A stretch of 64,000 bases of DNA from Actinomycetes bacterium. Its GTDB lineage: Bacteria; Actinomycetota; Actinomycetes; S36-B12. Under the pieces are notes generated by a model that did no database searches, had not been told where the DNA came from, and worked only from the letters and a program-made list of their open reading frames with translations. Made by a program: the position numbers and the translations under genes. This document shows positions 1-64,000 of this stretch, one piece after another. The first letter of the stretch is position 1, and each line of letters begins with the position of its first letter. The stretch spans positions 1-64,000 of the forward strand of contig JAHECS010000011.1 in assembly GCA_024641635.1 (NCBI GenBank), read 5' to 3'.

Positions 1-106
1 GCATGTCCGAGTAGCGGGCCTGGAGCCAAGCCCAGTACTCCCGGATCAGGTCCCCGAAGGCGGCGTAGTCGGACTCCGTCGTCGCCACGCGAATGTCGTC
101 GTTCAC
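1..106 (-). CDS. GNAT-family acetyltransferase, N-terminal fragment (runs off window start)
   Basis: Reverse strand from GTG at 106 reads VNDDIRVATTESDYAAFGDLIREYWAWLQARYSDM, resembling a GNAT N-terminus; truncated by window edge. Confidence 0.55.
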   Translation of the reverse strand, partial: MNDDIRVATTESDYAAFGDLIREYWAWLQARYSDM

Positions 107-285
107 CTGAGCATCCTGTCGTACTGACGTCCGTCCGTGATCTCAGCACCGACGATGACCACGTTGTACGTTGCGGGCGCGAGGTCCTCCCGTCACCAGG
201 CAGCCGCGAGCGTCACACGCCGCGTCACACGCGCACCGGCTTTGCTGGGACAGCGCCCGCTCGGGACGCAGGACGGGAGCGTGAC

Positions 286-948
286 ATGAGCACGATCGAG
301 GACCTGGTCGCGGGCGCCGAGGCTCGCTGGCTCGACGGCTGGGCAACAGGCCCCACGGAGGACGAGGGAATCGGGCCCTTGAGCGGCGCGGTCGCCCCGG
401 ATCACGTGCTGCCGGATCACACGGGCGAGGAGCGATCCCTGTCCGAGTTCTGGGCCGACGGACCCGCGCTCATCCTGTTCTGGCGGCACTTCGGGTGCTC
501 GTGCGGAGTGGAGCGGGCCCGGCGGCTCGTTGCGGAGTACTCGGCATTACGGGACGCCGGCCTGACGCCGGTGATCGTGTCGCAGGGGGAACCGCTGCGA
601 GCGGCGGAGTACCGCGCAGCACACAACCTGCCGTGCGCGGTGCTGTGCGATCCCGACCTCGGGGCGTACCGCGCCTACGGCGTGGGGCAATGGCCGGTCG
701 AGCGAGTCCTGTTCGATGCGCCGCGCGAGTTCTGGACCCATGACCGGGGACTGGGCGAGAGCTTCCAGGCCACCCGGAGGCAGGAGGGGCGCCCTCCCGT
801 GGACGATCCGTGGCGTGGCATCGCCGAGTACGTCGTCGGACAGGATGGTCGCGTTCGGCTGCCCTACCGCTACCAGTACTGCGAGGGCTTCCCGGACCCC
901 CGAGTGCTCATCACTGCGGCGCGCCTGGGCGGCAGCGGCGCGGGCTGA
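286..948 (+). CDS. Peroxiredoxin-like / AhpC-TSA family protein
   Basis: 220-aa ORF; thioredoxin-fold-like FWADGPALILFWRHFGCSCGVERARRLV and VIVSQGEP motifs. Confidence 0.75.
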   Translation: MSTIEDLVAGAEARWLDGWATGPTEDEGIGPLSGAVAPDHVLPDHTGEERSLSEFWADGPALILFWRHFGCSCGVERARRLVAEYSALRDAGLTPVIVSQGEPLRAAEYRAAHNLPCAVLCDPDLGAYRAYGVGQWPVERVLFDAPREFWTHDRGLGESFQATRRQEGRPPVDDPWRGIAEYVVGQDGRVRLPYRYQYCEGFPDPRVLITAARLGGSGAG

Positions 949-1055
949 CCTCACGGTGACGGACGCCAATCCGTGGCTCTGCCGGATCGGCGATGGAGCA
1001 CGTCGTTCGGGCTGAGGGCGGCTGCGACGACATCCCCCCGCCCCCTCCGCCCCTT

Positions 1056-1130
1056 CCCTTCGTTGAGTGCGGAGTTGTTGGTGTATCCGGACCCCCGAAG
1101 CGCCCAACAACTCCGCACTCAACGAAAGGG
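1056..1130. terminator. Long inverted repeat / probable bidirectional terminator between convergent genes
   Basis: TTCGTTGAGTGCGGAGTTGTTGG (1059-1081) is the exact reverse complement of 1104-1126; extends by CCC/GGG with one bulge. Confidence 0.75.
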
Positions 1131-1176
1131 AGCCCCGGCGCGTCGGACGGCACCACCAGGCGACCCTCGCCTCCGC

Positions 1177-2814
1177 TCAGATTCCCAGCAGCGTCCGAAG
1201 GTGCCGCGGCGCTGGCGACCCCTGCCCCAGGACCAGGTCGTGGATCTGCCGGTCGGACCACTCGCTGTGCATGACGCGCAGGTCGGACACGATCCCCGAC
1301 ACCGCGCGGTACCCCGCGTAGTAGGTGGGAAGCTGGCCCGCGGTGAGCAGGGCCCGGCGCCACTTGCCCACGGCCTCCCCCTCCTCCTGGAAGCCCACCT
1401 CGCGCATCAGCCACATGGCCTCGCTCTCGGACATCCCATGGGCGTGGACGCCGATGTCGAGGATGGTGTTGATCGTGCTCCGCAACTGCATCTTCAGCTG
1501 CTGCAGGCGAAGCGCCTGAGCCGACCGAGGTTCGTCGTCCGGTGCATAGCCGCGTTCGACCATGAGCTCCTCGGTGTAGACCGCCCACCCCTCGATGAAA
1601 ACGCCGCTGCGGCCGAACCGCCGCACCCGGGTCGGGGATTCGAGCAGCTGCGCGTGCGCGAGCTGCAGGACATGACCGGGCATCGCCTCGTGCACCGAGA
1701 GACCATGGAGCTGAACGCCGTTGTACTCGCGGTAGAACGAGGCGATCCTCTCCGCGTCCCAGTCATCCGGCGTCGGCGCCACCGCCACGTATGTCGCGAC
1801 GGCAGCGGACTCGAGTGGCCCGGGGGCGTCGCAGTAGGCCACGGCGACTCCGCGGTGGATCCCCGGCATGTCGATGATGCGGACGTCGAGATCGGGCACA
1901 GCCACGAGGTCGTGCTCCCGGACGAATGCCGTGGTCCGGTCCAGGGCCTGCCCCATGAGCGGCAGGAGCGTGGCGTCCGAGACAGGGGACAGCCTGGCCA
2001 CCTCGTCGAGCGCCTCCCTGATGGCCTCGGCGTCCGAGTCGTGCCCTGTCGTCCCCAGGTAGCCTCGCGCCGCATCCGCGAGCTGCTCGCCGATCCGCGC
2101 CAGGTGCTCCTGCGCATCCACGAGTAACGCCTCCGCAGACGTGGCATCGTCGAGGGAATGCCACAAGGCGCCCGCGTACAGCCGATCACCCAGCCTCGGG
2201 TCCCGCGTCGCGTCCGGAGCCCGCTCCTCCAGCCAGGCGCAGAACGCGTCGACCTCCTCGATCGACGTGTCGACGACGCGATCGTCACTGGCGAGCATGC
2301 GCGCCTCGCCGTCGATGAGACGTCGCGTCCCCTCCAGCTGCGCCACTGCTGTCTCGACGTGGATGGCGGACATCTCCCCCAGGTGCTCGCGTGCAGCGGC
2401 GAACAGGGCCGGCATCGCCGCGAGCCGACCCCGAAGCGATGCTGCGCGCTCCTGCTCCGGTGCGAAGTCGCGGGACATGAGCAGGTGCAGCGCCGTCCCG
2501 GGGTTCCACTCCATCGGATCCCACTCGTGCCGCCGGACGTCGTCCAGTTCGAAGACGGTGCGCAGCAGCGCGGCCCGCAGGATCTCCAGGTCCACGAGGT
2601 CGGCGACACCGAGCTCGACGTCGTCGATCGCGTCAAGCGCGGTGACGTGATCGTTCACGACCCGCAGCTGGGCGTCGAGAGCGTCGGCGGACATGTCGGG
2701 CAGCCGATCGTCGAACCGATGGTCGCCCAGCGACGTTGCGGACACCGGGTCGGCCTCGAGCAGGTCGTCGACGACCCTCTCCGCCAGGGCGCGGAACTCG
2801 TCGGTGGCACTCAT
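1177..2814 (-). CDS. DUF885-family protein (predicted metallopeptidase-like)
   Basis: 545-aa ORF; LHGLSVHEAMPGHVLQLAHAQ HExxH-like motif and DUF885-like layout. Confidence 0.8.
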   Translation of the reverse strand: MSATDEFRALAERVVDDLLEADPVSATSLGDHRFDDRLPDMSADALDAQLRVVNDHVTALDAIDDVELGVADLVDLEILRAALLRTVFELDDVRRHEWDPMEWNPGTALHLLMSRDFAPEQERAASLRGRLAAMPALFAAAREHLGEMSAIHVETAVAQLEGTRRLIDGEARMLASDDRVVDTSIEEVDAFCAWLEERAPDATRDPRLGDRLYAGALWHSLDDATSAEALLVDAQEHLARIGEQLADAARGYLGTTGHDSDAEAIREALDEVARLSPVSDATLLPLMGQALDRTTAFVREHDLVAVPDLDVRIIDMPGIHRGVAVAYCDAPGPLESAAVATYVAVAPTPDDWDAERIASFYREYNGVQLHGLSVHEAMPGHVLQLAHAQLLESPTRVRRFGRSGVFIEGWAVYTEELMVERGYAPDDEPRSAQALRLQQLKMQLRSTINTILDIGVHAHGMSESEAMWLMREVGFQEEGEAVGKWRRALLTAGQLPTYYAGYRAVSGIVSDLRVMHSEWSDRQIHDLVLGQGSPAPRHLRTLLGI

Positions 2815-3491
2815 TCCTGGCCCTCGACCCTGCGGATCTCGGAGATCCGGCGACGCGACGCGACGCGGGTGGCGGTCTCTGCATCGAAGCCACGCTCCCG
2901 GCCGACGGCGACCAGCGCCATGAGCAGGTCGCCGAACCCCTGCTCGTCGTCGACGCCGGCCATCGCGTCGACGGCCGCGGCAGCGGAGGGCATCGGCGGG
3001 AGCGCGTCACCGAGCGCTGCGCTGCGCGAGATCACCTTGCCCGCGTGCACGAGCGCCGGCAGCGCCGACGGGATGCCGTCGGTGACCGACGACCGGCCCT
3101 TCTCCTGCGCCTTCAGCGCGTGCCAGTTCGCCTCGACCTGTTCCGCGGTCTCCGCCGTCGCCTCGCCGAAGACGTGCGGATGACGCGAGACCAGCTTCGC
3201 GACGATGCCGTCGGCCACATCGTCGATCGTCCACGGGTCGTCGGGGTCCTCCGCCGCGATGCGCGCGTGGAAGACGACCTGCAGGAGGAGGTCGCCGAGC
3301 TCCTCGCGAAGCCCGTCGCGATCGGATTCCTCGATGGACTCGACCGTCTCGTAGGCCTCCTCGACGAGGTACTCGACGAGCGACTCGTGGGTCTGACGCG
3401 CATCCCACGGGCACCCGCCAGGGGACCGCAGCCGGTCCATCACCGCGACGAGGTCGAGCACGTGCTCGCCGGCACGTGATGGGCCTGGCAT
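2811..3491 (-). CDS. mazG: Nucleoside triphosphate pyrophosphohydrolase MazG
   Basis: LRSPGGCPWDARQTHESLVEYLVEEAYETVESIEESDRDGLREELGDLLLQVVFHARIA is the MazG signature. Confidence 0.95.
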   Translation of the reverse strand: MPGPSRAGEHVLDLVAVMDRLRSPGGCPWDARQTHESLVEYLVEEAYETVESIEESDRDGLREELGDLLLQVVFHARIAAEDPDDPWTIDDVADGIVAKLVSRHPHVFGEATAETAEQVEANWHALKAQEKGRSSVTDGIPSALPALVHAGKVISRSAALGDALPPMPSAAAAVDAMAGVDDEQGFGDLLMALVAVGRERGFDAETATRVASRRRISEIRRVEGQE

Positions 3492-4096
3492 CAGCCGAGC
3501 GTGGGCTCGACCGAGAGGTCGTTGGGCGTGGGTCCGAGGGACAGCGTCGTCGGGTCCCAGGTGCCGTAACGCGGACTCACGGTGGTGTCGAGCTCCTGGC
3601 TGAGCTGGGACGCGGCCTCGAAGACTGCCTGGCCCTGCTCCTCCGCCGAACCCGTCGGGTCGAGTGCGATGCCCAGCTCCTGGGCCTGGACCTGCAGGCG
3701 GATGAACGCGGCGATCTGCGACGGTGCGACGTTCTCCTGGACGAACGCGTTCTCGAGCTGGGCCTGGCCGCCGAGCTGCCCCTGGTAGTTGGCGATCTGC
3801 TCGTCGATCTTGCCCTGCGTGATGACGACGCCCTCCTGCTCGGCAAGGCGATCCACGATCTCCCGCGTGATCATCCGACCCAGGGTCTGCTGGACGAGGG
3901 ACGCGTCGGGTGAGGTCACCGGCTGCCCCTTCGCCTCGAGGATGTCCTGCACCTGCGTGGTGAGGGCCTGGTCGGTGATCCGGGTGTCGTCAAGCGTGGC
4001 CGCCGACCCCGCGGTCTGGTTGGCGCAGGCCGTCAGGGCGACCACGGAGACGACCAGGGCGGCGGCGGCCAGGGCGGCCCGGCGGGATCGGATCAT
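3491..4096 (-). CDS. SurA N-terminal-domain-like lipoprotein
   Basis: Signal peptide with lipobox (VVALTAC), SurA_N-like helical sequence; directly downstream of mfd. Confidence 0.75.
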   Translation of the reverse strand: MIRSRRAALAAAALVVSVVALTACANQTAGSAATLDDTRITDQALTTQVQDILEAKGQPVTSPDASLVQQTLGRMITREIVDRLAEQEGVVITQGKIDEQIANYQGQLGGQAQLENAFVQENVAPSQIAAFIRLQVQAQELGIALDPTGSAEEQGQAVFEAASQLSQELDTTVSPRYGTWDPTTLSLGPTPNDLSVEPTLG

Positions 4097-7000
4097 GACG
4101 TCGGCTCCATTGTCGGCAGCAGGACGGCGGTGACGAGCTCCGACGCCCAGGTCAGCAGTTCGGTGTCGCGCAGCGGCTGCCCCCCGAGGGAGGCCGTCGC
4201 CGGTCGCGGCACGACGATCGTACGGACCGCCGGCTTGACGATGGTGCGCGGGTAGAGCCGGGTCAGGCGCATCTGCGCCGACTCGGGCAGTTGCACGGGG
4301 TGCAGGCGGATGCCCCCACCCTGCTGGACCACCTCGCTGAGCCCGGCCCGGCGCGCGAGCACGCGGAAGTGGGCCACCGCGAGGAGGGACTCGACGGGCG
4401 CCGGTAGGGCGCCGTACCGGTCCATCAGCTCGGCCGCCACCTCGTCGACGGCCGCGTCCGTGGCGGCGTCCGCGAGCCGCTTGTAGGCCTCGAGGCGAAG
4501 GCGCTCATGGGGCACGTACTCGGCCGGGATGTGGGCGTCGATCGGCAGCTCGACCTTCACGTCGATCGTTGCGACGGTCGGCTCGTCCTTGTACTCGGCC
4601 AGCGCCTCCCCCACGAGACGCACGTAGAGGTCGAAGCCGACGTCGGCGATGTGTCCGCTCTGCTCCCCGCCCAGGAGGTTGCCGGCGCCACGGATCTCGA
4701 GATCCTTCAGCGCGATGTGCATGCCCGAACCCAGGTCCGTGTGCTGCGCGATGGTGGCCAGCCGTTCGTGGGCGGTCTCGGTGAGCGGCTTGTCGGGGGC
4801 GTAGAGGAAGTACGCGTAGGCGCGTTCCCGCCCACGACCCACCCGGCCACGGAGCTGATGCAGCTGCGAGAGCCCGAAGGTGTCGGCCCGGTCGACGATG
4901 AGCGTGTTGGCGTTGGCGATGTCGATGCCGGACTCCACGATGGTCGTGCAGACGAGGACATCGATCTTCTTGTCCCAGAAGTCGACGATGACCTGCTCGA
5001 GTGCGGTCTCGTTCATCTGGCCATGGGCCACGGCGATCGTCGCCTCGGGCACGAGTTCGGAGAGCCGGCGGGCCACGCGATCGATGGACTCGACGCGGTT
5101 GTGCACGAAGAAGATCTGCCCCTCGCGCATGAGCTCGCGGTTGATGGCTGCGGAGATCTGCTTGTCGTCATACGGTCCGACGAAGGTCAGGACCGGGTGC
5201 CGCTCCTCCGGCGGGGTCTGGATCACGGACATCTCGCGGATCCCGGTCACGGCCATCTCCAGGGTGCGGGGAATGGGCGTCGCGGACATCGCGAGCACGT
5301 CGACGTTCGTGCGCAGCGCCTTCAGGTGCTCCTTGTGCTCCACGCCGAACCGCTGCTCCTCGTCGATGACGACGAGGCCGAGGTCCTTGAACCGGACGCC
5401 CGACGTGAGCAGCCGGTGGGTGCCGATGAGCACGTCCACCGCGCCGGTGCCCAGGCCCTCCACCGCCGCCTTCGCCTCGGCATCGCTGCTGAACCGCGAC
5501 AGGGCGGCAACCTTCACCGGGAAGGAGGCGAAACGCTCGGCGAACGTGGACAGGTGCTGCTGGACGAGGAGGGTGGTCGGCACGAGGACGGCGACCTGCT
5601 TGCCGTCCTGGACCGCCTTGAACGCCGCGCGCACGGCGATCTCCGTCTTGCCGTACCCGACGTCGCCGCAGATGAGCCGGTCCATGGGCACGGTGCGCTC
5701 CATGTCGGCCTTCACCTCGTCGATGCAGGCCAGCTGGTCCGGCGTCTCGACGTACGGGAAGGCGTCCTCCAGCTCGCGTTGCCAGGGGGTGTCCGAGCCG
5801 AACGCATAGCCCTTGCTCGCCTGCCGTGCCGCGTACAGCCGGATCAGCTCGGCGGCGATCTGCTTGACCGCCTTGCGGGCGCGGCCCTTGGCCTTCTGCC
5901 AGTCCGCGCCGCCGAGCCGGTGGACCGCCGGCGCCTCCCCACCCACGTACTTGGTGACCAGGTCCAGCTGGTCGGTGGGCACGAAGAGCCGGTCCGGCGG
6001 CTGGCCCCGCTTGCTCGCCGCGTACTCGAGCACGAGGTACTCGCGCTCGGCGCCGGCCACCGACCGCTGCACCATGTCGACATAGCGGCCGACACCGTGC
6101 TGCTCGTGCACGACGAAGTCCCCGGGCTGGAGGCTGAGCGGGTCGATCGAACGGCGCCGGCGCGACGGAAGTCGGCGCATGTCCTTCGTCGACGACCGCT
6201 GCCCCACGATGTCGGTCTCGGTGAGGACCACCAGTCCGCAGCCGTCCACGGCGAAACCGTGGAGCAGGCGCCCCCGTGTCACGGTGACGAGACCGGGTTC
6301 CGGCGCCGCGGACAGCTCGGTCGCCTCCCGCACGGGCACCCCGCCGTCTGCCAGCTCCTCCACGAGGCGCGTGACGGAGCCGTGCCCCTCGGCGAGCAGG
6401 GCGATGCGCGACCCCGCGGTGGCCCACGCCCGCAGGTCTGCCACTGCCTTGACCGAGTCTCCCCGGTAGGACTCGAGCTCCCGTCCGCCGATCCGCACGC
6501 CCGCGGTCGGCGCGTCGGCGTCCTCGAGCTCGGCATCCGTCGACAGCGGTGTGATGGACCACCAGGCGTCGCCGCGACCGCGGGCAATGGTGCGAAGGTC
6601 GTCGAGGTCGCGGTACGAGGCGGCGGCCAGGTCGATGGGCGTCGCGTTGCCCACGGTGGCGTTGTGCCATGACGCCATCAGGAACTCCTGCGCGGTGCGC
6701 ACGACGTCGTGCGCACGGCGGCGGATCCGCTCCGGTTCCAGGAGGACGACCTGGGCAGCACCGCCGATCAGCTCGAGAGGCGTCGTCATCCCATCGACGA
6801 GCACGGGAGCCAGCGACTCCATGCCCTCGACCGCCATCCCCTGCGCCAGCCGGTCGCACATCTCGGCCAGGTGCGGGTGCTCGAGGGCGAGCGCCTCCGC
6901 ACGGCTGCGCACAGCCGGGGTGAGGAGCAGCTCACGGACCGCCGGCGCCCACAGGCCGTGCTCCGCGAGACCCAGCGACCTCTGGTCCCCCACGGAGAAC

Positions 7001-7644
7001 TCACGGACCTCCTCGACGGTGTCGCCCCAGAACTCGAGTCGGACCGGATGCTCCTCGGTCGGCGGGAACACGTCGAGGATTCCGCCGCGGACGGCGAGCT
7101 GGCCGCGTCGCTCGATGAGGTCGTTGCGCTCGTAGCCCAGTCCCACCAGGGATGCGACCAGCTCGTCGAGCGCGATCTCGTCCCCGACGACCAGACGCAC
7201 CGGGCTGGCATCCGCCACCTCCCGGACGACGGGCTGGAGCAGCGCGCGCACCGAGGCGACGACGACGTCGATCGGCCGCCCCAGGGGATCGGACGGATCC
7301 GGATGCGCGAGTCGGCGCATCACCGCCACACGCCGGCCCACCGTGTCGGACGACGGGGACAGCCGCTCGTGCGGCAGCGTCTCCCACGACGGGAACACGG
7401 CTGCATCCAGTCCGGGGACGAGGTCCGGCAGCGCGGCCGCGACGTCCTCGGCCTCGCGACCGGTGGCCGTCACGACGACGACGGGGGTCGACGGGTTCCG
7501 GGATCGGGCGATCTCCGCCACGACGAGGGGATGCAGGGCCGATGGTGCCTCGACCCGCGATCCGGATCCCGCCCGCGCGAGATCGCGGACTGCCGCGAAT
7601 CCGGCGTCCCCCTCAAGGCCCGCCAGGAGCCCGCTGAGGTTCAC
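4093..7644 (-). CDS. mfd: Transcription-repair coupling factor Mfd
   Basis: UvrB-like N-terminus, CarD-like RNAP-interacting domain, RecG-like helicase motifs (GDVGYGKTEIAVRAAFKAV, DEEQRFGVEHKE); start GTG at 7644 (VNLSGLL). Confidence 0.95.
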   Translation of the reverse strand: MNLSGLLAGLEGDAGFAAVRDLARAGSGSRVEAPSALHPLVVAEIARSRNPSTPVVVVTATGREAEDVAAALPDLVPGLDAAVFPSWETLPHERLSPSSDTVGRRVAVMRRLAHPDPSDPLGRPIDVVVASVRALLQPVVREVADASPVRLVVGDEIALDELVASLVGLGYERNDLIERRGQLAVRGGILDVFPPTEEHPVRLEFWGDTVEEVREFSVGDQRSLGLAEHGLWAPAVRELLLTPAVRSRAEALALEHPHLAEMCDRLAQGMAVEGMESLAPVLVDGMTTPLELIGGAAQVVLLEPERIRRRAHDVVRTAQEFLMASWHNATVGNATPIDLAAASYRDLDDLRTIARGRGDAWWSITPLSTDAELEDADAPTAGVRIGGRELESYRGDSVKAVADLRAWATAGSRIALLAEGHGSVTRLVEELADGGVPVREATELSAAPEPGLVTVTRGRLLHGFAVDGCGLVVLTETDIVGQRSSTKDMRRLPSRRRRSIDPLSLQPGDFVVHEQHGVGRYVDMVQRSVAGAEREYLVLEYAASKRGQPPDRLFVPTDQLDLVTKYVGGEAPAVHRLGGADWQKAKGRARKAVKQIAAELIRLYAARQASKGYAFGSDTPWQRELEDAFPYVETPDQLACIDEVKADMERTVPMDRLICGDVGYGKTEIAVRAAFKAVQDGKQVAVLVPTTLLVQQHLSTFAERFASFPVKVAALSRFSSDAEAKAAVEGLGTGAVDVLIGTHRLLTSGVRFKDLGLVVIDEEQRFGVEHKEHLKALRTNVDVLAMSATPIPRTLEMAVTGIREMSVIQTPPEERHPVLTFVGPYDDKQISAAINRELMREGQIFFVHNRVESIDRVARRLSELVPEATIAVAHGQMNETALEQVIVDFWDKKIDVLVCTTIVESGIDIANANTLIVDRADTFGLSQLHQLRGRVGRGRERAYAYFLYAPDKPLTETAHERLATIAQHTDLGSGMHIALKDLEIRGAGNLLGGEQSGHIADVGFDLYVRLVGEALAEYKDEPTVATIDVKVELPIDAHIPAEYVPHERLRLEAYKRLADAATDAAVDEVAAELMDRYGALPAPVESLLAVAHFRVLARRAGLSEVVQQGGGIRLHPVQLPESAQMRLTRLYPRTIVKPAVRTIVVPRPATASLGGQPLRDTELLTWASELVTAVLLPTMEPTS

Positions 7645-8447
7645 GAGGCCGCGGCCTCCTGCAGGGCGGCTCGCAACGGCGCGACGAGCGCCGGGTGGCT
7701 CACCATGAGGTCGGTGACGTACGGGGGCATCGCGTTGAAGACCACCGGCGCACCGTCGAGGTGCGAGGGCACGAGGCCGTAGTGCCGGGCCACCCCGTAG
7801 GGCGCGGCAACGTCCCACTCGAAGAAACCGGTGTCGTGGACATACGCGTCGGCGCGCCCGGCGATGATCTCGTTCACCTTCGCCCCGACCGAGCCCACGT
7901 CGACGATCTCGACGCCCCTGTCCGTGACCCCGGCCTCGGCCAGCATCCCCGACAGGAGCTCGACGGTCCGTGGCAGCGAGGCCGGCGGGCGGCTGCGCGA
8001 GGCGACGATCCTGATCGGCCTATCTGTGGGGAGCGGCGGCGGACCCGCCACGTCGTCGAGCACCGACCTCGTCAGTCCCTGGGCCGGGAGGTCCACGGTC
8101 GTCGCCGAGAGGATCCCGGCTGCCGGTTCCCACAGCGCGATGTGCACCGCGAAGTCGACCCGGCCCTGTCCGTACTCGTAGGTGCCGTCGAGCGGATCGA
8201 CGATCCAGACACGCTCGGCGTCGAGGCGGGACGCGTCGTCCTTCCCCTCCTCGCTGAGGATGGCGTCATCGGGGCGAGCGGCGGTGAGCCGGTCCATGAT
8301 CAACAGGTGCGACTCGCGGTCGGCCCGCTTGCGCAGCGCGTCGGCCGCCTCCTTGTCGGCCACAGGGCCGAACGAGGAGCGCAGCTCGAGCAGGAGTCGG
8401 CCGGCCTCCTGCGCGACGTCGCGCGAGACCTCGGCATCGGTGGGCAT
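7641..8447 (-). CDS. cysQ: 3'(2'),5'-bisphosphate nucleotidase / inositol monophosphatase family
   Basis: ILSEEGKDD and WIVDPLDGTYEYGQGRVDFAVHIAL motifs. Confidence 0.85.
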   Translation of the reverse strand: MPTDAEVSRDVAQEAGRLLLELRSSFGPVADKEAADALRKRADRESHLLIMDRLTAARPDDAILSEEGKDDASRLDAERVWIVDPLDGTYEYGQGRVDFAVHIALWEPAAGILSATTVDLPAQGLTRSVLDDVAGPPPLPTDRPIRIVASRSRPPASLPRTVELLSGMLAEAGVTDRGVEIVDVGSVGAKVNEIIAGRADAYVHDTGFFEWDVAAPYGVARHYGLVPSHLDGAPVVFNAMPPYVTDLMVSHPALVAPLRAALQEAAAS

Positions 8448-8480
8448 GCCCTCATCCTTCCTCCGGAAGCGCAGCCTCGG

Positions 8481-9059
8481 TCAGGCGGGTCCGGAGTTGA
8501 AACGGTTCTGGGTGGCCTCGAGCCCGTCGGTCACGAGGCACTCCACCGCGTCGGCGGCGCGCTGGACCACCTCGGGCAGCTCACGCCGCTCGGCGGCAGG
8601 GAACGGCTTGAGCACGTAGTCGGCAGGGTCCTGCCGCCCGGGCGGTCGGCCGATGCCGACGCGCACCCGGTAGAAGTCGCCCGTGCCGATCGCCCGTCGG
8701 ATGCTTTTGAGTCCGTTGTGGCCGTTGTCCCCGCCCCCGTGCTTGATCCGGATGGACGAGAACGGGATGTCGAGCTCGTCGTGGATGACGACGAGCCGCT
8801 CCGGACCGGCTCGGTAGAACTCCATCAGCGCCTTCACCGGTCCGCCGGACTCGTTCATGAACGACAGCGGTTCGACGAGGACAAGGTGCAGTGTCGACCC
8901 GGGCAGCCCCAACTTGCCCTCGGCGGCCAGCGCGTGGCCGCGCTTGTGCCGGGCAAGCCGCGCACCCACCTGGTCGGCGAGCACGTCAGCGACGAGGAAG
9001 CCAACGTTGTGCCGGGTCGCGGCGTACTCAGGACCCGGGTTTCCGAGTCCCACCACCAA
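8481..9059 (-). CDS. pth: Peptidyl-tRNA hydrolase
   Basis: VVGLGNPGPEYAATRHNVGFLVAD and HDELDIPF motifs; apparent TTG start. Confidence 0.95.
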   Translation of the reverse strand: MVVGLGNPGPEYAATRHNVGFLVADVLADQVGARLARHKRGHALAAEGKLGLPGSTLHLVLVEPLSFMNESGGPVKALMEFYRAGPERLVVIHDELDIPFSSIRIKHGGGDNGHNGLKSIRRAIGTGDFYRVRVGIGRPPGRQDPADYVLKPFPAAERRELPEVVQRAADAVECLVTDGLEATQNRFNSGPA

Positions 9060-9079
9060 CCACGGTGTGGACGACAGGA

Positions 9080-9664
9080 CTACTCCGCGGCGGACTCGGC
9101 CGAGGCCTCAGCCTCGCCACCCTCGGCGCCCTCAGCGGCCTCGGCGGCTTCTGCGGCCTCCTCGGCATCGGCCGCGTGAGCCGCCGCCTCGGCGAACACC
9201 TCCGCCTGATGCTCGGCATCGGACACCGCGTGCGACAGGGCGGCCATCGGGTCCTCGCCTGCGGCGACGGAGGCCTCGAGCGCCTGCACAACGGACGCGG
9301 AGTCCATGCCGGCCTCCTCGGCTGCTGCCGCGGCGGCCTTGATGGCGTCGGCCATCTCCGAGCGCATCTTCGCCTCGCGCTCCGTGATGATGACCAGGTC
9401 GACGTGCTCGAGGCTCCGCTTGACCGGGTCGCGCTGGATGTCGCGCGGCTTGACGAGCACGGAGCCCTTGTCGAGAGTGATGGACAGGACGACGCGCGGA
9501 CGGCGCAGCGCGAGGTCGAGATCATGGGTGGGCAGCGCGATGTGCACGAGTTCCGTGCCCTCGCCGTAGATCACGGCCGGGATGTTGCCCTCGCGGCGGA
9601 TGCGGCGGGCCGCACCCTTGCCGAAGTCGGAACGGGGGATGGCAGTCAGGGCCACGGTGGTCAC
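9080..9664 (-). CDS. rplY: 50S ribosomal protein L25 / Ctc family
   Basis: RIRREGNIPAVIYGEG, LEHVDLVIITEREA; acidic Ala/Glu-rich C-terminus. Confidence 0.9.
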   Translation of the reverse strand: MTTVALTAIPRSDFGKGAARRIRREGNIPAVIYGEGTELVHIALPTHDLDLALRRPRVVLSITLDKGSVLVKPRDIQRDPVKRSLEHVDLVIITEREAKMRSEMADAIKAAAAAAEEAGMDSASVVQALEASVAAGEDPMAALSHAVSDAEHQAEVFAEAAAHAADAEEAAEAAEAAEGAEGGEAEASAESAAE

Positions 9665-9839
9665 GCTAGAACTCCTCGGTCATCGTCGGTCACCTCGGCA
9701 ACGCTGGTAGGCGCCGACCACGTCGATCACGGTGCCGGTCGGGGCCGCGGTCAGCGGTCCTCTCCGTACACCCTCGCCGAGGGCTGCCAAAGTCTACCGC
9801 GGCAGGAGGGGTGCCCCGTCACGCCCCCGGTCCCCTCGT

Positions 9840-10841
9840 CTAGTGGGAGGACGCCTCGGCCTCGGGGGCCTCGTCCTCGAACATGCTCGTGACGGATCCG
9901 TCGGTGAAGACCTCGGTGATGGCCTTGGCGAGGATCGGCGCGATGGACAGGACGGTCAGCTTCTCGAAGTGCCGATCCGCCGAGATCGGCAGCGTGTTCG
10001 TGACGATGACCTCGGAGATGCGGGACTCCTGCAGCCGCTCGCGTGCCGGGTCGCTGAGGATGCCGTGGGTGGCCGCCACGATGACGTCCTTGGCACCGTT
10101 GTCGAACAGGGTCTCGGCGGCCTTCACGATGGTGCCGCCGGTGTCGATCATGTCGTCGACGAGCACGCAGATGCGGTCCTGCACGTCGCCGACGACCTCG
10201 AACACGCGCACCTGGTTCGGCACGTCGGGATCACGCCGCTTGTGGATGATGGCCAGGGGGGCGCCCAGCACGTCGGTCCACCGCTCCGCCACCCGCACGC
10301 GTCCGGCATCCGGCGACACGACGGTGATCTGCTCGCGAGGGACGCGCGACGAGACGTGCCTGGCGAGCAGGGGCATCGCGAACAGGTGATCGACGGGGCC
10401 GTCGAAGAAGCCCTGGATCTGCGAGGTGTGCAGGTCGACCGTCATGAGCCGGTCCGCACCAGCGGTCTTGAACAGGTCGGCGATGAGGCGTGCGGAGATG
10501 GGCTCACGGCCGCGGTGCTTCTTGTCCTGTCGCGCGTAGCCGTAGAAGGGCACGATCACGGTGATCCGCTTGGCGGACGCCCGCTTCAGCGCGTCGATCA
10601 TGATGAGCTGTTCCATGATCCACTTGTTGATGGGCGTGGTGTGGCTCTGGAGCACGAAGGCGTCCGTGCCGCGCACCGACTCCTGGAAACGGACGAAGAT
10701 CTCGCCGTTCGCGAAGTCGTAGGCGAGGGTCGGCGAGAGGCCGACGCCGAGCTCGTCGGCGACCTCCTGCGCCAGCTCCGGGTATGAACGGCCGGCCAGG
10801 AGGACCAGCCGCTTCTGATTGGGTACCGACAGATGGGGCAC
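9840..10841 (-). CDS. prs: Ribose-phosphate pyrophosphokinase
   Basis: PRPP synthetase motifs (ANGEIFVRFQESVRGTDAFVLQSH, PFYGYARQDKKHRGREPISARLIAD, VLVDDMIDTGGT); GTG start 10841. Confidence 0.95.
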   Translation of the reverse strand: MPHLSVPNQKRLVLLAGRSYPELAQEVADELGVGLSPTLAYDFANGEIFVRFQESVRGTDAFVLQSHTTPINKWIMEQLIMIDALKRASAKRITVIVPFYGYARQDKKHRGREPISARLIADLFKTAGADRLMTVDLHTSQIQGFFDGPVDHLFAMPLLARHVSSRVPREQITVVSPDAGRVRVAERWTDVLGAPLAIIHKRRDPDVPNQVRVFEVVGDVQDRICVLVDDMIDTGGTIVKAAETLFDNGAKDVIVAATHGILSDPARERLQESRISEVIVTNTLPISADRHFEKLTVLSIAPILAKAITEVFTDGSVTSMFEDEAPEAEASSH

Positions 10842-10849
10842 CGGCGCTC

Positions 10850-12322
10850 CTACGCTGACTCGGACGGGTTGTCTGGTGTGGAATCCTGCCCGGCCCGCTC
10901 GGCCGCTTCGGCGGCGGGTGACCCCGGCCGCTTGCGCTCGACCCAGCCGGTGATGTTGCGCTGACGGGCTCGGCCCACGGCCATGGCGCCCGGGGGCACG
11001 TCCTCGGTGATCACCGAGCCGGCCGCGGTGTAGGCGCCGTCGCCGATGGTCACGGGAGCGACGAGCATGGTGTCGCTGCCGACGCGTGCGTGATCCCCGA
11101 CGACCGTGCGGTGCTTCTCGACGCCGTCGTAGTTGACGAAGACCGTGGCGGCCCCGATGTTGGAACCGGCACCGACGTCGGCGTCGCCGACGTACGAGAG
11201 GTGCGGAACCTTCGCCCCGTCGCCGATCGTGGAGTTCTTGATCTCGACATAGGCGCCGGCCTTCGTGCCCCGCCCCAGCACGGTGCCCGGACGCAGGTAG
11301 GTGAACGGCCCCACCCGCGCGCCCTCGCCGACGACTGCCAGCTCGGCCCAGGTGTGGATGACCTCGGCGCCGGGGCCGACCTCGCAGGAGACCAGCGTCG
11401 TGCCGGGTCCCACGACCGCGGCCGCGGCCACGGAGGTAGGGCCACGCAGGGTCACCTGCGGGCGGATCACGACGTCCGGGGCGATGTCGACATCGACGTC
11501 GAGCCATGTCGACGCGGGGTCGAGGATCGATACCCCCTGCCGCATCCAGGACTCGTTGATGCGGTCACGGAGGATGGCGGCCGCCTCCGAGAGCTGCACG
11601 CGGTCGTTGACACCGAGGATCTCGTCGGAGTCGGCGCACAGGGACGCGGAGACGACGTCGCCGTCGCCGCGAAGCAGTCCGACGACGTCGGTGAGGTACT
11701 CCTCGCCCTGGGCGTTGTCACGGGTCAACCTGGTCAGGCACTCGGCCAGGCGCGCCCCGGAGAAGGCGTACATGCCGGAGTTGATCTCGTCGACGCGGCG
11801 CTGCTCGTCATCGGCGTCCTTCTCCTCGACGATCGCCATGACCGAGCCGTCGTCGGCGCGGACGATGCGGCCGTAGCCCGAGGGATCGGTGAGCCTCGCG
11901 GTGAGAACCGTGGCCGTGGCCTCGGTCGACTCGTGCTCGAGGAGCAGGCCGACGAGCGTGCGTCCCGTCAGGAGCGGTGTGTCACCGGTGAGGACCACGA
12001 CCGGTCCGTCCGTCGTGGGGATGCCCCGCTGCGCGAGGTCGGCGAGCGCGATGCGCACGGCATGGCCGGTCCCGTGCTGCTCGTCCTGGACCGTCGTGAT
12101 GGCCCAGGGGGCTATCTCCTCGATGTGCGCGGTGACCTGCTCACGCCCGTGCCCGACCACCACGACGAGGTGGTGCGGCTCGAGGGTCGATGCGGCCTCG
12201 ATGACGTGCCCGACGAGCGAGCGCCCGGCGACGGGGTGAAGGACCTTGGGCGTGGCGGACTTCATCCGCTTGCCCTCACCCGCAGCAAGGATCACGACGA
12301 CGGACGGACGGCTGGTAGCCAC
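10850..12322 (-). CDS. glmU: Bifunctional GlcNAc-1-P uridylyltransferase / glucosamine-1-P acetyltransferase
   Basis: ILAAGEGKRMKSATPKVLHPVAGR nucleotidyltransferase motif plus left-handed beta-helix acetyltransferase domain. Confidence 0.95.
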   Translation of the reverse strand: MATSRPSVVVILAAGEGKRMKSATPKVLHPVAGRSLVGHVIEAASTLEPHHLVVVVGHGREQVTAHIEEIAPWAITTVQDEQHGTGHAVRIALADLAQRGIPTTDGPVVVLTGDTPLLTGRTLVGLLLEHESTEATATVLTARLTDPSGYGRIVRADDGSVMAIVEEKDADDEQRRVDEINSGMYAFSGARLAECLTRLTRDNAQGEEYLTDVVGLLRGDGDVVSASLCADSDEILGVNDRVQLSEAAAILRDRINESWMRQGVSILDPASTWLDVDVDIAPDVVIRPQVTLRGPTSVAAAAVVGPGTTLVSCEVGPGAEVIHTWAELAVVGEGARVGPFTYLRPGTVLGRGTKAGAYVEIKNSTIGDGAKVPHLSYVGDADVGAGSNIGAATVFVNYDGVEKHRTVVGDHARVGSDTMLVAPVTIGDGAYTAAGSVITEDVPPGAMAVGRARQRNITGWVERKRPGSPAAEAAERAGQDSTPDNPSESA

Positions 12323-12509
12323 TTCATTCCTCAGTCGGGTCGGGCGAGGAAGCTCCTCGCGACGGCCGGGGAAGGCACCGTCACCCTACCGCCCTCCCCC
12401 AGCCTGAGGAGGGCCGAGTTCGAGCCGCCCCCTGCGGCCGGGAACGCACCGCGGTTCGTCGCTCGCGCCGGGAGTTGTCGGCTCATCGGCTGACTGCCAC
12501 AGTGGGTGC

Positions 12510-13373
12510 ATGTCGATCGAGGTGAGCGACAGCCGGGAGCAGACCGTGGGCGGGTTCACGGTTCGGCGCGCACTGCCGCGGCGAGGGCGCCGCACCGTCG
12601 GTGCCTGGTGCTTCGCCGACCACATGGGTCCGGCCGACGTCACGGAGGGCAGCGGCCTGGACGTCGGCCCGCACCCGCACATGGGCCTGCAGACCGTGAC
12701 CTGGCTGCTTGACGGCCAGGCTCTCCACAAGGACTCGCTGGGCAGCGAGCAGGTGATCAGTCCCGGGCAGCTGAATCTCATGACCGCGGGCAACGCCGTG
12801 GCTCACGCCGAGGAGGCGACCGGGCAGTACCGCGGGACCCTGGAGGGCATCCAGCTGTGGATCGCCCAGCCCGAAGCCACGAGGAACGGCGCCGCCGCCT
12901 TCGAGCACCATGCCGAACTGCCCCAGGTGGAGCTGGACGGTGGCATGGCGACAGTCCTCGTCGGCGAGCACGAGGGGCTGGCCAGCCCGGCGCGCCACGA
13001 CACGCCCCTCGTCGGCATGGACCTGGACCTTCGCCAGCGCACGCACCTTCCGCTGCGTGCCGACTTCGAGTACGCGCTCATCGTCATGCGCGGGTCCGTG
13101 GCCGTGTCGGGCGAGAAGCTCGTGCCCGGCACGCTCGGCCACCTCGGGACCGGGTTGGACGAGCTCGACGTCGAGGTGGCCGAGGCCTCTCGCGTCATCC
13201 TGCTCGGCGGTGAGCCTTTCGGCGAGCCACTGATGATGTGGTGGAACTTCGTCGCCCGAAGCCGCGCGGAGATCGACGCCGCCTACGCCTCGTGGCGCGA
13301 TCAGGACGACCGCTTCGGCACGGTGAGGTCGTCGCTTCCGCTCATCCCGGCCGACCCGCCGTTCTGGCAGTAG
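12510..13373 (+). CDS. Pirin family protein
   Basis: 287-aa ORF; VGAWCFADHMGPADV, GPHPHMGLQTVTWLLDG, GTLEGIQLWIAQP pirin motifs. Confidence 0.9.
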   Translation: MSIEVSDSREQTVGGFTVRRALPRRGRRTVGAWCFADHMGPADVTEGSGLDVGPHPHMGLQTVTWLLDGQALHKDSLGSEQVISPGQLNLMTAGNAVAHAEEATGQYRGTLEGIQLWIAQPEATRNGAAAFEHHAELPQVELDGGMATVLVGEHEGLASPARHDTPLVGMDLDLRQRTHLPLRADFEYALIVMRGSVAVSGEKLVPGTLGHLGTGLDELDVEVAEASRVILLGGEPFGEPLMMWWNFVARSRAEIDAAYASWRDQDDRFGTVRSSLPLIPADPPFWQ

Positions 13374-13397
13374 GCACGGGCCCCGCGCCGGGGGCCG

Positions 13398-13471
13398 TGG
13401 CTCCCGGGGGAGGAATCGAACCTCCGTTCACGGATTCAAAGTCCGCTGTCCTGCCTCTAGACGACCCGGGA
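13398..13471 (-). tRNA. tRNA-Gln (anticodon TTG), 3' CCA encoded
   Basis: Reverse strand TCCCGGGTCGTCTAGAGGCAGGACAGCGGACTTTGAATCCGTGAACGGAGGTTCGATTCCTCCCCCGGGAGCCA; acceptor, anticodon and T arms pair. Confidence 0.93.
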
Positions 13472-13537
13472 CCGCTGAACCTGAACTCTAGGGCGCCACC
13501 GACGCGTCGCTGCCGTGACCTCCGAGTTGACGGTCGT

Positions 13538-13569
13538 GGTTACGGTACCGTAACCTACGGAACCGTAGG
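13538..13569. promoter_or_regulatory. Two overlapping palindromic operators upstream of desaturase
   Basis: GGTTACGGTACCGTAACC (13538-13555, perfect) and CCTACGGAACCGTAGG (13554-13569). Confidence 0.75.
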
Positions 13570-13601
13570 TACGACGACAGCTGCATCCCCCGAGGAGACT
13601 G

Positions 13602-14600
13602 ATGACCGCGTCACCCGAGACCCTGACCGCTCGCGAGCAGGCCGCCCTGCAGGAGCCGGAACAGATCAACAGCCTCGGAATGCGGATCACGATCGGCGCG
13701 TTCGTCGTCATCCCGCTCCTCGCCGTCGTCGCAGCGATCCCGGTCGCCTGGGGCGGCTGGCTGTCCTGGGTCGACGTCGCCCTGCTCGCGGTGTTCTACG
13801 CCGTCACCGCCATCGGCATCACCGTCGGCTATCACCGCTACTTCACACACGGATCCTTCAAGGGGTCCCGCGCGGTGAAGATCACCCTCGGCATCGTCGG
13901 CTCGATGGCGCTCGAGGGCTCGCTCGACCAGTGGGTGGCGGATCATCGCAAGCACCACAAGTACTCCGACGAGGTCGGCGACCCGCACTCCCCGTGGCGG
14001 TTCGGCACGACCAAGCGCGCCGTTGCGAAGGGCCTGTACTACGCCCACGTCGGGTGGCTGTTCGACGCGTCGAACACCCCGATCGCCAAGTACGCACCAG
14101 ACATCGCTGCGGACAAGGACCTGAAGGCGATCTCGCGCTGGTTCCCCGCGATCGTCACCACCACGCTGCTCCTGCCGGCACTGCTCGGCGGCCTGCTGAC
14201 GTGGTCGTGGATGGGGGCACTCACCGCGTTCTTCTGGGCCAGCCTCGTGCGCGTCGCCCTCGTCCACCACGTGACCTGGTCGATCAACTCGATCTGCCAC
14301 GTCTACGGCGTCCGGCCCTTCGAGTCGCGTGACCTCTCGAGCAACGTCTGGTGGCTGGCGATCCCGTCCATGGGCGAGTCGTGGCACAGCCTGCACCATG
14401 CCGAGCCGACCTCGGCCCGTCACGGGGTCCTCAAGGGGCAGGTCGACCTGAGCGCCGTGCTCATCCGCACCCTCGAGCGGGCCGGCATCGTGCACGACGT
14501 GCGCTGGCCCAAGCCCGAGCGCGTCGTCGCGAAGCTCAAGGACCCGTCGATGGCCCGTCGGGTGCGCGGCTACCGCACCCCCGCGACCGTCGAGGCCTAG
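13602..14600 (+). CDS. Acyl-CoA / fatty acid desaturase
   Basis: His boxes HRYFTH, HRKHH and WHSLHH with hydrophobic segments. Confidence 0.93.
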   Translation: MTASPETLTAREQAALQEPEQINSLGMRITIGAFVVIPLLAVVAAIPVAWGGWLSWVDVALLAVFYAVTAIGITVGYHRYFTHGSFKGSRAVKITLGIVGSMALEGSLDQWVADHRKHHKYSDEVGDPHSPWRFGTTKRAVAKGLYYAHVGWLFDASNTPIAKYAPDIAADKDLKAISRWFPAIVTTTLLLPALLGGLLTWSWMGALTAFFWASLVRVALVHHVTWSINSICHVYGVRPFESRDLSSNVWWLAIPSMGESWHSLHHAEPTSARHGVLKGQVDLSAVLIRTLERAGIVHDVRWPKPERVVAKLKDPSMARRVRGYRTPATVEA

Positions 14601-14607
14601 GCCCACG

Positions 14608-15360
14608 ATGACGACTCCCCCCGATGCCGCCGCCACAGCGGCCGACAACGTCACCGACATCACCGAGCTCACCCGCCGGGAGCCGCGTCGTCCCGTGACG
14701 CGCGAGCGCGTGCGCATGAGCGGCCAGGAGCGCCGCGAGCAGCTGCTCGACGTGGGGCGACGGCTGTTCGCCGAGAAGGGCTTTGAGGCCGTCAGCGTCG
14801 AGGAGATCGCGGCCAAGGCCGGCGTCTCGAAGCCGGTCGTGTACGAGCACTTCGGTGGCAAGGAGGGCCTGTACGCAGTGGTCGTCGACCGCGAGATGAG
14901 CTATCTCCTGGTCAGCATCACCGACGCTCTCGGCGACGACGACGGCCGCGCCGAGCCGGTCGATGCGCGGACGCTGCTGGAGCGGGCCGGGATGGCGCTG
15001 TTCGACTACATCGACCGGTACCCCGACGGCTTCCGCATCCTCGTCCGCGACACGCCCGTGAGCCGCGACGCCGACTCGGGGCCCGAGCCGATCCGTGGGA
15101 CGTTCGCCGGCCTTCTCGTCGACGTGGCCGCGCGCGTCGACGACCTTCTCGCCACCCAGTTCAAGGCGCACAAGCTCAACCCGAAGTGGGCGCCCCTGTA
15201 CTCGCAGATGCTGGTCGGGATGGTCGCCCAGACGGGCCAGTGGTGGCTCGACGTCCGCAAGCCCAAGAAGGAGGAGGTCGTCGCCCACCTCGTCAATCTG
15301 GCGTGGAACGGCCTGCAGAACCTCGAGCCCAAGCCTCGGCCCGTTCGCCACACGCCGTAG
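14608..15360 (+). CDS. TetR/AcrR family transcriptional regulator
   Basis: N-terminal HTH: RREQLLDVGRRLFAEKGFEAVSVEEIAAKAGVSKPVVYEHFGGKEGLYA. Confidence 0.95.
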   Translation: MTTPPDAAATAADNVTDITELTRREPRRPVTRERVRMSGQERREQLLDVGRRLFAEKGFEAVSVEEIAAKAGVSKPVVYEHFGGKEGLYAVVVDREMSYLLVSITDALGDDDGRAEPVDARTLLERAGMALFDYIDRYPDGFRILVRDTPVSRDADSGPEPIRGTFAGLLVDVAARVDDLLATQFKAHKLNPKWAPLYSQMLVGMVAQTGQWWLDVRKPKKEEVVAHLVNLAWNGLQNLEPKPRPVRHTP

Positions 15361-15406
15361 CCGGGATGCGGCGGCACTGCCGCGCAGGTATCTCGCCGGC
15401 TGGGAA

Positions 15407-15430
15407 TCTTGACGTCAAGAATCTTGACGT
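15407..15430. promoter_or_regulatory. MarR-type operator overlapping predicted promoter
   Basis: TCTTGACGTCAAGA perfect palindrome (15407-15420) followed by a repeated half-site ATCTTGACGT (15421-15430). Confidence 0.7.
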
Positions 15431-15441
15431 AGCATGACGGC

Positions 15442-15939
15442 ATGACCACGGCGCCGGACGAGGTGGATCGCATCACCGCCGCCTGGCAGCGTGAGCGCCC
15501 CGATCTGGACGTGGCGCCACTCCAGGTGCTGTCCCGCGTCTCGCGCCTCGCTCGGCACCTCGACCTCGCCCGCCGGCAGTCCTTCGCCGCGCACTCCCTC
15601 GAGCCCTGGGAGTTCGACGTCCTGGCCGCGCTGCGCAGGTCCGGCACGCCGTACGCCCTCTCCCCCGGCCAGCTCGGCAGCGAGACCCATGTGACCAGCG
15701 GGACGATGACGAATCGCATCGACCGCCTCGAGGACCGTCACCTGGTTCGTCGCGAGCCCGACCCTGCGGATCGCCGCGGGGTGCGTGTCGTCCTCACCGA
15801 CGACGGACGCACGGCCGTCGACAACGCCCTGCTCGACCTCATCGACCGGGAGCACGACCTGCTCGCCGACCTGCCCCCGGAGTCCCAGGTCGAGCTCGCC
15901 GCCCTGCTGAGGCAGCTGGTCCGCGCGTTCGGCGGCTAG
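15442..15939 (+). CDS. MarR family transcriptional regulator
   Basis: wHTH: LGSETHVTSGTMTNRIDRLEDRHLVRREPDPADRRGVRVVLTDDGR. Confidence 0.93.
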   Translation: MTTAPDEVDRITAAWQRERPDLDVAPLQVLSRVSRLARHLDLARRQSFAAHSLEPWEFDVLAALRRSGTPYALSPGQLGSETHVTSGTMTNRIDRLEDRHLVRREPDPADRRGVRVVLTDDGRTAVDNALLDLIDREHDLLADLPPESQVELAALLRQLVRAFGG

Positions 15940-16700
15940 CGCTTCGCGAAGTACCTCTCGATGCCCGCGAGCAGCCACCTCGCGTACTGACGCTGCCCCG
16001 AGGCCGAGCTCATCCGCCGTGCCTCGACGGCGTTGCGCATGTTGCCCAGTTCGACGGTGACCGACGGGACGTTGCTGAAGTTCAGCCCCGTCGTGTCCCG
16101 GGAGATCATCAGCTGGCCCGACACGTAGTTGGAGGGAGTGGCTCCCGCAGCTGTCATCCCAGCGATCATCGCGTTCGCCAGCCTGCGTCCCGGCTTGACG
16201 ACGTCCTCGGTCCAGCCCTTCACGAGTCCCGGTGCCATGACGAAGAAGCCCTTGTCCCGCGCCGGAGCACCGTCCGCGTGGATGTTGATCATCACGTCGG
16301 CGCCGATCCGGTTGGCCTGCTTGGCGCGATTCCACACGCAGGGACCCCACGCGTCATACGAGTTCGTCGACCGCGTCATCTGCACGCGCGCACCGGCGTT
16401 CTCGAGCAGCCGCTTCAGGCGCGTGGCGACGCGCCAGTTGAACGTCGCCTCGGGGAAGCCGGCGTTCGTCGCCGTGCCCGTGGTGTTGCAGCCCTTGACG
16501 ATGGTGCCGTTGAACTTCGTCTGCGCCATCTGCTTGGCGAAGCGGGGGTTGGAGTTCCCCAGCTGGTGGCCTGGGTCCAGCAGGATGAGCCTGCCCTCGA
16601 GCGGGCGGTCGGGAGCTGCCGGCACCACCGCGGAGGCGGGACCGGCAGCGACCGCCAGCGCGATCCCCACTGCCACGATCGCGCCCCACGTGCGCTTCAC
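15936..16700 (-). CDS. N-acetylmuramoyl-L-alanine amidase (Amidase_3 family), secreted
   Basis: Signal peptide; LILLDPGHQ, DVMINIHADGA, VTVELGNMRN motifs. Confidence 0.88.
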   Translation of the reverse strand: MKRTWGAIVAVGIALAVAAGPASAVVPAAPDRPLEGRLILLDPGHQLGNSNPRFAKQMAQTKFNGTIVKGCNTTGTATNAGFPEATFNWRVATRLKRLLENAGARVQMTRSTNSYDAWGPCVWNRAKQANRIGADVMINIHADGAPARDKGFFVMAPGLVKGWTEDVVKPGRRLANAMIAGMTAAGATPSNYVSGQLMISRDTTGLNFSNVPSVTVELGNMRNAVEARRMSSASGQRQYARWLLAGIERYFAKR

Positions 16701-17200
16701 AGCACCGCCAGCATCCGGTGGTTTCCCAGCGTGTTCGGCTTCACGCGCTCAAGGCCGAGGAACTCCGCGACGCCCTCGTCGTACGACTGCAGCAGCTGTT
16801 CGTAGACGTCGTGGTCGACCGGGGTGTCGTCGATCTCGGCGAAGCCGTGCGCCTCGAAGAACCGCACCATGAAGGTCAGGCAGAACACGCGCTTGACGCC
16901 GACGCCCCGCGCACGTTCGACGAGCGCGGCCAGCAGGGCCGAGCCGACGCCCCTCCCCGTGAACGCGGGGTCGACGGCAAGAGTGCGGACCTCCGCAAGG
17001 TCCTCCCACATGATGTGGAGGGCGCCGCAGCCGATGACCTGGCCGTCCATCTCCGCGACCAGGAACTCCTGAACGCTCTCGAAGAGCGTCACCGTGGCCT
17101 TCGACAGCAGCCGACCGTCCGTCGAGTACGTGTCGATGAACTGCCGGATGGTCCGCACGTCCGTCGTGCGGGCCGGCCTGATGAGCAGGTCGCCGGTCAT
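16697..17200 (-). CDS. Amino-acid N-acetyltransferase (GNAT, ArgA-like)
   Basis: [57 protein letters not shown]. Confidence 0.85.
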
Positions 17201-18759
17201 GGTCGCCCTTCGGCCCCATGCTCGCGCTCGTGACCTCGCCCCTCGGGCTTCACGAGCGGGAAGAGGATCGTCTCGCGGATCCCCAGCCCGGTCAGCGCCA
17301 TGAGCATCCGGTCGATGCCGAGTCCGACGCCGCCCATCGGCGGCATGCCCTGCTCCATGGCCCGCAGGAAGTCCTCGTCCAGGTGCATGGCCTCGACGTC
17401 TCCGCGGTCGGCGAGCGCCGCCTGCTCCATGAGCCGCTCCCGCTGGATCACCGGATCGATGAGCTCGGAGTAGCCGGTGCCCGACTCGGCGCCATTGATG
17501 TAGAGGTCCCACTTCTCGACGACGCCGGGCTTGGTCCGGTGCCCGCGCACGAGCGGGGACGTGTCGACGGGGTAGTCCATGACGAACGTGGGCGTCGTGA
17601 ACGAGGACACGACATGGTGCTCGAAGAGCTCCTCCACGAGCTTTCCGGGCACCGCGGTCGGGTGGAACTCGATGCCATCGCGCCCGCACAGCTCGACCAG
17701 GTGCTCACGAGGCGTGCTCGGCGTGATCTCCTCGCCGATGGCCGCCGAGAGTGACTCGTAGAGGTCCACCTGGGGCCAGATGCCGGAGAGGTCCAGCACC
17801 GAGCCGTCATGGTGCTCGACCACGAGCGACCCGCAGGCGGCCACCGCGGCCTCCTGGTAGATCTCGCGCGTGAGCGTCGCCATGCCCTGGTAGTCGGAGT
17901 AGGCCTGGTAGAACTCGAGCATCGTGAACTCCGGCGAGTGCGTGCGGTCCGCGCCCTCGTTGCGGAAGTTGCGATTGACCTCGAACACGCGCTCGAGCCC
18001 GCCCACCACCGCGCGCTTGAGGAAGAGCTCCGGCGCGATTCGCAGGTACACGTCGATGTCGAACGCATTCGAGTGGGTGACGAAGGGTCGGGCCGCTGCC
18101 CCGCCGTGCAGCGTCTGCAGCATCGGCGTCTCGATCTCCAGGAAGCCCCTGCCCGCCATGCTGTTCCGGATCGATGACACCACGGCCACCCGCGTTCGGG
18201 CGACCTGCTGCGCCTCGGCGCGCGTGATGAGGTCGACGTAGCGCTGGCGGACCCGTGTCTCCTCGTTCAGCGGCTTGTGCGCCACCGGGAGCGGGCGGAG
18301 GGCCTTCGACGCCATCCGCCACTCGTCCGCCAGCACCGACAGCTCGCCGCGGCGGCTCGAGATGACCTCTCCGGCCACGAACACGTGGTCGCCGATGTCG
18401 ACGAGGTCCTTCCAGTCGGCCAGCTGCTGCTCGCCGACGTTGGCCAGCGAGATCATCGCCTGGATCTCGGCGCCATCTCCGGCCCTGAGGGTCGCGAAAC
18501 AGAGCTTGCCGGTGTTGCGGGAGAAGATGACGCGCCCGGCCAGCCCGACCCGCGATCCGGTGGACGTGTCGGCCGGCAGGTCGGGATGGGCTGCACGCAC
18601 CTCGGCGATGGTCGTGGTCAGGGGTAGGCCGATGGCATAGGGCTCCATGCCTCGCGACGCCAGCAGCTCGCGCTTCTCGCGCCTGATGCGCATCTGCTCC
18701 GGCAGGTCGTCATCGGCTTCGCTGGGCGCCGCGGCAGCGCTCGTCGCTTCGGTCGTCAC
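17197..18759 (-). CDS. lysS: Lysine--tRNA ligase, class II
   Basis: Class II aaRS motifs ([40 protein letters not shown]); GTG start 18759. Confidence 0.93.
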
Positions 18760-18792
18760 AGCGCCCAAGGCTATGCCTCGTAGGCTGCGCGC

Positions 18793-19509
18793 ATGAGCAA
18801 CGGCCCCGGCGGTGCACACGGCTGGTCCACCCCCGGCCCGATCCGCGGGGTGATCTTCGACGTCCACTCGACCCTCGTCGACCAGGGTGACGCCACCGCA
18901 TGGCTCGACGCCGCCCTCGCCGTGGCTCCGCACCCCTTGTCCGAGGCCGAGCGAGCCGCGCTGCTCGGCTTTCTCGACCGCATCTGGGAGGGGGCTCGGG
19001 TCAGCGATCCCGAGAGCAGCCGCGATCTCTCCTTCGAGGCGCATGCGCGGGTGTTCCATGGCCTGCTCGACGCCGGACCGGGCGTGGACCGTGCCCTTGG
19101 AGACGCGCTCTACGACGTCATGCTCGACACGTGGCACGCGTACGACGATGCCGTGCCCACGTTGCGTGCGCTTCGCGGTGCCGGGATCGGCACGTGCCTC
19201 CTCTCGAACGCGGGGGTGCCGATCCGGACCGTCCTGGACCGGGACGGCCTGACACCGTGGTGCGATGAGATCGTGCTGTCCTACGAGGTCGGCTTCGTGA
19301 AGCCCGACCCGCGGATCTTCGAGGCCTCCCTGGCAGCCCTGGACCTGCCTGCCAGCGACGTCCTCATGGTTGGCGACAACGCCAACGACGACGGTGGCGG
19401 AACCCACCTGGGCCTGCGGACGCTCATCCTTCCGCGCACGAGCGGGCCCGTCCACGGGCTGGACGCCGTGCTCGCCCTCGTCGAGGGCGTCAACGCGCGA
19501 CGTGGCTAG
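18793..19509 (+). CDS. HAD family hydrolase
   Basis: [31 protein letters not shown] motifs; first motif DVHST instead of DxDxT. Confidence 0.85.
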
Positions 19510-20273
19510 CGCAGGTCGGCGTTCTTCGCGTAGACCAGCCGCAGCCCGGTGAGCGTGAGCTCCGGATCATGGTGCGTGATCGTCTGCGACTCCGGGACGA
19601 CGATGGGCGCCAGCCCCCCGGTAGCGACCACGGCCGTGACCTCGCCCAGCTCGTCGACGATCCGGTCGACGAGCCCGTCCACCTGACCCGCGAACCCGTA
19701 GAGAGCTCCCGACTGCAGCGCCTCCACGGTGTTCTTGCCGATCACCGAGCGAGGCCGCACCAGTTCCACCCTGCGCAGCTGGGCAGCGCGCGAGGCCAGT
19801 GCCTCGATCGAGATCTCGATGCCCGGGGCCAGCGCCCCACCAAGGAACTCCCCCTTGGCGGAGACGACGTCGAGGTTCGTGGACGTGCCGAAGTCGACGA
19901 CGATGCACGGTCCGCCGTACTGGTGGTGCGCGGCGATGGTGTTGACGATGCGGTCGGCGCCCACCTCCTTGGGGTTGTCCGTGAGCACGGGCACGCCGGT
20001 CTTGGTCCCGGGCTCGACGATCACCGTGGGCACCTCGTCGAAGTAGCGCCCCAGCATGACGCGCATCTCACGCAGGACGGAGGGCACTGTGCTGCACAGC
20101 GCGATCCCCGTGATGTCGCTCGCGTCTCCGGCCAGCAGCCCGCGGTAGGTGAGGGCCATCTCGTCCGCTGTCGTGCGGGCATCGGTCTTGATCCGCCACG
20201 ACGAGGCCAGGTCGTCGCCGTCGAACAGGCCGAAGACGGTGTTGGTGTTGCCGACGTCGATCGCGAGCAGCAC
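19506..20273 (-). CDS. coaX: Type III pantothenate kinase
   Basis: [41 protein letters not shown]. Confidence 0.95.
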
Positions 20274-21169
20274 TAGGACTCCTGACGCAGGTCGGCGCCG
20301 ATGTCCAGCACCGGAGCCGAATGGGTGAGGGCTCCCACAGCAAGGTAGTCGACGCCCGTGGCCGCCACCTCACCCGCCATGTCGAGGGACAGCCCTCCGG
20401 ACGCCTCGAGCCGAGCCCGGCCACTCGTGCGACGGACGGCCTCCCGCATCTGCTCCGGCGTGAAGTTGTCCAGGAGCACGAGGTCCGCGCCAGCGTCGAG
20501 CACCTCGTCGAGCTGGTCGATCGAGTCGACCTCCACCTCCACGTCGATGCCAGGGAACTGCCGACGCACGGCCTCGAAGGCGGCCGCGACCCCGCCCGCG
20601 GCGATCACATGGTTGTCCTTGACCAGGGCAGCGTCCGAGAGCGACATCCGGTGGTTGACTCCCCCACCGCACCGGACGGCGTACTTCTCCAGCCGTCTCA
20701 TGCCCGGGGTCGTCTTCCGGGTGTCGCGGATCGACGCACCCGTGCCGGCCACGGCATCCACCCAGGTGCGGGTCGCCGTCGCGATGCCGCTGAGATGCCC
20801 CAGCAGGTTGAGCGCGGGACGTTCGGCACGGAGCAGCTCATGCGTCGGTCCCGACGCCGAGAGGATGACGTCGCCCGCCTCGACTCGACTGCCGTCGGCG
20901 ACCACGGTGCGGACGGCCACCGAGTCACCGGACACGTACGAGAACACCGCCTCCGCCACCGACCCTCCGGCCACGATGCCGGGCCGACGCGCGACGAGGT
21001 CCAGCGTGGCCCGCTGGTCCGACGGGACCGTCGCCACCGTCGTGACATCGACGCCGCCATCGAGGTCCTCGTCGACCGCCAGGCCGATGAGCAGCTCGAG
21101 CGCGACAGGGTCGATGCCGGCCGCCGACACCTTCGCCCGCACTCCGTCATCGATCCGACCGCCACTCAT
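20273..21169 (-). CDS. nadC: Nicotinate-nucleotide pyrophosphorylase (carboxylating)
   Basis: ALNLLGHLSGIATATRTWVD, DTRKTTPGMRRLEKYAVRCGGGVNHRMSLSD. Confidence 0.95.
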   Translation of the reverse strand: MSGGRIDDGVRAKVSAAGIDPVALELLIGLAVDEDLDGGVDVTTVATVPSDQRATLDLVARRPGIVAGGSVAEAVFSYVSGDSVAVRTVVADGSRVEAGDVILSASGPTHELLRAERPALNLLGHLSGIATATRTWVDAVAGTGASIRDTRKTTPGMRRLEKYAVRCGGGVNHRMSLSDAALVKDNHVIAAGGVAAAFEAVRRQFPGIDVEVEVDSIDQLDEVLDAGADLVLLDNFTPEQMREAVRRTSGRARLEASGGLSLDMAGEVAATGVDYLAVGALTHSAPVLDIGADLRQES

Positions 21170-22821
21170 GCAGGGCCACCCATCAGGCTCTCCTCCCGCG
21201 TCACCAGCTGCCCATCGTCGGCCACGCGCGTCACGAGCCGCACGCGCCATCGATCGTCATCCTGCTCCGGGTAGTCCTCGCGCCAATGCGAACCCCGGGT
21301 CTCCGTGCGGAGAACGGCATGCCGCACCAGCACGGTCGCGATCTGGTGCAGGTTGGACGTCTCCCAGTCCTCCGTCGACGGCGTCGCGCCGTCGGCGCGC
21401 CCCAGCTGCGTCAGGCTCCGCTCCGCCTCGGCAAGGGAGTCGGCGCTGCGGAGCACCCCGGCGTCGGTGTCCATCACCTGCTGCATGGGCCGCCGCACCG
21501 CGTGCGGCAGGAGCCCGTCGGCCCCGGAGAGCGGCTCCGCCTCTCGGATCACCGGATCGTCCTCCTGGAGGGCCGACACGATCCGGCGGGCGAAGACCAG
21601 GCCCTCGAGCAGCGAGTTGGACGCCAGCCGGTTGGCCCCGTGCACGCCCGTGCATGCGACCTCGCCGCAGGCGTACAGGCCCCGGATGCTCGCCCGGCCC
21701 CAGTGGTCGGTGCGAACCCCTCCCGACACGTAGTGCTGCGCCGGAGCGACGGGGATGAGGTCGGTGACGGGGTCGATTCCCCGCGACCGGCACGACTCCA
21801 GGATCGTCGGGAAGCGCTGGAGCCACGTGTCCGCGCCCAGCATGCGCCCGTCGAGCCAGACGTGGGGGGCCCCTTCGTCGCGCATGCGCCGCATGATCGC
21901 CTTGGCCACGACGTCCCGAGGGGCGAGGTCCGCCAGCGGGTGCACGCCCGTCATCAGTCGCGACCCGCTGCCGTCGAGCAGCACGGCGCCCTCGCCCCGC
22001 ACCGCCTCCGACACGAGGGGCTGCTGCCCCTGGGCAAGGGGACCGAGCCACATGACGGTCGGGTGGAACTGGACGAACTCGACGTCGGCGATGTCGGCCC
22101 CTGCCCGCAGCGCGAGCGCGACGCCGTCGCCGGTCGACACGTAGGGGTTGGTCGTCTGGCCGAAGACCTGGCCGAACCCGCCGGTCGCCAGCACGACCAC
22201 CGGGGCGAGAGCCGCGCCGATCCCGTCGCGCTGGCCCGAGCCCATGACGTGCAGGGTCACGCCCTGGGCCGCTCCGGTGCCGTCGCGGAGGAGGTCGAGG
22301 GCCAGGGCATTCTCGATCACCTCGATCCCGGGATCCAGCTGGACGGCAGCGACGAGGGCACGGGAGATCTCGGCTCCCGTGGCGTCGCCGCCGGCGTGCG
22401 CGATCCGGTCTCGAAGGTGGCCCCCCTCGCGGGTCAGGGCGATCGCGCCGCTGGCGTCGACGTCGAAGTGAGCCCCGATGGCGATGAGATCCCGCACGGC
22501 GGCCGGACCCTCGGTGACGAGGATGTCGACGGCCACCTCGTCGCACAGGCCGACGCCCGCGACGAGGGTGTCGTGCAGGTGCTCGGCCGGTGAGTCGTCC
22601 TCGGACAGCGCGGCGGCGATGCCGCCCTGCGCCCACCGCGTCGATCCCTCGTTGACCTGGGCCTTGGTCACGAGGAGGACCGTGCGCCCGATGGCGCGCG
22701 CTCTGAGTGCGACGCTCAGCCCGGCGATACCCGAGCCCACCACGACGACATCGGCGCGGGCGGTCCAGCCGGGGTCCGCGGCAGTGAGGCGGTCAGGAAC
22801 GCGCACAGAGGATGTCGTCAT
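21166..22821 (-). CDS. nadB: L-aspartate oxidase
   Basis: FAD motif VVVGSGIAGLSVALRA; GGVRTDHWGRASIRGLYACGEVACTGVHGANRLASNSLLEGLVF. Confidence 0.95.
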   Translation of the reverse strand: MTTSSVRVPDRLTAADPGWTARADVVVVGSGIAGLSVALRARAIGRTVLLVTKAQVNEGSTRWAQGGIAAALSEDDSPAEHLHDTLVAGVGLCDEVAVDILVTEGPAAVRDLIAIGAHFDVDASGAIALTREGGHLRDRIAHAGGDATGAEISRALVAAVQLDPGIEVIENALALDLLRDGTGAAQGVTLHVMGSGQRDGIGAALAPVVVLATGGFGQVFGQTTNPYVSTGDGVALALRAGADIADVEFVQFHPTVMWLGPLAQGQQPLVSEAVRGEGAVLLDGSGSRLMTGVHPLADLAPRDVVAKAIMRRMRDEGAPHVWLDGRMLGADTWLQRFPTILESCRSRGIDPVTDLIPVAPAQHYVSGGVRTDHWGRASIRGLYACGEVACTGVHGANRLASNSLLEGLVFARRIVSALQEDDPVIREAEPLSGADGLLPHAVRRPMQQVMDTDAGVLRSADSLAEAERSLTQLGRADGATPSTEDWETSNLHQIATVLVRHAVLRTETRGSHWREDYPEQDDDRWRVRLVTRVADDGQLVTREESLMGGPA

Positions 22822-23675
22822 CGCCCGATCACCACCGCACGATTGTCGATGAGCCGGGTGCTGCCGACCCGCGCCGCGACGAGCGCCCTCGCCAGGCCCC
22901 GGTCCGGCGCCTCGCCGAGTTCGGGGTCGACCACGACCAGGTAGTCGAGGTCGACGCCCGCCACCTGCGCCAGCACGGCTCGCCCGGCGAGCGCGGCGGC
23001 CTCCGCCCCGTCGACCGCTGCGACCTCGGCCGCCTCAAGGGCCCGCGGGATCGCGGCGGCCGCGACCCGCTCCGGCTCCGACAGGAATCGGTTGCGACTG
23101 CTGAGGGCCAGCCCGTCGGGCTCGCGCACCGTGGGCACGCCGATCACCGAGACGCCCATCCTGAGGTCCGCCGTCATCCGGCGGACGAGGACGAGCTGCT
23201 GGTAGTCCTTCTCTCCGAACACCGCCACGTCGGGCCGCGTCATGCCGATGAGCTTCGCCACGACCGTCAGCACCCCGCGGAAGTGCCCCGGTCGGGACGC
23301 ACCCTCGAGGATCCCGCCCAGGTACCCGGGATCAAGGGTGACGCTGTCATCTCGGAAGCCTCGGGCAGCTCCGTACACCTCGGTCGCATCGGGAGCGAGG
23401 ACGATGTCGGCGCCCGCCGCGTCGGCGAGAGCGACGTCGGACTCCAGCGACCGCGGGTAGACCTCGTAGTCCTCGCCGGCACCGAACTGGGTCGGGTTGA
23501 CGAAGACGGTGACGATGACGGACCCCTCGGCGCCCGCGTGCTGCCTGGCGGTCCTGACCAGCTCCACGTGCCCGTCGTGCAGGGCGCCCATCGTCATCAC
23601 GACGGCCCGGAGGCCCGCCCTGCCTTCTGTGGCGTCGGCCAGGGCTGCCGCGGTCGTGACCACGCGCGCCGGCAC
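22818..23675 (-). CDS. panC: Pantothenate synthetase
   Basis: VVMTMGALHDGHVELVRTAR, VFVNPTQFGAGEDYEVYPR, VFGEKDYQQLVLVRRM. Confidence 0.95.
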   Translation of the reverse strand: MPARVVTTAAALADATEGRAGLRAVVMTMGALHDGHVELVRTARQHAGAEGSVIVTVFVNPTQFGAGEDYEVYPRSLESDVALADAAGADIVLAPDATEVYGAARGFRDDSVTLDPGYLGGILEGASRPGHFRGVLTVVAKLIGMTRPDVAVFGEKDYQQLVLVRRMTADLRMGVSVIGVPTVREPDGLALSSRNRFLSEPERVAAAAIPRALEAAEVAAVDGAEAAALAGRAVLAQVAGVDLDYLVVVDPELGEAPDRGLARALVAARVGSTRLIDNRAVVIGR

Positions 23676-23676
23676 G

Positions 23677-24558
23677 TCAGTCAGCCTTCCTGGCGAGCAC
23701 GCCGAGCAGCTCCTGCGCTGCGGACAGGTCGATCAGGCCTGCTGCCACGGCGCGATCGGCGGTCAGCCGGGCCAGGGACCGGTAGGCGTCCGTCACGACC
23801 GGCGAGAGGTCGCTCATGCGGTCCAGGTGCTCCGCAACCGTGCGCGCGTCACCCCTGGCGACCGGACCGGTCAGGGCGGCGTCACCGTGCCTGAGGGCGT
23901 TGTCGAGTGATGCACTCAGCAGCGGGGCCATCAGCCGCTGGGGCTCGGCGATCCCGGCCTCCCGCAGGAGCTCCAGGGATTGCAGCACCACCGTCATGAG
24001 GTAGTTGGCGCCGAACACGATGGCCGCGTGGTAGAGCCCACGAGCCTCCTCCGGAACCCAGACCGGCTCGCCGCCCATCTCGACGACGAGGGCCTCGACC
24101 ACCGGCCGCACCGATTCGGCCGACGTCACGCCGAAGGGGCAGTCCGCCAGGCGGGCCAGGTCGACGCTCGTGCCGGTGAACGTCATGACGGGGTGCAGTG
24201 CCAGCGGGATCGCGCCGACGTCCTCCGCGGCCTCGAGCACCTCGACCCCGTAGCGGCCCGATGGGTGGGCGACGAACTGACCCGCATGGATGGCCCCGGT
24301 GCCCGCCAGGCCCGCGGCGAGCGCGGGCAGGACGTCATCCGGGACGGCCAGCACGACGAGGTCCGCACCGGCGGCGACCTCCGGCACGGCGAGGATCGGC
24401 ACGCCCGGGAGAAGGGCCTCGGCGCGCAGGCGCGAGAGGTCGCTGACCGCCGAGACGGCGACGATGTCGTGGCCTGCTCGGCGCAACGCCGCGCCCAGCA
24501 CCGCGCCGACGCGACCCGCGCCCACGATGCCGACGCGAAGCCGCGGCGGACCGGACAT
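23677..24558 (-). CDS. Rossmann-like / DUF2520 domain protein
   Basis: LRVGIVGAGRVGAVLGAALRRAGHDIVAVS; follows panC in the same direction. Confidence 0.85.
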   Translation of the reverse strand: MSGPPRLRVGIVGAGRVGAVLGAALRRAGHDIVAVSAVSDLSRLRAEALLPGVPILAVPEVAAGADLVVLAVPDDVLPALAAGLAGTGAIHAGQFVAHPSGRYGVEVLEAAEDVGAIPLALHPVMTFTGTSVDLARLADCPFGVTSAESVRPVVEALVVEMGGEPVWVPEEARGLYHAAIVFGANYLMTVVLQSLELLREAGIAEPQRLMAPLLSASLDNALRHGDAALTGPVARGDARTVAEHLDRMSDLSPVVTDAYRSLARLTADRAVAAGLIDLSAAQELLGVLARKAD

Positions 24559-24657
24559 GCTCACCCGACGGAGCGTAGACCGCGCGCACGCTGCCGCCTC
24601 CGGCAGTGCGGCGTCGTGCACACCCGTCGGCTGCGTTGCGTCTGGCACGATGACGGC

Positions 24658-25782
24658 GTGCCGACGACCCTGCTGCTGGGCATCGGGGCCGCAGCCGGGC
24701 TCCCGTGCGACCGGCAGCTGGCGCTGGCGCCTCATCACCCCCTCGCGAATCCGGGGTTCCAGCTGCAGGTCACCGTCGAGGACGGGATCGTGACGTCAGC
24801 GGACCCGCGACCCGGCCTCATGCACCGCAGCGCCGAGAAGCTCTTCGAGTCCAGGGACTGCCGCCAGGCCATGCTCCTGGCGGACCGGCACGACTGGCTG
24901 TCCGCCTTCTCGTCGGAGGTCGGCGTCGCGCTGACCTTCGAGGATGCCCTCGGCATCGTGCCGCCGGAGCGGGCGACGTGGATCCGTACGGCACTGGCCG
25001 AGGCCAACCGGATCACGGCCAGCCTCGCCTTCCTCGCGCCGGTGTCGGGGGCCGTGCGGTCGCGGGCCGAGGTGGTGCGGGAGCGGTTCGTCGACGCCCA
25101 GGAGCAGGTCACGGGAGGACGGGTCCATCCGGGCTTCGCGCGGATCGGCGGAGTGGCGGCACCGCTACACGAGGAGGGCATCGCCGCGTACCGGGCATCG
25201 CTCGACGCGCTGGGCACCCTGCATCGGGACCTCGTCGACGCCATTGCCGGCTTCACCGAGCCGCTCGCAGCCGTGGCGACGCTGTCCAGGGACGAGGCGA
25301 TCGCCTACGGAGCCAGCGGGCCGGTCGCGCGGGCCAGCGGACTCGACCTCGACCTGCGTCGCGACGACCCGTACCTCGCGTACGGCCCGCTCGCCGACGA
25401 GCTGGCAGTCGTCACCCGCACGGCCGGTGACGCGCAGGCGCGCTACCAGGTGCTGGTCGACGAGCTTCCGGTGTCCGCCCGGCTCCTGGCCGCCTGCCTG
25501 GCCGAGGTCGAGCGACTCGGCCCGGGCCCCGTCGACGTACCCCTCCCGAAGGTGGTGCGACTGCCCGAGGGGACGTCCTACGCGTGGCTCGAGGGCCCGC
25601 TCGGCATCAGCGGCTGCCTCGTCGTCGGGTCCGGGGAGAAGACCCCGGGGCGCATGAAGATCCGCTCAGCCTCGTTCGCCACGATGCAGGCGATGGGGGT
25701 GGCGCTGGTCGGCACGCCCGAGGATCGGCTGGCGGAGGCTGTCATGTCGTTCCCGATGGTGATGGGCGACGTCGACCGCTAG
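24658..25782 (+). CDS. Orphan NuoD-like (NADH-quinone oxidoreductase 49 kDa subunit-like) protein
   Basis: PGLMHRSAEKLFESRDCRQAMLLADRHDWLSAF, IRTALAEANRI, MKIRSASFATMQAM, ...GDVDR C-terminus align by eye with NuoD. Confidence 0.75.
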   Translation: MPTTLLLGIGAAAGLPCDRQLALAPHHPLANPGFQLQVTVEDGIVTSADPRPGLMHRSAEKLFESRDCRQAMLLADRHDWLSAFSSEVGVALTFEDALGIVPPERATWIRTALAEANRITASLAFLAPVSGAVRSRAEVVRERFVDAQEQVTGGRVHPGFARIGGVAAPLHEEGIAAYRASLDALGTLHRDLVDAIAGFTEPLAAVATLSRDEAIAYGASGPVARASGLDLDLRRDDPYLAYGPLADELAVVTRTAGDAQARYQVLVDELPVSARLLAACLAEVERLGPGPVDVPLPKVVRLPEGTSYAWLEGPLGISGCLVVGSGEKTPGRMKIRSASFATMQAMGVALVGTPEDRLAEAVMSFPMVMGDVDR

Positions 25783-25784
25783 CT

Positions 25785-25850
25785 CCGCCGAGAGGCACGC
25801 AATGGTCGCGCTGCGGGGGTCCGCAGCGACCATTGCGTGCCTCTCGGCGG
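25785..25850. terminator. Very long near-perfect hairpin filling a convergent intergenic space
   Basis: CCGCCGAGAGGCACGCAATGGTCGcgCTGCGG / CCGCAGCGACCATTGCGTGCCTCTCGGCGG: about 30 bp stem with one 2-nt bulge and a GGGT loop. Confidence 0.85.
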
Positions 25851-26141
25851 TCAGTCCTCGCCGTGCTCCCGCAGGTAGGTCACGAAGCGGGCCCGCAGCA
25901 GCTCCTCGGTCGTCGGGTCGAGCTCCCGATCGCCCCACATCTCGCGGAACGCGCGCACCGTCTCGATGAACGTACCGCCCACGGCGCCGAGGTCACCGCC
26001 CTCACCCTCGATCGCTGCCATGCCGGGCATGTGCGAGAACAGGTCGGTGAAGAATCCGACGTCCACGTGATGCTCGGCGCGCTTGAAGGCGCGCTGGCGC
26101 AGTTCGTCGAACGGGAGGTCCTCGAGTGCGACGTCGCTCAT
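25851..26141 (-). CDS. Conserved hypothetical small protein
   Basis: 96-aa frame from ATG 26141 (MSDVALEDLPFDELRQRAFKRAEHHVDVGFF...) with a TANNNT box 7 nt upstream. Confidence 0.7.
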   Translation of the reverse strand: MSDVALEDLPFDELRQRAFKRAEHHVDVGFFTDLFSHMPGMAAIEGEGGDLGAVGGTFIETVRAFREMWGDRELDPTTEELLRARFVTYLREHGED

Positions 26142-26151
26142 GGCACGAAGC

Positions 26152-26619
26152 CTATTGGGTGGGCGGGCCGTCGCCGGGACCCACGGGGAGTCGGCACAGG
26201 TGCTCGAGCCACAGTGCCGCCGTCGCGAGCGCGAGCGCGCCCACCGACGCGATCGTGGCCGCCCAGAAGGTCTGCGCACCGGAGGCCGTGCCGAGCTTGG
26301 TGGCCATCCCGACCGCGATGCCGCCGTAGAAGCCCATGACCAAAGCCCCGATGCGCGAGGCGGCCATGGCGAGCGCAGCGGTGCGGGCCGCCACGATCGC
26401 GGGCATGGGCTTGCTCCCCGGCCGATGCTGGAGGCGCGGTCGCGAGGACAGTCCCCAGTACCCGACGGCGCCGGCCAGCAGCCACAGGGCCGCAGCGGCC
26501 AGCCACGGGACGGGCACGATGCGACCGCTCCAGGCGTCGATGACCTGGACGACGCCCCACCCGAGCGCCGCCGCGACGACCGCGATCCCGACGAGCAGCC
26601 GGATCCGCGTCGGCTGCAT
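26152..26619 (-). CDS. DUF3180-like membrane protein
   Basis: About 155 aa with several TM segments, directly downstream of the fol genes. Confidence 0.75.
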   Translation of the reverse strand: MQPTRIRLLVGIAVVAAALGWGVVQVIDAWSGRIVPVPWLAAAALWLLAGAVGYWGLSSRPRLQHRPGSKPMPAIVAARTAALAMAASRIGALVMGFYGGIAVGMATKLGTASGAQTFWAATIASVGALALATAALWLEHLCRLPVGPGDGPPTQ

Positions 26620-26624
26620 GGCAT

Positions 26625-27143
26625 TCACGGCTGCCGCCGATCCCGCACGGGCAGGCGGAGGTCGAGCTCCGTGGCCCGGACGCCCGATCTGTCGATGCCG
26701 GCGAGCAGGTCGCGCACGGACCCCCAGTCCCCCACCATCGCGTCCGGGGCCACGTCGGCCCACGGGACGAGCACGAAGGCCCGCTCGTGGGCGCGTGGGT
26801 GGGGCACGACGAGGTCGGGCTCGTCGATGACGTCCGTCCCGACGGACAGGATGTCGATGTCGAGGGTGCGCGGTCCCCAGCGGACGTCACGCGTGCGGTG
26901 CCAGGACTGCTCCACGCGCTGCGTACGGGCCAGCAGGTCGAGAGGCGTGAGCGAGGTGCTCGCCAGGACCACGGCGTTGAGGTAGTCGTCCTGCTCCGGG
27001 CCGCCGACCGGGTCGGTCCGGTATACCCGGGACACCGCGAGGAGCTCGAGCCCCTCGGTCGCGGCGAGCTCGTCGACCGCGCCCTGGAGGATGCCGGCGG
27101 AGTCCCCGACGTTGGATCCGAGGGCCAGGGCGACCTCAGCCAT
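26625..27143 (-). CDS. folK: HPPK, 2-amino-4-hydroxy-6-hydroxymethyldihydropteridine diphosphokinase
   Basis: ALGSNVGDS, RWGPRTLDIDIL. Confidence 0.95.
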   Translation of the reverse strand: MAEVALALGSNVGDSAGILQGAVDELAATEGLELLAVSRVYRTDPVGGPEQDDYLNAVVLASTSLTPLDLLARTQRVEQSWHRTRDVRWGPRTLDIDILSVGTDVIDEPDLVVPHPRAHERAFVLVPWADVAPDAMVGDWGSVRDLLAGIDRSGVRATELDLRLPVRDRRQP

Positions 27144-27507
27144 CGTCGGACCGCCGACGGACGATACGGACCTCGACGTCATCGAACGGCACCTCGATCG
27201 GTGCGTTCGGCTTGTGCACCGTCACGGCGACGGCCTCCACGCCCCGGAAGGCGAGGCATGCCTCCGCGACGCGCTCGGCAAGCGTCTCGATCAGGTCGAC
27301 GGGCTCCCCCACGATGAGCGCATGCACAGCCAGCGCCACCTCGCCGTAGTGAACGGTGTCGGCCAGGTCGTCGGTTCCGGCGGCCGTCGACGTGATCACG
27401 TCGAGACACACGTCGACGGAGAACTCCTGCCCCTCGGCTCGCTCCTGCGCGAAGACGCCATGGCGCCCCACGCCGCGGATTCCCCGCACGACGATCTGGT
27501 CAGCCAT
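27136..27507 (-). CDS. folB: Dihydroneopterin aldolase
   Basis: GVGRHGVFAQERAEGQEFSVDV, DTVHYGEVA, IETLAERVAEACL. Confidence 0.95.
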   Translation of the reverse strand: MADQIVVRGIRGVGRHGVFAQERAEGQEFSVDVCLDVITSTAAGTDDLADTVHYGEVALAVHALIVGEPVDLIETLAERVAEACLAFRGVEAVAVTVHKPNAPIEVPFDDVEVRIVRRRSDDG

Positions 27508-28360
27508 GTGCGCTTCCCCGTCGCCAGGCCTCTGCGACGCGGACGGCGTCGCTGCTTCCGGCCACGTCGTGCACCCGGACCGCCCACACGCCCATGGCGG
27601 CAGCCACTGCGGTGACCGCGTCGGTGGCGCGATCTCGCTCGTCGACGGGTCGGTCCACGCCGTCATCGTCAGCGAGCAGCGAACCGAGGAAGCGCTTGCG
27701 CGACGCCCCGATCAGGAGGGGGAAGCCCTGCGCGGCGAGGTTGGGCAGGCGCTTCAGCAGCGCCCAGTTGTGGTCGGCCTCCTTGGCGAACCCGAGGCCG
27801 GGGTCGAGGACGATGTGCCGCTGCGGGATGCCGGCCGCCATGGCGGCCTCGGCCCTGTCCCGCAGCTCGCCGATGACGTCGACGACGACGTCGTCGTACG
27901 TCGCGAGGTCATCCATCCGGTCACTGTGCCCGCGCCAGTGCATGGCCACGTAGGGCACTCCGAGCCGAGCGACTGCCGCATGCATGTCCGGGTCGGCCAG
28001 CCCGCCGCTCACGTCGTTCACGAGGCAGGCCCCCGCAGCCACGGCTGCCAGGGCCGTCTCGGCCCGCATCGTGTCGACGCTGACGGGAACTCCCGCCTCG
28101 ACGAGACCCGACACGACGGGCAGCACCCGGTCCAGCTCCTCGCCGACGGGAACCCGCTGGGCTCCCGGCCGGGTGGACTCACCGCCCACGTCGACGATGT
28201 CCGCTCCCTGCGCGTGGAGATCCCGGCCGTGCGCGACCGCGGCGCTGACGTCCTGGTAGCGGCCGCCGTCGGAGAAGGAGTCGGGGGTGACGTTGAGGAC
28301 ACCCATGACCACGGTCCGCCGAAGCTGCGCGAGGGGCGCGGGCAGCCCGTCGGGACGCAC
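27500..28360 (-). CDS. folP: Dihydropteroate synthase
   Basis: VMGVLNVTPDSFSDGGRY, DIVDVGGESTRPGAQ; GTG start 28360. Confidence 0.95.
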   Translation of the reverse strand: MRPDGLPAPLAQLRRTVVMGVLNVTPDSFSDGGRYQDVSAAVAHGRDLHAQGADIVDVGGESTRPGAQRVPVGEELDRVLPVVSGLVEAGVPVSVDTMRAETALAAVAAGACLVNDVSGGLADPDMHAAVARLGVPYVAMHWRGHSDRMDDLATYDDVVVDVIGELRDRAEAAMAAGIPQRHIVLDPGLGFAKEADHNWALLKRLPNLAAQGFPLLIGASRKRFLGSLLADDDGVDRPVDERDRATDAVTAVAAAMGVWAVRVHDVAGSSDAVRVAEAWRRGSAHG

Positions 28361-28362
28361 GG

Positions 28363-28974
28363 TCAGTGCCCCAGGATGAGCGACATGGCCTCCGCGCGGG
28401 TGGCCGGGTTGCGCAGGCTCCCGCGCACGGCGCTGGTCACCGTCTTCGCGCCGGGCTTGCGCACGCCGCGCATCGACATGCACAGATGCTCCGCCTCCAT
28501 CACCACGATCGCACCGCGCGGTTCGAGGATCCGCACGAGTGCGTCGGCGACCTGCGTGGTGAGTCGCTCCTGCACCTGGGGTCGCTTGGCGTACACGTCG
28601 ACGAGCCGGGCGAGCTTCGACAGTCCGGTGATGCGACCGCTCTCGTTCGGGATGTAGCCGATGTGGGCGACCCCGTGGAAGGGCACGAGGTGGTGCTCGC
28701 AGGTGCTGTACAGCTCGATGTCCTTGACCATCACCAGCTCGTCGTGACCGAGGTCGAAGGTGGTCGTGAGCACGTCGTCCGGCGTCTGGTGCAGGCCGCG
28801 GAACATCTCCTCGTAGGCCCGGGCCACCCGTGCTGGCGTGTCGACGAGCCCATCACGATCGGGGTCCTCCCCCATCGCGATCAGCAGGTCACGCACTGCG
28901 CGCTCGGCCGCCGCCGTGTCGAACGGGCGCGTCGGCCGGTCGTCCGGCAGCGACACCGGGTCGACGCCCGTCAT
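28363..28974 (-). CDS. folE: GTP cyclohydrolase I
   Basis: [43 protein letters not shown]. Confidence 0.95.
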
Positions 28975-30965
28975 GCGCTGCCACTCACCTCGGCGGCGTC
29001 TCCGGACGTCTGGCCGTTCGCGGTCCCGTGTCCGTTGGACGAGCCATGGCCGTTGGCAGCGACCTCTGCCGGGGTGAGGACGGGGCCGCGCTCGTCCGGG
29101 CGGCGGCGCGCGGATCCGGTCCATGCCGCACGGGGCTCCCGCAGCTGCAGTTCCGCGAAGATGGCCTCGATCTCGGCCTTGTCCAGGGTCTCCCGGTCGA
29201 GCAGGGCCAGCACCATCGCGTCGAGCACGTCGCGGTTGGCGACGAGCACGTCATAGGCCTCCTGGTGCGCCGTCTCGATGAACGCTCGCACCTCCTCGTC
29301 GATGGCGGCCGCCACTTCCTCCGAGTAGTCGCGGATGTGCCCCATGTCGCGCCCGAGGAAGACCTCGTTCTGCTCCTGCCCGTACCGGATGGCACCCAGG
29401 CGCTCGGTCATCCCGAACTGGGTCACCATCGCGCGGGCAACGGCCGTGGCCTTCTCGATGTCGTTCGAGGCGCCCGTCGTCGGGTCGTGGAAGATCAGCT
29501 CCTCCGCCGCGCGACCACCGAGCATGTAGGCAAGCTGGTTCAGCATCTGGCTTCGCGTGGTGGAGTACTTGTCCTGATCGGGCAGGACCATCGTGTACCC
29601 GAGTGCGCGACCCCTCGGCATGATCGTGATCTTGTGCACCGGGTCGTTGCCCGGCAGCGCAGCGGCCACGAGCGCGTGTCCCGCCTCGTGGTACGCGGTG
29701 ATCTTCTTCTCGAGGTCGTCCATGACCCGCGTGCGCTTCTGCGGTCCCGCGATGACACGGTCGATGGCCTCGTCGAGGGCTTCGTCGTCGATCTGCTGAC
29801 CCGAACCGCGCGCGGTGAGCAGGGCGGCCTCGTTGAGCACGTTCGCGAGGTCCGCGCCGGTGAAGCCGGGAGTCCGTCGGGCCACGGCCAACAGGTCCAC
29901 CTCGTCGGCCATCGGCTTGCCCTTGGCGTGGACCTCGAGGATGGCATGCCGACCGAGGAGGTCGGGCCGCTCGACGGCGATCTGCCGGTCGAAGCGCCCC
30001 GGACGCAGCAGGGCTGGGTCGAGGATGTCGGGGCGGTTGGTGGCCGCGATGAGGATGACGTTGACGTTGACGTCGAACCCGTCCATCTCGACGAGCATCT
30101 GGTTCAGGGTCTGCTCACGCTCGTCGTGACCACCGCCGAGCCCGGCCCCTCGATGCCGACCTACCGCGTCGATCTCGTCGACGAAGATGATCGCAGGAGC
30201 GTTCTCCTTGGCCTGGTTGAAGAGGTCGCGGACGCGGCTCGCTCCGACGCCGACGAACATCTCGACGAAGTCGGATCCGGAGATCGAGAAGAACGGCACG
30301 CCGGCCTCGCCGGCCACTGCGCGGGCGAGAAGCGTCTTGCCGGTGCCCGGGGGGCCGTAGAGCAGCACGCCCTTGGGGATCTTCGCACCGACGGCCTGGA
30401 ACTTCGCCGGGTCGGCGAGGAAGTCCTTGATCTCCTGGAGCTCCTCGACCGCCTCGTCGGCGCCTGCGACGTCGGCGAACGTCGTCTGCGGCATGTCCTT
30501 GGTGATCATCTTCGCCTTGGACTTGCCGAACTGCATGACCTTGGAGCCGCCGCCCTGCATCTGGCTCATGAGGAAGAAGAAGAGGAGCACGATGAGCGCG
30601 ACCGGCAGGAGCGAGATGAGGAGCGTGACGAGGACGCTCTCGGTCGGCACGACGATGTTGTAGCCGCCCGGAAGCTGGCCCGCGTCGGCCTTGGCCTGGA
30701 GCATCTCCTGCAGGTTCACGCCCTGCCCGTCGACGTAGGACGCGCGGGCCTTGGAGCCGTCCTTCAGGGTGAGCTCGAGCACCTGGTCGCGGTCGATGAT
30801 CGTCGCGGTGTCGACGTTGTTGCCCTGGATGTCCGAGATGGCCTGGCTGGTGTCGACCTGCTCGGGCGCGCCGATGCCGGAGATGAAGCTGGAGCCGATC
30901 AGCACGAACAGCACGGCCATGGAGATCCAGAAGATCGGACCTCGCAGCAGCTTCCTCACATCCAC
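28971..30965 (-). CDS. ftsH: ATP-dependent zinc metalloprotease FtsH
   Basis: AAA motifs ([36 protein letters not shown]), HEAGH zinc site, N-terminal TMs. Confidence 0.97.
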
Positions 30966-31109
30966 CGCCTCACGGTACTACGGCGCTCCTGAGGGAACGA
31001 ATGCGCGGAGCGCACGGCCCTTACGCCCACCGCGGAACGGCCCTGCCGACACTGCGCGTCGCTGGCGACCCAGACCGGAGGTCGGCGTGACCCCTCCTGG
31101 CACCGCGCC

Positions 31110-32594
31110 TCAGACGGACGGCTCCGACTCGCGGGCCGCGGCCCAGCGCGCCGTCGCCCTCGAGGCGATCCACGTCCAGCCCGGCTCACGTGCCGGCGGC
31201 TCCTCGGACACGATCGTGAATCCGGCCTTCGCCGCGTTCCCGAAGTCGTCGTCGACGTGCACGACGTTGTCCCAGCCGTGGTTCTGCAGCAGCGAGCTGA
31301 CGACGGACGAGCGGTAGCCCGAACCGCAGTAGATGTAGACGGGAACGTCCTGGGGCAGCTCCCCCATCCGGTCGTGCACCTCGTAGAAGGGCATGAACGT
31401 CGCGCCCTCGATGTGCCCGGCCTCCCACTCGAGGATCTGGCGGGTGTCGACCACGACCGCCGAGGACTCGTCCCTGACCTCGGTCATGAGCTGCTCGAAG
31501 GTGAGCCGGTTCGTGGTCGTGGGCTGCTCGTCGTCGGCCATCCAGAACACCGGCCCGCCCACGGCCTGCGCGGCCGGGCGATCGATGCCGATGCGGACCA
31601 GCTCGCGCTGGGCGGCCTGGACCTGCTCGGTCGTGGCGCCCAGGAGGGTCACCGGGGTACCCCACGGGATCATCCAGCCGAGGTAGTTGACGAACGCGCC
31701 GTCGAGGTCGAAGTTCAGGGAGCCGGCCAGGTGGCCACCGGCGAACATCTCGCGCGAGCGCAGGTCCACCACCCACTCGCCGGCGGCGATACGGCGGCGC
31801 AGCTCGTCGGGCTCGGCGATCGTCGGAAGGGTGAGGTCGACGTCGGCCGGTCCGGCCGCGTTGCCCGGGCCCATATGCGCGTAGTACGCCGGGAACACGT
31901 CGAGGCCCGCGAGGAGCACGTCGACGAAGTCCTGCTCGGCCTGGGTGAGGGCGGGGTTGATCCCCTTCTCCTCGCCGAGGTTCGTCTGCAGGCCGGCGGT
32001 CTGGATGGACGAGCAGAAGGAGCCGAACCCATGAGTGGGGTAGATGGCCGTCTCCTCGGGCAGCTCGTCGACGAGCTTGTGGGCCGAGTGCCACTGGTCG
32101 TGCGCCTGCTTGACGGTGAGGTCCGGCGCGACGAGATCGGGGCGGCCGACGGTCCCGTAGAGGAGCGATCCGCCGGTGAAGACGGCGCCCGGGTGCTCGT
32201 CGCGGCTGACCGCGAACGACACGTGGTGCGGAGTGTGACCCGGTGTGTGCAGGACGGAGACCTCGAAGGTGCCGACGTCGAACACGTCGCCGTCGTGGAC
32301 CGCTACGACGTTGTCCTCGCCGAGGTAGGCCAGGTCGACATCGCCGGGGACGAGGTAACGGGCACCGTGGCGCCGCGCCAGCTCGTAGCCGCCGTTGATG
32401 TAGTCGTTGTGGATGTGCGTCTCGGCGACGTGCGTGACGGTCAGCCCATGCTCGGCGAGGAGGTGCTCCACCCGATCGAGGTCGCGCTGCGGGTCGACCA
32501 CGAGGGCGTGCTCACCGTCGTGGACGACGTAGCTGCGGTCGCCGAGCCCGGTGGTCTCGATGACCAGGACGTGGGGTGCGCTTGTGTGCGGCAT
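31110..32594 (-). CDS. MBL-fold persulfide-dioxygenase-like protein fused to two rhodanese domains (CstB-like)
   Basis: THIHNDY and HTPGHTPHH MBL motifs; first rhodanese lacks Cys (TLLGATTEQ), second has YCGSGYRSS loop. Confidence 0.85.
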   Translation of the reverse strand: MPHTSAPHVLVIETTGLGDRSYVVHDGEHALVVDPQRDLDRVEHLLAEHGLTVTHVAETHIHNDYINGGYELARRHGARYLVPGDVDLAYLGEDNVVAVHDGDVFDVGTFEVSVLHTPGHTPHHVSFAVSRDEHPGAVFTGGSLLYGTVGRPDLVAPDLTVKQAHDQWHSAHKLVDELPEETAIYPTHGFGSFCSSIQTAGLQTNLGEEKGINPALTQAEQDFVDVLLAGLDVFPAYYAHMGPGNAAGPADVDLTLPTIAEPDELRRRIAAGEWVVDLRSREMFAGGHLAGSLNFDLDGAFVNYLGWMIPWGTPVTLLGATTEQVQAAQRELVRIGIDRPAAQAVGGPVFWMADDEQPTTTNRLTFEQLMTEVRDESSAVVVDTRQILEWEAGHIEGATFMPFYEVHDRMGELPQDVPVYIYCGSGYRSSVVSSLLQNHGWDNVVHVDDDFGNAAKAGFTIVSEEPPAREPGWTWIASRATARWAAARESEPSV

Positions 32595-32596
32595 GC

Positions 32597-32908
32597 TCAG
32601 GCTCCTGTCGTGACGGGGAATCCAGCGGAACGCCAGGCGCTGGTCCCGCCGTCCACGCTAATGGCTCGAATGCCGTGTCGGTCGAGGTACGAGGCGGCCT
32701 GGTAGCTGCGGTTGCCGGACTCGCACACCAGCCACACCGGGCCTTCGCCCTGCAGCTCGTCCAGGCGCAGCGGGACGAGGCTCAGCGGGATCCAGTCCGA
32801 GTGCGGGATGTGACCAGAGGCGTACTCGTGCCGCTCCCGGACGTCGACGACGCGCTCGCCCCGGGTCGTGGCGGCGGCAAGTTCAGTGATGTGGGCGGTG
32901 GAAACCAT
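32597..32908 (-). CDS. Single-domain rhodanese
   Basis: VVDVRERHEYASGHIPHSDWIPL and VCESGNRSYQAASYL active-site loop; adjoins CstB-like gene. Confidence 0.9.
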   Translation of the reverse strand: MVSTAHITELAAATTRGERVVDVRERHEYASGHIPHSDWIPLSLVPLRLDELQGEGPVWLVCESGNRSYQAASYLDRHGIRAISVDGGTSAWRSAGFPVTTGA

Positions 32909-32915
32909 AACCGGA

Positions 32916-32934
32916 ACTATACCCCCGGGGGTAT
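32916..32934 (-). promoter_or_regulatory. CsoR/CstR-like operator with overlapping -10 for rhodanese/CstB-like operon
   Basis: ATACCCCCGGGGGTAT perfect palindrome (32919-32934); minus-strand TATAGT (32921-32916) lies 7 nt before the ATG at 32908. Confidence 0.85.
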
Positions 32935-32978
32935 GGGTGAGGCAAACCGGGACCGACGAAAGGAGGGGGTGTCGGCGG

Positions 32979-33533
32979 TCAGCCGCCGTACACGTGCGGG
33001 GCGAGTGTCCCCACGCAGCGCAGGTTGCGGTAGCTCTCCGCGTAGTCCAGGCCGTAGCCGACGACGAACTCGTTGGGGATGTCGAACCCGATGTAGCGGG
33101 GGCTGACATTCACCTTCATGGCTTCCGGCTTGCGCAGCAGCGTGAACACCTCGACCGACGCGGGGCCGCGCGACGTCAGGTTCTTCAGCAGCCACGACAG
33201 GGTCAGGCCCGAGTCCAGGATGTCCTCCACCACGAGGACGTTGCGTCCGCTCAGGTCGGCATCGAGGTCCTTGAGGATCCGCACCACGCCGCTACTTGTC
33301 GTCCCCGACCCGTAGGAGGAGACCGCCATCCAGTCCATGTCCACGGTCCGGTGGAGGGAGCGGGCCAGGTCGGCCATGACCATCACGGCGCCCTTGAGCA
33401 CGCCGACGAGGAGGAGGTCCTTGCCGTGGTAGTCGTTGTCGATCTGCTTGGCCAGCTCGAGCAGGCGGGCACGGATCTGGTCCTCCGTGAGCAGCACGTG
33501 TTCGAGTTCCGACGAGATGTCCTCAGGCTCCAC
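32979..33533 (-). CDS. hpt: Hypoxanthine phosphoribosyltransferase
   Basis: [34 protein letters not shown]. Confidence 0.95.
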
Positions 33534-33536
33534 GCA

Positions 33537-34544
33537 CTACTCCCGTCCGGGGCTCGGATGCAGGCACAGCCTCCCACACGAACGGACCGCGACGACACCG
33601 CCCGGCAATCGAGCCTCCCCCTGCCCGTGCCAGTCCGTGAGCAGGGCGTCGACACGACGTACGTGATCGATTCCCAGCTGGTCGGCCGGCGAACCGGCAC
33701 TCAGCGCCATCCGGCGGACGACCCTGGTCCGGATGGCGTCAGGCAGCGCCTGCAACGTCCCGCAGTCGGCCGATGGCCCGGCGGCCCCGACGTCCACGAC
33801 CACCCCGAACTCGTCATCCGCGAGGGCGTCCAGCGCGTCGGCGTCGGCGCGCAGGAGCTCGGCCGAACGCGTGAGACCCAGCGCCACCCCCGGCCCGAGG
33901 TCGGCCACCAGTCCATCGAGCAGGGCGCGGACGCGGACCCTCGCGTAGGTGCGATCCTCGTTGTGCGGGTCGTCCCACGGACGCAACCCGAGCGGGGCCA
34001 GTACCTCGGCCGCCGCCGCCCGCACCGTGGCCCGCGGGACGTCGAGGAAGGGGCGCCTCCACAGGCCGTTCGACGGGGCCATCGCGGCAAGGGACCGCGC
34101 GCCCGAGCCCCGAGCCAGCCGCAGCAGGACGGTCTCGGCCTGGTCCTCGAGGGTGTGCCCGAGAAGGACGACAGAGGCGCCGCTCGCGACGGCCGCGCGC
34201 TCCAGGGCCGCGTAGCGGGCGTGCCGCGCCGCGGCTTCAGGGCCGCCGTCCCGCCCCACCTCCACGCGGACGATGTCGGCGGCCACCCCCAAGGCCTCGC
34301 ACGCTGCCGCGGCCTCCCGCGCCACCTCGGCCGACCTGTCCTGCAGGCCGTGGTCGACGACGACCGCGCGCACCCTCGGGCCCTCCCCCTCCGACACCCG
34401 GGCCGCGGCGGCAACGAGGGCCAGGGAGTCCGGCCCGCCCGAGCAGGCCACGAGGACGAACTCTCCCGGACCGACGTCGGCCAGGGCGGTCGCCACCGCG
34501 TGGCGCGTCGCCATGACGTCAGCGGACGAGGCACGCCGGCTCAC
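33537..34544 (-). CDS. tilS: tRNA(Ile)-lysidine synthetase
   Basis: PP-loop VACSGGPDSLALVAA; VVDHGLQDRSAEVA; LLGHTLEDQAETVLLRLARGSG; GTG start 34544. Confidence 0.93.
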   Translation of the reverse strand: MSRRASSADVMATRHAVATALADVGPGEFVLVACSGGPDSLALVAAAARVSEGEGPRVRAVVVDHGLQDRSAEVAREAAAACEALGVAADIVRVEVGRDGGPEAAARHARYAALERAAVASGASVVLLGHTLEDQAETVLLRLARGSGARSLAAMAPSNGLWRRPFLDVPRATVRAAAAEVLAPLGLRPWDDPHNEDRTYARVRVRALLDGLVADLGPGVALGLTRSAELLRADADALDALADDEFGVVVDVGAAGPSADCGTLQALPDAIRTRVVRRMALSAGSPADQLGIDHVRRVDALLTDWHGQGEARLPGGVVAVRSCGRLCLHPSPGRE

Positions 34545-35605
34545 GGGAGGGTGGCCACCCGATCGAGCCACTGGTCCGGGTCGTGGATCTCCGACCGCAT
34601 CGGCAGGTGCTGGGGAGACGTCCACACCCGGTTGAACCCAGCCATGCCCGACCGGTCCACGACGTGGCGGACGAACGCCGCACCGTCGCTGTACTGCCGG
34701 AGCTTGGCGTCCATCCCGAGGGCCTTGCGGGCGAAGGTGTCCAGCGCTCCCGGCTGCTCGCGGCGGACCGTGAAGCGCTCCCGGATGAGCTGCACGGACG
34801 GAATGACCTCCGGGCCTACGGCGTCCATGACCACGTCGGCATGGCCCTCCAGCAGCGACATCAGGGCGGTGAGCTCGTCGAAGACCACCTTCTGCGCGGG
34901 TGTCTGGATCGCCTCGACCACACTCACCTCGCTGTCCGAGCGGAGGGAACGCACCAGCGCATAGCCGAACGCGATGAGGCGCTGAAGCGTCTCGCGGGCG
35001 CCGAGGTCCGACGCATCGAGCAGCGCGGCCAGACGATCGGTCAGGTGGTCCGACAGCCAGGGGACGGCGCCGAACTGGACGCGGTGCGTCTCCTCGTGCA
35101 GGCACACCCAGAAGCGGAAGTCCCGGGCAGGGACGCCGAGCTGCTGCTCCACGTTGACGATCGTGGGCGCGACCAGGAGCAGCCGGCCCGGCTCGCCGGC
35201 CTCGGTGAATGTCTCGAACTGGCCGAGCACCTTGCCGGACATCCAGGCAAGCACCGCGCCCAGCTGGAGGGCCGTGCCACGGGAGCCGAGGCTGCGAACC
35301 ACGGCGGGGGCGGCGCCGGCCTTCTCGGCGAACTCGTCCCATTGCGACAGCACGACGCGCATCCCGTTCACGTTCGACGCGATCCAGCCGGAGCGGTCGA
35401 CGACCACGGCCCGGGAGGACTCGGGCGCGGTGAGCCCGGTGACCTCGCGGACCGGCGCGACCGCCTCCGCGGCCAGGTCCCGCAGCATCGTGACGGCTCC
35501 CCGCACCTCCTCGGGGGGAAGCTCGGGCCCCTTCGGCGCCAGGCGTCGCGCGGTCGCGATCGCGAGGTCCCAGTCGATGGGCTCGGGTGCGCTGGCCTGC
35601 GTCAT
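34541..35605 (-). CDS. Zinc-dependent metalloprotease, DUF2342-like
   Basis: FRFWVCLHEETHRVQFGAVPWLSDHL motif; next to tilS. Confidence 0.85.
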   Translation of the reverse strand: MTQASAPEPIDWDLAIATARRLAPKGPELPPEEVRGAVTMLRDLAAEAVAPVREVTGLTAPESSRAVVVDRSGWIASNVNGMRVVLSQWDEFAEKAGAAPAVVRSLGSRGTALQLGAVLAWMSGKVLGQFETFTEAGEPGRLLLVAPTIVNVEQQLGVPARDFRFWVCLHEETHRVQFGAVPWLSDHLTDRLAALLDASDLGARETLQRLIAFGYALVRSLRSDSEVSVVEAIQTPAQKVVFDELTALMSLLEGHADVVMDAVGPEVIPSVQLIRERFTVRREQPGALDTFARKALGMDAKLRQYSDGAAFVRHVVDRSGMAGFNRVWTSPQHLPMRSEIHDPDQWLDRVATLP

Positions 35606-36651
35606 CAGCGGGCGTCGGCCGGCGCGTCAGGCGCCGGCGGCCGGCACACGACGCCGACGAGCCCCCCTCCGCGGCCGTCGCCGTGGAGGGTGTACTCGCC
35701 GGTCGCGTAGGGGACCAGGACGACGTCGCCACGAGCAACCTGCAGCGAGCCGGCCGGGCTGGCCAGCACTCCCTGACCCTGGAGGACGAGGACGATCGCG
35801 AACCCGGCATCGACGCTGACAGGGCCTTGGGAGGCGTCGAACCGGTGAGCGCGGAAGTACGCATCGGCAGCCGCCGGCATGGTCGAGACGAGTCCGGCCC
35901 CCTCGATCGCCTCGTGCGGGATGACCAGTCGGTCGAGGTCCGAGTCGGAGACCGCGGACAGGTCGACGGCCTGGAGGGCCGTGTCGAACCCGAGATCGAG
36001 GTGCCCGTCGCGCGCGCCGTCGACGGCGAAGCCCTGCCACTCGAGCAGGATCGAGAGGTCGGTGGGCTCCTGGAGCTCGAGGACGAAGACCCCTGCCGCG
36101 ACCGTGTGCGGAAGGCCGGCCGGCACCAGCATCGCGTCCCCCGGACGCACGACGCGCGTGCGCAGCGCCGACATCAGCGCATCACTGTCTCGCTCACCCA
36201 CCCAGGTGGACACCTGAGGCAACGTCATCTGCTCGCGGAACCCCACGCCGACCTCCGCACCCTCGGGGGCGTCGAGCACGTACCAGGCCTCCGTCTTCCC
36301 GTGCGCCAGGCCCAGATGCGTGCGGGAGAAGGCCCGGTTCGGGTGCAGGTGGACGGGAAGTCGCTGGTCGAGGTCGAGCAGCTTGATCAGCACCTCCGTG
36401 CTCACCCCGTACCGCGCCACGTGGTCGGGACCGAGCCAGGCCTGCGGATCGGACTCGATCGCCTCCAGCAGGAGTCGCCCGTCGGGAAGGCGACTGAATC
36501 CCTGGGGGGCCTGTCCGAAACGCGCCGTGGTGGACCCGATCCACTCCTCGGGTCGCTGGGGGCCGCCCGGGCCGTGACGCAACTCGCCGATGCGGTCGCC
36601 GCCACGGTAGAAGTGGTCGAACTGGTTCACCGGCAGCAGCATCGGCATCAT
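35605..36651 (-). CDS. manA: Mannose-6-phosphate isomerase, class I
   Basis: PVHLHPNRAFSRTHLGLAHGKTEAWYVLDAPEGAEVGVGF. Confidence 0.88.
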   Translation of the reverse strand: MMPMLLPVNQFDHFYRGGDRIGELRHGPGGPQRPEEWIGSTTARFGQAPQGFSRLPDGRLLLEAIESDPQAWLGPDHVARYGVSTEVLIKLLDLDQRLPVHLHPNRAFSRTHLGLAHGKTEAWYVLDAPEGAEVGVGFREQMTLPQVSTWVGERDSDALMSALRTRVVRPGDAMLVPAGLPHTVAAGVFVLELQEPTDLSILLEWQGFAVDGARDGHLDLGFDTALQAVDLSAVSDSDLDRLVIPHEAIEGAGLVSTMPAAADAYFRAHRFDASQGPVSVDAGFAIVLVLQGQGVLASPAGSLQVARGDVVLVPYATGEYTLHGDGRGGGLVGVVCRPPAPDAPADAR

Positions 36652-36687
36652 CGCGTGCGTCCCATCCGTCGTCGGGTCACCAGTCGA

Positions 36688-38019
36688 TCACGAGCATCCG
36701 CACGTGGCCAGGCGGCTGGCGATGAGGTCCATTGTCTCCCGCACCCTCGGCAGCGAGGGCACCTTGTTGGCGATCATCGCGAAGACCAGGACCCGGCCGT
36801 CAGCGTCCTGCACCGTTCCCGCGAGGGCGCTCACTCCTGTCAGGGTCCCGGTCTTCGCATGCACGAAACCGCGACCAGGGCGAGTGGCGGCGGTCGAGAA
36901 CCGATCGGCCAAGGTGCCGGTCAGGCCCGCGACCGGGAGGCCGGGGGCGATGGGGGCGAGGTCGGCGTCCGCCTGCCGGACGACGTCGACCAGCAGGTCG
37001 GCCAGGACCCGGACCGGGATCTGGTTGCGTCCCGACAGGCCGCTGCCGTCGACGAGGTCCAGCCCGGTGACATCGATACCCAGGTCGGCCAGGACCTGGC
37101 TCGTCGCCTTCGCGCCGCCGGCGAAGGTGGGGGCCCCGAGCTTGGCACCGCCCACGAGGTGCGCCAGCGCCTCCGCATAGTCGTTCTCGGACTCGGTCAG
37201 CGTCCGCTCGACGATGTCGCCGACGGGAGCGGACTCGACCCGGGCCACCTCGGTTGCCTCCCCGGGTCTCCGGCCGGCCGCCACCGAGGAGACCTGCACA
37301 CCCTGCCCACGAAGGAGGGCGGCGAAGACCGTCGCCGCCTGGAGCGCGGGATCGTCGACGCGGGAACGGGACCCCGGGCTCGTCCTTGCCCCGTCGACGA
37401 CGAGAGCCGAGACCGGCGCCGCCACGCCCGCTGCCGGCCAGGAGCGGGACCACCCGGGTCCCAGCGACGCGCCGCGGAAGGCGGAGTCGTCGTAGACGAG
37501 TGCGACCGGCCCGGATGCGCCGACGGCAGCGGCGGCCGCGCGGGCCAGCTGCTTGAGCGAGGGGCTGCCGCCGGCGAGCGGATTGCCCCCGCCCGCACGC
37601 ACCAGAGTCGGGTCGCCGCCGCCGACCAGGTGCAGGGTGCTGCCGTCTCGATACACGATCGTCGGGATGCGGGCGCCCGGGCCGAGGACCTGAAGCGCGG
37701 CAGCCGCCGTGGCGAGCTTCGCGGACGAGGCCGGCACCCGGGGGGCATCGGCCGCGCGCGAGTACAGCTCGGTTCCGCTCACCGGGTCGATGACGAGGAC
37801 GGAGCCGTCGGCCAGGCCGGTGCGCGCGAGCCGTCCGATCTCTGCACGCACCCCGTCTGGAGTGGGAGCTGTTCCGCTCGACGACGGTCCGAGGGGCGCG
37901 AGGACGACCGGGGCCGGCGACGGCGGCGGGGCGCTGTCGGCCGCGGCGGCCGGGAGACCGCCGAGGCCCAGCCCGAGGACGAGGCAGGCGGCGGTCACCG
38001 GCATCACCAGTGCGCGCAC
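36688..38019 (-). CDS. dacB: D-alanyl-D-alanine carboxypeptidase (PBP4 type)
   Basis: [14 protein letters not shown] (SxxK), [13 protein letters not shown] (SxN-like), [15 protein letters not shown] (KTG); GTG start 38019. Confidence 0.9.
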
Positions 38020-38120
38020 CGACCACTCCTCACGATGGGATGTACGGAACACTAAGGCACGCGCCGTGCGCGCCCGTACGCTCGGGCGTGGCCGGTCACC
38101 GCCGCCGACGAGGAGGATCC

Positions 38121-38624
38121 GTGGAACCGCTGGACTTCGACGTGACCATCGAGATCCCGGCCGGCAGCCGGAACAAGTACGAGATGGACCACGTCACGGG
38201 CCGCATCCGGCTCGACCGCATGCTGTTCACCTCCACCCGCTACCCCCACGACTACGGCTTCATCGACAACACCCTCGGCCTCGACGGAGATCCGCTCGAC
38301 GCCCTCGTGATGACGGCCGAGCCCACGTTCCCCGGCGTGCTGATCCGGTGCCGCGCCGTCGGGATGTTCCGGATGACGGACGAGGCAGGCGGCGACGACA
38401 AGGTCCTCTGCGTGCCGGCGGGCGACCCCCGCCTCGAGCACCTGCGGGACATCCACCACGTCGCCGAGTTCGATCGGCTGGAGATCCAGCACTTCTTCGA
38501 GGTGTACAAGGACCTCGAGCCGGGCAAGAGCGTCGAGGGTGCGACCTGGGTCGGTCGCACCGAGGCGGAGGCGGAGATCCGCGAGTCCTGGCTCCGATTC
38601 GACGAGACCGGCGGCCACCACTGA
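38121..38624 (+). CDS. ppa: Inorganic pyrophosphatase
   Basis: [56 protein letters not shown] before GTG 38121. Confidence 0.96.
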
Positions 38625-38642
38625 GCGACCCTCACCGGGCAA

Positions 38643-38661
38643 GGTGAACACGCCGTGAACA
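38643..38661. promoter_or_regulatory. PHO-box-like direct repeat
   Basis: GGTGAACACGCCGTGAACA: two GTGAAC units 11 bp apart (GTTCAC on minus strand). Confidence 0.5.
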
Positions 38662-38667
38662 CCGGGT

Positions 38668-38712
38668 GTCTAGAAGTAGACCGTCTAGTGCTAGACTGTC
38701 TAGACCTAGACG
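38668..38712. repeat. Three tandem 15-bp repeats, consensus GTCTAGNNNTAGACN
   Basis: GTCTAGAAGTAGACC, GTCTAGTGCTAGACT, GTCTAGACCTAGACG, contiguous; each contains GTCTA...TAGAC inverted arms. Confidence 0.9.
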
Positions 38713-38726
38713 AGAGGGGGCCCCTG

Positions 38727-38948
38727 GTGTTCTTCCGATTCCGCCGTGACCGGCGACCGACCGACCTGCTGACCACGATCTCCGACCGGGCCCATCGGGT
38801 GGTGTCGGAGTACGACGACGGCCTGTGCCGGTTCGTGCTCATGTGCCGTTGCGGCGCCCGGTACGACACCCCGTACATCGACGAGGCACTCGAGTACCAC
38901 GAGCTGCACGAGGTGCTCGCCCCCCTCGCCGACCAGCTGCAGCACTGA
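38727..38948 (+). CDS. Hypothetical 73-aa protein, Cys/His-containing
   Basis: GAGAGGGGG SD before GTG 38727; VFFRFRRDRRPTDLL...CRFVLMCRCGARYDTPYIDEALEYHELHEV; the longer frame would be encoded by the repeats. Confidence 0.7.
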   Translation: MFFRFRRDRRPTDLLTTISDRAHRVVSEYDDGLCRFVLMCRCGARYDTPYIDEALEYHELHEVLAPLADQLQH

Positions 38949-38951
38949 CCC

Positions 38952-39173
38952 GTGGCCAAGCCGACAATCCGCTCCCAGGCGGACGCGACTGCCGCGCTCG
39001 ACGCGGCCGTCCGCCAGTGGAGGTCCGCCAAGAAGAGCGAACGGGCCGCCCGGGACGCGCTCGCCGCCCTCGTCAATGAGATCGTCCGGAAGGGCCTCAT
39101 GAACGAGAACAAGGTGGCCAAGGCCACCCAGATACCGCGGATGACCATCCGGAAGATGCTGGGGAAGACCTGA
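38952..39173 (+). CDS. Hypothetical 73-aa HTH-like protein
   Basis: GTG start 3 nt after upstream stop; MNENKVAKATQIPRMTIRKMLGKT resembles a C-terminal HTH. Confidence 0.7.
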   Translation: MAKPTIRSQADATAALDAAVRQWRSAKKSERAARDALAALVNEIVRKGLMNENKVAKATQIPRMTIRKMLGKT

Positions 39174-39262
39174 CGGCAGCCGGAGGGCGGATCGCCCCGG
39201 AAGGGGGACCTTCGTCACCCCAAGTCACGCACTTCGGCCCCATGGCCGATGCCGACGGTGCC

Positions 39263-39279
39263 ATACCTTGGGGGGTATG
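39263..39279 (+). promoter_or_regulatory. CsoR/CstR-like operator overlapping sqr start codon and predicted -10
   Basis: ATACCTTGGGGGGTAT (39263-39278) matches ATACCCCCGGGGGTAT at 13/16 positions; TACCTT 7 nt before ATG 39277. Confidence 0.75.
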
Positions 39280-40524
39280 AAAAAGCTTCTCGTCCTCGGC
39301 GGGGGAACCGCCGGTTCCATGGCCGCCAACAACCTGCGCCGCAAGCTGTCCGCCAGCGAGTGGGAGATCACCGTCGTCGACGCCGACGACAACCACCGGT
39401 ATCAGCCAGGCTTCCTGTTCATGCCCTTCGGCACCTACAAGCCGAACCAGGTCACCAAGAGCCGGCGCAAGGCACTCAACAAGGACGTGCCGCTCGTCTA
39501 CGGCGAGATCGACAAGGTCCTGCCCGAGGAGAATGCCGTCCTCCTGACCGACGGCCGTCGCCTCGACTACGACATGCTCATCATCGCCACCGGCGTCAGC
39601 CCGCGTCCCGACCAGACCGACGGGATGCAGGGCGACGAGTGGCGCAAGAGCGTCCACGAGTTCTACACCTACGAGGGCGCCGTCGCCCTCGCCCAGGCCC
39701 TGGAGAAGTTCGACGGTGGCCGGCTGGTGATCAACATCGTCGAGATGCCCATCAAGTGCCCGGTCGCCCCCCTCGAGTTCGCCTTCCTCGCCGACTCCTA
39801 CTTCAAGGATCGCGGAATCCGGAACAAGGTCGAGATGACCTACGTGACCCCGCTCCCCGGTGCCTTCACGAAGCCGATCGCGGCGGAGGCCTTCGGCAAC
39901 ACCCTCGAGGAGAAGGGCATTGCTGTCGAGCCCGACTACATGCTCATGGAGGTCGACAACGAGAAGAAGGCCCTCGTCTCGTATGACGAGCGCGAGGTGC
40001 CGTTCGACCTGCTCGTCACGATCCCGCTCAACATGGGCGCCGACTTCGTCGCGCGGTCCGGCCTCGGCAACGAGATCAACCTCGTCCCGGTCGACAAGTT
40101 CACTCAGGTGTCGAAGCAGTACGACAACATCTTCGCCCTGGGCGATGCGAACGACATCCCGGCCTCGAAGGCCGGCTCGGTCGCGCACTTCGAGATCGAC
40201 ATCTTCGTGGAGAACTTCCTCCTGTACATCGCAGGCAAGGAGATGACCCACAAGTTCGACGGCCACGCCAACTGCTTCATCGAGACAGGTGGCGGCAAGG
40301 CCATGCTCATCGACTTCAACTACGACTACGAGCCCCTGCCCGGCAAGTACCCGGTCGCAGGCATCGGCCCGATGAGCCTGCTCAAGCAGACACGGCTCAA
40401 CCACATGGGCAAGCTCGCCTTCAAGTGGGTCTACTGGAACATCCTCATTCCCGGTCGCCCCATGCCTGTACCCGCGCTCATGTCCACGGCCGGAAAGCGC
40501 ACCGACCTCATCGAATCCAAGTAA
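39277..40524 (+). CDS. sqr: Sulfide:quinone oxidoreductase-like FAD-dependent enzyme
   Basis: MKKLLVLGGGTAGSMAANNLRRKL Rossmann motif, YQPGFLFMPFG, LIIATGVSPRPDQ; downstream genes are sulfur-trafficking proteins. Confidence 0.83.
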   Translation: MKKLLVLGGGTAGSMAANNLRRKLSASEWEITVVDADDNHRYQPGFLFMPFGTYKPNQVTKSRRKALNKDVPLVYGEIDKVLPEENAVLLTDGRRLDYDMLIIATGVSPRPDQTDGMQGDEWRKSVHEFYTYEGAVALAQALEKFDGGRLVINIVEMPIKCPVAPLEFAFLADSYFKDRGIRNKVEMTYVTPLPGAFTKPIAAEAFGNTLEEKGIAVEPDYMLMEVDNEKKALVSYDEREVPFDLLVTIPLNMGADFVARSGLGNEINLVPVDKFTQVSKQYDNIFALGDANDIPASKAGSVAHFEIDIFVENFLLYIAGKEMTHKFDGHANCFIETGGGKAMLIDFNYDYEPLPGKYPVAGIGPMSLLKQTRLNHMGKLAFKWVYWNILIPGRPMPVPALMSTAGKRTDLIESK

Positions 40525-40536
40525 GGAGAGCACGAC

Positions 40537-40851
40537 ATGCCTACGACCACAATCAACGGTCGCGACGTCACGGTCGACGACGAGGGCTTCATGACCGTCT
40601 ACGACGAGTGGGACGAGGAGACCGGCAAGTCTCTCGCGGCCGCCATCGGCATCGACATGACCGACGAGCACTGGAAGGTCGTCCGCTTCCTGCGCGAGGA
40701 CTTCAAGGCCCAGGGCGCGACTCCCACGATCCGCCGCGTCTCCACCGCCGGTGGCGTCGACACCAAGCAGCTGTTCACGCTGTTCCCCAAGAAGCCGGCC
40801 AAGAAGATGGCCTACATCGCAGGGCTCCCGAAGCCTGCCGGCTGCGTCTGA
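40537..40851 (+). CDS. TusE/DsrC/DsvC family sulfur relay protein (single conserved Cys)
   Basis: DEEGFMTVYDEWDEE...DEHWKVVRFLREDF...GLPKPAGCV C-terminus typical of the family. Confidence 0.92.
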   Translation: MPTTTINGRDVTVDDEGFMTVYDEWDEETGKSLAAAIGIDMTDEHWKVVRFLREDFKAQGATPTIRRVSTAGGVDTKQLFTLFPKKPAKKMAYIAGLPKPAGCV

Positions 40852-40863
40852 GAGGCATCTGAC

Positions 40864-41373
40864 ATGACCGCAGTACAGGACATGGTCGTCCCGTCGTTCG
40901 ACGACGAGATCGAGACCGATCGCAAGCTGGCCATCATCTGCTCCAAGGGCAGTCTGGACATGGCCTACCCGGGGCTCATCCTGGGCAATGCCGCGCTGGG
41001 TGAGGGCGTCGAACTGCACCTCTTCTTCACCTTCTGGGGCTTCGACATGATCACCAAGGGCCGCATGGAGCACCTGGTGTTCTCCCCCGTGGGCAACCCG
41101 GCCACGCACATCCCCGCGGCCCTCGCGCCGCTGCCGGGCCTGGCCAAGATGGCCACCTCACAGATGCAGAAGGCCATGGAGGAGCTGGAGATCCCGCCGG
41201 TTCCCGAGTTCCTCGACCTCATCAAGGCGTCGGGTGGCCACCTGTGGGCCTGCCGGCTGAGCGCCGACATGAATCACCTCAAGAAGGAGGACCTCTACGA
41301 CGGTGTCGACGACATCATCAACGCGAGCGACTTCATCGAGATGACTGCCGGAGCCCAGCTCCTGTTCATCTGA
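40864..41373 (+). CDS. DsrE/DsrF/DrsH-like (DsrE2-like) sulfur carrier
   Basis: LAIICSKGSLDMAYPGLILGNAALGEGVELHLFFTFWG and GGHLWACRLSADM motifs. Confidence 0.85.
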   Translation: MTAVQDMVVPSFDDEIETDRKLAIICSKGSLDMAYPGLILGNAALGEGVELHLFFTFWGFDMITKGRMEHLVFSPVGNPATHIPAALAPLPGLAKMATSQMQKAMEELEIPPVPEFLDLIKASGGHLWACRLSADMNHLKKEDLYDGVDDIINASDFIEMTAGAQLLFI

Positions 41374-41377
41374 CCTC

Positions 41378-41432
41378 CCCACGAGGACGAGGGGGCGCCA
41401 CCGCATGGTGGCGCCCCCTCGATCGTCGTGGG
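41378..41432. terminator. Bidirectional rho-independent-like terminator
   Basis: GAGGGGGCGCCACC-GCAT-GGTGGCGCCCCCTC perfect 14-bp stem (41389-41420) with flanking CCCACGA/TCGTGGG; between convergent genes. Confidence 0.85.
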
Positions 41433-41450
41433 CCTCGGTCGGACCCGAGC

Positions 41451-42605
41451 TCAGCCGTCGGAGGGCTGCACCACCGCCGTGACCTTCAGGGGAGCGAACG
41501 TCTGGACCCGGATCGGCTCGGGCAGGGGCGTCACGCCGAAGGTCTCGAGGGATCCCTGTCCGGCCAGGCGCAGTGCGTACTGGGCAGTGGACAGCGGAAG
41601 CGGGTCGGCAGGGTCGTCGCAGACCATGAAGTGACCCATTCCCAGGATCGGCCAGCCGATCAGCGGCTGCCCCTCGGCCAGCACGATCTTCGACGAGGCA
41701 AGGTCGAAGTTCCCCTCGACCGGCACACCGCCGATGGCCGGGCTGGCGAACATGTTCCCCGCCTCGTCCGTCGTGATGGTCGTTGCCCCGGCACCGACCT
41801 TGAGCAGCTGGGTGTCATCCGGGCTGATCACGAGGTCCTGAACGGGGACCGACGCGACCGGGATGGCGGCGTTGACCGCGGTGAAGGCGGGGATGACCGA
41901 CACGGTGCCCTCCATGAGGGTGAGCTCGTCCATGAGCTCGAGCTGCGTGGCGAACGGCGTGCCCGTCGGGAGCGTGCCCGAGGCGCCACCGGGCCACGCT
42001 GCGGGGTCCGACACGGACAGCCACGCGGTCATCGCCTCGACGGCACCCTGTGAGGTGTCGCGCGTCAGGACGCTGATCTCGGGCAGCAGGGTGAGGTCGT
42101 AGTCGGGGTTGGCATCCGTGATGATCGGGTCCTCCCACGAGGTCACCGAGCCATCGAGGATGCCGGCGATCGCCTGGGGGGTGAGCACCAGGCCCTCGAG
42201 TCCGATGACGTCGTAGGCGAGGGCGACGGCATAGGCGAAGGCCGGGACGACGATCACCTGCCCGGCGGGGCAGGCATCTGCGGCGAACGCGCTCTGCTCC
42301 TCGGCGGTTGGCGCATGGTCGACGAGCTGGAGCGCAGCGTCCGGGCGGTCGGTGAACTCCGTGATCCCTTGGTCGGGGCACACCCCCGCAAGGCTGGCTC
42401 CGACGGCGTCCATCGAACCGAGGAAGTCCTCGGGCACGTTGACGTCGAGGTTGCCGGTCTGACAGGTGATCTGGTCCTCCGCCTGGGCGGCCAGGACATC
42501 AGGAGGCAGGGGCGGAGTGCATGCGGCCAGGGCCAGGCCCGCCGCAGCGATGAGGACGATGCCCCGGGTGGTCGTGCTGTTCCGGGGCATCGTCCTCATC
42601 CTCAT
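41451..42605 (-). CDS. PstS-like substrate-binding lipoprotein
   Basis: Lipobox LALAAC; QAIAGILDGSVTSWEDPIITDANPD resembles PstS-type proteins; directly downstream of pstS. Confidence 0.75.
   Translation of the reverse strand: MRMRTMPRNSTTTRGIVLIAAAGLALAACTPPLPPDVLAAQAEDQITCQTGNLDVNVPEDFLGSMDAVGASLAGVCPDQGITEFTDRPDAALQLVDHAPTAEEQSAFAADACPAGQVIVVPAFAYAVALAYDVIGLEGLVLTPQAIAGILDGSVTSWEDPIITDANPDYDLTLLPEISVLTRDTSQGAVEAMTAWLSVSDPAAWPGGASGTLPTGTPFATQLELMDELTLMEGTVSVIPAFTAVNAAIPVASVPVQDLVISPDDTQLLKVGAGATTITTDEAGNMFASPAIGGVPVEGNFDLASSKIVLAEGQPLIGWPILGMGHFMVCDDPADPLPLSTAQYALRLAGQGSLETFGVTPLPEPIRVQTFAPLKVTAVVQPSDG
42549..42600. repeat. 19-bp perfect inverted repeat at the 5' end of the PstS-like CDS
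   Basis: GATGAGGACGATGCCCCGG (42549-42567) / CCGGGGCATCGTCCTCATC (42582-42600), 14-nt loop. Confidence 0.92.
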
Positions 42606-42634
42606 GCTGCTAGTGAACTACCGATCGGGTGGTT

Positions 42635-43690
42635 CTACTTGATCTTGTTCATCAGGACCACGGCCTTGGCCAGGACCTTGCCACCCACCGGGACGTAGCC
42701 CAGCGACGCGGCGCGGGACGGGCCGCACTTCTGCAGGACGTACGAGGCGAACTGGCGGATGCCGAGCCCGTTGGGACCCTTGCCGTCGGTGCGGGCCAGC
42801 ATGTAGCTGAAGATGGCCGCCGGGTAGGCGCCGCGTGCCCTGAGCTTGTAGTTCAGGTTGACCAGGCCGTTCGAGGCGAGGTTCGTCTGGTTCGCCAGGT
42901 TCTTGGCGGCCGAAGCGGATGACGGGGCGACGAACTCACCGTAGGCGTTCTGGATACGCGCCGACGGGTAGCCCTTGGCGTCGCCGAAGTCCACGTAGCC
43001 GATCGCACCAGGCTTGCCTGCGACAAGCGACAGAACGGCCGCGTTGTCCTTGCCCGAGACCGAGTTCGTCGGGGGGCGACCGCCCGGGAACGCCGTCGAG
43101 AAGTCATCCTGCACCTTCGACCAGATGGTCGGGGCCCAGGCATTCAGGTACTGGAGGGTGTTGTTGGACGTGCCGGAGTTGCCGGAGCGATAGGCCACGG
43201 TCACCCGCAGGTTCGGGATGGCGGTGGCGATGCGCGGGTTGTCCTTGAGGATCTCCGGCGCGCGCCAGGTCTTCAGGTTGCCGGAGAGGAGCTTGCTGAG
43301 TGTCGTCTGCTTGAGCTGGATCGAGGAGCCGAGCGAGCGCCCCGTCGTCGTGCTCTTGAGATTGATCGGGAACGCGATCGCGCCGCCGATGTTGGGGATG
43401 TACTCCCAGTCGAAGGACGGCTCGCCGCCGGAGTACTTGCTGTCGGTCTGGCCGTAGTCGAAGACTCCCTTGGTGAAGTTCGACTTGCCGGTGCCCGAGC
43501 CGGTCGACGTGTACTGGATCGTGACGTTCTTCTGCGACGCGTTGAAGTCCGCAGCGCACTGGGAGATGAAGGGGAACGGGAAGGAGGCTCCTCCACCACT
43601 GATGGTTTCGGCCGCCTGGGCCGGGACAGCGAGGGCGACCGTCGAGGCGGCTACCGCAGTGCTGGCCAGAATCGCGAGAGTGCGACGCAC
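42635..43690 (-). CDS. pstS: Phosphate ABC transporter substrate-binding protein
   Basis: Signal peptide; ISGGGASFPFPFISQCAADF, YTSTGSGTGKSNF, SGNSGTSNNTLQYL. Confidence 0.93.
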   Translation of the reverse strand: MRRTLAILASTAVAASTVALAVPAQAAETISGGGASFPFPFISQCAADFNASQKNVTIQYTSTGSGTGKSNFTKGVFDYGQTDSKYSGGEPSFDWEYIPNIGGAIAFPINLKSTTTGRSLGSSIQLKQTTLSKLLSGNLKTWRAPEILKDNPRIATAIPNLRVTVAYRSGNSGTSNNTLQYLNAWAPTIWSKVQDDFSTAFPGGRPPTNSVSGKDNAAVLSLVAGKPGAIGYVDFGDAKGYPSARIQNAYGEFVAPSSASAAKNLANQTNLASNGLVNLNYKLRARGAYPAAIFSYMLARTDGKGPNGLGIRQFASYVLQKCGPSRAASLGYVPVGGKVLAKAVVLMNKIK

Positions 43691-43785
43691 TGTCTTCTCC
43701 TTGATAGGGGTTGGCGAACGCTTAGAAACTAGAGACGCGGCGTGACTCGTTGGAGAGGATTCGGTTGATGCGCGTCGACGGCAGA

Positions 43786-43822
43786 GTGAACACTGCGTGT
43801 ACTGGTGAACCGACGGTTAACC
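43786..43822 (-). promoter_or_regulatory. Probable PHO box upstream of pstS
   Basis: Minus strand GGTTAACCGTCGGTTCACC: GTTAAC/GTTCAC units 11 bp apart, plus a further GTTCAC. Confidence 0.65.
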
Positions 43823-44671
43823 GAACCGGCCGTTCACGTAGTCGAGCGTGCGCTGGTCCCTCGGGTTGCCGAAGATCTCGGTGGTCGGCCCCTGCTCGAC
43901 GACATGCCCGGGATTGCCGTCCGTGGCGAGGAAGAACGCCGTGTTGTCCGCGACTCGGACCGCCTGCTGCATGTTGTGGGTCACGATGATGATCGTGATC
44001 TCCTTCGAGAGCTCCCTGATCGTCTCCTCGATCTTCAGGGTCGAGCCCGGGTCGAGCGCCGAGCACGGCTCGTCCATGAGGAGGACGTGCGGGTTCACGG
44101 CCAGGGCGCGCGCGATGACCAGGCGCTGCTGCTGGCCGCCGGAGAGGTCACCCGCCGCTGCGTTGAGCCGGTCCTTGACCTCGTTCCAGAGGCCGGCAGA
44201 CGTCAGCGTCTGCTCGACGATGTCGTCGTGATTGCTGCGCTTCATGCCCGACAGCTTCAGTCCGGACAGCACGTTGCCGCGGATCGTCATGCTGGGGAAG
44301 GGGTTCGGCTTCTGGAAGACCATCCCGATCTTCAGGCGGATGTGGACCGGATCCACCTCCGGGGCGTAGATGTCGCTGCCCTCATAGAGGACCTCGCCCG
44401 CGAGCGCCGCGCCGGGGATGAGCTCGTGCAGTCGGTTCAGGGTGCGGATGAAGGTCGACTTGCCGCAGCCCGAGGGGCCGATGAGTGCCGTGACGGACTG
44501 CTTCGGGAACGCGATGCTGACGCCCTCGAGCACCTTGCGCTTGGCGAACCACACGCTGATATCGCGCGTCTCCATCTCGATCGGCACGTTGGCGTCCCTC
44601 TGCGACGCGATCTCCCGCTCCAGCTCCTGCACGTCGTCAATCCTCACGTCGTCGTACTCGGCGGTGGCCAT
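43817..44671 (-). CDS. pstB: Phosphate ABC transporter ATP-binding protein
   Basis: Walker A GPSGCGKSTFIR, signature LSGGQQQR, IIIVTHNMQQAVRVAD. Confidence 0.96.
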   Translation of the reverse strand: MATAEYDDVRIDDVQELEREIASQRDANVPIEMETRDISVWFAKRKVLEGVSIAFPKQSVTALIGPSGCGKSTFIRTLNRLHELIPGAALAGEVLYEGSDIYAPEVDPVHIRLKIGMVFQKPNPFPSMTIRGNVLSGLKLSGMKRSNHDDIVEQTLTSAGLWNEVKDRLNAAAGDLSGGQQQRLVIARALAVNPHVLLMDEPCSALDPGSTLKIEETIRELSKEITIIIVTHNMQQAVRVADNTAFFLATDGNPGHVVEQGPTTEIFGNPRDQRTLDYVNGRFG

Positions 44672-44684
44672 TGTTTCCTACTCT

Positions 44685-45770
44685 CTACTTGCTCGGTCCA
44701 CGACTGGAGAAGAGCCGCGTCAGCGTGAACAGGATCGCGACGATGATCATCAGCGTGAGCGCTGCTCCCCAGGCGCGGATGACGGCGTCCGGATAGGGCT
44801 GCGCGACGTTGTCGAAGATGTACGTCGGGAGGGCGCTGATCGGCTCCGCGAACGGGTTCAGCACCGTCTTGTCGTTCTTGAGGGCGGTCAGCAGCAGGGG
44901 CGCGGTCTCGCCGACGACGCGGGCGACCCCCAGGATCGCGGCGGTGATGATGCCGGTCTTGGCGGCTGGCACCACGACGCGAAGGACCGTCTTCGCCCGG
45001 GTGGACCCGAGAGCGAGCGCCCCGGTGCGCAGCTCCTCGGGAACAAGGCGCAGCACCTCCTCAGCCGTCCGAGCGACGGTCGGCAGCATGAGGATCGCGT
45101 AGGCGAGGCCGGCCGCGAAGGCGCTCTGGTTCAGCGCGCCGGAGAGGATGAGCACCGTGAGGATGAACAGTCCCGCCACCACGGAAGGCACGCCGCTCAT
45201 CGCCTGCACGAAGAACCGGACATACGGAACGGCGCGGCCGCGCACCTCGGTGATGTAGATGGCGGTCATGACGCCCAGCGGAACGGCGATCAGAGCCGAG
45301 ATGCCGACGATGACGACCGTTCCGACGACGGCATGACCGACGCCGCCGTAGCCCAGGGGGGTCGACGGGCTGATGTACTCGTTGTTCTGGAACAGGAATG
45401 CCGTGCTCATCGCCTCGAGGCCCTTGGTCACGATCGACCAGAGCACCGACACCAGGACCACGAGGCTGAACACAGTCGCCCCGATGGCGAGCACGATGAT
45501 GACCGCGTCGAATGCGGACTTCTTGCCCCTCAGCGCCACCGCGGCGACGATCGCTGCGGCGAGCTGAAGCGGCAGGTAGCCGGCCACCATCAGGACCGGC
45601 TTGGCGATGTCGGTGTACCACCACAGACCCGTCACGATCGCGGCCGGGATGAACACGGCGAGGATGACGATCGTGCGGAAGGACGCCGTGCGCGTTCCCC
45701 ACGGAGCCTGCGGCCTCTGCTCCGCGAGGCTCGCAACCCGGGACTCGTCGAAGACCTGCGTGGTGCTCAC
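44685..45770 (-). CDS. pstA: Phosphate ABC transporter permease PstA
   Basis: GVGHAVVGTVVIVGISALIAVPLGVMTAIYITE, ALALGSTRAKTVLRVVVPAA; GTG start 45770. Confidence 0.94.
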   Translation of the reverse strand: MSTTQVFDESRVASLAEQRPQAPWGTRTASFRTIVILAVFIPAAIVTGLWWYTDIAKPVLMVAGYLPLQLAAAIVAAVALRGKKSAFDAVIIVLAIGATVFSLVVLVSVLWSIVTKGLEAMSTAFLFQNNEYISPSTPLGYGGVGHAVVGTVVIVGISALIAVPLGVMTAIYITEVRGRAVPYVRFFVQAMSGVPSVVAGLFILTVLILSGALNQSAFAAGLAYAILMLPTVARTAEEVLRLVPEELRTGALALGSTRAKTVLRVVVPAAKTGIITAAILGVARVVGETAPLLLTALKNDKTVLNPFAEPISALPTYIFDNVAQPYPDAVIRAWGAALTLMIIVAILFTLTRLFSSRGPSK

Positions 45771-46726
45771 TTCTGCAGCCGTCCCGTCCGGTTGACGATG
45801 AGGTTCGCGATCACGTTGACGAGCAGGGTCATCATGAACAGGAAGAAGCCGGCGGCCAGCAGCAGCTGGGTCTCGTACGGACCGGACGCCTCGCCGAACT
45901 TCGCGACGATCAGCGTCGCCACGGAGCCGCCGCCGGACTCGATGACGTTGTAGTAGTTCACCGGATCGAACACGATCTTGAGGACGAAGAAGACCGCGAT
46001 CGTCTCGCCGAGGGCGCGACCCAGCCCCAGCATGACGCCACCGATGAGGCCACCGCGACCGTAGGGCAGGGCCACGTAGCGCAGCATCGTCCACAGCGAG
46101 CAGCCCAGGGCCTCCGCGGCGTTGATCAGCTCCGGAGGCGTGCGGCCGAGCACCTCGCGGGTCACGGACGTGACGATGGGAATCATCATGATCGCGAGCA
46201 CGAAGCCGGCGGTGAAGGGGGTTCCGCTGAAGTTGCCGCTCTCGTTCTGGAAGAACGGGATCCAGCCGAGGTACTGGTTGAGCAGCTGCTGCCACTCCTC
46301 CGAGACCGGCGACAGGATGTAGAAGGCCCACAGGCCGAGGATCACCGAAGGGATGGCCGCCATGAGGTCGACGAGGTTGGTGAGGACCTTGGCCACCCAC
46401 GTCGGCGCGAGGAACACCATGAACACGGACAGCAGCAGCGAGGCCGGCACCGCGATGACAAGTGCCACCACCGACAGCAGGACCGAGCCGTAGAGCATCC
46501 CCCAGATGCCGTAGTCCGGCGGGCTCCAGATGGACGTCGTCAGGAAGTCCAGTCCCTGGGTCTGCAGGACCGGGATGGCCTGGAGGCCCAGGAAGACGGT
46601 GATCCCGGCCAGGACGACCAGCGCCGTGAACGCGGCACCCGTGATGGTCCGGTTGAAGACCCGATCACCGCGATGCGACGTAGCCGCCGACTGAAGGTCG
46701 CGGAACTCGGTCTCGGTCGACGACAT
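45767..46726 (-). CDS. pstC: Phosphate ABC transporter permease PstC
   Basis: GMLYGSVLLSVVALVIAVPASLLLSVFMVFLAP, GGVMLGLGRALGETIAVFFV. Confidence 0.94.
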   Translation of the reverse strand: MSSTETEFRDLQSAATSHRGDRVFNRTITGAAFTALVVLAGITVFLGLQAIPVLQTQGLDFLTTSIWSPPDYGIWGMLYGSVLLSVVALVIAVPASLLLSVFMVFLAPTWVAKVLTNLVDLMAAIPSVILGLWAFYILSPVSEEWQQLLNQYLGWIPFFQNESGNFSGTPFTAGFVLAIMMIPIVTSVTREVLGRTPPELINAAEALGCSLWTMLRYVALPYGRGGLIGGVMLGLGRALGETIAVFFVLKIVFDPVNYYNVIESGGGSVATLIVAKFGEASGPYETQLLLAAGFFLFMMTLLVNVIANLIVNRTGRLQK

Positions 46727-46792
46727 ACGACAACCGTGGTGGTCGCCGGTATACGGGCTCACACGACGCAGCCAACGGCGGACAACGCCGAG

Positions 46793-46810
46793 GTGAACAG
46801 CCGGTGAATC
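46793..46810 (-). promoter_or_regulatory. Probable PHO box upstream of pstC
   Basis: GTGAACAGCCGGTGAATC on plus strand: two units 11 bp apart. Confidence 0.6.
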
Positions 46811-46837
46811 CAGACCGGCGGAGGTCGTCCCCGAGTC

Positions 46838-48019
46838 CTACTCGACCGGGGCGTGGCCCTCCATGTGCGGATGTCCTGGGAGATCCGTCGCCAGCTCCTG
46901 CTCGCCGGGGATCTCCGCCTCGACATCCTTGGCGTGGATCGTGTGGATCATCGCCCAGACGGCCCAGATGGTGAAGAGGCCCACGACGGTCCCGACGGCC
47001 AGCCATGCTGCGATCGTCGGCAGCTGGGTGAGCCGGTACATGATGTAGGCGACGACCGCGGCGGATGGGATGGTGATCGCCCAGGCGATGACCATCTCGC
47101 CGACGACCTTCCACCTCGCGCCCTTGCCCGAGCCGACGCCCGCGCCGACGATCGACGAGGCGGCAGCATGCGTGGTGGAGATCGGCATCCCGACTGCGGT
47201 CGCACCGAAGATCGAGGTCGTCGCGCCGATATTGGCGGCCAGGCCCGAGCTCGCGTGCAGGGTGGTCAGGCGCAGGCCCATCGTCTCGATGATCTTCCAG
47301 CCACCCCACAGGGTGCCCAGGGCGATGGCGCCGTAGGCGGAGAGCGCGGCCCACTCGGGCACCACGATCGTCTTGCCGTCATCGGCGAGATCCGTGTATC
47401 CGGCTCCGAGCAGGAGCGCCGCGATGACACCCATCGTCTTCTGCGCGTCGTTGGCGCCGTGGCCGAAGGAGACCGCGGCCGCCGACACGACCTGGGCGCC
47501 CTTGAAGACCGGGTGGTTGTCGTGCCACTTGGTCATCCGTTGGACGCCGATGACCAGGTACATCGCAACGAACGCGATGCCGAAGGCAACGGCAGGCGAC
47601 ACGATGATGCCCAGCGCCGCCTTCTCCACGCTGCTCCAGTCGATGGCGTCGAGACCTCCCGCGGCGAGGCCCGCCCCGACCAGGCCGCCGATGATCGCGT
47701 GGCTCGATGAGGACGGCATGCCGAAGCGCCAGGTGACGTAGTTCCACGCGATGGCGGCGAAGAGCGCGGCGAACGCCAGGGCCACTCCGCCGTACTCGCT
47801 CTTGACCGTCTTGGCGACCGTGTTCGCGACGGCGGTGCCGACGACGAAGTAGGCCGCGAAGTTGAAGAAGGCGGAGAAAGCGGGGGCCCAACGGGCCGGC
47901 AGCGAGCGCGTGGCCACGACGGTGGCGACCGAGTTGGCCGCATCGTGGAAGCCGTTGGTGAAGTCGAACACCAGCGCGATCACGATGACGGCAATCACGC
48001 TGATCAGGAGTACGTCCAC
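46838..48019 (-). CDS. pit: Inorganic phosphate transporter, PiT family
   Basis: FDFTNGFHDAANSVATVVATRSL and SFGHGANDAQKTMGVI duplicated PiT signatures; GTG start 48019. Confidence 0.93.
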   Translation of the reverse strand: MDVLLISVIAVIVIALVFDFTNGFHDAANSVATVVATRSLPARWAPAFSAFFNFAAYFVVGTAVANTVAKTVKSEYGGVALAFAALFAAIAWNYVTWRFGMPSSSSHAIIGGLVGAGLAAGGLDAIDWSSVEKAALGIIVSPAVAFGIAFVAMYLVIGVQRMTKWHDNHPVFKGAQVVSAAAVSFGHGANDAQKTMGVIAALLLGAGYTDLADDGKTIVVPEWAALSAYGAIALGTLWGGWKIIETMGLRLTTLHASSGLAANIGATTSIFGATAVGMPISTTHAAASSIVGAGVGSGKGARWKVVGEMVIAWAITIPSAAVVAYIMYRLTQLPTIAAWLAVGTVVGLFTIWAVWAMIHTIHAKDVEAEIPGEQELATDLPGHPHMEGHAPVE

Positions 48020-48183
48020 GACGCCTGCCTCTCTCTTGAATCTCCGCGGCCAAAGTAGCCGTTCAGATGACCTGAAGGCGTCCTGAGAATGAACAAATTG
48101 CCGCTCACTTCCCCGGCGGGCCGAGTCTCGGGGCAACCGATGATGGATTCAGGGCAATCGCATGGCCAGCGGGCGAAGCGTTG

Positions 48184-48201
48184 GTGAACAGACGGTGAAC
48201 A
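48184..48201 (-). promoter_or_regulatory. Probable PHO box upstream of pit
   Basis: GTGAACAGACGGTGAACA: two exact GTGAACA units 11 bp apart. Confidence 0.65.
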
Positions 48202-48268
48202 GGCTCGCTCGACGTCAGGCCCGAGTTCGTTCGAGCCGGCGCCTGGACCGCGCCTACCGGCGTGACCG

Positions 48269-49483
48269 CTACCGGTCTCCGCGGAGGTCGATGACAGTGA
48301 CCGTCTCACCGGCGGCGACGCTGGTGACCCCCTCCGGGATGACGATGAGGGCGTCCGCGGAGGCGAGTCCACCCAGCACGTGGGAACCCTGACCCGTTCC
48401 CGCGGGGGACACCGCGCCGGACGGCAGGAACGTCGCCCTCGCGAACTGCCGCTTCTCGGCGGGCGACGTCAGCGGGGAGGTGCAGACCGCCGTGGTCTCG
48501 GGTCGCATGAGGTCGACAAGGCCCCTCATCCGTCGGATGGCCGGACGAACGAAGTTCTCGAACGACACGTAGCTGCTCACCGGGTTCCCCGGCAGCGTGA
48601 TGATCGGGACCTCGTCCTCGCCGACGAACCCGTGCCCCTGGGGCATCCCCGGATTCATGGCCACCTTGAGGAAGTCGACCGAACCGACGGTGCTCAGCAC
48701 CTCCTTGACCGTGTCGTACGCGCCCATGCTGACGCCACCACTGGTGAGGATGAGGTCGCAACGGTGCAGCTGGTCCTCGACCGCGGCGAGGAATGCCCTG
48801 TTGTCGTCGACGATCGGCCCGACCCGGTAGGCGTCGGCACCAGCCTCCCGGCAGGCAGCCACGAGGAGGTAGCTGTTGCTGTCGGTGATGAGGCCGTGCC
48901 GCAACGGCTGACCGGGCTCGACGAGCTCCGACCCCGTGGAGATGACCGCGATACGTGGTCGCGGATGCACGAGGACATGACCGCAGCCGACGGCCGCCAG
49001 GATGGCCATCTGCCTGGCGCCGATGAGCGTGCCCTTCGTCAGGACGGTCTCGCCCGCGACGACGTCCTCCGCCGCGCGACGGATGAAGGCGCCCGCGTCC
49101 GCCCCCTGCCTGATGCGCACCGTCTCCGTTCCGCCGTCGGTGCGCTCCACCGGGACGACGGCGTCGGCACCGTCCGGCATGGGTGCCCCGGTCATGATCC
49201 GCACCGCGGTGCCCGGACGCACGACCTCCGTGGATCGGTAGCCCGCGGGCACGTCGTCGATCACGGCCAGCTCGATGGGGTCCTCGGGGGTGGCCGCCGC
49301 CACATCGGCGGACAGCACGGCATAGCCGTCCATGGACGAGTTGTCGAAGGACGGCAGCGGCCACGGGGCGGTGACGTCGGCGGCGAGGACGCATCCGTGC
49401 GACGAGGACAACGGGAGCTCAAGGGGGGCCAGCTCCCGGACTCCTTCGAGGATCCGCCCGCGGTACGCGTCGACGCTCAGCAC
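48269..49483 (-). CDS. moeA: Molybdopterin molybdenumtransferase
   Basis: PLPSFDNSSMDGYAV, IMTGAPMPDGADAVVPVE, TSGGVSMGAYD, LPGNPVSSYVSFENFV. Confidence 0.95.
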   Translation of the reverse strand: MLSVDAYRGRILEGVRELAPLELPLSSSHGCVLAADVTAPWPLPSFDNSSMDGYAVLSADVAAATPEDPIELAVIDDVPAGYRSTEVVRPGTAVRIMTGAPMPDGADAVVPVERTDGGTETVRIRQGADAGAFIRRAAEDVVAGETVLTKGTLIGARQMAILAAVGCGHVLVHPRPRIAVISTGSELVEPGQPLRHGLITDSNSYLLVAACREAGADAYRVGPIVDDNRAFLAAVEDQLHRCDLILTSGGVSMGAYDTVKEVLSTVGSVDFLKVAMNPGMPQGHGFVGEDEVPIITLPGNPVSSYVSFENFVRPAIRRMRGLVDLMRPETTAVCTSPLTSPAEKRQFARATFLPSGAVSPAGTGQGSHVLGGLASADALIVIPEGVTSVAAGETVTVIDLRGDR

Positions 49484-49538
49484 GCGAGTGACTCTAGACC
49501 GAGCTCCGAACCGGCGCCCCCGGCGCCGACCCTGCGCA

Positions 49539-50042
49539 TCAGGGCTTGCGCTCCACCGAGTTCTTCTTCCCCTGCGCGCCCATGTAGACCACCAGGATCC
49601 GCACGGCGTCGTCCCCCTTGTTGCTGCCGTTGTGCCAGACGTCCTCGGCCTCCATGAACGCGGTCCCGGCTGGGTAGTCCTTCACCACGCCGGCGTCGTA
49701 CTCCACGCTCACCGTGCCCTCGAGGATGTAGGCGTACATGGGCACACGATGCCGGTGCCAGCCGGTCTCCTGCCCCGGCTCGAGCGTGACGATCGAGCTG
49801 CTGATCTGGGCGGGCACCTTCTTCGGGTACCCGATCGGCTGGTCGAGGGTGTCGAGCTCCTGTGCCTCGAGGAGCGTCTGGACGCCGGCCTCAGCGGCGA
49901 CCGCGCTGCCCGACGCGGCAGCGCTGCCGGACACGGCGGGCTCGTCGGATCCCCCGCAGGCCGTCAGCAGGAGCGACAGGCTGGCGATCGCCGCGGTGAC
50001 CGCCATGATGCGCCGGCGAGACGGTGTCGTTGTCGGTGCCAT
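49539..50042 (-). CDS. Cupin-domain lipoprotein
   Basis: Lipobox SLLLTAC; GQETGWHRHRVPMYAYILEGTVSVEY...GTAFMEAEDVWHNGSN. Confidence 0.85.
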   Translation of the reverse strand: MAPTTTPSRRRIMAVTAAIASLSLLLTACGGSDEPAVSGSAAASGSAVAAEAGVQTLLEAQELDTLDQPIGYPKKVPAQISSSIVTLEPGQETGWHRHRVPMYAYILEGTVSVEYDAGVVKDYPAGTAFMEAEDVWHNGSNKGDDAVRILVVYMGAQGKKNSVERKP

Positions 50043-50108
50043 CTCCTCACTGTACGACGGCGAGCCGCTGGTGGGCCGTCACCGAAACCGGCCTGTCACA
50101 CTCCCGCC

Positions 50109-50816
50109 ATGCGCGAATGGCTCAGCCTCCTGCGGCCGTCCCGCACTGTTCCCGTCACGCGATGGCGGTCGCCGTCCCGCTGGCGCTCCACGCCGGGGAG
50201 CTTCGTCGTGCTCCTGCTCGGCCTGTGGCTGTTCGGCACCGGCGAGGCCCTCCTCGTCTCGTCAGCACTGGGCTCGACGCCCTGGACGGTTCTCGCCCAG
50301 GGACTCAGCACGAAGCTGCCCATCTCGATCGGCCTGGCCACCTTCCTCGTGAGCGCGGCCGTCCTGCTCCTGTGGATCCCGCTGCGCGAACGCCCCGGCC
50401 TGGGCACGATCGCGAACGCGGTCGTCATCGCCGTGGCACTGGAGGCGATGGTCACGCTGCTGCCGGCACCCGAGGCCCTTGCTTGGCGACTGGCTTTCGT
50501 GGTGGCCGGAATCATCGTGATCGGCATCGGCAGCGGGCTCTACCTCACCACGAACCTCGGCCCCGGCCCGCGCGACGGCTGGATGACGGGCATCCATCTG
50601 CGCACCGGCTGGCCCATCAGCGCCGTGCGCCTGGGCATCGAGGTGACCGTCGTCCTCGTCGGCTGGCTCCTGGGCGGCACCGTCGGACTCGGAACGGTCC
50701 TGTTCGCCGTGCTCATCGGCCCAGCCGTCGGCTACGGCCTACTGCTGGCGAGCACGCTGGCCGGCGTCGGCACATCTGTCACGGTCGACGACGCCCACCC
50801 CGAGCTCGAGGCGTGA
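50109..50816 (+). CDS. YczE/YitT-like integral membrane protein
   Basis: Several TMs; LGSTPWTVLAQGL and TNLGPGPRDGWMTGIH motifs. Confidence 0.8.
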   Translation: MREWLSLLRPSRTVPVTRWRSPSRWRSTPGSFVVLLLGLWLFGTGEALLVSSALGSTPWTVLAQGLSTKLPISIGLATFLVSAAVLLLWIPLRERPGLGTIANAVVIAVALEAMVTLLPAPEALAWRLAFVVAGIIVIGIGSGLYLTTNLGPGPRDGWMTGIHLRTGWPISAVRLGIEVTVVLVGWLLGGTVGLGTVLFAVLIGPAVGYGLLLASTLAGVGTSVTVDDAHPELEA

Positions 50817-52035
50817 ACGCGCGCTTCGGCCGCGACTCGCGGATCACCGGGGCCTGCCACGGCACGCCGGAGGGCTGTCGCGCCCCCGTGATGTCGGTCA
50901 GGGTCTGGTCGCCGGGCCGCACGCGGGCCACGTAGGGGTCGACCCCGGCCCGCTTCGTGAGCGAGGCCACCATCCGCTGCTGCTTCGGGGAGGCGAGGGT
51001 CACGACGGTGCCGGACTCCCCCGCCCGCGCGGTGCGCCCCGCCCGGTGCAGGTAGTCCTTGGGGTCGGTGGGCGAGTCGACGTGCACGACGAGGCTGATC
51101 CCGTCGACGTGGATCCCGCGAGCGGCCACATCGGTGGCGACGAGCGCGTCCGTGTGCCCCTTCCGGAACGCATCGAGCGTCCGGGTCCGCACGGCCTGCG
51201 ACTTGCCGCCGTGCAGGGCGCCCACCGGGACCCCCTGGAGGGCGAGGTGCCCGGCCAGGCGATCGGCGCCGGCCTGCGTCCGTACGAAGAAGATGGTGCG
51301 GCCCTCACGCGCGGCGATCTGCGTCGCCACGAGGTCCTTGTCCGCCGGATGCACGAGGAGCACGTGGTGGTCCATCGTGTCCACGGACGCCTGCACGGGC
51401 TGGAGCGAGTGCGTCGCCGCGTTGCGGAGGTAGCCACGGACCAGTGAGTCGACGTCGCGGTCCAATGTGGCGCTGAACAGCAGCCGCTGGCCCGTGGGCC
51501 GGGTCATGTCGAGGATCTCGCGGACGACGGGAAGGAAGCCCATGTCCGCCATCTGGTCGGCCTCGTCGAGGACCGTGATGGACACCTCGGACAGATCGGC
51601 CTCGCCGCGGTTGATGAGATCGATGAGCCGGCCGGGCGTGGCCACCAGGACCGTGACACCTCGCTCGAGGCTGCGGATCTGCTTGCTGTACGGCATCCCC
51701 CCGGCGATGAGCCGGACGCTGAGTCCGGCCGAGTGAGCCAAGGGGGTGAGGGTGTCGCTCACCTGCATGGCGAGCTCACGGGTCGGCACGAGGACGAGGC
51801 CGAGCGGCCGGCGCGGCTGGACCCGGCGACCGGTCAGCCGGGTGAGCATGGCCAGCCCGAAGGCGAGCGTCTTGCCCGACCCGGTCTGGCCACGGCCGAG
51901 GATGTCTCGACCGGCGATGGCGTCGGGGATGGTGGCGACCTGGATGGGGAAGGGTGAGTCGATCCCCGTACGGGCGAGTGCGGGGACGAGGTCGGGGGAC
52001 ACGCCGAGATCGGCGAAGCTGGGCACAGCAGACAT
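50779..52035 (-). CDS. DEAD/DEAH box RNA helicase (RhlE-like)
   Basis: GRGQTGSGKTLAFGLA, VLDEADQMADMGF, HRAGRTARAG. Confidence 0.94.
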   Translation of the reverse strand: MSAVPSFADLGVSPDLVPALARTGIDSPFPIQVATIPDAIAGRDILGRGQTGSGKTLAFGLAMLTRLTGRRVQPRRPLGLVLVPTRELAMQVSDTLTPLAHSAGLSVRLIAGGMPYSKQIRSLERGVTVLVATPGRLIDLINRGEADLSEVSITVLDEADQMADMGFLPVVREILDMTRPTGQRLLFSATLDRDVDSLVRGYLRNAATHSLQPVQASVDTMDHHVLLVHPADKDLVATQIAAREGRTIFFVRTQAGADRLAGHLALQGVPVGALHGGKSQAVRTRTLDAFRKGHTDALVATDVAARGIHVDGISLVVHVDSPTDPKDYLHRAGRTARAGESGTVVTLASPKQQRMVASLTKRAGVDPYVARVRPGDQTLTDITGARQPSGVPWQAPVIRESRPKRAFTPRARGGRRRP

Positions 52036-52224
52036 GAGGTTCCGAGTCCGTTCGTGACGACTAGCGTGTCTCGAACGTGCGGCCTCAAGGCCCTGGCAAG
52101 ACTCGCGAGCGGCGCATCGTGCGCCTGATGACCGCTGCGGCGCAGCGACCCCCTGACTGTACGGGCCGATAGCCCAGTTCCTGAAATCGTCGAGCGCCCG
52201 GGCCCTCCGCCCTAGCCTTCGAGC

Positions 52225-52821
52225 ATGACCGCGAGGATCTGGCTCATCCGGCACGGCGAGACGGAATGGAGCCGTGCCGGTCGCCACACGGGCCGCACCG
52301 ATCTGCCACTCACAGCACGCGGCGAGAAGGAGGCCGAGGCCATCCGGAGGGAGATCGCCGACCTCCAGCCCGGACTGGTGCTGTGCAGTCCGCTCCAGCG
52401 CGCACGCGAGACCGCACGACTGGCTGGACTGATCCCCGACGAGTTCCTCGACGACCTGCGCGAGTGGGACTACGGGGCGTGGGAGGGCCGCACGACCGCC
52501 GACATCCGCACCGAGCGGTCCGACCCCACCTGGGTGGTGTGGGACCACCCCGTGCCTCCCGGAACGACGCCCGGCGAGCAGCCCTCAGACGTCGGAGTGC
52601 GAGTCGACAGAGTGCTCGCCCGCTGCGCGGCCACCCTCGATGCCGGACGCGACTGCATCCTGGTCGCGCACGGGCACGTCCTCCGCATCCTGACCGCCCG
52701 CTGGCTCGGACTGGAACCGCGGGACGGGCGCCTGTTCGCGCTGGATCCCGCTCGTCTCTCCGCGCTGGGCTTCGAGCATGAGCAGCACGTCATCTCGCGG
52801 TGGAACGAGGAGGCTGTCTGA
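52225..52821 (+). CDS. Histidine phosphatase family protein
   Basis: IWLIRHGETEWSRAGRHTGRTDLPLT, LVAHGHVLRIL. Confidence 0.93.
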   Translation: MTARIWLIRHGETEWSRAGRHTGRTDLPLTARGEKEAEAIRREIADLQPGLVLCSPLQRARETARLAGLIPDEFLDDLREWDYGAWEGRTTADIRTERSDPTWVVWDHPVPPGTTPGEQPSDVGVRVDRVLARCAATLDAGRDCILVAHGHVLRILTARWLGLEPRDGRLFALDPARLSALGFEHEQHVISRWNEEAV

Positions 52822-52848
52822 GGAGCAGGCGTTTGGCACCATAGGGGG

Positions 52849-53046
52849 ATGTCCGACGATGCGACCCGCCGACAGCTGCGCTTCTCCCTCTTCCTTCAGG
52901 GCTTCGCCGCCCTCATGCTCGGTGTGGCGCTTGTGGTCCGGGCGACAGCCATCGGCTGGGACGCGATCACCGGGATGTTCCTCGTCGGCCTCGTCGTCAT
53001 CGCCCTGCTGGGCTACGCCACCGTTCGGCGCCTTCGGGCCTCATGA
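52849..53046 (+). CDS. Small two-TM membrane protein
   Basis: 65-aa ORF with two hydrophobic helices. Confidence 0.6.
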   Translation: MSDDATRRQLRFSLFLQGFAALMLGVALVVRATAIGWDAITGMFLVGLVVIALLGYATVRRLRAS

Positions 53047-53072
53047 CGGATTTCCATCGGTAGATAGCGCTT

Positions 53073-53102
53073 TTGCCGGGATATCGTCCGTTCTGCTAGC
53101 CT
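53073..53102 (+). promoter_or_regulatory. Candidate promoter for the DUF6421-like cluster
   Basis: TTGCCG, 18-nt spacer, TAGCCT in a relatively AT-rich intergenic region. Confidence 0.45.
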
Positions 53103-53152
53103 TGCCAGCCACAGTATCTTCACCATTCCCCCCATTCCTTAGCGGAGTTTCC

Positions 53153-55249
53153 ATGCGTCCTCTCGCCCGTGTCCTCGTCGACGAGTCCCACCGCCAGGCG
53201 TGGTCCACACGCCCTGAGGTGGCGGCGCTGATGAACCCCGTCAACCCTGCCGACGCGTCCTACGCGGTCGCCGCGGGGGCCGCCGATCGCTCCGGTCTCG
53301 ACGTGTCCGTGCACGCCGAGGGTGCGCTCGACGACGCCGCGCTCGACGGAGTCGACGTGCTCGTCCTGCCTCACGCCGCCGACGACGCATGGGAGCACAC
53401 GACCGGCGCCGGATCTCCGCGCCTGACGGACGGGGAGCTCGACGCGATCGAGCGGTTCGTGCGCGCCGGTGGCGGGCTGCTGATCCTCGCCGAGACGGAG
53501 CAGGCGAAGTACGGGAACAACTTCGCCGACCTGGCCCTGCGCTTCGGGATCGCGGTCGACAACACGACCGTTCAGGACCCGACGCACGCCTACAAGGATG
53601 TCCCCACCTGGGTCCTCGCCGACCTCGTCCGAGGCTCCAGGCATGACCTCACCGCACAGGTCACCGCGGCCTGCTTCTATCGCGCCGGCACCCTGCACGG
53701 TGCGACCGCCGGAGACGCACTCGACACCGTCGCCCGCACCAGCACGGATGCCGATCCGGCCGCGGCCGGACTGGTCATGACGTCGACTCTGTCGTCCGGG
53801 CGGGTCGTTGTCGCCTCGGACTCGGACCTCTTCGGTGACGACTCGATCACCGAGCTGGACCATCGCCAGCTGTGGCTCAACCTGCTGACGTGGGCTGCCG
53901 GCAGCCGAGCGTCGGTACGGCAGGAATCCGCCTCGGATTCACCCTGGACCGCCAGCGATCCCGCATGGCTGGACCTCGTTGCCGCGATCGAGGCCATCCG
54001 CCCGATGCAGGCGAAGGACGGCTCCATCGACCTCGCTGAGAACTCGCGCGACGAGGCCGCGGCCCTGGTCGACCGTATGTGCACGGATGTCGAGGCACTG
54101 GCCCCACGCTTCCCCCACCAGGCCGAGCACCTCGCCGCGACCGTGGTCGACCTGCGCGCCTGGGCCGAGGGCGGGTTCGAGGTCCCAGATTTCGTCGGCT
54201 CCCTCGAGATCTTCCGCCCCGACACCAAGCGCGAGGACGGCGTGGAGCACCTCGCGGTCTTCCCGATGTACACGCAGAACGGGAACCCGATGCGCAACTT
54301 CGAGGCAGTCGTCACCCGCACCTTCTGGCCCGACTGGCTGGGCGAGCAGGAGCGCACCTACGACAACGCCGCGTTCGTGCCCATCGAGTTCGTGGGCTTC
54401 ACGGCCGGCTACGACACTCACTCGGCTGTGTTCTTCCCCGAGACCGTGGCGACAGGCCGCGTCATCGACTTCCACTGGGGCGGGATCTTCTGCGACCGCG
54501 AGGCCGCTCGGTTCCGCATGGTCGCCCGCACGGCCAGCGACACCCTTCGACTGTCATTGCCGCCGGACGTCGACCTGCTCCTCAACGACCAGCAGCTGGC
54601 GCAGGAGACGTTCGTGCTCTGGGACCTCATCCATGACCGCACCCACAGTCGTGGCGACCTGCCCTTCGATCCGTTCATGATCAAGCAGCGCATGCCGTAC
54701 TGGATGTACGCCCTCGAGGAGCTGCGCTGCGACCTCTCGACGTACCGGGAGACCCTCAGCCTCGACGAGCAGGGTGTGTACCTCGGCCGCTTCATCCGGC
54801 AGGCCATCGTCTTCGACCGGCTGTTCCGCTTCACCATCACCGGCAGTCGCGTGCGCAACTACGACGGCCTCGGCGGGCAGATCATCTTCGCGTGGCTGCA
54901 CCGCGACGACGTCCTGCGGTGGACGGACAACACCCTCACCATCGACTGGTCCCGACTGACCGACTCGATGGTCGCGCTCTGCGACGCCGTCGAGGGCCTG
55001 TACCACGACGGCATCGACAGGTCCCGCCTCGCGCAGTGGATGGCGGCCCACCAGTTCGTCAGCCGACTCGTCGAGCCGCACCCTGCCTCGACATGGGCGA
55101 AGGGTGCTGACGCCCTCCCGTTCGACGGTGAGCCCAAGGACCTCGTCGACGCTGTCCTCCCGGACGAGTTCCCGCTGAACGTCTTCTACGACGCACTCCG
55201 GCGCAAGCTCACCCCGACGATCGATGCCACCGCCGGGATCACGTCGTGA
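53153..55249 (+). CDS. DUF6421-like protein, possible zincin-like hydrolase
   Basis: About 698 aa; N-terminal GATase/ThuA-like VDVLVLPHAADD...FVRAGGGLLILAETE; C-terminal IHDRTHSRG...YALEELRCDLSTYRE. Confidence 0.75.
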   Translation: MRPLARVLVDESHRQAWSTRPEVAALMNPVNPADASYAVAAGAADRSGLDVSVHAEGALDDAALDGVDVLVLPHAADDAWEHTTGAGSPRLTDGELDAIERFVRAGGGLLILAETEQAKYGNNFADLALRFGIAVDNTTVQDPTHAYKDVPTWVLADLVRGSRHDLTAQVTAACFYRAGTLHGATAGDALDTVARTSTDADPAAAGLVMTSTLSSGRVVVASDSDLFGDDSITELDHRQLWLNLLTWAAGSRASVRQESASDSPWTASDPAWLDLVAAIEAIRPMQAKDGSIDLAENSRDEAAALVDRMCTDVEALAPRFPHQAEHLAATVVDLRAWAEGGFEVPDFVGSLEIFRPDTKREDGVEHLAVFPMYTQNGNPMRNFEAVVTRTFWPDWLGEQERTYDNAAFVPIEFVGFTAGYDTHSAVFFPETVATGRVIDFHWGGIFCDREAARFRMVARTASDTLRLSLPPDVDLLLNDQQLAQETFVLWDLIHDRTHSRGDLPFDPFMIKQRMPYWMYALEELRCDLSTYRETLSLDEQGVYLGRFIRQAIVFDRLFRFTITGSRVRNYDGLGGQIIFAWLHRDDVLRWTDNTLTIDWSRLTDSMVALCDAVEGLYHDGIDRSRLAQWMAAHQFVSRLVEPHPASTWAKGADALPFDGEPKDLVDAVLPDEFPLNVFYDALRRKLTPTIDATAGITS

Positions 55250-55947
55250 CGGGTGCACCTGTCGCGGTCGTCGCCGGGGCCGGCGCGGGAGGAACGGCCA
55301 CGAGCCTGAGCCTCGCCGCGTCCGGGTTCCACGTCGTCGTCCTCGACGCACGCCTCGAGGCGGCCGATGCCGCCGTCGCCGCCGTGCACCAGGAGGGCGG
55401 TTCTGCCGAGGCGCACGCCGTCGACCTCCTCGACGTCGACGCCGTCACGGCTCTCCGCGACGACCTCGTCACGCGACTCGGACGCATCGACGTCGTCGTC
55501 CACCTCGTCGGTGGGTGGCGTGGCTCGCCGACCCTCGATCCCGCGTCGGTCGCCAACTGGAACGCGCTTCACCCACCCATCGTCGGCACCCTGGCGGTGC
55601 TGACGGCAGTCCTCGGCGACCAGGTCCGGCAGAGCGCGCACGGGCGCGTGATCATGGTGACGAGCACCGCGGCCGCGGCCCCGACCGCCGGGAACATCGC
55701 CTACGCGTCTGCGAAGGCCGCCGCGGAGGCGTGGATGGCCGGGGTCGCCCACTTCCTCCGCGACTCGGAGGCCGCGTCCGTGGTCGTGGCGGTGAAGGCC
55801 CTTCTGACGGATCAGATGATCGACGCCGATCCCGAGAAGAAGTGGCCCGGATACACGCATGTACGGACCCTCGGGGAGGCGATCGCAGGGATCTGCACCG
55901 GCCCCGTCGGCAACGGGTCGCGTCTCGACCTGACGCTGCAGGGATAA
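55246..55947 (+). CDS. Short-chain dehydrogenase/reductase family protein
   Basis: VVAGAGAGGTATSLSLAASGFHVVVLDAR; IAYASAKAAAEAWM (YxxxK). Confidence 0.88.
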   Translation: MTGAPVAVVAGAGAGGTATSLSLAASGFHVVVLDARLEAADAAVAAVHQEGGSAEAHAVDLLDVDAVTALRDDLVTRLGRIDVVVHLVGGWRGSPTLDPASVANWNALHPPIVGTLAVLTAVLGDQVRQSAHGRVIMVTSTAAAAPTAGNIAYASAKAAAEAWMAGVAHFLRDSEAASVVVAVKALLTDQMIDADPEKKWPGYTHVRTLGEAIAGICTGPVGNGSRLDLTLQG

Positions 55948-55955
55948 TCGCGTCC

Positions 55956-57005
55956 ATGACCTCGACCCCCTGGCGCGGCTTCGCCAGCGACAACTACGCC
56001 GGCATCCACCCTGAGGTGCTGGACGCCATCGCCCGCGTGAACACCGGCCATCAGGTCGCCTACGGCGATGACGACGTCACCGCCGAGCTGGCGTCCGCGA
56101 TGCAGGCCCAGTTCGGACCGCAGGCGGAGGCGTTCCCCGTGTTCAACGGCACCGGGGCCAACGTCGTCGCGTTGCAGGCGATGACGAAGCGGTGGGAGGC
56201 CGTCGTCTGCGCGACGTCGGCCCACGTGAACGTCGACGAGGGCGGCGCCCCCGAGCACGGGGCCGGTCTGAAGCTGTGGACCATCCCCACGCCGGACGGC
56301 AAGCTCACGCCGGAGCTGATCGACACACAGGCCTGGGGCTTCGGCGACGTGCACCGCGCGCAGCCGGGTGTCGTGACGATCACGCAGTCCACCGAGCTCG
56401 GAACGCTCTACACCGTCGAGGAGGTCGCCGCGATCGCCGACCATGCGCACGGCCTCGGCATGTCCGTTCATCTGGACGGCGCCCGAATCGCCAATGCGGC
56501 AGCCGCTCTCGGCACCGGCTTCCGGGAGTTCACGACGGACGTCGGCGTCGATGTCGTGTCCTTCGGCGGCACCAAGAACGGGACCATGCTCAGCGAGGCC
56601 ATCGTGGTCGTCAATCCGGACGCGTCGCCCGGCGTCGACTTCCTCCGCAAGTCATCGATGCAGCTGGCCAGCAAGATGCGTTTCGTCAGCGCGCAGCTGC
56701 TTGCCCTGCTGACCGACGACCTGTGGCACCGGAACGCGAGTCACTCGAACGCCATGGCCCGCGAGCTGGAGGCCCGGGTGAGGGCGATCGACGGGGTGAG
56801 CGTCGTCCGGCCGGTGCAGGCCAACGCGGTGTTCGCCGTGCTTCCGCCGACCGTCACCGAGCGGCTGCAGAAGCGCTTCCGCTTCTACACCTGGGACCAG
56901 GCGACCGGTGAGGTGCGCTGGATGTGCTCCTGGGACACCACGCTCGAGGACGTGCATTCATTCGCCGACGCCATCGCCGAGGAGATGTCCGCCGAGGCCT
57001 CCTGA
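55956..57005 (+). CDS. Threonine aldolase-like PLP enzyme
   Basis: FASDNYAGIHPEVLDAI, HLDGARIANAAAALG, DVVSFGGTKNGTMLSEAIV (PLP Lys). Confidence 0.9.
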   Translation: MTSTPWRGFASDNYAGIHPEVLDAIARVNTGHQVAYGDDDVTAELASAMQAQFGPQAEAFPVFNGTGANVVALQAMTKRWEAVVCATSAHVNVDEGGAPEHGAGLKLWTIPTPDGKLTPELIDTQAWGFGDVHRAQPGVVTITQSTELGTLYTVEEVAAIADHAHGLGMSVHLDGARIANAAAALGTGFREFTTDVGVDVVSFGGTKNGTMLSEAIVVVNPDASPGVDFLRKSSMQLASKMRFVSAQLLALLTDDLWHRNASHSNAMARELEARVRAIDGVSVVRPVQANAVFAVLPPTVTERLQKRFRFYTWDQATGEVRWMCSWDTTLEDVHSFADAIAEEMSAEAS

Positions 57006-57036
57006 TCGCGAGGGCCACCGGATCGCGCTCTCGAGA

Positions 57037-58482
57037 TCACGACGTCTCGGGCTCCCGGTGGGTCGACGGCTCCTTCGCCACCTCGCCCGCGGCCCAGCGG
57101 ATCGAGCGGTCGGCGGCCCGACCGAGGCGGGCTCGCACGGCCTGCGCGTCCGCGACCTCCCTCGCCCGCCCCGCATCGAGGTGGAAGCCGCTGATGCGCA
57201 CCGGTCCGGGCGTCGAGTCGACGTGGACGCTGGCGAGGTCCAGGGCGCGCTCCCAGGGACCCTGCGTGACCCGGACGGACTGGGTGCGCACGTGCGGAAT
57301 GACGGCAACGCGGCGCGTGATGCGCCCGCGACGTGCGGCGAAGACCGAGTCGTCCCAGGCGACTGCCAGCCGGCGCCACTGGATGGGAGAGCGACGTCGC
57401 GATCGATCGGGAGCCGCCTGCCAGGCGAGTGCTGAGGTATCGAGCCCGGGGAAGACCCGCTGCACGAGTGCGTCCGCTACCTCCCGCGTCGCGACCGGGA
57501 TGAGGACCGTCTCCTCCTTGTTCCCGTTCGAGTCCGAGCCGCCGACACCGGCGATGTTGAGACGCAGGCGCACCCAGCCCTGCCGGCGCCACAGCAGCGG
57601 CTCGACGAACTCCACGGCCTGCACCCGACCGGGCGGCACAGTGCGTGCCTCGGTCTTCGCCAGCCCGAAGCGCAGGCGGAGGCCGTCCGGTGACTCGCTC
57701 ACCGTGAAGTTGAAGTACTTCATGAACTCGGTGATCACGAGCAGGATCGGGAGTCCGCCGGTGATCAGCGCCACGCCCAGGCCACCCCAGCCGCTGCTCA
57801 GGACTGTGAAGACCACGATGGCGGCAGTCATCAGGAGAAGACCCGCTGTGGCACTGCGCAGGAGCAGCGAGATCGCCAGGTCCTTCGGGGTCACGGTCAC
57901 GATCGGTGCCTCGGGGGCCTCGCCGACGTCGTGTCGCACTCCCGCCGCGCGGGCCAGCACCTCGTTGCGCAGGGCGCGCGCCTCGTCGAGCGGCAGGTAG
58001 CGAAGCTTGGCCCGGGAGTCGTTGCCTCCGGCCACCTCGACGGACAGCTCGGCCATGGAGAAGACGCGCGCGAACAGCGGCTGGGCCACGTCCACCGTCT
58101 GCAGCCGGCTCAGCTGCAGCCGTCGCTGCCGCTTGGTGATGACGCCCGAGTCGACGCGGAAGTCGCCGTCGGCATCGAACCAGTACCAGGTGTTCCGCCA
58201 GACGAGGTAGTTCCACGCGGTGACCACGACGGCCAGCAGCAGCACGAGCCCGGCCGACACGAGCAGCCCGCCGGCGCCCAGCTGGGAAACCGCGCCCGTG
58301 CTGAAGGCGATGACCAGGATGATCCCGATCGGGATCGATGACGCGCCGTGGACAACCGGCGATACCGGGTGGACACGTCGCCGACCCCGCTCGTCGAGGG
58401 TGCCCTGGCCGGGCAGACGCAGACCCAGCCCGAGGTCGTCGCCGACGTTGGACGCGGGTCGGGACGGTTCCGGAGTGGTCAC
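57037..58482 (-). CDS. PH domain-containing membrane protein (bPH2/YdbT-like)
   Basis: Repeated RVDSGVITKRQRRLQLSRLQTVDV-type motifs and TMs; GTG start 58482. Confidence 0.85.
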   Translation of the reverse strand: MTTPEPSRPASNVGDDLGLGLRLPGQGTLDERGRRRVHPVSPVVHGASSIPIGIILVIAFSTGAVSQLGAGGLLVSAGLVLLLAVVVTAWNYLVWRNTWYWFDADGDFRVDSGVITKRQRRLQLSRLQTVDVAQPLFARVFSMAELSVEVAGGNDSRAKLRYLPLDEARALRNEVLARAAGVRHDVGEAPEAPIVTVTPKDLAISLLLRSATAGLLLMTAAIVVFTVLSSGWGGLGVALITGGLPILLVITEFMKYFNFTVSESPDGLRLRFGLAKTEARTVPPGRVQAVEFVEPLLWRRQGWVRLRLNIAGVGGSDSNGNKEETVLIPVATREVADALVQRVFPGLDTSALAWQAAPDRSRRRSPIQWRRLAVAWDDSVFAARRGRITRRVAVIPHVRTQSVRVTQGPWERALDLASVHVDSTPGPVRISGFHLDAGRAREVADAQAVRARLGRAADRSIRWAAGEVAKEPSTHREPETS

Positions 58483-58979
58483 AGCCCCGCCGACCGCTGC
58501 TCGCCCCTGCGGGCCAACCGGTCGCGGAGGTCGGCGGCCACATCGGGCTCCAGCCCGGGGATGCTGGCGTCGGTCGTGGCGGCGGCGGTGTGCAGCTGCA
58601 CGGTCGTGACGCCGAGCCAGCGGTCGATCGGGCCCGCCTTGACGTCGACCAGCTGCATCCGGCCGTATGGCACGATCACCAGCCGGCGGAACATGATGCC
58701 GCTGGTCACCAGCAGGTCGTCGTCGCGCTCGGCGTAGCCGAACGACCGAACGCGTCGGCCGATCAGCCACCACAGCCAGCCGAGGGCGACCAGTGCGACA
58801 CCCAGCGTGATCCAGCCCACGAGCCGTGGAACGTCCGGGATGACGAACAGAAGAACGACGCCGGCGACCACGAGAAGGTAGGTGAGGCCGAGGGCGAGCC
58901 GACGAGCGGCGATGAGCTTGGGCGAGACCGGGGTCCAGCCGTCTGTCCAGGTGAACGCCGTATCGGTTCGGTCGGCCAT
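58479..58979 (-). CDS. PH domain-containing protein (bPH2/YdbS-like)
   Basis: LLVTSGIMFRRLVIVPYGRMQLVDVKAGPIDRWLGVTTVQLHTAA. Confidence 0.88.
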   Translation of the reverse strand: MADRTDTAFTWTDGWTPVSPKLIAARRLALGLTYLLVVAGVVLLFVIPDVPRLVGWITLGVALVALGWLWWLIGRRVRSFGYAERDDDLLVTSGIMFRRLVIVPYGRMQLVDVKAGPIDRWLGVTTVQLHTAAATTDASIPGLEPDVAADLRDRLARRGEQRSAGL

Positions 58980-59043
58980 CTGGCCAGCGTACCTAGCCGA
59001 CCTGCCCATCCGAGCCCCAAGCAGTCCGGGGCCGGCAGCAAGG

Positions 59044-59487
59044 TCAGGGGAGGTGGGGCGGCCGGTTCTCGAAGGCGGTGGACAGCACGATGGTCGTCCG
59101 CGTCGACACGTTCGCGGCGGCGCGGATCCGCGCCAGCAGGGCCTCGAGGTCGACCGGCTCGGCGACGCGCACCTTGAGCACATACGACTGCGACCCGGCC
59201 ACCGACCAGCACGAGTCGATCTCGGCGATCTCCTGGAGGCGCTCGGGGACGTCGTCGGGGCTCGCGGGGTCGATCGGCGTGAGGGAGACGAATGCGGTCA
59301 GCGGCAGCCCGATTCCCCGGAAGTCCACCTCGGCCCGGTAGCCGGTGATGAGCCCCCGCTGCTCGAGCCGCCGCACACGCTGGTGCAGGGCGGAGGTGGA
59401 CAGGCCGGTCTCGCGCGCGATGTCGGCCAGCGACATGCGTCCGTCCTCGCACAGCAGGCCGATGATCCGCCGGTCCAGGTCCTCCAT
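59044..59487 (-). CDS. Lrp/AsnC family transcriptional regulator
   Basis: MEDLDRRIIGLLCEDGRMSLADIARETGLSTSALHQRVRRLEQRGLITGYRAEVD. Confidence 0.95.
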   Translation of the reverse strand: MEDLDRRIIGLLCEDGRMSLADIARETGLSTSALHQRVRRLEQRGLITGYRAEVDFRGIGLPLTAFVSLTPIDPASPDDVPERLQEIAEIDSCWSVAGSQSYVLKVRVAEPVDLEALLARIRAAANVSTRTTIVLSTAFENRPPHLP

Positions 59488-59565
59488 GCGCACAGCCTGA
59501 CAGAGCGACAGGGTCGATGACGGCCGCACGCCCGCATCAGCGCTGCGTGGGCGTACTACCCTGTC

Positions 59566-59660
59566 CCCATCCGGGGAGCTCGCGAGATCGGCGGGCTGAG
59601 AGGGTGGCCGCTCCCACCGACCCATGAACCTGATCTGGGTAATGCCAGCGGAGGGATGGG
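59566..59660 (+). promoter_or_regulatory. TPP riboswitch (THI element)
   Basis: Core CTGAGAGGG...ACCCATGAACCTGATCTGGGTAATGCCAGCGGAGGGA; P1 CCCATCC (59566-59572) pairs GGATGGG (59654-59660). Confidence 0.96.
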
Positions 59661-59664
59661 TACC

Positions 59665-60780
59665 GTGAAGGACCGCACCGCAATCCTCGTGACCGTCGTC
59701 GCGGGCACGCTGCTCCTGTCCGCATGCGCTGCAGGCGCCACTCCCGAACCGTCGACCCCGGCCGCCGTTTCGGGGCCGGTCACCAGCCCGTCAACCGACG
59801 TGCCCGCGGGCGATGCATCCACCGTCCGGCTGCTCACCCACGACTCGTTCGCCGTGAGCGAGGACCTGATCGCCGCGCTGAAGGCGCAGACCGGTATCGA
59901 CCTCGAGATCGTGACGGGCGGCGATGCCGGCACCATGGTCGCTGGTGCCGTCCTCGCTGCAGGCGCACCGACCGCCGACGCGATCTTCGGCGTCGACAAC
60001 ACCCTCGTCTCCCGCGCCGTCGACGCAGGGGTCTTCGACCCGTACGTCTCCTCCGGGATCGACTCCGTCGTGCCGGAACTGCGCGACGACACGGCGGCGG
60101 GCACCGTGACCCCCATCGACTACGGCGACGTGTGCGTCAACATCGACGACGCCGCCCTTGCCGACCGTGGGCTCGCGGCACCCACCACTCTCGACGACCT
60201 CGTCGACCCCGCGTACCGCGACCTCCTCGTCGTGGAGGACCCCGGGACCTCGTCGCCGGGACTCGCCTTCCTGCTCGCCACGATCGCCCGCTACGGCGAC
60301 GGATGGCAGGCGTACTGGCAGCAGCTCCGCGACAACGGCGTCGCCGTCGCGGGCTCGTGGACCGATGCGTATCTCGGGCAGTTCAGCGGCGGGGGCGACG
60401 GCGACCGGCCGCTCGTGGTGTCGTACGCGACCAGTCCGCCCGCGGAGATCGTGTACGCGGCCGACCCCAAGCCCACCGAGCCGTCCACCTCGGTGATGAC
60501 CGACGGGTGCTACCGCCAGGTCGAGTACGCAGGAGTCCTCGCCGGCGCCCAGAACCCGGAGGGCGCCCGCGCCGTGGTCGACTGGCTCCTCTCAGAGCAG
60601 GTCCAGGCGGACGTCCCACTCTCGATGTTCGTCTTCCCTGCCCGTGACGGAACGGCGTTGCCTGACGTGTTCACACGCTTCGCCGCGACGGTCGACTCCC
60701 CCCTGCAGTTGCCGGCCGACGACGTGGCGGCCGGCCTCGCCGCCTGGCTCGCCGACTGGGGCACGACGATGGGCCGCTGA
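59665..60780 (+). CDS. thiB: Thiamine ABC transporter substrate-binding lipoprotein
   Basis: Lipobox LLLSAC; LLTHDSFAVSEDLIAALKAQTGIDLEIVTGGDAG, TPIDYGDVCVNID; directly after TPP riboswitch. Confidence 0.9.
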   Translation: MKDRTAILVTVVAGTLLLSACAAGATPEPSTPAAVSGPVTSPSTDVPAGDASTVRLLTHDSFAVSEDLIAALKAQTGIDLEIVTGGDAGTMVAGAVLAAGAPTADAIFGVDNTLVSRAVDAGVFDPYVSSGIDSVVPELRDDTAAGTVTPIDYGDVCVNIDDAALADRGLAAPTTLDDLVDPAYRDLLVVEDPGTSSPGLAFLLATIARYGDGWQAYWQQLRDNGVAVAGSWTDAYLGQFSGGGDGDRPLVVSYATSPPAEIVYAADPKPTEPSTSVMTDGCYRQVEYAGVLAGAQNPEGARAVVDWLLSEQVQADVPLSMFVFPARDGTALPDVFTRFAATVDSPLQLPADDVAAGLAAWLADWGTTMGR

Positions 60781-60782
60781 TC

Positions 60783-62366
60783 ATGCCCCGCTGGCTGCGC
60801 TGGACGTGGATCGTGCCGGCCGCTTTCCTGGCGGTCTTCCTGGCGTACCCACTCGTCGTTCTCGCCCGGACCGTGCTGGCGGAGGACGCCCCCAGCACTG
60901 CCCTCCACCGGCTGGTGGCCCCCTCGCTCTGGCAGGTCGCGGGACTTGCCTCGGTGCAGGCGCTACTGAGCACCGCCCTGGCGCTGGCCGTCGGGATCCC
61001 CCTCGCCAACGTGGTCAGCCGCTACCGGTTCCGCGGCCGGGCGCTGGCCCAGGCGCTGGTCACCGTGCCGTTCGTGCTGCCGACCGTCGTCGTGGCCCTC
61101 GCCTTCCGCACCCTGCTGGGCACCGGTGTCCCGCAGGGCTTCGCCCTCGTCGTCGTCGCCCATGCCTACGTCAACCTCGCCGTCGTCGCTCGCATCGTGG
61201 GGGCGCAGTGGTCCCAGCACGACCCCGACGTCGAGAACGTGGCACGCACGCTCGGAGCCTCGCGCTGGCGCGCCTTCGTCGACGTCACGGTGCCGAGCCT
61301 TCGCCCGGCCATCGCCTCCAGCGCCGCCGTCGTCTTCGTCTTCTCGTTCACCTCGCTGGGCATCGTCCTGCTCCTCGGTGACCCCATGACACGAACCCTC
61401 GAGTCGCAGGTGCTGCGCCAGACGTCGGTGCTGCTCGACTTCCCCGGAGCGGCCGCGACCGCGCTCGTGCAGCTCGTCCTCGTGACGACCGTGCTGCTTC
61501 TCGGGGCGGCAGCCGCACGACGCTCACCGACGCGGCGACTGCGACCGGTCGCCCTCCGTCCCCTGCCACCGACACGTTCCGGGCGCATGGCGCTGCGGGC
61601 CACCGTCCTGTGCGCCTACGTCATCGTGCTCGCGCCCGTCCTCGCGCTCGTGTCGTCGTCCGTGCGCGCGGAGGGTCGATGGAGCCTCGTGTGGTGGCAG
61701 TCGCTGGGAGCAGTCGACGCGGGCACCACGAGGATCGGGTCTCCGGCGTCAGCCCTGGCCACATCGCTGGGGTTCGCCCTGGTGACGGCCCTGATCGCCG
61801 CCGTGGTGGGCGGTCTGGCGGCCATCGCCGTCGTCGCACCCGGTCGGGCGCGCTTCGTCGCCGTGATCGCCATGGTCCCGTTGGGAGTGTCGGCCGCCAC
61901 CCTCGGCCTGGGCACGCTCCTCGCCTTCGGCCGCCCGCCGCTCGACCTGCGAGGCACCGGCGCACTCGTCCCGATCGCGCACGCCCTCGTAGCCGTGCCC
62001 CTCGTCGTCGCCGTGGTCGCTCCTGCGTTGCGCAGTGCCGACGCTCGCGCTCTCGCCGTCGCGGCCTCGTTGGGTGCGCGCCCCACCCGCGCGTTCCTGA
62101 CGGCCTTCGGACCCATCCTCCGGGTGGTGATGATCGCGTCGGCCGGGCTGGCCGGCGCCGTCTCTCTCGGCGAGTTCGGCGCCGCGTCGTTCCTCACCCG
62201 CGCCGGAGCGCCCACCGTCCCGGTCCAGATCGTGCGGCTCCTCGGGCGCCCCGGCGAGCAGTCCGTCGGCGTTGCGGCCGCACTGGCCGTGGTGCTCGTC
62301 CTCGTCACCCTCACGCTCGTCCTCCTCATCGACCGGCTCGGTACCAGCGCGCGCAGGACGGCATGA
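60783..62366 (+). CDS. thiP: Thiamine ABC transporter permease
   Basis: Two permease EAA-like regions; VPFVLPTVVVALAFRTLLG, VENVARTLGASRWRAFVDVTVP. Confidence 0.9.
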   Translation: MPRWLRWTWIVPAAFLAVFLAYPLVVLARTVLAEDAPSTALHRLVAPSLWQVAGLASVQALLSTALALAVGIPLANVVSRYRFRGRALAQALVTVPFVLPTVVVALAFRTLLGTGVPQGFALVVVAHAYVNLAVVARIVGAQWSQHDPDVENVARTLGASRWRAFVDVTVPSLRPAIASSAAVVFVFSFTSLGIVLLLGDPMTRTLESQVLRQTSVLLDFPGAAATALVQLVLVTTVLLLGAAAARRSPTRRLRPVALRPLPPTRSGRMALRATVLCAYVIVLAPVLALVSSSVRAEGRWSLVWWQSLGAVDAGTTRIGSPASALATSLGFALVTALIAAVVGGLAAIAVVAPGRARFVAVIAMVPLGVSAATLGLGTLLAFGRPPLDLRGTGALVPIAHALVAVPLVVAVVAPALRSADARALAVAASLGARPTRAFLTAFGPILRVVMIASAGLAGAVSLGEFGAASFLTRAGAPTVPVQIVRLLGRPGEQSVGVAAALAVVLVLVTLTLVLLIDRLGTSARRTA

Positions 62367-63007
62367 GCACGCAACGGCTCGAGACGAGGGGCCTCGCCCT
62401 GGGGTACGGCGGCGCCGTCTTCGCGCGTGGGATCGACCTGTCCGTGCAGCCCGCGGAGATCGTCGCCATCCTCGGCCCGAGCGGGAGCGGCAAGTCCACC
62501 CTGCTGGGCACGATCGCGGGTGTCGTCCCGGCCATGGCCGGCCGGATCCTGGTGGACGGTGTGGATGTCACGGACCTCGCCATCCACCGAAGGCGCATCG
62601 GCCTGATCTTCCAGGAGGCGCTGCTCTTCGGGCATCTGTCGGTGCTGGACAACGTCGCCTACGGGCTGAGGCGGCACGGCGCCCCGCGGGACGAGGCCCG
62701 CGACCGGGGACGCGAGCTGCTCGCGTGGGTGGGGCTCGCCGGTTACGAGTCCCGCCGCGTAGGCGAGCTGAGCGGTGGGCAGGCACAGCGGGTCGCCCTC
62801 GCCCGGGCCCTCGCCCCCCAGCCGGCGGTCCTGCTCCTCGACGAGCCGTTCAGCGCCCTCGACCTCGACCTGCGACAGCGGCTTGCCAGCGACGTGGCTC
62901 AGATGCTGCGCGACCAGGGGGTCGCCGCGCTCCACGTCACGCACGACCCGGGCGAAGCGGCCGCCGTCGCCGACCGCGTGGTCTCGCTTGCCGATCTGTC
63001 GTCCTGA
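62363..63007 (+). CDS. thiQ: Thiamine ABC transporter ATP-binding protein
   Basis: ILGPSGSGKSTLLGTIAG, ELSGGQAQRVALARALA, LLLDEPFSALDLDLR. Confidence 0.9.
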   Translation: MSTQRLETRGLALGYGGAVFARGIDLSVQPAEIVAILGPSGSGKSTLLGTIAGVVPAMAGRILVDGVDVTDLAIHRRRIGLIFQEALLFGHLSVLDNVAYGLRRHGAPRDEARDRGRELLAWVGLAGYESRRVGELSGGQAQRVALARALAPQPAVLLLDEPFSALDLDLRQRLASDVAQMLRDQGVAALHVTHDPGEAAAVADRVVSLADLSS

Positions 63008-63087
63008 GCGGTCGCAACGAGCGGCCCACCGCGCGTAGCCTCGAACTCTGCTTGGGGGTCCGGGACGGCGACTCGACGGAGGACCAC

Positions 63088-64000
63088 ATGGATATGCGCG
63101 CACGGCAAGCACACATCGTCATCACCGGAGTGATCGCGCTGGCGGTCGCCGCCGGCACCGCCCCGGCTGCCATGGCCGCGCCGGGCGACTGGACCCAGCT
63201 GTCCCAGACCTCGTCTGCCACCGCCTACCCCAAGCTCCGCAACATCGACCAGCCGACGATTGCCTGGTTCGGGCCCTCAGCGCAGGTGCTCTGGTCGCAG
63301 TCGCAGTCGCCGGGGTCCCAGTCCTACCTGACCGCCATCCTGGACGGGAATGGGGCGGTCACCACGCCTGCCACCGAGGCGTTCCCTGCGTGGCAGACCC
63401 TCACAGATAACCCGACCCTGTTTGCCCTCGGCGGGCAGCGATTCCTCTCGTTCAGCGGGCTCAATCCGGGTCGCTCCGGAGCCCAGTACTTCGCGACGTC
63501 GCCGGATGGACTCGCCTGGAGCGTGTCGAGCGGTTCCATGTCGGAGACCCAGTCCGCCTACGCCTCGTATGGATCCGACGCCATCGACAACGCGGGAACG
63601 CCCCTGTGGGTCGGCAATGCGGGCTCGACGACGGGCATCCGCTGGCACCTCGGCACGTCCGCGTCGAACCCCGCGCCCGCCGGATCGGACCAGAGCTACA
63701 CGCTGGGCGGCTGCTGCGCCTACAGCGCTGCCGCCGCGCGCGACGCGGCCACGGGCGCGGTCTACGCGGCCTTCTACAGCAACAGCAGCGCGACGACGGA
63801 GAACGGGATCCAGGTCGGGCAGATCCTTCCCACGGCAGCCGGTTGGATGCAGGCGCCGGGGTCAACCCAGATCGAGAATGGGCGAGCCTCCTCGAAATCC
63901 ACCGACCAGATGGTCGCGATGGTGGGCCGGCCAGGGGGCGGCGTCTACGTCGCGTATGTCGTCGGGTACCCGACGACCAAGAACCTGCGCGTCTACAACC
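63088..64000 (+). CDS. Secreted hypothetical protein, partial (runs off window end)
   Basis: ACGGAGGA SD, ATG 63088; Sec signal MDMRARQAHIVITGVIALAVAAGTAPAAMAAP; open to window end. Confidence 0.8.
   Translation, partial: MDMRARQAHIVITGVIALAVAAGTAPAAMAAPGDWTQLSQTSSATAYPKLRNIDQPTIAWFGPSAQVLWSQSQSPGSQSYLTAILDGNGAVTTPATEAFPAWQTLTDNPTLFALGGQRFLSFSGLNPGRSGAQYFATSPDGLAWSVSSGSMSETQSAYASYGSDAIDNAGTPLWVGNAGSTTGIRWHLGTSASNPAPAGSDQSYTLGGCCAYSAAAARDAATGAVYAAFYSNSSATTENGIQVGQILPTAAGWMQAPGSTQIENGRASSKSTDQMVAMVGRPGGGVYVAYVVGYPTTKNLRVYN

Follow-up and report, generated by a model that had tools for sequence, protein, structure and literature searches.

In S. coelicolor, ScCsoR binds the sequence ATACCN6GGTAT, as observed by EMSA, and is released from it by polysulfide, and it represses genes for persulfide dioxygenase (pdo), a rhodanese and a sulfite transporter (PMC7533328). 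Another member of the CsoR family, TTHA1953 of Thermus thermophilus, is a redox-responsive repressor of sulfur oxidation (PMC10318464). Separately, the hexamer TANNNT has been described as a signal for leaderless genes in Actinobacteria (PMC3160421). Here we analyzed a stretch of 64,000 nucleotides from the assembly of a freshwater actinomycete (referred to as the window), in which a site of the ScCsoR type, a TANNNT hexamer and the ATG of sqr coincide. We consider it very probable that a CstR-like operator, a -10 hexamer and a leaderless start are superimposed in the 17 bp at 39263-39279 as a single control element, in which repression would be released by persulfide.

Layout of the sqr start

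As read in the window, the sqr operator ATACCTTGGGGGGTAT extends from 39263 to 39278 and matches all 10 fixed positions of ATACCN6GGTAT. A perfect palindrome, ATACCCCCGGGGGTAT (32919-32934), is found 6,344 bp away, and the two differ at operator positions 6-8 only (CCC to TTG), so the three adjacent changes reported in the original prediction are exact to the base. Its placement of TACCTT was also confirmed by the coordinates: this TANNNT hexamer (39264-39269) is followed by 7 nt and then by the sqr ATG (39277-39279), whose A and T are operator positions 15-16. Because the regulon consensus ATACCCCNNGGGGTAT has a free central dinucleotide, positions 6 and 7 are the only ones at which the sqr site deviates. 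With up to three mismatches allowed, this consensus had 4 matches in the window against 0.85 expected, and 0 of 100 shuffles reached 4. The features are listed in the table.

Table. Predicted control elements and genes at the two loci (window coordinates).
Feature	Position	Strand	Basis
CstR/CsoR-type operator ATACCTTGGGGGGTAT, fused to sqr start codon (predicted)	39263..39278	+	ScCsoR consensus ATACCN6GGTAT (PMC7533328); kept before sqr orthologs
-10 hexamer TACCTT (TANNNT), 7 nt 5' of ATG	39264..39269	+	sequence, genome-wide spacing, fused starts, orthologs
sqr, type III sulfide:quinone reductase-like flavoprotein, 415 aa, proposed leaderless	39277..40524	+	NCBIfam NF049943, 628 bits (cut-off 525)
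dsrC-like gene, second in sqr operon	40537..40851	+	PF04358, E 3.8e-33
dsrE-family sulfur-carrier-like gene, third in sqr operon	40864..41373	+	annotation searches
Conserved upstream element GGGACCTTCGTC ... ACTTCGGCCCC, candidate activator sites	39205..39241	+	alignment of upstream DNA
Symmetric operator ATACCCCCGGGGGTAT of rhodanese / MBL-rhodanese operon (predicted)	32919..32934	.	sequence + genome-wide motif
-10 TATAGT, its TAT = operator end, 7 nt before ATG 32908-32906 (second register)	32916..32921	-	sequence
Rhodanese, proposed leaderless	32594..32908	-	gene and neighbour annotation
Metallo-beta-lactamase-fold + rhodanese protein, persulfide-dioxygenase-like	31110..32594	-	annotation searches

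No Shine-Dalgarno sequence was seen near the sqr ATG, and a TANNNT hexamer lies about 12 nt upstream of it, so that sqr has the sequence signature of a leaderless gene; no -35 element was evident. Judged by the spacing of TANNNT, leaderless genes are common in this genome. In 464 kb of genome stretches containing 340 coding ORFs, which were analyzed with simple codon-position statistics, TANNNT preceded 63 candidate starts at a spacer of 6 (45 cases) or 7 (18 cases) and about 2 at other spacings. This peak and the missing Shine-Dalgarno sequence support the leaderless layout that had been proposed for sqr. The site at 32919 belongs to a second register, seen at many symmetric sites, in which the terminal TAT of the operator begins a TATNNT hexamer located 5-8 nt before the start codon, and here the operator can remain symmetric.

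The SQR protein scored above the cut-off for the NCBIfam selenoprotein subtype of type III SQR, and its gene has no in-frame TGA. The element GGGACCTTCGTC ... ACTTCGGCCCC is kept upstream of sqr in several genera (inverted in g10). It is possible that it serves as an activator site, which might be DosR-like; the DosR reading was followed by pattern counts, and one GGGACCTTCGTCC match sits in an apparent hairpin. The genome has 14 copies of the pattern GGGACN4GTCCC and one of its reversed control, and one of the 14 precedes an ORF whose start reads MTDERAYQGRIVVGFDGSE and which looks universal-stress-like by eye.

Fused starts and sqr orthologs in relatives

A start was regarded as fused if the last AT of an operator, plus G, formed the start of a family-verified protein, and the relatives' sites were sorted blind to position 7. 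Such starts were found in six families (SQR, rhodanese lipoprotein, thioredoxin, TDT transporter, membrane protein and methyltransferase). Position 7 was T in 44/44 fused starts compared with 24/248 oriented sites elsewhere, and the right-hand G-run was at least 5 in 43/44 fused starts versus 51/174 oriented symmetric sites. Fisher p-values for these comparisons are descriptive only, because the sites share ancestry and each symmetric site enters the count twice. Loss of the C seems to be compensated by the longer G-run in the other half. A loose coding test gave five apparent exceptions to T7, which look like genes with a start further downstream. The fused layout was also detected outside the order, by a search that required T7, before genes for a rhodanese lipoprotein, CMD-like proteins, thioredoxin and a membrane protein. 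We also considered operators containing GGAGG as embedded ribosome-binding sites; this idea was rejected, as their spacing to starts did not fit. It appears fairly likely that unrelated genes of Nanopelagicales and other actinobacteria have repeatedly gained this self-contained 17-bp module of repressor site, -10 hexamer and start codon, with T7 obligatory and the longer opposite G-run compensating for the broken symmetry.

To follow the element before a single gene, 18 sqr orthologs with readable upstream DNA from four genera were retrieved by protein rather than by motif. The operator was kept in 9/18 and lost in 9/18, and nAnnnT was present at a spacer of 6 or 7 in all 18, including 9/9 eroded cases. 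Full TANNNT occurred in four of the eroded orthologs, the other five having CACCAT, AACCAT or CACGCT. The spacer was 7 in 9/9 orthologs with an intact operator, because the operator geometry demands it, and 6, which is also the more frequent spacing genome-wide, in 6/9 eroded ones. The proposal that the -10 hexamer explains the asymmetry of the operator is supported by the T7 of the fused starts and the persistence of nAnnnT, with one refinement: the changes at positions 6 and 8 are not needed, and both positions vary among the sqr orthologs. By this comparison, the -10 needs only position 7 (plus TA at 2-3) and the flanking changes are incidental.

The ortholog data also bear on where sqr is transcribed and translated from. 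The operator could be real and sqr nevertheless be read from a promoter further upstream, giving a 5' UTR, the repressor blocking elongation or an overlapping promoter and T7 having some other cause. Such an arrangement would suit the conserved element upstream of sqr and also the sqr orthologs of distant genera (g6, g7 and g11), which have no such hexamer and show a Shine-Dalgarno-like leader in 5/6 cases. We regard it as improbable, however, as no Shine-Dalgarno sequence stands near the sqr ATG, the TANNNT signal at 6-7 nt is seen throughout the genome, T7 shows no variation precisely at those sites whose fused ATG serves as the start, and nAnnnT outlasts loss of the operator. There is next to no likelihood that translation begins at the in-frame TTG at 39268, which would place half of the palindrome inside the coding sequence: its counterpart is GTG in G047, G052 and G053 but GTC, GTA or CTT in the operator-keeping orthologs G040, G041, G046, G050 and G015, and the ATG is conserved in all orthologs. 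The superimposed leaderless start is the reading that we prefer.

The sulfur regulon and its candidate repressor

The motif ATACCN4GGGGTAT was found at nine sites in the 3.06 Mb assembly and at none for the reversed control, and most of these sites precede sulfur/thiol genes. Their neighbors include thioredoxin, thioredoxin reductase, rhodaneses (one of them a lipoprotein), the rhodanese / MBL-rhodanese operon and sqr-dsrC-dsrE, as well as a SLAC1-type transporter opposite a small membrane protein, small Cys-rich proteins and a PIG-L-like gene. This nine-site set supports two further parts of the original prediction, namely that sqr and the operon 6.4 kb from it belong to one regulon and, together with the ScCsoR consensus ATACCN6GGTAT (PMC7533328), that the operator is of CsoR/CstR-like type. 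When TACCNNNNGGGTA was searched in this genome, three sites were obtained, no better than the control.

Several observations were made beside these and related sites. The small Cys-rich proteins (MCRQTTCRACKKATWAGCGQH...; L003:1564-1728 and L004, minus strand) recur beside operators in many relatives, and one of them has no Pfam match. The small membrane protein at L010:1527-2036, which is divergent from the SLAC1-type transporter at the operator, contains a CPVCNK motif and had only a sub-threshold Pfam match. Within one genus of the class, several members carry sites of the form ATACCATAGGGGGTATGGTAT (L267, L268, L270 and L272) that are not gene starts; these sites possibly serve another CsoR-family repressor.

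One CsoR-family (PF02583) protein was found in the genome (G000:C11:30318, 77.8 bits versus a cut-off of 22.8). It has C35 and C64, 29 residues apart, and Gly at the position of the CsoR copper-ligand His, as is characteristic of the CstR type; the closest solved chain is 7mq1. Relatives of this CstR-like type also have Gly at the His position (Ala in L173), and a separate His-bearing type is present in other genera. Across the family, CstR-type gene and operator were weakly correlated (44/59 versus 15/26 genomes, hand tally), and no PF02583 gene was seen in some operator-bearing genomes that are nearly complete (e.g., G018 and G028), possibly owing to assembly gaps. Since co-occurrence across the 85 family genomes was too weak, the assignment was based on the palindrome beside the repressor gene: one of the same kind (TACC-N3-12-GGTA) lies close upstream of it in 14/14 loci read. 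We infer from this that G000:C11:30318 acts on the ATACCN4GGGGTAT sites.

A copper-sensing CsoR/RicR-type repressor at the palindrome, with an operon responding to copper and not to sulfur species, seems a slim prospect. An HMA-type copper-chaperone-like gene does come after the repressor gene, and there are weak NCBIfam matches to RicR and FrmR, far under their cut-offs; however, Gly replaces the copper-ligand His in the only CsoR-family protein found, the regulon consists of sulfur/thiol genes, and the same motif is under sulfane-sulfur control in S. coelicolor (PMC7533328). The repressor at these sites is therefore most likely of the CstR (persulfide) type rather than a copper CsoR.

The following sequence of events can be proposed. 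The CstR-like repressor would bind ATACCTTGGGGGGTAT until persulfide or polysulfide modifies its two cysteines, upon which it would leave the DNA. RNA polymerase could then occupy the same bases, and the first transcribed nucleotide would be the operator-supplied A of the ATG or a base adjoining it, giving a leaderless sqr-dsrC-dsrE mRNA. In this way sqr would be expressed together with the other genes of the sulfur regulon, the 32919 operon among them. The conflict between palindrome and promoter would be resolved at a single base, T7, the last base of TANNNT, with the longer G-run in the opposite half.

Comparison with known systems

If this scheme is correct, the locus offers a natural case in which a repressor site, a promoter core and a start codon occupy the same 17 bp and one base shows how selection settles the conflict, and the operator losses in relatives separate the overlapping signals. 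Both a persulfide regulon and the positions of transcription starts would then be predictable from DNA alone in a group that is represented here mainly by metagenome assemblies, and T7 would provide a simple, testable rule for finding leaderless repressed genes.

With the CstR-like ScCsoR circuit the present one shares the 16-bp ATACCN6GGTAT operator, two cysteines 29 residues apart and comparable targets (persulfide dioxygenase, rhodanese and a sulfite transporter in S. coelicolor); one ScCsoR site is near a promoter core, but the S. coelicolor pdo transcript reportedly starts 12 nt before its GTG, so its start codon is not part of the operator (PMC7533328). TTHA1953 differs in its consensus, TACNNTACNNNNGTANNGTA, and a leaderless layout is not mentioned for it (PMC10318464). 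The nickel operon nreAXY of Mesorhizobium, like sqr, combines a CsoR/RcnR-family repressor, NreA, with a leaderless transcript, whose 5' end was mapped to the A of the ATG; however, NreA is a metal sensor and its operator lies between -35 and -10, including neither the -10 nor the start codon (PMC12724321). Repressor operators also overlap the promoters of leaderless transcripts in the AcuR operon of Rhodobacter sphaeroides (PMC3017554) and at Zur sites of Corynebacterium glutamicum (PMC2823685). These repressors belong to other families, and for neither have we seen described a recurrent element that takes in the -10 and the start codon and has a single invariant base out of keeping with the palindrome. 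In the open-access literature we found no operator reported to span the start codon of a leaderless gene, although this does not prove that none exists. Thus, repressors overlapping leaderless promoters are already known (PMC12724321, PMC3017554, PMC2823685), and what is of interest here is the recurrence of the arrangement before at least six kinds of genes in related bacteria, together with its invariant base.
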